From a virus: a stretch of 29,256 nt of DNA. Of the stretch, positions 1-29,256 are shown piece after piece. The notes beneath the pieces are model-generated. The model ran no database searches and had not been told where the DNA came from. It saw only the letters and a program-made list of their open reading frames with translations. Positions within the stretch are counted from its first letter, which is position 1. The number at the start of each line of letters is the position of its first letter. The translations under genes and the position numbers were made by a program. The stretch is taken from IMG/VR virus record IMGVR_UViG_3300025141_000527, positions 1 to 29,256 of that record. One strand, given 5' to 3'.

Positions 1-471
1 ATGAGGTTCAGTCCCGCCTCTATCTGCTCTATTAGCAAGATTTTCTTCATCCTCAACAACCTCTTCTGGTTTAATAGTGACGTTACTCTTTCTTCTCATC
101 GCATCTGGGATAGGAAGAAGATTAGGTGCATACTGTACAGCTTGTCCTAAGCAACCAGGAATAGAACAATAATGGGTGTACCGACCTCCACCAGTATCAA
201 GAGCAATATCTAATACTACATCAATTGAGGATGTTGCAGAGTTAGCAGGATAACGCGCTGGTTCTGTGTCTTTTATCCCAACAACTCTTATGTGAAGGCC
301 CGAGTCAATCATCTGATCGAGGAGACCTTGCGTATTAGTTCCTAGAGACTTAAAGCCGTCTGAGCTTTTAAAATCGTCATTAAACTTAAAAACGTCACCA
401 ACAAGGAAACCTCCTCGCTCGTATCTCCTCATATATGATTCATGCAAATTAACAAACTTTTTACCTGCCAT
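1..471 (-). CDS. Unknown protein, C-terminus cut by window edge
   Basis: An open minus-strand frame of 157 codons runs from an ATG at 471 to base 1 with no stop, so the C-terminus lies outside the window. The protein starts MAGKKFVNLHESYMRRYERG and continues with a basic and glycine-containing segment (GGFLVGDVFKFNDDF). It has a CSIPGC pair of cysteines near residue 110 and an acidic C-terminal stretch (about residues 140-150). There is no signal peptide or membrane segment. A CATAAATA box sits five bases upstream of the ATG, which suggests late expression and therefore a virion or assembly role. I do not recognise the family. The start is well supported because the promoter box abuts it and no alternative in-frame ATG lies upstream. 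Confidence 0.8.
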   Translation of the reverse strand, partial: MAGKKFVNLHESYMRRYERGGFLVGDVFKFNDDFKSSDGFKSLGTNTQGLLDQMIDSGLHIRVVGIKDTEPARYPANSATSSIDVVLDIALDTGGGRYTHYCSIPGCLGQAVQYAPNLLPIPDAMRRKSNVTIKPEEVVEDEENLANRADRGGTEPH

Positions 472-476
472 AATAT

Positions 477-484
477 TATTTATG
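477..484 (-). promoter_or_regulatory. Late-promoter-like CATAAATA box
   Basis: CATAAATA on the minus strand, with five bases between the box and the ATG at 471. It differs from the T4 late consensus TATAAATA only at the first base. The same extended form, CATAAATAAT, recurs before the genes at 16317 and 27173. Confidence 0.65.
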
Positions 485-499
485 CAGCCTTGCAAATAA

Positions 500-517
500 T
501 CACACGGTATCGTGTAA
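500..517 (-). terminator. Weak intrinsic terminator candidate
   Basis: On the minus strand, just past the stop of the 519-785 gene, ACACG-ATAC-CGTGT forms a five-bp stem. One G-U and one T-A pair extend it to seven, and the T-rich stretch ATTATTTG follows. It lies between that gene and the promoter box of the next minus-strand gene, where a terminator would be expected. The T tract is interrupted, so efficiency is doubtful. Confidence 0.4.
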
Positions 518-518
518 C

Positions 519-785
519 TTAATCTCTAAGAAATTCTGCTAAAGTATGAAACGCTGTAAACACTTCAGTGTCATCTTCTATAGCAAGACCTAGATCTTCT
601 TTAATTTCGAAAGAGTGTGTTGTGTACACGGACTTTTCATGAACAAATCGTCCGTCTTTAATGTATACTCGACCTTCATTTGGTTTAGGGAAATTCATTC
701 TCGAATACACCTCTTCTTTAAGAGCTGATACTAACTCTTGTGGAGTTATTTCTACATCAACATCAGTTTTACCGCTAACACGCAT
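519..785 (-). CDS. Small unknown protein (88 aa)
   Basis: An 88-residue soluble, acidic protein starting MRVSGKTDVDVEITPQEL. The N-terminal half reads like a short beta strand followed by an amphipathic helix (ELVSALKEEVYSRM). The C-terminal half is a helical acidic segment ending in TLAEFLRD. There is no membrane segment, signal or recognised motif. Unlike its neighbours it lacks a TAAATA late box. Instead, a 17-base element containing TATAAT (minus strand, 807-791) lies five bases before its ATG, and the same element precedes the unrelated small gene ending at 26145. This suggests expression in a different time class from the structural genes. Function unknown. Confidence 0.75.
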   Translation of the reverse strand: MRVSGKTDVDVEITPQELVSALKEEVYSRMNFPKPNEGRVYIKDGRFVHEKSVYTTHSFEIKEDLGLAIEDDTEVFTAFHTLAEFLRD

Positions 786-790
786 ACCTA

Positions 791-807
791 TATTATATTA
801 TAGTTCC
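791..807 (-). promoter_or_regulatory. Shared 17-base TATAAT element, copy 1
   Basis: Read on the minus strand this is GGAACTATAATATAATA, ending five bases before the ATG at 785. An identical 17-mer occurs at 26404-26388 before another small minus-strand gene. It contains a perfect sigma70-like TATAAT. I see no clear -35 hexamer. Promoter function is inferred from position and repetition. Confidence 0.5.
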
Positions 808-831
808 TTAAATTCGATTTACCACTCTAGT

Positions 832-839
832 ATTAAATA
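832..839 (+). promoter_or_regulatory. Late-promoter-like ATTAAATA box
   Basis: ATTAAATA lies six bases before the ATG of the gp25-like gene. It shares the TAAATA core with the other boxes. The same variant form precedes the genes at 18984 and 21119. It would be the first promoter of the plus-strand structural module. Confidence 0.5.
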
Positions 840-845
840 TTATAA

Positions 846-1334
846 ATGGCTCTTATAAAAATATCAGATGTATCAGTTGATAAAAATCACGAAGCCGGCT
901 TAAGAGACGGTTATCTGTATAAGGATCTCTTTTTAGATTTAGTGCCTGAGGTATACTATAACAAGCAACTAAACAAAAATGTAATCTTAAAGGATGTACA
1001 AGGCTCATATGATCTACAAGCTATTAAAAACAGCATTATAAATATATTTTTAACATCCCCGGGGCAAAAAATATTAAGCCCGTTATTTGGTCTGGATTTA
1101 AGGAGATATCTATTTGATCCTGTAAATAGTTCTACTGCATATATGATAAAATATGATATCGATACAAAGTTGCCTGACCAAGAGCCAAGAATAGAACTGT
1201 TAAATGTGAATGTAGATGCTGTTACAGATGCTCAGGAATATTACATATCTATGCAAATAAATATACCGTCATTAAACGCATACGGGATAACACTTAAGTC
1301 GTTATTAAATAGTAACGGATACTACGTATTATAA
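846..1334 (+). CDS. 25: gp25-like baseplate wedge protein
   Basis: A 162-residue member of the GPW/gp25 family (T4 gp25 is 132 residues), a wedge component that joins the inner baseplate to the tail tube and sheath initiation complex. Residues 54-95 (YDLQAIKNSIINIFLTSPGQ, then FGLDLRRYLFDP) match the helical core of the family. The EPRIEL block at 113-118 carries the characteristic E-P-R signature. The roughly 50-residue N-terminal extension is longer than in T4. It is followed after four bases by the gp6-like gene, the same gp25-gp6 adjacency seen in marine T4-like phages. The ATG start is supported by the TAAATA core six bases upstream, and there is no Shine-Dalgarno. Confidence 0.88.
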   Translation: MALIKISDVSVDKNHEAGLRDGYLYKDLFLDLVPEVYYNKQLNKNVILKDVQGSYDLQAIKNSIINIFLTSPGQKILSPLFGLDLRRYLFDPVNSSTAYMIKYDIDTKLPDQEPRIELLNVNVDAVTDAQEYYISMQINIPSLNAYGITLKSLLNSNGYYVL

Positions 1335-1338
1335 GACC

Positions 1339-3186
1339 ATGCCAACGAACACAAACGAAACCTCAAATAAATTTTTAGATTTTAATCTGCCACAAGACGC
1401 GTACGTTGCGTTTGATGCGGTAAGTTTAAAAGATTATATTATTAATCGATTAGATGAAAATGAAAAATTTACTGATCAAAATTATGATGGGAGTAATTTA
1501 GCTGCTGTAATTGATATAATTGCATATTCATATCATGTTCTTTTATTCTATTTAAATAACACCGCGTCCGAGGTAAATTTTGATCAAGCTACTCTATATG
1601 AGAACATGAACAAAATCGTAAAACTTATAGGCTATAAGCCAGCTGGAAAGCAGACTTCTATTGTTCCTTTAAACGCGGTAGCATCAACATCTCTACCAAC
1701 CGGAAATTATACTATACGCAAATATTCTTATTTCTTAGCAGATGGAATTCAATACAATTTTAATGAGGATATTTCTTTTAACAGAAATAATGCTGGTGAA
1801 GTAGAGACTCTACAAACTGTAAATGATGAGGTAATATTGTATCAAGGAACCATTAAAGAGTATCCGGATTACACTGCCCAGGGCGAGGAATTTGAAATTT
1901 TACCAATAGTCGTGGAGAACATTGTAGATAGTAATAGTGACAAATTTATTGCTGACGGTACAATAAGTGTATACGTAAAAGAGGCAGGTAATAGCACATA
2001 CTATGAATATAATATTGTGGAGAGTTTATACCTTTCTAAATCCGTTGATAGGGTATGTGAGATACGATTAAACGAATATGGTCATTATGAGATCAAATTT
2101 GGAAACGGGGTGTTTGGTAAGAAATTAGATTCAGATGATATAGTATCGGTTAATTACCTACAGTCCGATAACACTAGTGGTGTTATTAGTAAAAATATAA
2201 TTAACGGTAACAAGCTGTTTGTTTATGACTCATCTCGTCAGCGTGAATTATTTAACGATCTGTACCCGAATAAAAACGAGACAACGTTTTTAAATATTAC
2301 CAATAGTCCAAAAATTACATTTAATAACCCTTTAAATTCTTCTGCATTATCAACAGAGGAGACAGTTGAGCAAATTAGACAAAATGCTCCAAAGATGTTT
2401 TCATCTCAATTAAGACTGGTCACAGAAAAAGATTATCAATCATTTTTAGAGAGAAACCTAGCTAACGTAATTACCAGTACACGAGTTGTAAGTAATGAGA
2501 GTTATATTAATGAGTATATACAATATTTTTACGACATATGTGTTGATCCAAATAAAGTAAATAGAGTAATAATTAACCAGGTAAATTTTGCTGATTCTTG
2601 TGACTTTAATAATATTAATGTTTTTGTTGTACCGAAGTTTAAGACTATCGAAGATAAATCATACCCACCATTTTTAAGTAATTCCTTTAAAAATTATATA
2701 GTTACACAAACACAAGATCGCAAAATGCTTTCTAACACTGTTGTCCCTAGAGATCCTATCTATATGGCATTTGGGTTAGGCATAGGTGATGCTGCTAACT
2801 TGAGCTTAGATATATTAGATCAAACTAAACTCTATGCTGTTCGAGAAACAAATAATAAGATTAACAAATCTACATTAAAAGCACGAATAGGGAGTTTAAT
2901 TACAAAGTTTTTTGAGCCTGGAGATAATACACTAGGTGGAGACTTAAAATTAGTAAACCTAGCTAACGATATTCTTTCATTAGAAGGAATAAAGCGAATA
3001 GAAACAAGAAATGAGCAGACCGGAGAAATATTTACTGGAGGTATATCATTTTTGTCATTTAACCCTCAATACCCAGAAAGTGATATAGAGTTAGTGAACC
3101 AAGATAAAACATTACCGTTTTTTAAGTTCCCCTATCTATACTCTCCGCTGTCTGTAACCAAGCGTATTGTTATAACAGATGAGTAA
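1339..3186 (+). CDS. 6: gp6-like baseplate wedge protein
   Basis: 615 residues, against 660 for T4 gp6. In T4, gp6 forms the wedge ring that holds adjacent baseplate wedges together and controls the dome-to-star change. The N-terminal region is typical: DENEKFTDQNYDGSNLAAVI, then a helix IIAYSYHVLLFYLNNTASEV and the block EVNFDQATLYENMNKIVKLI around residues 75-100. The middle has the baseplate J-like beta region and the helical block EETVEQIRQNAPKMFSSQLR near residues 340-360, followed by LVTEKDYQSFL, a signature of J/gp6-type proteins. It lies four bases after the gp25-like gene and overlaps the next gene by eight bases, so the three are probably translated from one transcript. Confidence 0.85.
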   Translation: MPTNTNETSNKFLDFNLPQDAYVAFDAVSLKDYIINRLDENEKFTDQNYDGSNLAAVIDIIAYSYHVLLFYLNNTASEVNFDQATLYENMNKIVKLIGYKPAGKQTSIVPLNAVASTSLPTGNYTIRKYSYFLADGIQYNFNEDISFNRNNAGEVETLQTVNDEVILYQGTIKEYPDYTAQGEEFEILPIVVENIVDSNSDKFIADGTISVYVKEAGNSTYYEYNIVESLYLSKSVDRVCEIRLNEYGHYEIKFGNGVFGKKLDSDDIVSVNYLQSDNTSGVISKNIINGNKLFVYDSSRQRELFNDLYPNKNETTFLNITNSPKITFNNPLNSSALSTEETVEQIRQNAPKMFSSQLRLVTEKDYQSFLERNLANVITSTRVVSNESYINEYIQYFYDICVDPNKVNRVIINQVNFADSCDFNNINVFVVPKFKTIEDKSYPPFLSNSFKNYIVTQTQDRKMLSNTVVPRDPIYMAFGLGIGDAANLSLDILDQTKLYAVRETNNKINKSTLKARIGSLITKFFEPGDNTLGGDLKLVNLANDILSLEGIKRIETRNEQTGEIFTGGISFLSFNPQYPESDIELVNQDKTLPFFKFPYLYSPLSVTKRIVITDE

Positions 3187-5434
3187 TATACCAGTTAACT
3201 ATGCAACGTTTGACGTAGAAGATTACAAGCGAGAAGCTAAGCTATCTTCTTATAATTTACCATTTACCCCGCTAGTGTTCAAAGCTCGTATACCTAGTTC
3301 ATTGGGCGGGGAAGCAGTAACAACTCAGTATAATACTTTAAAAGCTACCTTTGACTTTGGTGACGGTACTTATGGTAACACTCTCACTAGTAGTCATGTA
3401 TACGAGTATCCCGGGGTGTATAATGTAAGAATGGTGCTTCGTGATTGTGATAACAATTCAATATTAGCAGCATACAGTACCGATATTACAATACATGATT
3501 ATATAACTAATACCTTTACACTCGTATCAGGAACTTTAAGTGCAAACGTGTTAGAGTTATCAGCTGGTGAGTTCTCTAATGCCATAACAATTAATTCACA
3601 GTCACCCTTCTATCAAGATTTTCAAGATATTTACTTTTCTATATCAGGGTGTGATTCACCTAATTACTATAATTTAGATGCTAATAAATTTAACAATCTT
3701 AAGACGTTTAATTCATTTTATAAGAAGAATTATATTAATACTCTGTCTGGGTATGAATACGAAGATATAGATAAAATTGCTCTTTCTTCTACTAATATCT
3801 ATATGAGATTGAGTGGAAATAATCACGTTTCTGGAAAAGGTCCTTCTGCTTTTGCAATTATCAATACATTAAGCTCACATATATCAAGTGTCAACGTAGG
3901 GAGTTCAGGTAAGCAGATAGTGTACTTTAAGACTGACGAGCAAAAAGCACCGTATCGCCATATTAACATATCGTTCTTTAAAGATAGAAATAATATTTTC
4001 TCTAATAGCACAACCGGGTATAAAAATAATAATTATGCAAATAATTTTACAATTACACTATCGTCTCTCGTAGGCCCCACATCTGCACAAACTATTAGCA
4101 GCATCGCGATAACGTCAAACGGAATCCCCGGTGAGAGTGATAGTGTAGAAACCTTTAATGTTTCCCCGGTTCAATTTAAAGGATTAGGAATCCCGTTTAT
4201 TCTTTCACCAAAGAATACAGGCTACTACACGATGAAGGCTCTATCTAGTCATAGAGAGCCAATCTTTCAATTATTATCCGGTAGGGCTCCGCAGATAGTA
4301 CCTGGTGTAAGCGGTGTACCTGTAAGCACAACACATTATACTATTGAAAGTCTAAGCGCTACTCTATCTTCTCTAAATACAAAATTCTGGTACAGGGGGC
4401 TTTTAACATTTAACGATGATACTCTAGCTTCTATCTCAGCGAAACCAGCGTTTTTAACTCTTAGTGCAAAGTGTCCATATAGCACTCTCTCCGGAGATAT
4501 TCATACAGCGAGTAACACTGTATCTGGATATACATCCTTTACATGTTATCCTAAAAATCATTATGAAGCATATAAGCATAATGAAAATTTCGATTTTGAG
4601 CAAACAATAAAAGATTTAAGATTTCAAGAAATTTTATTAGATAAAAATATACTGTTTACAGACTTTATCGGAAGTATATTCGGAAATGTAAGCAGTAGGT
4701 ATACCGTACTTGGTAAAAAGCTGTGGGAAAGGATACAAAACTTTACATCAAATACTAGTGATATAGATTACTGCGATATAAACTCTCTTATTAATTTAGC
4801 CAATCTAGCAGATGACGATGGGTTAGTATTTGATAGAGCCTTAGCACAACAACCGGAATTAGTAGATAGATTATTAAGTCAGTTGAGCATTAACTATAAT
4901 AAGTTTAGAGGTACAGAAAATAAGTTTGATGAAAACTACGACCCTCAAGGCCATACAACAAAAACCACTTATGGAAAAAATTTAAGTGCACTGCTGGATA
5001 CGGCAACTTATCAAGTTACTGCAGGTACAGATATTGTAGCCTTCGAAAAGTTTAGCGGTATTTATACAAGGCTAAACACGTATCAGCCTTTATGTGCGTT
5101 AAGCGGTAATCAATATTCTAAAGCGGGTGACACAACGACATATATGCTTAGTGATTTTTCTACTCTTCATGATAGAACAAGCAGTGGACCGCATTGGGGA
5201 TGGCCTCTCGTACTACCAGCATCATATGACACTCCATCAGAAGTAGATAAATTTTATAAGTTTTATAGTTTATCTGCAGTATATGATAATACTATTATAG
5301 GCGGATTAATTGATTATTCAAACGGATTAACAACCTTGGACTATAGTACACCGCTTAGCTCACTCCAGGGCGACAATAACATATTTGATGTTATGATTCG
5401 AAACTCCTTATTTAGTAGTCTATCTCTGTTCTAG
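3179..5434 (+). CDS. Large virion protein with PKD domain, probable baseplate component
   Basis: 751 residues. A PKD/Ig-like fold is visible at about residues 57-110 (TFDFGDGTYG, then HVYEYPGVYNVRMVLRD), a module usually involved in protein or glycan contacts on surfaces. The middle is Ser/Thr-rich with many LSS, LSG and LSA motifs, suggesting repeated beta structure. From about residue 460 the protein becomes charged and helical (NFDFEQTIKDLRFQEILLD, KKLWERIQNF), a region that could dock to the wedge. It starts inside the stop of the gp6-like gene (eight-base overlap, translational coupling). By position it would be a gp7/gp8-type wedge component or a decoration of one, but I see no convincing T4 sequence match. 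Confidence 0.75.
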   Translation: MSNIPVNYATFDVEDYKREAKLSSYNLPFTPLVFKARIPSSLGGEAVTTQYNTLKATFDFGDGTYGNTLTSSHVYEYPGVYNVRMVLRDCDNNSILAAYSTDITIHDYITNTFTLVSGTLSANVLELSAGEFSNAITINSQSPFYQDFQDIYFSISGCDSPNYYNLDANKFNNLKTFNSFYKKNYINTLSGYEYEDIDKIALSSTNIYMRLSGNNHVSGKGPSAFAIINTLSSHISSVNVGSSGKQIVYFKTDEQKAPYRHINISFFKDRNNIFSNSTTGYKNNNYANNFTITLSSLVGPTSAQTISSIAITSNGIPGESDSVETFNVSPVQFKGLGIPFILSPKNTGYYTMKALSSHREPIFQLLSGRAPQIVPGVSGVPVSTTHYTIESLSATLSSLNTKFWYRGLLTFNDDTLASISAKPAFLTLSAKCPYSTLSGDIHTASNTVSGYTSFTCYPKNHYEAYKHNENFDFEQTIKDLRFQEILLDKNILFTDFIGSIFGNVSSRYTVLGKKLWERIQNFTSNTSDIDYCDINSLINLANLADDDGLVFDRALAQQPELVDRLLSQLSINYNKFRGTENKFDENYDPQGHTTKTTYGKNLSALLDTATYQVTAGTDIVAFEKFSGIYTRLNTYQPLCALSGNQYSKAGDTTTYMLSDFSTLHDRTSSGPHWGWPLVLPASYDTPSEVDKFYKFYSLSAVYDNTIIGGLIDYSNGLTTLDYSTPLSSLQGDNNIFDVMIRNSLFSSLSLF

Positions 5435-5439
5435 AGATA
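5421..5439 (+). other. Small hairpin overlapping a late box
   Basis: TATCTCT-GTTCT-AGAGATA is a perfect seven-bp inverted repeat with a five-base loop. It covers the end of the upstream gene, including its stop, and the first bases of the GATAAATA box. It would be present in readthrough RNA but absent from RNA started at the box. Short and AU-rich, so the functional claim is weak. Confidence 0.3.
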
Positions 5440-5443
5440 AATA
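5436..5443 (+). promoter_or_regulatory. Late-promoter-like GATAAATA box
   Basis: GATAAATA lies in the 15-base gap between two structural genes, six bases before the ATG at 5450. Its downstream context (ATAAATATGTTTAATGG) closely resembles that of the box before the 9056 gene. Confidence 0.6.
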
Positions 5444-5449
5444 TGTTTA

Positions 5450-8449
5450 ATGGATACAATTGTTACAGGCTTCCCTGAAGTAGATTTATCTATAACTAAC
5501 CCTAATGTACGGCATGATGACGCATTAGATAAATTTACGCCGTTCTCATTTGTTCAATTTATTGAAACAGTAAGTGAACAATACCAACCAGAGACTTTAA
5601 CGGATTTTTATAATGCCTACCTTAATAGATGGAATATTAAAAATACTGGGCTAGGACAAGATAACAAAGAAACGATAATTGAAAGATACCGTGATTTCTT
5701 AAGAGATATCACTTTAAATTTTTCTACCAACGCAGAAAGAACCTTTTTAACTCAGTTAGATTTTACAGATTCATACGATCTCGAAATGGCAATGTCTTTT
5801 TACAGTAAGAAGATAAGAAGTATTATTTCATATTATAAGAAAAAGCGCCAAAGAGTTTATTACGCAGTTACAAAAGCTAAAGTTAAAGGAAGCTCTTTAG
5901 GCGTAGAGCGCGCTGCAATAGATCTTGTTCTGGATTTTTTAGAAAATCGTAGTACAGCAGCAAGAGACTACGACATTACTAAAATTAAAAAAGATCTGTC
6001 AATATCAGTTACAGAGTACTTTGATAATTTTTCTCAGTATTTTAATAGACCTCCGGATGATAAGGTATATGGTAGTACTTTTAAGAGCTACGATACTGCT
6101 AATCTACCGAAAGATAATATATTTTTAGCTACCGACGAGTCTCTTATACAACAAGTTTTTGCTAATGTTGGGGAAGATTTAATTGCCCTTAAGGAGGGCC
6201 GGGAGAGTTTAAATTTTAAAATATCTGACGATTCAATCTTTGGTAATAAGAGAAAGTTAACAGAAAAATTTATGGGAGCTGATTTTTATTATCTAGCTAC
6301 GGATGAAAATGGTAACCCGGAATTTGACGAAAATAATCAATTAAAACTTTTATTTAAAGCGGATAAGCCATACGCTAATTTTGTAAATCAGGATTTCCCT
6401 TCTACAGCTTCTGTATTCTCTGATCAAATTGTTAGTGAGAGGGACCTAGGGTTCTTTAGACCACAAAACTCTGCAATTGTCGTAATTGAAGGAAAACGGC
6501 TTCAATTTTTTACAAGAAAAAAATACCCTCCTAACCAATTATACATATTTCCGGATCCGAATCTCTTTACTAACACGGAGAATGTCTTAACTTTTATTAT
6601 TGACACTTCTAGATCTATTAATAATGCCAGTAAGGGAATTGCAGTAAATCAACCTAATACTGATAGAGATAGTTCTGCTTTTATTGGGTATAATTCCGAA
6701 ATGGGCCAAGATAGAAATTTAAATACAGATTTATCTTATCTCTTTGATGAGGGATATGTAGCCGACGGTAAAAGAGATTTATTCGGTAATATTTTCGGGC
6801 TAGTAAAAGACAATAACTATTATCGAAATAATGTAATAAATGAAACTCCAAAAAAGGTAAAAAGCCTATTAATGAACGGTTATCAATTTTTTGATGACCT
6901 ATATGGTGAAGGGTATAAGTTTTCATACAAAGTAGCAGATTCAGCTACATTTACTGAAACTATAAGATCAGGACTATCTACATTTACTAATGGATTTTCC
7001 GGTAGAGGTCCAGCTGATTTACTACCTGATACACCAGGTAGCTGGACCAGCTTTCCAACGTCAGCATATAATATATTTTATAGATATTTTAACCCATATC
7101 AGACTTTACTTCAGCCTTCAAACTACTTGGAGGTAGACTACGGGCGGCCCATTGGTTATACGATTGATGCGGACGTAAAAGAAGGGGCATACTTTGCTTT
7201 TTCAGATACTGAAGCACTTGTAGACCCGACAAGTGCTACTGATATTGGTACATCAAATGTTTCTGATTTAAGCTCTTATGCTACAAGCACTGCACAATTT
7301 TATTTTTCAGAACTAACAGAAGCAGGTATTGGGTTGTTTAATGTAAATCCACCGTATCCGGATAACACGGATTTTGCGACCAGGACCATATTTACAGCAT
7401 TATGCGATCCTACTGACGCGTGGACAAAAAGCTTAGTCGGTAATTTTACTTACAATGTACGACTATCCGGAGGATCGGGAAATAGTGGTAATGATGTTAA
7501 AAATTATGACGGTGGGCTGTTCACAGATAATATAATATTTAATTACGCACCAAACGAAGAAACTTTTGCATATAATGCGGATGTATTTTCAAAAACTACT
7601 ATAGCTAATGTAACTTCTGCTCATGAGCAATTTTTTAATAAGAGAGAGCATCTAGGAAAAATTTATGTTAAAAATGTAAACAAAGCGTGGAATACACCTG
7701 CTGTAAAAGAACTTACAGACTGGTTACCTTATCTGTCCACAAAATATAATACTGCAATCTGTAATGAACTGTCGACAGCAATAGTTAATTTTGATATTTT
7801 TTATAGTACTTTGTTTATTGAGACTAGTAGTTATCTAATTATAGAGAGAACAAATTACGATAATGACAAGTTCGTTTCACCTAATTCATTTACAAACTCA
7901 CTGACTATTAATACAAACTTTTTTGATAAGGTAAGTAATAGGTTAAAAGTACAAGATGATGTATTTTACTGTAGAATGGCAAGAGAACAAATAGGGTATA
8001 AGGGTGATAGATTTTTTCCACAGATCTACAAATATAATTATATAAACGATAAGACCGAACAAATATATCCAACAACCGGAAATCCTACTATCTCTTCTGC
8101 AGCGTTTTTCTCTTTAACAGCTGATCCATCTGTGTACATTGAATGCAGTAAACCTATACTAACATATAGTAGTGATAACGAGCAGTTTAATCTTGGTGTT
8201 ATTTTAAAAGATCAGAACAAAGGACCTGTATTGCTAAACTATCTTTTTCAATACATGGATAATATTGAATTTTTAAATACTGAAGCATATGTTTGTAATA
8301 ACAGCAGATTTACCTTTAACTTTACACAATCTGCAAAGAATATACGCGATTTAGATAATATAAACTTTGTGTTATCATCTATTATACCTGCTTTAACAAC
8401 AACTAACGTATCACCATCACCACTGTCCGGAGCAGCTTTAATTTTATGA
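5450..8449 (+). CDS. Very large structural protein, probable baseplate wedge (gp7-like by position)
   Basis: 999 residues, close to the length of T4 gp7 (1032 residues), which links gp6, gp8 and gp10 in the wedge. The first 200 residues are helical and charged (QFIETVSEQYQPETLTDFYN, SFYSKKIRSIISYYKKKRQR), as expected for a docking domain. The remainder is a long mixed alpha/beta region rich in Asn, Asp, Tyr and Phe without a recognisable enzymatic motif. It follows the PKD protein by 15 bases, with its own GATAAATA box, and its stop overlaps the next start in an ATGA junction. The gp7 assignment rests on size and gene order, not on sequence similarity that I can see. A baseplate or tail-fibre scaffold is the alternative. 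Confidence 0.75.
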   Translation: MDTIVTGFPEVDLSITNPNVRHDDALDKFTPFSFVQFIETVSEQYQPETLTDFYNAYLNRWNIKNTGLGQDNKETIIERYRDFLRDITLNFSTNAERTFLTQLDFTDSYDLEMAMSFYSKKIRSIISYYKKKRQRVYYAVTKAKVKGSSLGVERAAIDLVLDFLENRSTAARDYDITKIKKDLSISVTEYFDNFSQYFNRPPDDKVYGSTFKSYDTANLPKDNIFLATDESLIQQVFANVGEDLIALKEGRESLNFKISDDSIFGNKRKLTEKFMGADFYYLATDENGNPEFDENNQLKLLFKADKPYANFVNQDFPSTASVFSDQIVSERDLGFFRPQNSAIVVIEGKRLQFFTRKKYPPNQLYIFPDPNLFTNTENVLTFIIDTSRSINNASKGIAVNQPNTDRDSSAFIGYNSEMGQDRNLNTDLSYLFDEGYVADGKRDLFGNIFGLVKDNNYYRNNVINETPKKVKSLLMNGYQFFDDLYGEGYKFSYKVADSATFTETIRSGLSTFTNGFSGRGPADLLPDTPGSWTSFPTSAYNIFYRYFNPYQTLLQPSNYLEVDYGRPIGYTIDADVKEGAYFAFSDTEALVDPTSATDIGTSNVSDLSSYATSTAQFYFSELTEAGIGLFNVNPPYPDNTDFATRTIFTALCDPTDAWTKSLVGNFTYNVRLSGGSGNSGNDVKNYDGGLFTDNIIFNYAPNEETFAYNADVFSKTTIANVTSAHEQFFNKREHLGKIYVKNVNKAWNTPAVKELTDWLPYLSTKYNTAICNELSTAIVNFDIFYSTLFIETSSYLIIERTNYDNDKFVSPNSFTNSLTINTNFFDKVSNRLKVQDDVFYCRMAREQIGYKGDRFFPQIYKYNYINDKTEQIYPTTGNPTISSAAFFSLTADPSVYIECSKPILTYSSDNEQFNLGVILKDQNKGPVLLNYLFQYMDNIEFLNTEAYVCNNSRFTFNFTQSAKNIRDLDNINFVLSSIIPALTTTNVSPSPLSGAALIL

Positions 8450-9018
8450 ACACTTATACCTTCTCTATATCTACTACAACAGCAAATGAAACTACTGTTT
8501 ATGAACCTATTGATCTCTTTGATGTAACTAACTTTAATTTAAATCTGGTAGATGTATATACACGAACATTTCCAAATTATATAGCAATCGACTGGGGCGA
8601 CGGTACGGCGGTGCTTGAACCAGATGTTTCAATTTTTAGGGATTACACAAAAGATTCAATTTACCCGGAAATAAATAAGGGGGTTGCGCCAAAATATATA
8701 ACCGATTTTTATAACCATATATACGAGCCTTCAAATTACGCGCTAAATAAGTCCGTTATACTTAAAATAAATATAGGGTATGTTACCGGTGAGACTACTC
8801 AATTAAGCGCGCCTTTAAATATAAGAACTAATGGATATTATCAATCTGTTGAAGATATGGATTTAATTGGTCTTGATTTGTTAAATAATAAATATAATAG
8901 CTCGAGATTTACCTTTCTTACTAAAAAAGATGATTTTATTGTTCAGTTAGATAACAACATTTACAAAGAAGATCCTTCAAGCGGAGGCGCGGGTGAAGTC
9001 GCTGGTTCTGGCCAATAA
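8446..9018 (+). CDS. Short virion protein with PKD-like motif
   Basis: 190 residues. The block AIDWGDGTAV at about residues 47-56 is the PKD-type WGDGT signature also seen as FDFGDGT in the protein at 3179-5434. The flanking strands (TRTFPNYIAIDWGD before, VILKINIGYVTG after) fit an Ig-like beta sandwich. The C-terminus is a flexible Gly/Ser tail (SSGGAGEVAGSGQ). The ATG overlaps the stop of the 999-residue gene (ATGA), so translation is probably coupled and stoichiometry linked. Likely a small baseplate or fibre accessory. No T4 homologue recognised. Confidence 0.7.
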   Translation: MNTYTFSISTTTANETTVYEPIDLFDVTNFNLNLVDVYTRTFPNYIAIDWGDGTAVLEPDVSIFRDYTKDSIYPEINKGVAPKYITDFYNHIYEPSNYALNKSVILKINIGYVTGETTQLSAPLNIRTNGYYQSVEDMDLIGLDLLNNKYNSSRFTFLTKKDDFIVQLDNNIYKEDPSSGGAGEVAGSGQ

Positions 9019-9041
9019 CAAATCTTATAAAGCAGACACAG

Positions 9042-9049
9042 CATAAATA
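9042..9049 (+). promoter_or_regulatory. Late-promoter-like CATAAATA box
   Basis: CATAAATA lies in a 37-base intergenic gap, six bases before the ATG at 9056. The spacing supports 9056 rather than the upstream TTG at 9050 as the start. Confidence 0.65.
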
Positions 9050-9055
9050 TTGTTA

Positions 9056-11434
9056 ATGGGATCTTTAGTAAAATCTAGTCTAAGCGCACTCAGCTCTGCA
9101 GAGGCTAGCTTTTGTCCGATGAATATTGAATTAGATCAATTTCCGCGGACTTTTAATGGTGGGTTTAAGATAAACTTTGTTCAAGCCCTTTCTAGTTCAC
9201 AGAGTTTTAAAAATCTAAACTATACCAACTTCTATCTTACAGATAACTACCTACTGGATAGTGTTACAACTTACAATGCGCCAAGAATAAAGCCGGATAA
9301 ATATACCACGACCTTAAATTTTGGATTTAGTGCAAGTGCATTTGGTATATTTAAACCTGCTGTTTTAAGTTCTTTTAAGCTACAAAATATAATTTATGAG
9401 GCAAAAAATTATGGAACAGCTGAAATTAACACAATAAGCGGGGATGTTTTTGAGATTGAATTAATAGACGACTTTACTTGTAGAGTTGCAACTCGTGTAA
9501 ATGATCTTCGATATTTTCTCGTGGTAGAAGATACTGACGATACTGAATTTACTGAAACTCGAGATGTTTTGTTTGTCTCAGAGAGCCAATTACCACTATC
9601 GGGATTTAATTTAAATTATAATTTATCGAAATATCTAGCAACTAGCTATATTAATTTATATTCTACAAAAAGAGTAGGAGGGGCCTCAGATAGCTACGCT
9701 ATTACTAGTGATGGTAATAAAGTTGTAGCGACGTGGCTCAATCCGGTAAATAATTATAATGAGTTTGCGGTTACTGCTTATAGTATAAGGCTTGATCAGG
9801 AATTGAATTTAACTATACCATCGCCTTATAATGCCTCGTATATTACGTATGATAATTCCGGAAAAATAGAGGATGATAAAAGTGATTTTAATTTAACCTC
9901 AAATTACTTATTTTATAGTTCGAGTAATAGCGACACGCAAGTATTTAATTTTATTAATTTAAAAAATATTGTTAATACACAAGATTCATTTACATCTTCC
10001 AACAATTTGTTATCTACATCTGAAACAACTATATACTCACAAGATTTACGAACTTACACTAGTATCTTTGCTGATATAGATAGCGAAGAAAACGAAACGC
10101 TAGCATTAAATTACGTATATAATAATTATGATTTGGTTATAAGACCTGGCACAACATATTTTACTACACCTTCTTCACTCCAACCATTTAACAAGATAAA
10201 CATTAATGATACAAAATTTGCTGATTGTGGTTCTTTTGCTTTTAAAACACCGGATCTAGCAGATAGGGTATATAATCTTGATGATAATACTGTTAAAAGC
10301 GAAAACGTTACTTACCTTTGTACTTGGCTTTCTGGTGGCATTGGTGAGCGCGGAACATGGGTTGATAGATATTTTTACCCGGATCTTGTTTCGAAAGAAG
10401 ATGCACTCGGGGGCGTGTACGCATTTAATGCTACTTACGACCAGGCAGTAGAGAATTTAATAATGACTAATTCAAGTTTAAAGACCTCTGTAACAAATAG
10501 GCTTTATTTTGATAAAAAGAGTGACTTGGTTTTTGAGCCATCAAAAAGATATAAATATATTCGAGTTGCTGACAAAGACTTTACTATAAAACCACCTGCG
10601 AACTTCTGTGATGTTTCGTCAATAGATAGAAAGATTAATAATTACTTTTCAACTATAAACGAAAATGGAGGATTTGGGTTAGGATTTACTATACAAAATG
10701 ATACAGATGATTTTTATATTGAATCTGAATTTAACGCAATAAATGGAGGCATTTGCTTTAAGAAAAATGGAAGCACTTGCAAATTTACATACAAGTTGTT
10801 CGATAATAGTACCGAGGGCTTAGCTCTATCAGCAAGAATAGCTAAAACAACTTTTGAGTATGATTTTAAAATTGATTTATTCGAAAAAAATAATATTTTC
10901 TTATCTTTTGATGCTATTTTAGGTAAATTTAAATTATATCTCAATTCAGTTGAGCTGTACAGCTTTGAAATTAATGCATTTCAAATGTATACTAAGAGAA
11001 TTCTTTTCGGTGATATTTTTATATATTATAAAGATACTAATAATGTACAACAAAGCATAGATATACTACTGAATGCAGCTCATGAAGAGGAAGATAGAAT
11101 TGCAATTGATAATTTATATTTAGCTTTGGCCCCTCTAAATGAGAGTGAACAGATAGCGTATTTGTTTGGCTCTAATTTAAACGAAATTCAAGATATTACT
11201 ATATCACTACCGTGCGGCCAGAGAAATTTAACAGATAATATACAACTAGTTAACTCAATTAACACTAATCTCAAACATAAGAGTAATGTAGTTGATATTA
11301 ATGTTAAAAATTTAAATATATCTGATAGTAATATTGAAGACGAAGTGAAAAACCTTATTTTAACAAATATTAAAAGCTCGATACCTAAAACAACTAGTAT
11401 TAACGAGGTTAAATTTACAAACTACAAGAAATGA
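9056..11434 (+). CDS. Large virion protein with lectin-like C-terminal domain
   Basis: 792 residues from ATG 9056. A TTG at 9050 would add two residues but abuts the promoter box. The N-terminal 250 residues are beta-rich without a known motif. Around residues 510-660 (nt 10580-11030) the pattern GFGLGFTIQNDTDDFYIESE, then ARIAKTTFEYDFKIDL and LSFDAILGKFKLYLNSVELY resembles a concanavalin A/LamG-type jelly roll, a common carbohydrate-binding fold in phage tails. The C-terminal 100 residues are helical and Asn/Lys-rich. Its stop overlaps the next start (ATGA). Role inferred: tail or baseplate periphery, possibly glycan-contacting. The domain assignment is by eye only. Confidence 0.7.
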   Translation: MGSLVKSSLSALSSAEASFCPMNIELDQFPRTFNGGFKINFVQALSSSQSFKNLNYTNFYLTDNYLLDSVTTYNAPRIKPDKYTTTLNFGFSASAFGIFKPAVLSSFKLQNIIYEAKNYGTAEINTISGDVFEIELIDDFTCRVATRVNDLRYFLVVEDTDDTEFTETRDVLFVSESQLPLSGFNLNYNLSKYLATSYINLYSTKRVGGASDSYAITSDGNKVVATWLNPVNNYNEFAVTAYSIRLDQELNLTIPSPYNASYITYDNSGKIEDDKSDFNLTSNYLFYSSSNSDTQVFNFINLKNIVNTQDSFTSSNNLLSTSETTIYSQDLRTYTSIFADIDSEENETLALNYVYNNYDLVIRPGTTYFTTPSSLQPFNKININDTKFADCGSFAFKTPDLADRVYNLDDNTVKSENVTYLCTWLSGGIGERGTWVDRYFYPDLVSKEDALGGVYAFNATYDQAVENLIMTNSSLKTSVTNRLYFDKKSDLVFEPSKRYKYIRVADKDFTIKPPANFCDVSSIDRKINNYFSTINENGGFGLGFTIQNDTDDFYIESEFNAINGGICFKKNGSTCKFTYKLFDNSTEGLALSARIAKTTFEYDFKIDLFEKNNIFLSFDAILGKFKLYLNSVELYSFEINAFQMYTKRILFGDIFIYYKDTNNVQQSIDILLNAAHEEEDRIAIDNLYLALAPLNESEQIAYLFGSNLNEIQDITISLPCGQRNLTDNIQLVNSINTNLKHKSNVVDINVKNLNISDSNIEDEVKNLILTNIKSSIPKTTSINEVKFTNYKK

Positions 11435-13365
11435 TTGAATATTTTAAATACGCAGCAACTGGGACCTTTACCTTAAGTGGTTCGCCATACGCTGGTTTTG
11501 TTAATGTTAGAGACGGTGTAGCTTACACAGGTAAGACCTTTACACAGACTTCGCGTATTTTACAAACTACTGATACCTTTTTTGCTAACAGTATATTGAG
11601 TGAGTTAGAGTTTGATAGAACCACTACACAAATTATAGAATCCGATATATTAACATCTCCGGTAATATCACCTAGGAGTGTGGTTGATCAGTCTTTCATT
11701 GATACAAACTTAGGTATTTTAAATCGAAATAATTTAAATCTATACGCATTAAATATTACTTCGCGAAACGACTTACTAAATTTTAAAAATTCAGCAAAAA
11801 ATGGAAATGCATACTTTTTAGGTCTGTCTAGTGGTAAAAATGACATACGTAATGACGATACAAAGCTAGCTAAAGATAACTTATTTCCTATTCAAATTGA
11901 TCCTTTTAGTTTTATCGATAAAGTACCTGGTATAAGTGTATTAGACGACACTATTGATAGTACGTTATTCGTATATAATGATGAAACGTATTTTTATTTT
12001 ACTACAACTCCAACATCCTCACATACATTTTCCGGGAGCTTTGTTAAAGACAGTAGTCTAGTTCCTATTACCCCGGATGAGGATACTGGGGAAACGCTAT
12101 TTAAAGGCGGTACAAGATTTACATATGATAATTCAACAGATATACTATATAGCTTATCTGCTGGATCTAATCAAATAGATCTTAACCTCTACGATAATAG
12201 TTTTGTTAACCCATGCGGTAAACTAAAACTTGTCGATAAAATAATTATTGAAGATAAAATTATAGATGAGACGGTTAAGATAGGAAACAACTTGCTTGGA
12301 TATAGGTATATGGGGACTGATGCAACTTACATCTCTATTAGAAACAAATATTCAAATAAACTAATTAACACTTTAACTACAACTGGAGATGAAGAAATAG
12401 TCGCTTTTGATATAAGAGATTCAGATGATTCTATATTAGTGTTAACATCACCAGGGCAAGCACCACCTGAGGTTCTAGAAAACAATACTAGTGGCGAAGG
12501 TGTATTTTATCTATATCAGCTAGATGCAGAAAATTTAACTGATTTAGGGCCTGAGCTAAATCCAAAAATAGTTTACAGGCATAGGCCAACATATAACTAC
12601 ACTGCAGTCGACGAAGATGATATTCAAATATATTTTTCACAAAATGATTCGAATGTATTTATATTAAATGATAGAGGATTTATAACAACTAGATTTATAT
12701 CAAATCCTACTGAAGTCTCTGGATTTGCGAATCCTGAAAGTTTACAATACCTTCCTGATATGTATTTTAATAATACAGGTGAACGATTTAATTTAATTGA
12801 AAAGAAGTTTAATTCAAATATACTTAAATCTAATTACTTTAATTATATAAACTATATAGTTGCAAAAAACGAAACTGATTTATTCTTTTTATTACATAAC
12901 ATCGGTCGTATATATTTGTTTAAAGAGAGCAATCTATTATATCAAAATTTTGTCCCTCTTGATCTTAAAAATTTATATGACAAGATTACAAGCTGTGAAT
13001 CTAGTCTAGGAATTTCGTTAAACAGTGAGATACAAAATATTATTAAAGATACCGTAAATATATTTTTAAGTCTTAGTCTTATACCTGCTCCAAAAGAATC
13101 AGCCGGTATACCAGTATTAAGAGATTACATTACATATAAGGGATTAGATATTAATTTTAGAGATATTGAATTTCATGAAAATGAAGCAGTAGATTATAAT
13201 GTCGTTTCACGAGTTCTGAATCAACTTTTTGATTTACAACAACAAGTGTTAACTAGTATCATCGGTACGGTGGGTGAAATAGAGGAAGATGATTTTATAG
13301 GATCAATTACTATAGGAGATGACGAATATGAAGAATTAAATCCTAGCGCTGGATCCACTAATTAG
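11431..13365 (+). CDS. Large virion protein of unknown fold (644 aa)
   Basis: 644 residues starting MIEYFKYAATGTFTLSGSPY. The first 400 residues are beta-rich with repeated short strands and Asp/Asn turns (for example DATYISIRNKYSNKLI, EEIVAFDIRDSDDSILVLTS, DDIQIYFSQNDSNVFILNDR). The spacing is suggestive of a beta-propeller, though blades cannot be delimited by eye. The C-terminal 150 residues are helical (NLYDKITSCESSLG, VVSRVLNQLFDLQQQVLTSI), perhaps a trimerisation or docking segment. The end is acidic. It starts inside the stop of the previous gene, so the pair is probably co-translated. It sits between the wedge genes and the adhesin genes, which suggests a fibre connector or baseplate role. 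I do not recognise a family. Confidence 0.7.
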   Translation: MIEYFKYAATGTFTLSGSPYAGFVNVRDGVAYTGKTFTQTSRILQTTDTFFANSILSELEFDRTTTQIIESDILTSPVISPRSVVDQSFIDTNLGILNRNNLNLYALNITSRNDLLNFKNSAKNGNAYFLGLSSGKNDIRNDDTKLAKDNLFPIQIDPFSFIDKVPGISVLDDTIDSTLFVYNDETYFYFTTTPTSSHTFSGSFVKDSSLVPITPDEDTGETLFKGGTRFTYDNSTDILYSLSAGSNQIDLNLYDNSFVNPCGKLKLVDKIIIEDKIIDETVKIGNNLLGYRYMGTDATYISIRNKYSNKLINTLTTTGDEEIVAFDIRDSDDSILVLTSPGQAPPEVLENNTSGEGVFYLYQLDAENLTDLGPELNPKIVYRHRPTYNYTAVDEDDIQIYFSQNDSNVFILNDRGFITTRFISNPTEVSGFANPESLQYLPDMYFNNTGERFNLIEKKFNSNILKSNYFNYINYIVAKNETDLFFLLHNIGRIYLFKESNLLYQNFVPLDLKNLYDKITSCESSLGISLNSEIQNIIKDTVNIFLSLSLIPAPKESAGIPVLRDYITYKGLDINFRDIEFHENEAVDYNVVSRVLNQLFDLQQQVLTSIIGTVGEIEEDDFIGSITIGDDEYEELNPSAGSTN

Positions 13366-13368
13366 TAA

Positions 13369-13376
13369 TATAAATA
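13369..13376 (+). promoter_or_regulatory. Perfect T4-type late promoter TATAAATA
   Basis: Exact TATAAATA in an 18-base gap, seven bases before the ATG at 13384. It is the only start-proximal box here that matches the T4 late consensus at all eight positions. Confidence 0.7.
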
Positions 13377-13383
13377 TTAAAGT

Positions 13384-16284
13384 ATGCCAGAAAGCCTTTC
13401 ACAGAGCCGTATATCAGATCAATATTCATCATTATTGCATATAAGCGGCGCAAACATTAATGCAGGTGATAAAGCTGCAGCGCATAGCTTTCAGGAGGTA
13501 TATGATGGTGTTGGAACCGTGACTGGTATATCTTTAAGCTCAACTACTGGCATCCCGGTAGCTGAAGTAGGTGGTAGAATTATAATTAATAATTATCAGG
13601 CGCCGGTAGGTTGGTCTTATCAAAAAGAATGGTTAGATGCTTTCTTTCCAATTAACGTTATAATTATTACTTCAGAATTTAAAAACCCTGGCATAAAGAT
13701 GAAGGGGACAAAATGGATTTTAGAATCACAGGGATTATTTCCAGTAGGTACTGGAACATATACCGATAAAAATAATGACACTTTTGGATTTACAGGTGGA
13801 GATAATAAACAAAGAAAAGGAAATGGATTGCAAAACGGGGATTTGGCCGGGGAATTTAGGGCAAGGATTACTAAAGAGGACTTACCGAACCATACACACT
13901 CAACAGATGCTAGATCTGAAATAGTACCGGCACAGAAAAATGGAGAAGGGACCAACGTGGGGTTTGTCTTTTATTTTGGAGATACAATTAATCCAAGTCA
14001 ATTAGTACGCGAAGACCAACGTTATCTGGATAGTGATGCAATAGAGGCGTTTCAAAATAATACTTCCTATAATAATATCAATAATTATAGGAATCATATA
14101 ATTAAGGAAAGGCATAAAGCTGGAATAGTTTACACAGACGCAGATTTTAATCCTCAATTCGCGGGTCAAGAACTAAGAGGATGGGCCCAGGCTAGTGCCG
14201 GTGGACCTGGGTGGGGCGGCATTCTAAATACTAACGGAAAGTTTATTGGAAATAGTCCCAGGCCTGTTGAGGTTCCGTGGGAGTTTAATGATAATAAATA
14301 TTTTATTACATCAGCAGTGGTTGATCCTCGATCTAGTGATCGTGTACACCCGGGACGGTTCTCAGATACAGATTTAATTAAAGCACGTGATTTTATTATA
14401 GATGTTCTCGGGATGGATGATGCTGCTATAGCTCTAGCAGGTGTAAACAGATTGATAGAGTTAAATGCTACAGTTGCACAGGCATTTCGTGGAGAAAATT
14501 TATATTACGGGTTAATTCCTGGCTCGAGCATTAAAGAATCATCTACAACGGGTCAATGTGTAGGACATAATAATATACCACCAAACTTCCCTGTTTATTT
14601 TTGGAGACGCGTTCCTCTTGATTACGTAGACGAAATTCCCCCAGATCAACGGCCCGGGCCAAATCTACCCATGCAGTTCATTATAACGAGCAATCAAAAA
14701 TCTACTCACAACAATTGTTTTAATTTAAATAAGTGGGCAGTAGATAATGGGTGGAACGGGCAAGCAAAATGTAGAATTATTATTGATACTGGTGTTTATA
14801 TATATTCTGATGATCCAAATGATATTAAATGCCCGGCGATGATTATAGATGAATTTCCTGGCGGTTTAGAATTAATAAACAAAGGCTTTATTATGGGTAG
14901 AGGTGGTGATGGTGGTAGTTTATATACCCACGGGCAAGACGGTGGAGATGCTATACATACTACCGGTAATTCTGAAATTATTATAGATAACACACAAGGC
15001 GCCATTGGAGGTGGCGGTGGAGGTGGTTCTGCTTCCAAGCTTGGTCATTCTGGTGGAGGTGGTGGAGCTGGTGGAGGCTGGGGCGGTACTGCGCCTATAT
15101 TTCAACGTAACGATTGGGACTACGGTGACGGTGATGGTAGAGTAATAACTAGTAGTCAAGTTCCGGCTAATAATTGGAGTGTCTATCCTAAAGAAAATGA
15201 TGACCCATTTAGACCAACTGCCGCGGGAGGGACAGGCGGTGTGCCCGGTCAACCTGGTGGAAATGGTCGGTGGTATAATAATTTTACCAGTCAGTATTCA
15301 TTACAACTATTTAAAGCTAAAGGCGATATTGTAACAATAGGTTGGGGACCGGCTTTTGCAAATTTACCAGGTGTGGGTGGTGAAGCTGGAGGAAGCGGGT
15401 CATCCGGGAAGAAGAGAAGTGGTCTACGCAGTTTCCAGGGCGCTCTTATCATGAATCATGATCAAGGGACTGGTGGAGGTGGTGGACGTGTATTAACATC
15501 TACCTCTTACGGTGGCGGTACAGGTGGTATTCCTGGAGCGCGTTTCGGTGCTATAGATGCTGATGGTAACGTAAGAACTGATGGTCCAGAATGGAGTAAT
15601 ACAGCACCAGCTAATAACGGGTCAGTTAATGTACGGGTAATACCTAGACCGGGTAGGTCGAGAGATAGAATAATTGAAACATACGTAACGGCCTATAATA
15701 GTAGTCAGCCATACCGTGGGTGGAATTCCGGATATAAGTTGAGATCGCCATGGGGCTACGGAAATGCCGCGCATTGGGCAGTAGGCCCGCATTGGAGAGC
15801 TAACGGTGTCAATGGAGGTACAACTGGTCTTCCTTATATTGTAGCTGGTGTAAATAAACCGGGCCGTGGATCGCATACAGAATTTGGAGTAACAACAACT
15901 TTAAACTATAATGGATTTTCATATTTATCACCAACAGGCTGGGATGGCTATAACCATAGATCCGGGTTAGTTCATGGTGGTAGTACTAATCAACCCGGTA
16001 TATATGAACCAGCTAATGTCAGACGAGTCATTCACAGGCAAGATTTATGGAGCGGGGTCTACACGGAGCATACTGCTGCTGGAGGTGGCGGTTGGGGTGC
16101 TCCTGGTGGATTAGCATGGAGAGGTGGACGAACATGGCGACCTGTAATGGACACTAGAGGGTCTGGGCCAATGCTAAGATTACCCGGGCAGGGTGGGCTT
16201 ACAGTAAAAGCTATAGCTGGTAAAGTTAGAATAGTTGGTGGTATAGTATATGGTAAAACAGAAGGAAATGTTATCATTGGATAG
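13384..16284 (+). CDS. Tail adhesin: Gp10-C-like module fused to a glycine-rich receptor-binding region
   Basis: 966 residues. Residues 1-60 (MPESLSQSRISDQYSSLLHI) are shared with the next gene. Residues 87-410 match the module found at the C-terminus of T4 gp10-like baseplate proteins and short fibres: FFPINVI, a TKW...GLFPVG block, PNHTHS at about 168-173 (the HxH metal site of gp12-like fibres), and the closing HNNIPPNFPVYFWRRV near 395-410. A roughly 550-residue extension follows: an FIITSNQKSTHNN strand segment, then tracts such as GGGGGGGSASKLGHSGGGGG (residues 541-560) and further GGxGG runs to about residue 920. Such repeats form polyglycine-II tips in phage adhesins (for example phage S16 gp38). 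Likely host-receptor binding at the tail tip. Confidence 0.82.
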   Translation: MPESLSQSRISDQYSSLLHISGANINAGDKAAAHSFQEVYDGVGTVTGISLSSTTGIPVAEVGGRIIINNYQAPVGWSYQKEWLDAFFPINVIIITSEFKNPGIKMKGTKWILESQGLFPVGTGTYTDKNNDTFGFTGGDNKQRKGNGLQNGDLAGEFRARITKEDLPNHTHSTDARSEIVPAQKNGEGTNVGFVFYFGDTINPSQLVREDQRYLDSDAIEAFQNNTSYNNINNYRNHIIKERHKAGIVYTDADFNPQFAGQELRGWAQASAGGPGWGGILNTNGKFIGNSPRPVEVPWEFNDNKYFITSAVVDPRSSDRVHPGRFSDTDLIKARDFIIDVLGMDDAAIALAGVNRLIELNATVAQAFRGENLYYGLIPGSSIKESSTTGQCVGHNNIPPNFPVYFWRRVPLDYVDEIPPDQRPGPNLPMQFIITSNQKSTHNNCFNLNKWAVDNGWNGQAKCRIIIDTGVYIYSDDPNDIKCPAMIIDEFPGGLELINKGFIMGRGGDGGSLYTHGQDGGDAIHTTGNSEIIIDNTQGAIGGGGGGGSASKLGHSGGGGGAGGGWGGTAPIFQRNDWDYGDGDGRVITSSQVPANNWSVYPKENDDPFRPTAAGGTGGVPGQPGGNGRWYNNFTSQYSLQLFKAKGDIVTIGWGPAFANLPGVGGEAGGSGSSGKKRSGLRSFQGALIMNHDQGTGGGGGRVLTSTSYGGGTGGIPGARFGAIDADGNVRTDGPEWSNTAPANNGSVNVRVIPRPGRSRDRIIETYVTAYNSSQPYRGWNSGYKLRSPWGYGNAAHWAVGPHWRANGVNGGTTGLPYIVAGVNKPGRGSHTEFGVTTTLNYNGFSYLSPTGWDGYNHRSGLVHGGSTNQPGIYEPANVRRVIHRQDLWSGVYTEHTAAGGGGWGAPGGLAWRGGRTWRPVMDTRGSGPMLRLPGQGGLTVKAIAGKVRIVGGIVYGKTEGNVIIG

Positions 16285-16300
16285 TATTTTTAAATTGTGG

Positions 16301-16308
16301 CATAAATA
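16301..16308 (+). promoter_or_regulatory. Late-promoter-like CATAAATA box
   Basis: CATAAATA (extended CATAAATAAT) lies in a 32-base gap, eight bases before the ATG at 16317. Confidence 0.6.
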
Positions 16309-16316
16309 ATAGTAAT

Positions 16317-17393
16317 ATGCCAGAGAGTTTAACAAATCAATTTATATCTGATTTTTATACATCTTTACTCCACTTAAGTGGAGCAGAGTTAGGGGACTCT
16401 TTAAATGAGGTTTTTGACGGCGCGGGTAATTCTACTGGATTGGCTCTAAGTGGTAACAGAGTAGTAATTAATAATTACATATATCCTGAAGGGCCAACTA
16501 CACCATCAGAGTGGTTAGAGGCATTTTTTCCGGTCGGCTGTATACAGTTAACCTTTGATAATATTAATCCTCAAACAAGAATAGCAGGAACAACCTGGGA
16601 GATAGTTGCAGAGGGTAGATTTTTAGTTGGTGTTGGTGGATTTACTGATAAAAATCAAGATTATAGAAAGTTTTGCGAAGACGGAAAGCCACCAGAATCC
16701 GGTAACAAAGCTGGTGAATATGTAACTGAACTTAATACTGCAAATATGCCATCACACACGCATGATACTAATGTAGGTGCAAATGATGTTTTTGTATCCA
16801 CTGGTTCTAATATAGGCAATGGGCAACCCTTTTTTGCTACAGGGGTCGGAACAACTAACTCAACAGAAGCATGGCAGATTCAACAAGAAGCAAGAAACGC
16901 GCTCGGTGCCGCTAGTGGATGGAAATGGAGCAATGAATTTGGAAATCAAACGACTGACCGGAATAATCCGCAAGACATAATTAGACGAAGTCTTGATCTT
17001 AATTTTAAATTAGGGTCTGCTGCTAATTATCCCGAGGGGGAGATAAGGCGTTATCAAAGTAATGAACTTTTTGAATTTAAAGAAATGATTGGTTTATGGA
17101 ACGGGGAAACGCGCTTTGTAGCAAGTAAATCACCTCTCGGTGACGGGAGACAGTGGGATTTTAATGCGTATAATTTCTGTAGATCAAAAGGTGCAGTAGA
17201 TGCGGAAAGCGCACAGGCTGGTGAGTTGCGTAATAATGCAAGTCCAGCAAGTGTTGTAACATCAGGCACTGCGCAGGTCGGCTTTAATGAGGGCACTCAA
17301 AACATTAAACAATCTACTGCAGTAGGTGAGGGAAAAGCACATAATAACATACCACCATCATACGGAGCATATGTATGGAAAAGAATATCATAA
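16317..17393 (+). CDS. Gp10-C-like baseplate/short-fibre protein, paralogue of the 13384 gene
   Basis: 358 residues. The N-terminus MPESLTNQFISDFYTSLLHL aligns with that of the preceding gene. From about residue 70 it carries the full Gp10-C-like module: FFPVGCIQLTFDNINPQTRI, TTWEIVAEGRFLVGVGGFTD, then MPSHTHD (about 142-148, HxH metal-site motif). It ends NNIPPSYGAYVWKRIS, with the WKR closing motif exactly at the C-terminus. It therefore represents the unextended version of its larger neighbour. The module is known from the T4 gp10/gp12 region, where it attaches and forms trimeric fibres. A CATAAATA box lies eight bases upstream of the ATG, and the next gene begins six bases after its stop. 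Confidence 0.82.
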   Translation: MPESLTNQFISDFYTSLLHLSGAELGDSLNEVFDGAGNSTGLALSGNRVVINNYIYPEGPTTPSEWLEAFFPVGCIQLTFDNINPQTRIAGTTWEIVAEGRFLVGVGGFTDKNQDYRKFCEDGKPPESGNKAGEYVTELNTANMPSHTHDTNVGANDVFVSTGSNIGNGQPFFATGVGTTNSTEAWQIQQEARNALGAASGWKWSNEFGNQTTDRNNPQDIIRRSLDLNFKLGSAANYPEGEIRRYQSNELFEFKEMIGLWNGETRFVASKSPLGDGRQWDFNAYNFCRSKGAVDAESAQAGELRNNASPASVVTSGTAQVGFNEGTQNIKQSTAVGEGKAHNNIPPSYGAYVWKRIS

Positions 17394-17399
17394 AAAATC

Positions 17400-18971
17400 A
17401 TGGCAAATATCACTATAGTAAAATTAAAAGTTAGAAGAGGTAGCGACAGTCAGCGAACAGACATTGTATTAGATCAAGGAGAGGTTGGATATACACTGGA
17501 TTCGAAAAGATTGTTTGTTGGTGACGGTGCGACTTATGGTGGTACTGTAGCCGGGATGAAAGCCGTGGGGCCTTTTAATAATGCGTCGAGTTTAGGGCCA
17601 GCGGCTGGTGAATCTCCATTTTTACAAGTTGGGGATATTGGATATGCAGATAGTAGGTTGTTTATGTTGACCGGTGCTAGTTCAACAGGTAGAGCTTACA
17701 CTAATGCTCTATCTGGGTGGTCTTATATTGGAAATATACCTGATGATACAACTATTGAATTTGATAGTGATAATAAATTTTCTGTAAAGAGACAAAGTCT
17801 GGATGCACAAAATATTAAAGAAGCATTTTTTGGTACTGGGCTATTATCATCAAACACTGTTGCAGGCGAAGCTAATGTAGCACTTAATTCAGATTATTTA
17901 ATATTATCAAGCGCGCCAGGAGCTCCTGGCAGAATAACACCAAAATCAGGCTCTGTAACTAAGAGAGAAATATACGCTTTATATCCATCTGCTAGTGGAT
18001 TAAAGGGTGGTAATGGAGAAGAATTAGCTCTAAGTGTTAATGAAGATCAATTTCATTTTCCTACTAATAATAAATTAGAACTTAAAAGCGTTGGTAGTAT
18101 AGCGGTGCCTATTTCATCATGGGCTGGTCCAGGAGATGGTACCTCTACAACAGCCGGTAAATTAGGTGGAGGATTAAATGTTAACACAGCAACAAACAGG
18201 TTAGAAGCTGCTCTACAGACAGTTGATGGTGAGCTTCTTATAAACGATAATGGGGTGGTAACGTTAAATGGGTCGACATCAGCTTTCCAGGAGATGCCGT
18301 ATATAAACGTAGAGAAAGGGCTAGTTACCGATATACAAAGCTCTGTGTTTGATGTTATTACTGCTACAGGTCTATCTGGTAGCGGGGCAGGAGATGGAGT
18401 ACCGATTGGTTCAATACTACCGCATGCGCAAGCCTTTACTGAGGCGCCTGCTGGATACTTACTTTGTAATGGTCGTGCACTTAATGCTGAAACAGATACA
18501 CAATACAGCAAACTTTGGGAGAAAATAGGAACTGTTTATGGTGGTACAGGTATGTCTCATTTTAGGGTTCCAAGCTTAACAGGGGGTGATGTTATGTTGT
18601 ATGGCTCTGACGGAGCTATTACTGCTTTAACTAAGACCTTGTTCTTAAGTGCTACAGAGTCACATTTACTTGGTCCAAAGACCGGATTAGGAGGGCCCTC
18701 GACATTAAGTGCTTTTGGTGTTAACTTTATTATAAAGTATGCTGAAGACCCGGTTTTAAATATATTTAACGGAGCACCAAATCAGGTTTCACATAAATTT
18801 GGTGGTAAGTATACACAACAAGTATGCCATGGTATTGATTCCGGGGCGGCTGCTGTTACATTAAGTTCTGCAGGATTTATTACAATGTCGTTATCCGGTA
18901 CGGTACGTAATGGAGAAAATACAGAAAACAATACTTTTGATAGATTCGCAATACCAGTTTACAGTTATTAA
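17400..18971 (+). CDS. Tail fibre with collar domain (paralogue 1)
   Basis: 523 residues. The N-terminus, residues 4-50 (KLKVRRGSDSQRTDIVLDQG, then GYTLDSKRLFVGDGATYGG), matches the RRG...GE.GY..D..RL..GDG repeat found at the start of many phage fibres and in the major tropism determinant N-terminal domain. A phage tail-collar domain follows at about residues 335-400: PIGSILPHAQAFTEAPAGYL, LCNGRALN, YGGTG, FRVPSLTG. The C-terminal 120 residues are beta-rich and should form the distal part. It starts six bases after the previous stop with no clear late box (CATAAAAA is the nearest), so it probably relies on readthrough. Role: host-contacting fibre or baseplate spike. Confidence 0.8.
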   Translation: MANITIVKLKVRRGSDSQRTDIVLDQGEVGYTLDSKRLFVGDGATYGGTVAGMKAVGPFNNASSLGPAAGESPFLQVGDIGYADSRLFMLTGASSTGRAYTNALSGWSYIGNIPDDTTIEFDSDNKFSVKRQSLDAQNIKEAFFGTGLLSSNTVAGEANVALNSDYLILSSAPGAPGRITPKSGSVTKREIYALYPSASGLKGGNGEELALSVNEDQFHFPTNNKLELKSVGSIAVPISSWAGPGDGTSTTAGKLGGGLNVNTATNRLEAALQTVDGELLINDNGVVTLNGSTSAFQEMPYINVEKGLVTDIQSSVFDVITATGLSGSGAGDGVPIGSILPHAQAFTEAPAGYLLCNGRALNAETDTQYSKLWEKIGTVYGGTGMSHFRVPSLTGGDVMLYGSDGAITALTKTLFLSATESHLLGPKTGLGGPSTLSAFGVNFIIKYAEDPVLNIFNGAPNQVSHKFGGKYTQQVCHGIDSGAAAVTLSSAGFITMSLSGTVRNGENTENNTFDRFAIPVYSY

Positions 18972-18974
18972 ATA
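18967..18974 (+). promoter_or_regulatory. Late-promoter-like ATTAAATA box
   Basis: ATTAAATA overlaps the stop of the previous gene and lies nine bases before the ATG at 18984. It has the TAAATA core but a degenerate first half, and the spacing is the longest of the set. Confidence 0.4.
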
Positions 18975-18983
18975 TTAAAACAC

Positions 18984-20681
18984 ATGGCCATACAAATTTT
19001 AGAAAACACCCTATTAAAGCTACTTGTTAGGAGAGGTACTGATCATGATCGGCAGCAAATTACTCTTGAATCTGGTGAGTTAGGTTATTCAACTGATACA
19101 AAGAGATTGTATATCGGAGACGGTGTAACAGTAGGTGGGGTAATTGTTGGTAATAAATGGGCTGGTCAGCATGCTGACCTAACTTCACTCGCACCAGTTG
19201 CCAGCGGGGATTATGCTTATGATACAGACAATCACGAAATAAAAGTATGCACTAAAGGAAATGGTAGTGTTGCAAATGATTGGACAACAGTATCAAATTT
19301 AATAAGCGCGCTTGATAAAACAGTTTCAATTAATCCAACGAACCAAATTAAGATAGGTGTTCGTACAGATGCCGGGGGTGGGGGATTATCTGCTGGTAAT
19401 ATAGATTATGATGCACTAGGAACCTCTATAACACTAGATGTATCTAATAGAGTAGCACTTAGCTCTACAATAAGTGTTGATAATATAACTCGAAGAAGTA
19501 CAGGTTTAACGGACTATTTAACATTACCCGGTAAATTAAAAATTAACACACTTGATTATACTTTTCCAAATACAGGGCCACAGACCGGTGAGTTTCTAGG
19601 TTATAATACTACTGATGATGCATTAAATCCGGAATTAGCTTGGCGGGTACCAAAAGTGGTATACTCTGCTGTATCTCCTACCACAGCAGCTCTTATACCA
19701 GTTGGTTCTATTCAACCATATGCTGGTCCACTATCAAGTGCACCATATGGTTGGTTAAATTGTAACGGACAGTCAGTTGATGCAGTAACGTATTCAGAAC
19801 TTCTTACTGCTATTGGAGGTCAATATGGTCGTACTTTCTCAGACAATACATTTAATGTACCAAATCTAAGCGCAACATTTATTCATGGATTTGTTCCCGG
19901 GACAGGTGCTGCTCAAAGTCTTGGAAATCAATTCCCAGCTCGTGGAGTAGGACTATCAGCACAAAAAACATCTCTATCAGCTGTTGGTATGAACTTCATT
20001 ATTAAGGCATTTGGTGGAGTAACTAATCCAACACTGACTGTTGGTAAGAATTTATCTGCTACTATTAGATCCGAGTCAGGTCAAACTCAAAATGTAACAG
20101 ATTCAGCATTTAATCCTCTTAGCGGTGAAATAATAATAACAAGGCCACAGCCCGGAATGCAAATATTTACAACACCGGGTATAACTGATACATTTACAAT
20201 GCCAGACGGTATTTCTTATGTTAAGTTTTATGTAACTGGATCTGGATCTCCAGGTAAATCAAGAAGCGGTAATGCAGGATCTACAGCTATTGGATATCTT
20301 TCTGCAAAACCAGGAACAGAGTTTCGAGTTAAGGTGGCGGCCGCACCAGTTGGGTATACTAGTGGTAAATCTAGTTATATATATGAACCTGTTGCAGATG
20401 GTAATGATCCATTAGTTACGGCACCGGGTGGATTGTATAGTAAAGAGGGCGCATCAACACCAACAGTTGTTGAAAGTCTTTATTTACCAACAGAAACATT
20501 AAAATTATTAGGCGGTGTTGGTTATGTAGATACAGACTCTTCCGATGGAGATGAAGAAGGCGTTGGAGGCTCCGGATTTTATGGTAACAGCCCAGCTTAC
20601 GGTGGTGGTCAGGGATCTCATAGTAATGACGATTCCGGGCCGTCTCCACGGACCGGTATAGTTGTGTTTGAGTGGAACTAG
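18984..20681 (+). CDS. Tail fibre with collar domain and Gly-rich tip (paralogue 2)
   Basis: 565 residues, built like its neighbour. Residues 7-55 hold the LLVRRGTDHDRQQITLESGE / GYSTDTKRLYIGDGVTVGG head. The collar domain at about 238-310 reads PVGSIQPYAGPLSSAPYGWL, NCNGQSVD, YGRTF, FNVPNLSATFIHG. After a shared AVGMNFIIKA segment the proteins diverge. Here the last 170 residues are glycine-, serine- and proline-rich, ending in a GGSGFYGNSPAYGGGQG-type sequence and TGIVVFEWN. The terminal strand after a Gly-rich region is common in fibre tips. The pair looks like a tandem duplication with exchange of the distal region, as expected for receptor-binding proteins. Confidence 0.82.
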   Translation: MAIQILENTLLKLLVRRGTDHDRQQITLESGELGYSTDTKRLYIGDGVTVGGVIVGNKWAGQHADLTSLAPVASGDYAYDTDNHEIKVCTKGNGSVANDWTTVSNLISALDKTVSINPTNQIKIGVRTDAGGGGLSAGNIDYDALGTSITLDVSNRVALSSTISVDNITRRSTGLTDYLTLPGKLKINTLDYTFPNTGPQTGEFLGYNTTDDALNPELAWRVPKVVYSAVSPTTAALIPVGSIQPYAGPLSSAPYGWLNCNGQSVDAVTYSELLTAIGGQYGRTFSDNTFNVPNLSATFIHGFVPGTGAAQSLGNQFPARGVGLSAQKTSLSAVGMNFIIKAFGGVTNPTLTVGKNLSATIRSESGQTQNVTDSAFNPLSGEIIITRPQPGMQIFTTPGITDTFTMPDGISYVKFYVTGSGSPGKSRSGNAGSTAIGYLSAKPGTEFRVKVAAAPVGYTSGKSSYIYEPVADGNDPLVTAPGGLYSKEGASTPTVVESLYLPTETLKLLGGVGYVDTDSSDGDEEGVGGSGFYGNSPAYGGGQGSHSNDDSGPSPRTGIVVFEWN

Positions 20682-20701
20682 TTGCCTTATAACGCGTAGA
20701 A

Positions 20702-20709
20702 TATAACTA
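20702..20709 (+). promoter_or_regulatory. Weak late-box candidate TATAACTA
   Basis: TATAACTA, one mismatch inside the TAAATA core, lies four bases before the ATG of the small gene at 20714. Listed because the 32-base gap has no better signal. Confidence 0.25.
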
Positions 20710-20713
20710 CAAT

Positions 20714-20881
20714 ATGGAAGAAGTTATTGTCGAGGGTCTAAATTTTGAAGATTTTGTAACTTTAAAAGATATATTATTAAATAATACTAGTTTTAATTAC
20801 AAACAATATCAGTTGCATGCTGATACTGGCATTTTAATTGAAAAAATAGATAAAATCATACAAGTATTTGACGATGAATAA
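20714..20881 (+). CDS. Tiny unknown protein (55 aa)
   Basis: An ATG frame of 55 residues starting MEEVIVEGLNFEDFVTLKDI and ending IQVFDDE before TAA at 20879-20881. It is acidic, with a predicted helix in the middle, and has no membrane segment. It fills what would otherwise be a 208-base gap between the second collar fibre and the 70-residue gene. The next small gene follows after eight bases, so the two look like a pair. Its last codons form the left arm and loop of a strong hairpin (20856-20893). Codon use is as AT-rich as in its neighbours. Function unknown. Moderate confidence because it is short. Confidence 0.6.
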   Translation: MEEVIVEGLNFEDFVTLKDILLNNTSFNYKQYQLHADTGILIEKIDKIIQVFDDE

Positions 20882-20893
20882 ATACTTGTATGA
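20856..20893 (+). promoter_or_regulatory. 14-bp hairpin covering late box and start codon of the 20890 gene
   Basis: TCATACAAGTATTT (20856-20869) and AAATACTTGTATGA (20880-20893) are perfect reverse complements, separated by ten bases. The right arm contains most of the AATAAATA box and the whole ATG at 20890-20892. In RNA read through from upstream, the start codon would be paired. RNA started at the late box would lack the left arm. No U tract follows, so it is not an intrinsic terminator. T4 genes e, soc and 49 use hairpins in this way. Confidence 0.65.
20877..20884 (+). promoter_or_regulatory. Late-promoter-like AATAAATA box
   Basis: AATAAATA overlaps the stop of the 55-residue gene and lies five bases before the ATG at 20890. 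Bases 20880-20884 are part of the right arm of the hairpin at 20856-20893. Confidence 0.55.
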
Positions 20894-21102
20894 ATGCAAA
20901 CGTTTGCAGAGCTAATGCACTCTGTGAAGAGTTTTCCGACTATGTTATATATGATAACGAGTTAGATAGCATTCTTTTTAATATACCGTTCCAGTATTTT
21001 GAAACAATATATGTCGAGCTAGGTAAATTAGGGTATGAATTAGTGTTTAAGACCCAAATCAAGAAAACAAATTCTCTAACCTGTACTTTTATAAAGGAAT
21101 GA
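20890..21102 (+). CDS. Small unknown protein (70 aa), hairpin-controlled start
   Basis: 70 residues, MNANVCRANALCEEFSDYVI onward, ending LTCTFIKE. It has three cysteines (two near the N-terminus, one near the C-terminus), a Tyr/Asp/Glu-rich middle, and alternating hydrophobic strands that fit a small alpha/beta fold. There is no signal or membrane segment. Its ATG lies inside a perfect 14-bp hairpin that overlaps its own late box. This suggests tight repression on readthrough RNA and translation only from late RNA. Expression timing like that of virion genes is implied, but function is unknown. Confidence 0.65.
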   Translation: MNANVCRANALCEEFSDYVIYDNELDSILFNIPFQYFETIYVELGKLGYELVFKTQIKKTNSLTCTFIKE

Positions 21103-21105
21103 GTA

Positions 21106-21113
21106 ATTAAATA
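21106..21113 (+). promoter_or_regulatory. Late-promoter-like ATTAAATA box
   Basis: ATTAAATA in a 16-base gap, five bases before the ATG at 21119. Between box and start is only an AT run. Confidence 0.45.
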
Positions 21114-21118
21114 TATAT

Positions 21119-22045
21119 ATGGCAGCATTAGCAGGATTTCCAACTGATATATCATTACCCGCGGAGGCGAGATATTACACTTTCGTAGAGATTGGTAAGT
21201 CCTTTAATTCGAATTATGATATAACCTGGTCTTTTCAATATAAACTTCCAAGCACAAGCTTCGGTGAAACGGCTAAATCACATAATTATCAGTTAGGGTT
21301 TTCAACATTTTTAACTAATCTACCCAGACCGCTCTCTTGTCTACCGGGACAGTATCTAGGTGATCAAGATCCAGAATTTATATTATCAGCGCATGCCTTA
21401 TTAACTGAAGGATATACCAAAGCATTCGTGCTGTCTTCTTCACAACCTTTAAAAACTGAATCAGATTCGACAATTTTGCTCGAAGGCGCTATATTAAGTG
21501 GAATGTTAGTAAAGGTCGCATTTGATTCTACCGGTGATTATGCTTTAACCGGGCGAGATGATAGACCTGGTGTAAAGCCACACCAGGTATTAAGAGAGTC
21601 AATCGTTGTACGAGATTTTCTTCATAATGTACTTGCTTATAATCATCTGTCTTCTATATCAACTACCTTTAGTACAATATCTACTGATACATATAGAACA
21701 TTAAGATTCAGATATGTCAATCTAGGGCAAACACTATATATTGATACCCATAACAGCGATAATACTACTTACACCGTATTAACTGCTATTGATTTAGGGT
21801 CTAGATATAGTGGTTTATCAAATATAGAAAACGTTTATTGTGGATTTGCCTTTTCCACTCCTATTTCAGCAAATTATGCAGCACCTGAGGCAGCTTATCA
21901 ATTAAGCGCAAAAGACTTTTTCTTAAGAAACTTCCATGTTGAAGGATATGAGGGCAGCCAAGTACTTACTGAAACTATACGCACCCCTAGCTTAAGTACA
22001 GTGCCAAATACACCATATACAACCGTATCTAATATTACAGCATAA
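21119..22045 (+). CDS. Beta-rich, lectin-like virion protein
   Basis: 308 residues. The succession of strands, DITWSFQYKLPSTSFGET, then NYQLGFSTFLTNL, ILLEGAILSGMLVKVAFDST, LRFRYVNLGQTLYIDTHNS, VYCGFAFSTPIS and FFLRNFHVEGYE, resembles an L-type lectin/concanavalin-like jelly roll. It ends in a Thr/Ser/Pro-rich tail (IRTPSLSTVPNTPYTTVSN) that anticipates the Thr/Pro-rich composition of the next protein. Its stop shares one base with the next start (TAATG), so the two genes are tightly coupled and their products may assemble together. There is no signal peptide. A glycan-binding or fibre-associated role is inference from the fold-like pattern. Confidence 0.7.
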   Translation: MAALAGFPTDISLPAEARYYTFVEIGKSFNSNYDITWSFQYKLPSTSFGETAKSHNYQLGFSTFLTNLPRPLSCLPGQYLGDQDPEFILSAHALLTEGYTKAFVLSSSQPLKTESDSTILLEGAILSGMLVKVAFDSTGDYALTGRDDRPGVKPHQVLRESIVVRDFLHNVLAYNHLSSISTTFSTISTDTYRTLRFRYVNLGQTLYIDTHNSDNTTYTVLTAIDLGSRYSGLSNIENVYCGFAFSTPISANYAAPEAAYQLSAKDFFLRNFHVEGYEGSQVLTETIRTPSLSTVPNTPYTTVSNITA

Positions 22046-25000
22046 TGGCAACACCTTCTCCAAATTCAAATGATTCAACACCGGGTCCTTATGATCCGAC
22101 ACCGAATCCTAATGATTCAACACCGAATCCTACGTCGACAAACACAGGGAAGACAGAGCCTACGTCGACAAAGACAGGGAAGCCAGAGCCTACAAGTATA
22201 AATTTAGGGAACCCAGGTGTTGAGATTCTGGACGTTGATTGTACTGTTGTTACATATCCTTTATTAGGTGGTGGGGGAATTCCTAATTCTTTTGCAAATA
22301 CAACGGGTGTTGTTAACATAAACTCTATTACTATAAGTAATGATTTTGAAGGCCAGGTTGACTATTTTATTGAAGATTATCACACTCAAGCAGAGCTCCA
22401 AGATGGTGTGTCCGCAGCCGTTAATCGTAGCGTTGATATAAACATACCGCAATTAACGTTAGTATCTGATCCTGTTGAAGGAGACGGGAGCATGGACGTA
22501 AGTATTGCTCTACAGCAAATTGTAGATGGTGTACCATATGTTAAGAATATAACAAAAAATATATCGAATCCGGCGGATGCTTTTCGGCTTACCCCAGAGC
22601 AGTTTGAAGCACTTAAAAAGAAGGAAGAAGCAGATGCAGCCGCGGCTGAGGCGGCGGCGCAGGCTGCGGCTGCGGCTGCAGCCGCGCAGGAGGCAGCAGA
22701 TAGAGCTGCAGCGGACGCAGCCTCAGCAGCCGCGCAGGAGGCAGCAGATAGAGCTGCAGCGGAGGCAGCTGCCGCCGCTAGAGAGGCTGAAAACGAAGCT
22801 CAAAGAAAGGCGGATGAAGCTAACCGAGCTAATAATAGAGATAGTAGCCAGCCCCAGGTGGATATAAAGGATACTTTTATAGCAACTACAGGACCGGGAA
22901 GCGTTAGGGAAATAGAAGAACAGTTAACATTAGCAGTCAGCAAAGCTGGTGTATCTGAAGCGGAAGCTGGATTGGCCCTTGATGCTAAAATCCCTAGGGA
23001 TTCTAGAGGTTATCGGCCAGGGTTAAAATGGCTTAAACGTGTAATTGATCAAAAAACGTTTAATAACGCGTTTGAATCCAGAGTTAACAACGCTGAAGCA
23101 GCTGGGAAAGCTGCTGAAAAAGCGGCCGCAACTGTAGTACCTTTATCAGAAGCTGCTGAGGAAGCTATTAAAACTTGGATAATTGCTTTAGATGTTTCTC
23201 GTGTGGAAGGTATAGATCAGCCCATAGATCCATATTTAAGCGACACATTACAGGCAGTTAATTTACTAAAACAGGCTGCCAACTCCGCAAAAGAATTAGG
23301 AAGCGTTTCACAGGCCTTAGGATCAGAGGTTGGTGCGAACTCACGATGGAGGATTACTCGATTAACAGAAGACGCGGCTATAGCTTCAAATGATGTATTA
23401 GGTCCAGTTGATAAAGCACTTGAACTTTTAACAATCTATTCTCAAATAAAAGAACAAGTGGATGCTGCGGCTGCTGCTGCTGAAGAGGAGCGCGCAGCTG
23501 AAGCTAGAGCTGAGGCTGCTCGGCTAGCCGAGGAAGAAAGAAAGGCTGAGGAAGAAAGAAAGGCTCAGGCAGAGAGAGATCGTAAGGCTCAGGCAGAGAG
23601 AGATCGAATAGCTGATGAAAAGAAAGAAGCTGAAGATCGTGTCGCTGCACGAGCAGCGCAAGCAGAGAAAGATCGTTTGGAGAGAGAGCGACAGGAAGCT
23701 GAGAAAGAAAAAAATGAAGCGGAGCGCGTTCGGCGCTTAGAAGAGATTCAGAAGAAAAGAGATGAAGTTCGAAGGCAGCAGAGGGATGACTTATTACCCA
23801 CGTTAAGTGAAGAAGAGCTAACACGTCGTATTAATACAGCGCAGCAAACTCTTACAGATATTGAGTCCGGACTAAGAGCTGATCCTCTAGGATTATTATC
23901 AGTATGGACCGCGGAGGATTTACAGGCGTATCAAGCTGAAATACAGCGAAGAGGTGAAGAGGCAAAAGCAAGTTTAAGAAGATTACGTGAAATACAAGTT
24001 CAGGAAAGAGATGATCTAATACCTACATTAACAAGTGAAGAGTTAACAGAACGTATAGAATCTTTAAAACAATCCTTATCTAAAATCCAGGCCGGGGAGA
24101 AGGGGTTTAGTGACCCAACCGGATTGGCAGTAGGTTATATATCTGAAGATATAGAGGCATATGAAGAAGAATTAATTCCACGCGGTGGAGTCGTTTTTGA
24201 AGAGGAACAACCTTCAGATGAATGCTGTACTCCTATTGCAGATTGGAAGTGGGAGCCGAGTGCAAATCCTGGGGAACAGACTTGGGCTGATGGGTTACCA
24301 CCAGAATTAGGAATATTTGAAATAGATGATGTAACTACAGGCAGCAACTGGGAAAGCGTAATTGTTAGACATCTTGGTAAATGTTATTCTATTATCGATA
24401 AGCGGCGCGCTAACAGGATACCTAGGTATCCTGACATACCACCGGATGCACAAAATCCAAATAACCCATGGGAGTTATGTAACGGTCACGGAAGGTGTTG
24501 TGAAGAAGGTGATTCTGATGATACTACACCGGATGATACTACACCAGATGATACTACACCAGGTGTCACACCGGAGCCATGTCCTGAAGGATTGGTAAGG
24601 AATGAACTAACCGGGGAGTGTGAATACCCACCGTGTCCAGCTGGGCAGGAAAGAGTTAATGGGGAGTGTGTTGACGTGTGCCCCGAAGGGTGGAGAAGAG
24701 ATTCTGAAGGTAATTGTTATGATCCAGAAGAAGAGGATGAAGATGAATCAGATGGTTCCGGAAGTGGTAGTCCGGTTGATGATATAATAGAGCTTCCCAG
24801 TTTGATATGGTCGGATCCTACAAATGATAGTGGCGACTTTACGATATACGACGACCCAACAACTGAGCCTCCGTATAATACCCCACCACCTTATACTACG
24901 CTACCATACACCACTCCGCCGTACACTACTCCGCCGTATACAACGCCGCCGTACACTACTCCGCCGTATACAACGCCGCCATACACCACCCCACCGCCGC

Positions 25001-25311
25001 CATGTACCACCATACCGCCGCATATAGTGCCACCAAGCAACACCGGTTTTTTGGCTGATGAAGATGATGATATAATTGAGATTATAACAGATCCACCAGA
25101 TCCACCAGAGCCGCCAGAGCCGCCAGAACCTCCGACATTTATATACCCAGCTCCAATTTTACCATTACAGACCCCGTTCTTAATGAATGAGGTAGTAGTT
25201 ACTGTACCGACAACCACAACGACCACAACCACTACTACGCCAGCACCGGTAATAACTACTACAACAACATTATGCCCTGAAAATGAGGATTGCAATACTT
25301 TGCAATTTTAG
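22045..25311 (+). CDS. Mosaic coiled-coil, Cys-rich, mucin-like virion protein
   Basis: 1088 residues in clear blocks. Residues 2-55 are a Pro/Thr/Asn repeat region. About 65-185 is a beta-rich domain. About 190-275 is an Ala-rich coiled coil with a 16-residue tandem duplication. About 470-580 is a highly charged coiled coil (EEERKAEEERKAQAERDRK). Two copies of a 75-residue repeat start at R580 and R655 (RDDL(L/I)PTL). A Cys-rich part spans 726-892 (CNGHGRCCEEG; CPEGLVRNELTGECE; CPAGQERVNGEC). Three DDTTP units (825-839) come before an acidic stretch. Six YTTPP units (about 955-984), PPEPPEPP, and a Thr tract with TTTPAP (about 1053-1076) finish the chain. This suggests a long fibrous stalk with an extended, possibly glycosylated end. 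The glycosyltransferase gene follows. No family recognised. Confidence 0.75.
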   Translation: MATPSPNSNDSTPGPYDPTPNPNDSTPNPTSTNTGKTEPTSTKTGKPEPTSINLGNPGVEILDVDCTVVTYPLLGGGGIPNSFANTTGVVNINSITISNDFEGQVDYFIEDYHTQAELQDGVSAAVNRSVDINIPQLTLVSDPVEGDGSMDVSIALQQIVDGVPYVKNITKNISNPADAFRLTPEQFEALKKKEEADAAAAEAAAQAAAAAAAAQEAADRAAADAASAAAQEAADRAAAEAAAAAREAENEAQRKADEANRANNRDSSQPQVDIKDTFIATTGPGSVREIEEQLTLAVSKAGVSEAEAGLALDAKIPRDSRGYRPGLKWLKRVIDQKTFNNAFESRVNNAEAAGKAAEKAAATVVPLSEAAEEAIKTWIIALDVSRVEGIDQPIDPYLSDTLQAVNLLKQAANSAKELGSVSQALGSEVGANSRWRITRLTEDAAIASNDVLGPVDKALELLTIYSQIKEQVDAAAAAAEEERAAEARAEAARLAEEERKAEEERKAQAERDRKAQAERDRIADEKKEAEDRVAARAAQAEKDRLERERQEAEKEKNEAERVRRLEEIQKKRDEVRRQQRDDLLPTLSEEELTRRINTAQQTLTDIESGLRADPLGLLSVWTAEDLQAYQAEIQRRGEEAKASLRRLREIQVQERDDLIPTLTSEELTERIESLKQSLSKIQAGEKGFSDPTGLAVGYISEDIEAYEEELIPRGGVVFEEEQPSDECCTPIADWKWEPSANPGEQTWADGLPPELGIFEIDDVTTGSNWESVIVRHLGKCYSIIDKRRANRIPRYPDIPPDAQNPNNPWELCNGHGRCCEEGDSDDTTPDDTTPDDTTPGVTPEPCPEGLVRNELTGECEYPPCPAGQERVNGECVDVCPEGWRRDSEGNCYDPEEEDEDESDGSGSGSPVDDIIELPSLIWSDPTNDSGDFTIYDDPTTEPPYNTPPPYTTLPYTTPPYTTPPYTTPPYTTPPYTTPPYTTPPPPCTTIPPHIVPPSNTGFLADEDDDIIEIITDPPDPPEPPEPPEPPTFIYPAPILPLQTPFLMNEVVVTVPTTTTTTTTTTPAPVITTTTTLCPENEDCNTLQF
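22678..22773 (+). repeat. 48-bp tandem duplication in Ala-rich coiled coil
   Basis: Two units, 22678-22725 and 22726-22773. The first 38 bases are identical in both copies and the last ten diverge. Each encodes about 16 residues of the type AAQEAADRAAA. The segment is GC-rich in an otherwise AT-rich gene because of GCN Ala codons. The near identity at DNA level suggests recent duplication. Confidence 0.8.
24517..24561 (+). repeat. Three 15-bp units encoding DDTTP
   Basis: GATGATACTACACC(G/A) occurs three times in direct tandem, giving DDTTPDDTTPDDTTP between the two Cys-rich blocks. The copies differ only at the last base. Confidence 0.85.
24892..24996 (+). repeat. Seven 15-bp units encoding YTTLP and six YTTPP
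   Basis: One YTTLP unit is followed by six YTTPP units with no interruption. The units at 24922-24951 and 24952-24981 form a 30-bp higher-order duplication differing by one base, so the array probably changes by slippage or recombination. The product is a Tyr-spaced Thr/Pro array like a mucin or plant cell-wall repeat. Confidence 0.88.
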
Positions 25312-25322
25312 TAATTATTAAT

Positions 25323-26150
25323 GTGGAAAAGCTTACTATTGGAACTTGTGTTTATGACGATTACGAAGGTCTTTATTTTACAATACAGTCTTTAAGATTA
25401 CATCATAAAGAAGTATTAGATAGATTAGAATTTGTTATTATTAATAACAATCCAAAATCTCCACAAGGAAAAGAAATACGTAAATTTGTTGAATGGATAA
25501 AGGAGCCAGTGACATATGTTGAATTTGATGCATATTCTGCAACTTCTTTAAGAAATAAAATATTCGGGTTAGCAAATACAGAATACGTATTAGTATTAGA
25601 TTGCCATGTATTGTTAGATCCTGGAAGCTTAGAAAAGCTTTTAGAATTTTATGATACAGGTAGAGATCATCGTAATTTATTACAGGGGCCGTTAATATAT
25701 GATGATATGAAAAATATAAGTACGCACTTTGATTTAAATAAGTGGGGCGGGGATATGTGGGGGGTATGGGCTACAGATAAAAGAGGAAAAGATATTTCTG
25801 CAAAGCCATTTGAAATACCAGCGCAAGGTTTAGGTGTATTCACCTGTAGAACAGACAGTTGGTTGGGGTTTAATAAAAAATTTAGAGGTTTCGGTGGTGA
25901 GGAAGGATATATTCATGAAAAATACAGAATCGCTGGCCGGAAGACAGTTTGCTTGCCCTTTCTCCGGTGGTTGCATAGATTTGGTAGACCACTTGGAGTA
26001 CCATTTAATCCAACTAAGGAAGATAGATTCCGTAATTATATGATCGGTTTCCAAGAAATTGGAAAGGATACTAACGAAATTATCGATAGATTTAAGGATA
26101 AAATATCAAAGACATATATCCAGACTGTTAAAGACGAGTTAGGATTATAA
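25323..26150 (+). CDS. GT-A fold glycosyltransferase, polypeptide GalNAc-transferase-like motifs
   Basis: 275 residues from GTG 25323. A TTG at 25290 would add eleven residues inside the previous gene, and the ATG at 25321 is out of frame. It begins directly with the first GT-A strand (KLTIGTCVYDDYEGLYFTIQ). It has the nucleotide-binding VIINNN strand at about 37-43 and LVLDCH at about 90-95. This D-x-H replaces the usual DxD and is the form typical of GT27 polypeptide GalNAc-transferases. Later come GFGGEEGYIHEKYRIAG (about 190-206) and FLRWLHRFG with a His at 218, arranged like the acceptor and metal-binding C-terminal part of that family. It should transfer a sugar from a UDP-type donor. 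Its position behind the Thr/Pro-rich virion gene suggests modification of that protein. Family GT2 is the alternative. Confidence 0.8.
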   Translation: MEKLTIGTCVYDDYEGLYFTIQSLRLHHKEVLDRLEFVIINNNPKSPQGKEIRKFVEWIKEPVTYVEFDAYSATSLRNKIFGLANTEYVLVLDCHVLLDPGSLEKLLEFYDTGRDHRNLLQGPLIYDDMKNISTHFDLNKWGGDMWGVWATDKRGKDISAKPFEIPAQGLGVFTCRTDSWLGFNKKFRGFGGEEGYIHEKYRIAGRKTVCLPFLRWLHRFGRPLGVPFNPTKEDRFRNYMIGFQEIGKDTNEIIDRFKDKISKTYIQTVKDELGL

Positions 26151-26160
26151 ATTACCTAAC
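26138..26160. other. Inverted repeat between convergent genes
   Basis: GTTAGG (26138-26143) and CCTAAC (26155-26160) flank an 11-base AT loop at the six-base overlap of two convergent genes. There is no T tract on either side, so it is not a standard terminator. It may slow or block opposing transcription. Confidence 0.3.
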
Positions 26161-26378
26161 GTAGCTTCTACCTTGAGATCATGTTTCATTGAGTGGAATC
26201 TCTCATCGATATATTTTTGAAAAGCTAATGGTTTAATCCATTTATTACTCGCGATATCGATATCTTCTCTTCCTCCGACCACTTCAAGGGCTTCTATTAA
26301 ACAAGCCCATCGAACTAGTTCATCAAAATTCATAGTTTTTGTCGTACCGTCTTTTAGTGTAAATTTATGTTTTTCCAT
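26145..26378 (-). CDS. Small unknown protein (77 aa)
   Basis: 77 residues, MEKHKFTLKDGTTKTMNFDE, then helical segments (LVRWACLIEALEVVGG and LAFQKYIDERFHSMKHDL) and a short tail. It is soluble and of mixed charge, with no motif I recognise. The pattern of a short beta hairpin followed by two helices could fit a small regulator. Its 3' end overlaps the glycosyltransferase gene by six bases in convergent orientation. The 17-base GGAACTATAATATAATA element lies nine bases before its ATG, inside the end of the upstream gene, so it may have its own promoter. Confidence 0.7.
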   Translation of the reverse strand: MEKHKFTLKDGTTKTMNFDELVRWACLIEALEVVGGREDIDIASNKWIKPLAFQKYIDERFHSMKHDLKVEATLGNL

Positions 26379-26387
26379 AATTAATAT

Positions 26388-26404
26388 TATTATATTATAG
26401 TTCC
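26388..26404 (-). promoter_or_regulatory. Shared 17-base TATAAT element, copy 2
   Basis: Identical over 17 bases to the element at 807-791, on the same strand, here nine bases before the ATG at 26378. It overlaps the stop codon of the upstream gene, so the identity is not explained by homologous coding sequence. Confidence 0.5.
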
Positions 26405-26850
26405 GTTCCTGGAGTGTAATCAGATGTTATTTGTACATCTTTAGCTTCTTCTGTCTTTTTTGTTAAATCTACAAGTGTCCTATCAATATTTACAGGCTCT
26501 GTTAGAAGCGTTGGAACTAAATTTACATCGACTCTATATGTGTTGTTACACTTTTCACATGTATAGCTATTATCCATATTGATAAAAATATTTTCCATAA
26601 ATGTGTTGTTATTACACGGGCAAACAATAGTAGCTTCATTAAGATCTAGTAACTGTTGTAATTCAGCTTCAAATTCCGCGGTTAAATTAGTAATCTTATT
26701 AAGCTTAAAGGAAGAGACAACAAATGCTGCGATAAATTGCACTACAAATGCTAAAGCTGTAGCTTCCCAAAAACCAAATACGTTTCGAAGAGCAAATCCA
26801 AATAAGGCTGATACGATACTAGTAATTAGTATCGATCTAAGAATAGTCAT
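26395..26850 (-). CDS. Membrane-anchored zinc-ribbon protein
   Basis: 151 residues. Two hydrophobic segments (about 5-22 and 29-47) form a likely membrane hairpin, followed by a short charged coiled coil (about 52-72, LTAEFEAELQQLLDLNEA). A zinc-ribbon-like pair of knuckles follows: CPC at 77-79 and CEKC at 98-101, with strand-like sequence between. The C-terminal 45 residues are acidic and probably flexible. The small loop between the helices suggests both termini lie on the same side, presumably the cytoplasm. The ATG overlaps the stop of the 26847-27173 gene by four bases, so the two are co-translated. Zinc binding and membrane insertion are predicted from sequence pattern. Target and role are unknown. 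Confidence 0.78.
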   Translation of the reverse strand: MTILRSILITSIVSALFGFALRNVFGFWEATALAFVVQFIAAFVVSSFKLNKITNLTAEFEAELQQLLDLNEATIVCPCNNNTFMENIFINMDNSYTCEKCNNTYRVDVNLVPTLLTEPVNIDRTLVDLTKKTEEAKDVQITSDYTPGTEL

Positions 26851-27173
26851 ATAGATATTTTAGATAGATCTTCTGGAATATCAAGGATGAGATCGTTAAT
26901 TTTATCAATTTTATCGTTTATTTGATTAATAACTATACTTGAAATATTTTCATTAGCTTTTGCTTTCGAGAGCATATTTCTAATTTCTACTAAAGAAACA
27001 AAGGTATTACCAAGTAGCTCGTTCATGTGCTGCACTTCAACAGGTAGTATTGGCGGTGCTTTTTGATATTTTTCATTATCCTTATAGATAGACATCTGGT
27101 CAGAAGCATTCATATGAAAATTAATGGGGTTATCTTCTGGCCCTACGCTATAAGGAAATTCCGGTCCATCCAT
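26847..27173 (-). CDS. Unknown acidic/helical protein (108 aa)
   Basis: 108 residues. The N-terminal 45 residues are Pro/Asn/Asp-rich and look disordered (MDGPEFPYSVGPEDNPINFH). The rest is a probable coiled coil (VEVQHMNELLGNTF, then SSIVINQINDKIDKINDLIL). No catalytic motif or membrane segment. A CATAAATA box five bases before the ATG indicates late expression. The stop overlaps the start of the membrane zinc-ribbon gene, which suggests the two products act together, perhaps as a membrane-associated assembly factor. That last point is inference only. Confidence 0.72.
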   Translation of the reverse strand: MDGPEFPYSVGPEDNPINFHMNASDQMSIYKDNEKYQKAPPILPVEVQHMNELLGNTFVSLVEIRNMLSKAKANENISSIVINQINDKIDKINDLILDIPEDLSKISI

Positions 27174-27178
27174 GTAAT

Positions 27179-27186
27179 TATTTATG
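27179..27186 (-). promoter_or_regulatory. Late-promoter-like CATAAATA box (divergent pair)
   Basis: CATAAATA on the minus strand, five bases before the ATG at 27173. Back to back with the plus-strand box at 27193-27200 in a 32-bp divergent gap. Confidence 0.65.
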
Positions 27187-27192
27187 CTAGAG

Positions 27193-27200
27193 ACTAAATA
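27193..27200 (+). promoter_or_regulatory. Late-promoter-like ACTAAATA box (divergent pair)
   Basis: ACTAAATA, five bases before the ATG at 27206. With the opposite box it forms a nine-bp perfect inverted repeat (AATTATTTA / TAAATAATT, 27176-27184 and 27195-27203). Confidence 0.55.
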
Positions 27201-27205
27201 ATTTT

Positions 27206-27643
27206 ATGACTAAATTCGAAAGACGTTTTTATAAATCTCTCAATGAACAAGCAGAAGAAGAAAGGGTAGCTTTTGAGGCAGAGTTAGATGATGATACAAG
27301 CGCAGAAGACTTTGACGTAGATGTAGAAGTTGATGAAGTTGCTGTTGAGGAAGATCCTAATGTAAAAGCCGCGCAAGCTGTTAGTGAGCGTAATGAAGCC
27401 ATGAGAGTTAAGCTCGAGGGGTGGATTGGTGAAATAGAAACCTTCTTAGAGTACTTAAATGGCTCGTCACCTGATTCTATTCAAACTCTTTTAGCTAATG
27501 CAGAGCCTGATACAATCTTTGATCGAATGAAAGCTTCTGAGCAACGTAAAATTGCTAGAGTTGCAACAGAGCTTGCTGCTTTAAATGAGTCGTTTAAAGG
27601 TTATATTGCCCAGACCGGAAATGCTCAGTTTAAATATGTGTAA
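27206..27643 (+). CDS. Acidic unknown protein (145 aa), probably late
   Basis: 145 residues. The first 14 are basic (MTKFERRFYKSLNE). About residues 16-52 are strongly acidic (FEAELDDDTSAEDFDVDVEV), and the rest is helical (EGWIGEIETFLEYL, KIARVATELAALNESF). A short basic head followed by an acidic segment is typical of small scaffold or head-associated proteins, but I cannot assign one. It is the only plus-strand gene in the right-hand minus-strand block, is driven by its own late box, and ends at a strong intrinsic terminator 33 bases after its stop. It overlaps the 3' end of the primase gene by 19 bases in convergent orientation. Confidence 0.78.
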   Translation: MTKFERRFYKSLNEQAEEERVAFEAELDDDTSAEDFDVDVEVDEVAVEEDPNVKAAQAVSERNEAMRVKLEGWIGEIETFLEYLNGSSPDSIQTLLANAEPDTIFDRMKASEQRKIARVATELAALNESFKGYIAQTGNAQFKYV

Positions 27644-28686
27644 TTCCTATATCGTTTAATCTCCGATAATTTTACAATACCTTCGATTCCGTCGAAGGTA
27701 TTTTTTTCTATAAATTTCCATTTGATTTCATCTATCTTACATGCAATTGCAATATCATTAAAGTCCTTAAATTTCTTACCAAATTTCTCTGGCCATATAA
27801 ACACTCTTTCCCCTTGTTTAAGTAATACTTCCGACTTTACTAGGGATGCTTGATCAACCCACTGAGAGTCAAGGATCCACGTTTTATCATACCACTTAAG
27901 CGTTGTATTTAACTGCTCCTCTTGCCGTTGCGTAAATGATTTACCTCTTTCAGTAATACCGGCAACTGCAAGAGAATTCTTTGTAAAGAAAGCATTTATA
28001 GGCCCTTCAAAAATATAAACACAATCATGATCACTGCTTATTCGATCAATATTAAACAGAGTTTTTTCCGCATTTATTTTTCCTAAATATTTGGGCTTAA
28101 TTTTTTTGTCTTTATTTAAGACTGTCCTAGTTTGATAAAATTCGATTTCATCACGCTCATTAAAAAACGGTATAACTAGTCTATTCTTATGAACCATGTC
28201 TGTCAATGATACATACATAGCTCCTGGTTTATTTACTGCAGTATCTAATCGTCTCTCTGCAATTAAATGTTGAACAGCTCTAACAACATTGTTGCTATCG
28301 TAATAGTCAAGCTGAAACTTATCAGACAAATTAATGCTATCCTTAGGTAAGGTCTCGATCTTAAAAGTTGGTTCAGTTTTTTCATTTTTTTCTGTTATGT
28401 CTTCAATATCTGGAACATAATCTTTTAACTCCTTTATAATATCTTCGTCTCCAGCTCCGGATACTTCCTTTATCCACCTAAGAGGTTTTCCGGACCATCC
28501 GCAGTTATGACAAAATATATTATTATTTTTTGGAATGTAATAACACCGTCTTTTTTTGCCTAAAGACTTACCTTCCCTACAGATTGGGCAGCTGCATTGA
28601 TATACATTATTAAATTTATTATACTTTGGGTAGAACCCCAATTCGAAAAACTTAAGTATAACAAAGTCTTCAGGAAGCGATATCAT
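27625..28686 (-). CDS. 61: gp61-like DNA primase
   Basis: 353 residues, against 342 for T4 gp61, which makes RNA primers with the gp41 helicase for lagging-strand synthesis. A zinc-binding domain lies at C33-x2-C36 and C59-x2-C62 (CPIC ... FCHNC). The middle holds RLVIPFF at 169-175 and a K-P-K-Y-L-G block, as in gp61. The Toprim-like core has VYIFEGPINAFF at 223-234 (catalytic Glu 227) and WILDSQWVD at 270-278, where Toprim enzymes usually have DxD and T4 has DNE. GERVFIWPEKFGKKFKDFND follows, aligning with the T4 C-terminal region. The start overlaps the end of the RNase H gene by 17 bases. The last part of the gene contains a terminator for the opposite strand. Confidence 0.87.
   Translation of the reverse strand: MISLPEDFVILKFFELGFYPKYNKFNNVYQCSCPICREGKSLGKKRRCYYIPKNNNIFCHNCGWSGKPLRWIKEVSGAGDEDIIKELKDYVPDIEDITEKNEKTEPTFKIETLPKDSINLSDKFQLDYYDSNNVVRAVQHLIAERRLDTAVNKPGAMYVSLTDMVHKNRLVIPFFNERDEIEFYQTRTVLNKDKKIKPKYLGKINAEKTLFNIDRISSDHDCVYIFEGPINAFFTKNSLAVAGITERGKSFTQRQEEQLNTTLKWYDKTWILDSQWVDQASLVKSEVLLKQGERVFIWPEKFGKKFKDFNDIAIACKIDEIKWKFIEKNTFDGIEGIVKLSEIKRYRNYTYLN
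27676..27707 (+). terminator. Strong intrinsic terminator inside the primase gene
   Basis: AATACCTTCGA (27676-27686), loop TTCCG, then TCGAAGGTATT (27692-27702), a perfect 11-bp stem whose end runs into a seven-T tract at 27701-27707. It faces the plus strand and lies 33 bases past the stop of the 27206 gene. It also codes for primase residues on the minus strand, where the same bases give a leading A tract and so no termination. Confidence 0.85.
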
Positions 28687-29256
28687 TAAGTTTATTATAA
28701 AGACTTTTCATAAAAAACAAATTATGCCAGTCTTCTTTTTTATCGAGAATACGTTTAAAAGAGTATTCACGACAATATTCAAGAAACGCCTTATAACAAG
28801 GTTCAACTTTAACCTCAAGTTGCTCTTTATAATAATTTGCTTCTTCTGGAAGCGACTCGTATTTGTCTAAACAAAATATATCTACATTTCGTTTAAATAT
28901 TTCTCGTTGTTTTTCATCGAGCATATAGCCCGGATCCTCAAAATACCTTTTAACTGATGCTTTACCGAAGCCAGGTATACCCGGTACATTATCTGACTTA
29001 TCACCGGTTAAACATTTTGCAGTAAACCATTGTTCTACATCTACAAAACCTGTCTGCTTTTCAAAATTTCTTTCTTCAAAAAATCTCTTACGTATAGGGT
29101 CATACATAGTACACTCTGCACTGACCAGTTGTAGAAAATCTCTATCTACAGAAATAATAACCTTATCACCATCATGCTCTCTGCAAATATAAGCAACAAT
29201 ATCATCAGCTTCTAACTCCCGCGGAAAAATAGAATTAATACCCATTGTGTAGAGTA
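28670..29256 (-). CDS. rnh: RNase H/FEN-type 5'-3' nuclease, N-terminus outside window
   Basis: The visible 195 codons are the middle and C-terminus of a FEN/5'-3' exonuclease of the T4 RNase H type, which removes RNA primers and adjacent DNA. The conserved acidic residues read LEADD (D14, D15 counting from the ATG at 29245), SVDRDFLQL (D34, D36) and GDKSDNVPGIPGFGK (D82, D85), the last being the helix-hairpin-helix metal/DNA block. In this family about 110 residues with the first active-site Asp precede LEADD. Since no stop is seen upstream of 29245, the ATG there is almost certainly internal and the gene continues past the window. It overlaps the primase start by 17 bases, so the two Okazaki-processing enzymes are co-translated. 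Confidence 0.85.
   Translation of the reverse strand, partial: LYTMGINSIFPRELEADDIVAYICREHDGDKVIISVDRDFLQLVSAECTMYDPIRKRFFEERNFEKQTGFVDVEQWFTAKCLTGDKSDNVPGIPGFGKASVKRYFEDPGYMLDEKQREIFKRNVDIFCLDKYESLPEEANYYKEQLEVKVEPCYKAFLEYCREYSFKRILDKKEDWHNLFFMKSLYNKLNDIAS

Follow-up and report, generated by a model that had tools for sequence, protein, structure and literature searches.

Introduction

The GT27 polypeptide GalNAc-transferases (ppGalNAc-Ts) of eukaryotic mucin-type O-glycosylation favour Thr next to Pro. A pairing of a glycosyltransferase (GT) with a Thr-rich protein is also described in a bacterium. In S. mutans, the GT-A gene pgfS lies directly 3' of the Thr-rich adhesin gene cnm, is co-transcribed with it and is needed for Cnm modification (PMC5856776). 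Among phages, PMC11256854 (citing Freeman et al. 2023) links phage-encoded GTs of the mycobacteriophages Che8 and Rita to glycosylated virion proteins. An earlier note on the DNA analysed here, written without searches, knew of no described phage system of this kind; glycosylation of phage virions has, however, been described in these mycobacteriophages.

Here, we analyse a GT gene and its upstream neighbour in a 29,256-nucleotide stretch of viral DNA (IMG/VR record IMGVR_UViG_3300025141_000527; hereafter the window). We propose that this GT most likely O-glycosylates the Thr tract of the neighbouring protein, as judged from its modelled fold and its genomic pairing. The literature that we searched, which excludes most subscription papers and preprints, does not describe a pairing of this GT with a phage Thr-rich protein or an HprK-A cluster.

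Results

A Thr/Pro-rich protein and a GT at the end of a tail operon

The two genes stand last in a T4-like tail operon with gp25- and gp6-like baseplate genes and tail-collar and adhesin-like genes (Table 1). Past the GT, the genes switch to the opposite strand. The candidate acceptor's stop codon (25309-25311) is separated by 11 bases from the GTG start of the GT at 25323, one fewer than previously counted. Both the Thr/Pro arrays of the 1088-residue protein and the LVLDCH and GGEE...WLHR blocks of the GT are present as the earlier note had described them.

Table 1. Coordinates of the genes and motifs discussed, in window positions.
Feature	Position	Strand	Basis or remark
Tail-operon protein, 308 aa, weakly legume-lectin-like beta sandwich	21119..22045	+	AlphaFold, Foldseek
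Thr/Pro-rich protein, 1088 aa, candidate GT acceptor	22045..25311	+	ORF
Acceptor N-terminal Asn/Ser/Thr/Pro tandem repeats (21- and 30-bp units)	22069..22193	+	
Six YTTPP units in acceptor tail	24907..24996	+	
Poly-Thr tract TTTTTTTTTTPAPVITTTTT, mixed Thr codons	25210..25269	+	
C-terminal tag CPENEDCNTLQF-stop of acceptor	25273..25311	+	Common to otherwise dissimilar Thr-tract proteins adjoining the GT
GT, 275 aa, GT-A fold, GT27-like by structure, GTG start	25323..26150	+	PF00535, E 3.7e-9; model
Predicted DxH metal-binding motif (D93-C-H95)	25599..25607	+	Invariant in alignments A1 and A2
E193-E194 of GGEE block, candidate catalytic/acceptor-loop acids	25899..25904	+	Invariant in A1 and A2
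H218 of WLHR, 25 residues past E193, putative third metal ligand	25974..25976	+	Invariant in A1, >90% in A2
Conserved neighbour gene, 77 aa, outside the proposed system	26145..26378	-	GT-independent anchor for covariation

The candidate acceptor matched no family in a Pfam search, and its single weak PHROG match covers a charged, coiled-coil-like middle. That it is a structural protein we infer from its gene, which stands among the last of the tail operon. One YTTLP unit precedes the six YTTPP units of its tail, and its C-terminal part carries TTTTTTTTTTPAP at 25210-25248, followed by a second Thr run at 25255-25269. The Thr tract is above chance: the densest 40-residue segment holds 17 Thr, whereas 200 shuffles of the protein never gave more than 13, and the window's remaining tail proteins have 3 to 11. 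The tail mixes all four Thr codons (ACT 13, ACA 11, ACC 11, ACG 5), and the tract is therefore no simple DNA microsatellite. Across loci, the candidate acceptor ranges from 629 to 1913 aa, and most keep the Thr/Pro stretches, the C-terminus and the gap to the GT. The upstream 308-aa protein is modelled with less confidence (AlphaFold pLDDT 72), and its best Foldseek match is 2pel_A (E 8.2e-6, with a TM of just 0.3-0.4). In one lineage (L045/L205), a homologue of this protein is itself fused to a Thr tract.

The GT is GT2-type by sequence and closest to GT27 by predicted fold

The GT scores 37.2 bits against PF00535 (GT2), above the curated cut-off of 23.3, and all 54 members of alignment A1 match the same profile at E 0.01 or better. 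Against solved structures, the GT sequence on its own returned chance matches only, whereas profiles returned GT2 enzymes. No significant sequence similarity to GT27 was found; the sole GT27 chain among the matches listed was GalNAc-T7 (E 0.37), which GT2 chains outscored. By sequence, the GT is thus of GT2 type and no member of GT27.

The predicted structure (pLDDT 93.9) gives a different picture. The top 50 Foldseek rows were all GT27 enzymes, several of them solved with mucin peptides, and GT27 filled ranks 1-29 in VIA-align (Z 19.6-23.9), ahead of chondroitin polymerase, the next family, at 18.9. The modelled GT-A fold therefore has its best match in the solved ppGalNAc-Ts, so the earlier assignment as GT27-like stands for the fold and falls for family membership. 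The DxH motif is unchanged across 55 aligned relatives, and we take D93, H95 and H218 to be the counterparts of the GalNAc-T2 metal ligands.

GT and Thr tract are paired across phages

The enzyme and candidate acceptor genes are kept together in many distinct phages, a point that the earlier note had proposed to check. A Thr-tract ORF lies within 3.5 kb of the GT in 25 of 39 non-redundant viral relatives, mostly 10-13 nt upstream, and a gap of this size separates 115 of the 125 adjacent pairs in the redundant set. Among viral representatives, the density of Thr-tract ORFs is 0.617 per kb up to 500 bp from the GT and does not exceed 0.043 per kb farther away. On nine contigs (991 kb), each (ACN)7 run was 71-5268 bp upstream of the GT. 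Three loci (L074, L227 and L248) show the same pairing in gene neighbourhoods unlike that of the window. The pairing is far from chance. Searches by tblastn found no close GT family member with three members as queries against 50,697 records of named phages, or with one member against plasmids.

Covariation was assessed with the 77-aa neighbour gene as a GT-independent anchor. Thr tracts were present at 25 of 30 loci with the GT and 6 of 20 without it (P = 2.5e-4), and homologous tails had a median of 20.5 Thr per 90 aa with the GT and 9 without it, although some GT-lacking relatives are still Thr-rich (L445). The acceptors also end in a shared tag, with the consensus C-x(1-12)-C-[NKL]-x-L-x-[FYW]-stop, which was found at 24 of 30 GT-positive and 4 of 20 GT-negative loci with the same anchor. 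The tag is not a strict mark of GT presence, because L443 and L445 carry it and have no GT on their contigs (70 and 41 kb). It may aid recognition by the GT, or anchor the protein within the virion.

Such patterns could in principle reflect ancestry only, if the C-terminal module of the acceptor had once moved together with the GT, with the gap explained by descent and translational coupling and no functional interaction between the products. Viral GTs do form almost one clade, with 2 label changes on the tree, and the gap and tag are common by descent to many loci. However, that tree requires 21 or more changes of the Thr-tract state, the homologous tails of sisters lacking the GT are poorer in Thr, and bacterial Thr-tract partners adjoin the GT despite being dissimilar outside the tract. 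We therefore consider shared ancestry a very improbable explanation on its own.

Not every GT has a Thr-tract partner, nor does every Thr tract have a GT. Partnerless GTs occur in T4-like loci (L026, L030, L201 and L211), inside replication operons (L054, L070, L189, L197 and L236), and between terminase-like and portal-like genes (L260, L264, L268 and L277). The earlier note had named GTs lacking a nearby Thr/Pro protein as evidence against its proposal; this objection holds in part, because some related phages carry the GT with no poly-Thr run on the contig. When the DNA around 120 viral poly-Thr stretches was searched, this GT accompanied just 5; Thr tracts therefore often occur without it, and this GT is no constant companion of poly-Thr proteins in phages. 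These exceptions, together with the many acceptors that GT2 folds serve, would fit a GT that modifies some surface glycan, for instance host LPS or capsule, and whose position behind the tail genes is incidental, with the Thr tracts acting as ordinary flexible linkers. We regard that as unlikely, as the pairing recurs in dissimilar phage neighbourhoods and in Bacteria, GT and Thr tract covary with an independent anchor, and the remaining GT2 genes in these genomes lack Thr tracts nearby (see below).

Bacterial homologues adjoin Thr tracts within larger clusters

Bacterial GT homologues (42-51% identical) likewise sit beside Thr-tract proteins. Outside the tract these look different from their phage counterparts, and several have twin-arginine-like N-termini. 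A Thr-tract ORF lies within 3.5 kb of the GT in 32 of 62 bacterial representatives, and none was found more than 5 kb from the GT in 435 kb. Thr tracts were near this GT at 18 of 51 loci and at 0 of 30 loci of different GT2 genes from those genomes (P = 6e-5). These 30 control loci rule out a general tendency of GT2 genes to adjoin Thr tracts.

The bacterial clusters also hold PqqD, HprK-related kinase and nucleotidyltransferase genes; Oricola and Rhodococcus are among the genera with such loci. An HprK-like domain overlaps the GT ORF in 36 of 80 bacterial loci, a PqqD-like gene lies within 5 kb of the GT in 48, and an NTP_transf_5-like part occurs in 30. In 39 of the loci there is a part that we presume to be GT25-like by its motif, with no profile match behind it. 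Note that in the domain calls for L118, the HprK-like kinase part scores under the TIGR04352 cut-off. The literature searched gives no account of the function of such HPr-rel-A type clusters.

This company raises an alternative in which the Thr-tract protein is indeed the acceptor, but of phospho-sugar or multi-step, RiPP-like processing for which the phage borrows host partners. The bacterial GTs, fused to or near the kinase, with PqqD and a nucleotidyltransferase in the cluster and in many cases another GT, would fit such a route. We think it improbable for the phage: within the window we recognised neither HprK nor PqqD nor a second GT gene, and the modelled GT27-like fold would suit direct transfer to peptide Thr.

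Discussion

That this GT gene lies beside a long-Thr protein in many uncultured phages and, unexpectedly, in many Bacteria suggests a previously undescribed form of prokaryotic sugar-coating. The proposal that a GT27-like transferase modifies the Thr/Pro tail of its neighbour is partly supported, and it survived each computational test able to break it (GT27 fold, adjacency, poly-Thr confinement, anchored covariation and bacterial pairing). In the scheme that we consider probable as a whole, GT and acceptor would be products of a single operon, and the GT, acting in the host cytoplasm, would move sugar from a nucleotide-sugar donor to Thr hydroxyls; GalNAc is one possibility for the sugar. The product would be an extended, sugar-coated arm on a protein that, in phages, probably belongs to the tail. 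Such an arm could stiffen the tail protein, shield it from proteases, or change adsorption or recognition.

A broader reading, towards which we lean slightly, is that these enzymes form an undescribed, GT27-like prokaryotic family of peptide O-glycosyltransferases acting on poly-Thr/Pro, in tail proteins of environmental phages with the C-terminal Cys-pair tag and in exported bacterial proteins of several phyla. On the bacterial side, the exported Thr-tract proteins are those of the PqqD/HprK-A/nucleotidyltransferase clusters. If this is true, mucin-like protein glycosylation with a dedicated acceptor signal would exist in both phages and Bacteria, and there would be a class of uncultured phages that have mucin-like coated tail proteins and supply their own enzyme. 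The same enzyme family would serve a widespread, unexplained bacterial gene cluster, giving HprK-A/PqqD clusters a function to assay. It would also offer compact bacterial-type enzymes for Thr/Pro O-glycosylation, along with a testable acceptor tag. The fold in common with eukaryotic mucin-type transferases would then raise the question of common origin or convergence.

Each of the nearest described systems resembles this locus in part. HPr-rel-A clusters (TIGR04352 HprK-related kinase A, PqqD and NTP_transf_5) share the placement of GT homologues beside Thr-tract proteins, whereas none of their partner genes was recognised in the window. As in the Pgf system, the phage GT gene is directly downstream of a Thr-rich protein gene. 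However, PgfS sits in the membrane and acts together with an epimerase and two further membrane proteins, and no Pgf-type membrane proteins or sugar epimerase were recognised beside the phage GT among the ORFs examined; moreover, the S. mutans acceptor is a cell-wall adhesin and here it would be a phage protein. In the mycobacteriophages (PMC11256854), the acceptor is the major capsid protein, and the Maravista GT genes are near the 3' end of the genome. The phage GT differs from GT27 enzymes in its low aligned identity (just 14-17%), its GT2 profile (PF00535), its distribution in prokaryotes and phages, and its length of 275 aa, in which GT-A is the sole domain recognised and the C-terminal ricin-type lectin domain is absent. 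Nevertheless, it is GT27 that shares with it the GT-A fold, the DxH motif and the GGE...H layout, and that provides its best structural match.

Gene layout of the window

The uncultured-virus fragment carries a T4-like tail operon (see table). Its gp6-like protein matches distant T4-like phages only; in the best rows, identity to cyanophages is about 27%. A glycosyltransferase (GT) ends the operon, eleven bases separating its GTG start from the stop of the Thr/Pro-rich protein. Of the final 154 residues of that protein, 40 are Thr and 43 are Pro, and the Thr codons are a mixture of all four. The adjoining upstream 308-aa protein gave a weak legume-lectin-like fold match. In the gp10-domain protein (966 aa), a possible host-range determinant, a match to the gp10 C-terminal domain occurs together with a glycine-rich stretch resembling the Gp38 adhesin, the latter scoring below the Pfam cut-off.

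Genes of the tail operon and the gene that follows it
Feature	Position	Remark
gp25-like	846-1334	T4-like tail operon
gp6-like baseplate wedge	1339-3186	T4-like tail operon
gp10-domain/adhesin-like protein	13384-16284	T4-like tail operon
Tail-collar proteins		T4-like tail operon
308-aa protein	21119-22045	First of three operon-end genes
1088-aa Thr/Pro-rich protein	22045-25311 (+)	Second of three operon-end genes
Glycosyltransferase (GT), 275 aa	25323-26150 (+)	Last of three operon-end genes
Conserved 77-aa gene	26145-26378	Opposite strand, just past GT

Predicted fold of the glycosyltransferase

Pfam assigns the GT to Glycos_transf_2 (PF00535, E 3.7e-9). When a structure model built from an alignment of 54 phage sequences (mean pLDDT 93.9) was compared with solved structures in Foldseek, the top 50 rows were all GT27 polypeptide GalNAc-transferases (50/50), several of them solved with mucin peptides. 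VIA-align, a second comparison applied to these matches, placed GT27 at ranks 1-29 (Z 19.6-23.9, about 250 residues, 2.7-3.4 Å), followed by chondroitin polymerase (Z 18.9), RmlT (18.4) and TarS (17.2). All 55 phage and bacterial sequences compared conserve D93-x-H95 and G191-x-E193-E194, and nearly all conserve H218. E193 and H218 lie 25 residues apart, the same distance that separates E334 from H359 in human GalNAc-T2. Because the predicted fold and the motifs match GT27 but the sequence profiles match GT2 enzymes (GT27 reached only E 0.37), the GT is GT27-like yet not filed as GT27. It resembles a GT27 enzyme in looks, and may work like one.

Association with Thr tracts in phages

The GT is strongly associated with Thr tracts in phages and bacteria. 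A first viral scan gave 262 GT relatives, of which 80 loci were kept; two further scans added loci, and the viral GTs were reduced to 39 representatives at under 75% identity. In 25 of the 39, a Thr-tract ORF, defined by at least 14 Thr in a stretch of 40 residues, lay within 3.5 kb of the GT. The density of such ORFs was 0.617 per kb within 500 bp of the GT and at most 0.043 in farther bins. Where the two genes adjoin, 115 of 125 cases have a stop-to-start gap of 10-13 nt, a count that includes every locus and some contigs more than once. On nine whole contigs (991 kb total), every run of seven Thr codons, (ACN)7, sat 71-5268 bp upstream of the GT, equivalent to about five independent cases because five of the nine contigs are closely related. 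Within the wider lineage of the window, the upstream proteins vary in length (629-1913 aa) and have divergent middles, and most keep the Thr/Pro stretches, C-terminus and gap. On another contig (L347, 5139-6656), a poly-Thr ORF is followed 10 nt downstream by a different GT2-like ORF with no match to the GT family profile, possibly an independent case of such pairing.

The pairing has exceptions. The GT lacks a Thr-tract partner in some T4-like relatives (L026, L030, L201 and L211) and inside replication operons. In a different phage type (L260, L264, L268 and L277), it sits between genes named terminase-like and portal-like solely from position and length, with no Thr-tract gene nearby. Several 34-94 kb contigs whose GT has no Thr-tract partner also have no (ACN)7 runs. 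In such clades, the GT may have other acceptors or act on sparser Thr sites. Viral poly-Thr proteins without the GT are common (among 120 poly-Thr stretches from viruses, 5 carry it). Environmental viral proteins often contain poly-Thr tracts at least 12 codons long (L287-L406).

A shared C-terminal tag

GT-adjacent Thr-tract proteins, mostly dissimilar, share the C-terminus C-x(1-12)-C-[NKL]-x-L-x-[FYW]-stop (CPENEDCNTLQF in the window). This tag occurred in 15 of 19 GT-adjacent Thr-tract ORFs versus 2 of 1396 other ORFs, counts that are descriptive and carry no test because the pattern was derived from the same data; these two were both Thr-rich proteins, again encoded upstream of this GT. 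Fairer checks came from the 120 poly-Thr stretches, where the tag was present in 3 of 7 Thr-tract ORFs at GT-carrying loci versus 0 of 107 such ORFs elsewhere, and from a DNA scan with one DNA form of the tag, which found 10 contigs, 8 with the GT adjoining. The other two contigs carry the tag without the GT, so the tag is not strictly bound to it. A sister lineage without the GT (L477-L490; L445, 2542-7983) keeps a modified tag (CDDEEDCDTLGF type), before which acidic residues replace the Thr run.

To test for covariation, we also gathered loci via the conserved 77-aa gene rather than the GT, giving 50 non-redundant loci with enough sequence. Thr tracts were present at 25 of 30 GT-carrying loci versus 6 of 20 that lack it (Fisher P = 2.5e-4), and the tag at 24 of 30 versus 4 of 20 (P = 3.8e-5). 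In homologous tails, the median Thr count of the last 90 residues was 20.5 at loci with the GT and 9 at loci without it (P = 0.001, rows uncorrected for relatedness).

Bacterial homologues

A single genome scan identified 80 bacterial GT loci (42-51% identity, nearly full length), and viral and bacterial GTs split almost cleanly in a tree. Many bacterial loci have, about 3 kb or less away, either a PqqD-like protein containing a Thr tract or a small ORF whose N-terminus is twin-arginine-like and whose Thr tract has mixed codons; 18 loci match a strict pattern for the latter (Tat-like plus W-x-[KR]-P...PAHA). Thr-tract ORFs lay within 3.5 kb of the GT in 32 of 62 representatives, and none lay more than 5 kb away (435 kb). 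The controls were 30 further GT2 loci drawn from seven of these genomes (flanks about 1.5 kb); Thr-tract ORFs occurred at 0 of 30 control loci versus 18 of 51 GT-family loci (P = 6e-5). Among the 80 loci, an HprK-related kinase match overlaps the GT ORF in 36, and PqqD-like and nucleotidyltransferase-like matches lie within 5 kb in 48 and 30, respectively. Some clusters (L118, 7199-12351; L082-L161) combine one or two GTs, often as fusions, with PqqD, an HprK-related kinase, an uncharacterised nucleotidyltransferase and Thr-tract proteins whose N-termini are twin-arginine-like. The literature searched contained no account of these clusters.

Comparison with known systems

From the predicted fold and the gene association, we infer that the GT performs peptide O-glycosylation. 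The proposed system would further entail co-translation, cytoplasmic action, a virion location and a biological role. The literature searched did not describe this combination of Thr tract, GT and tag together with a bacterial counterpart. Known precedents are the cnm-pgfS pair of S. mutans (PMC5856776) and mycobacteriophage capsid glycosylation (PMC11256854).
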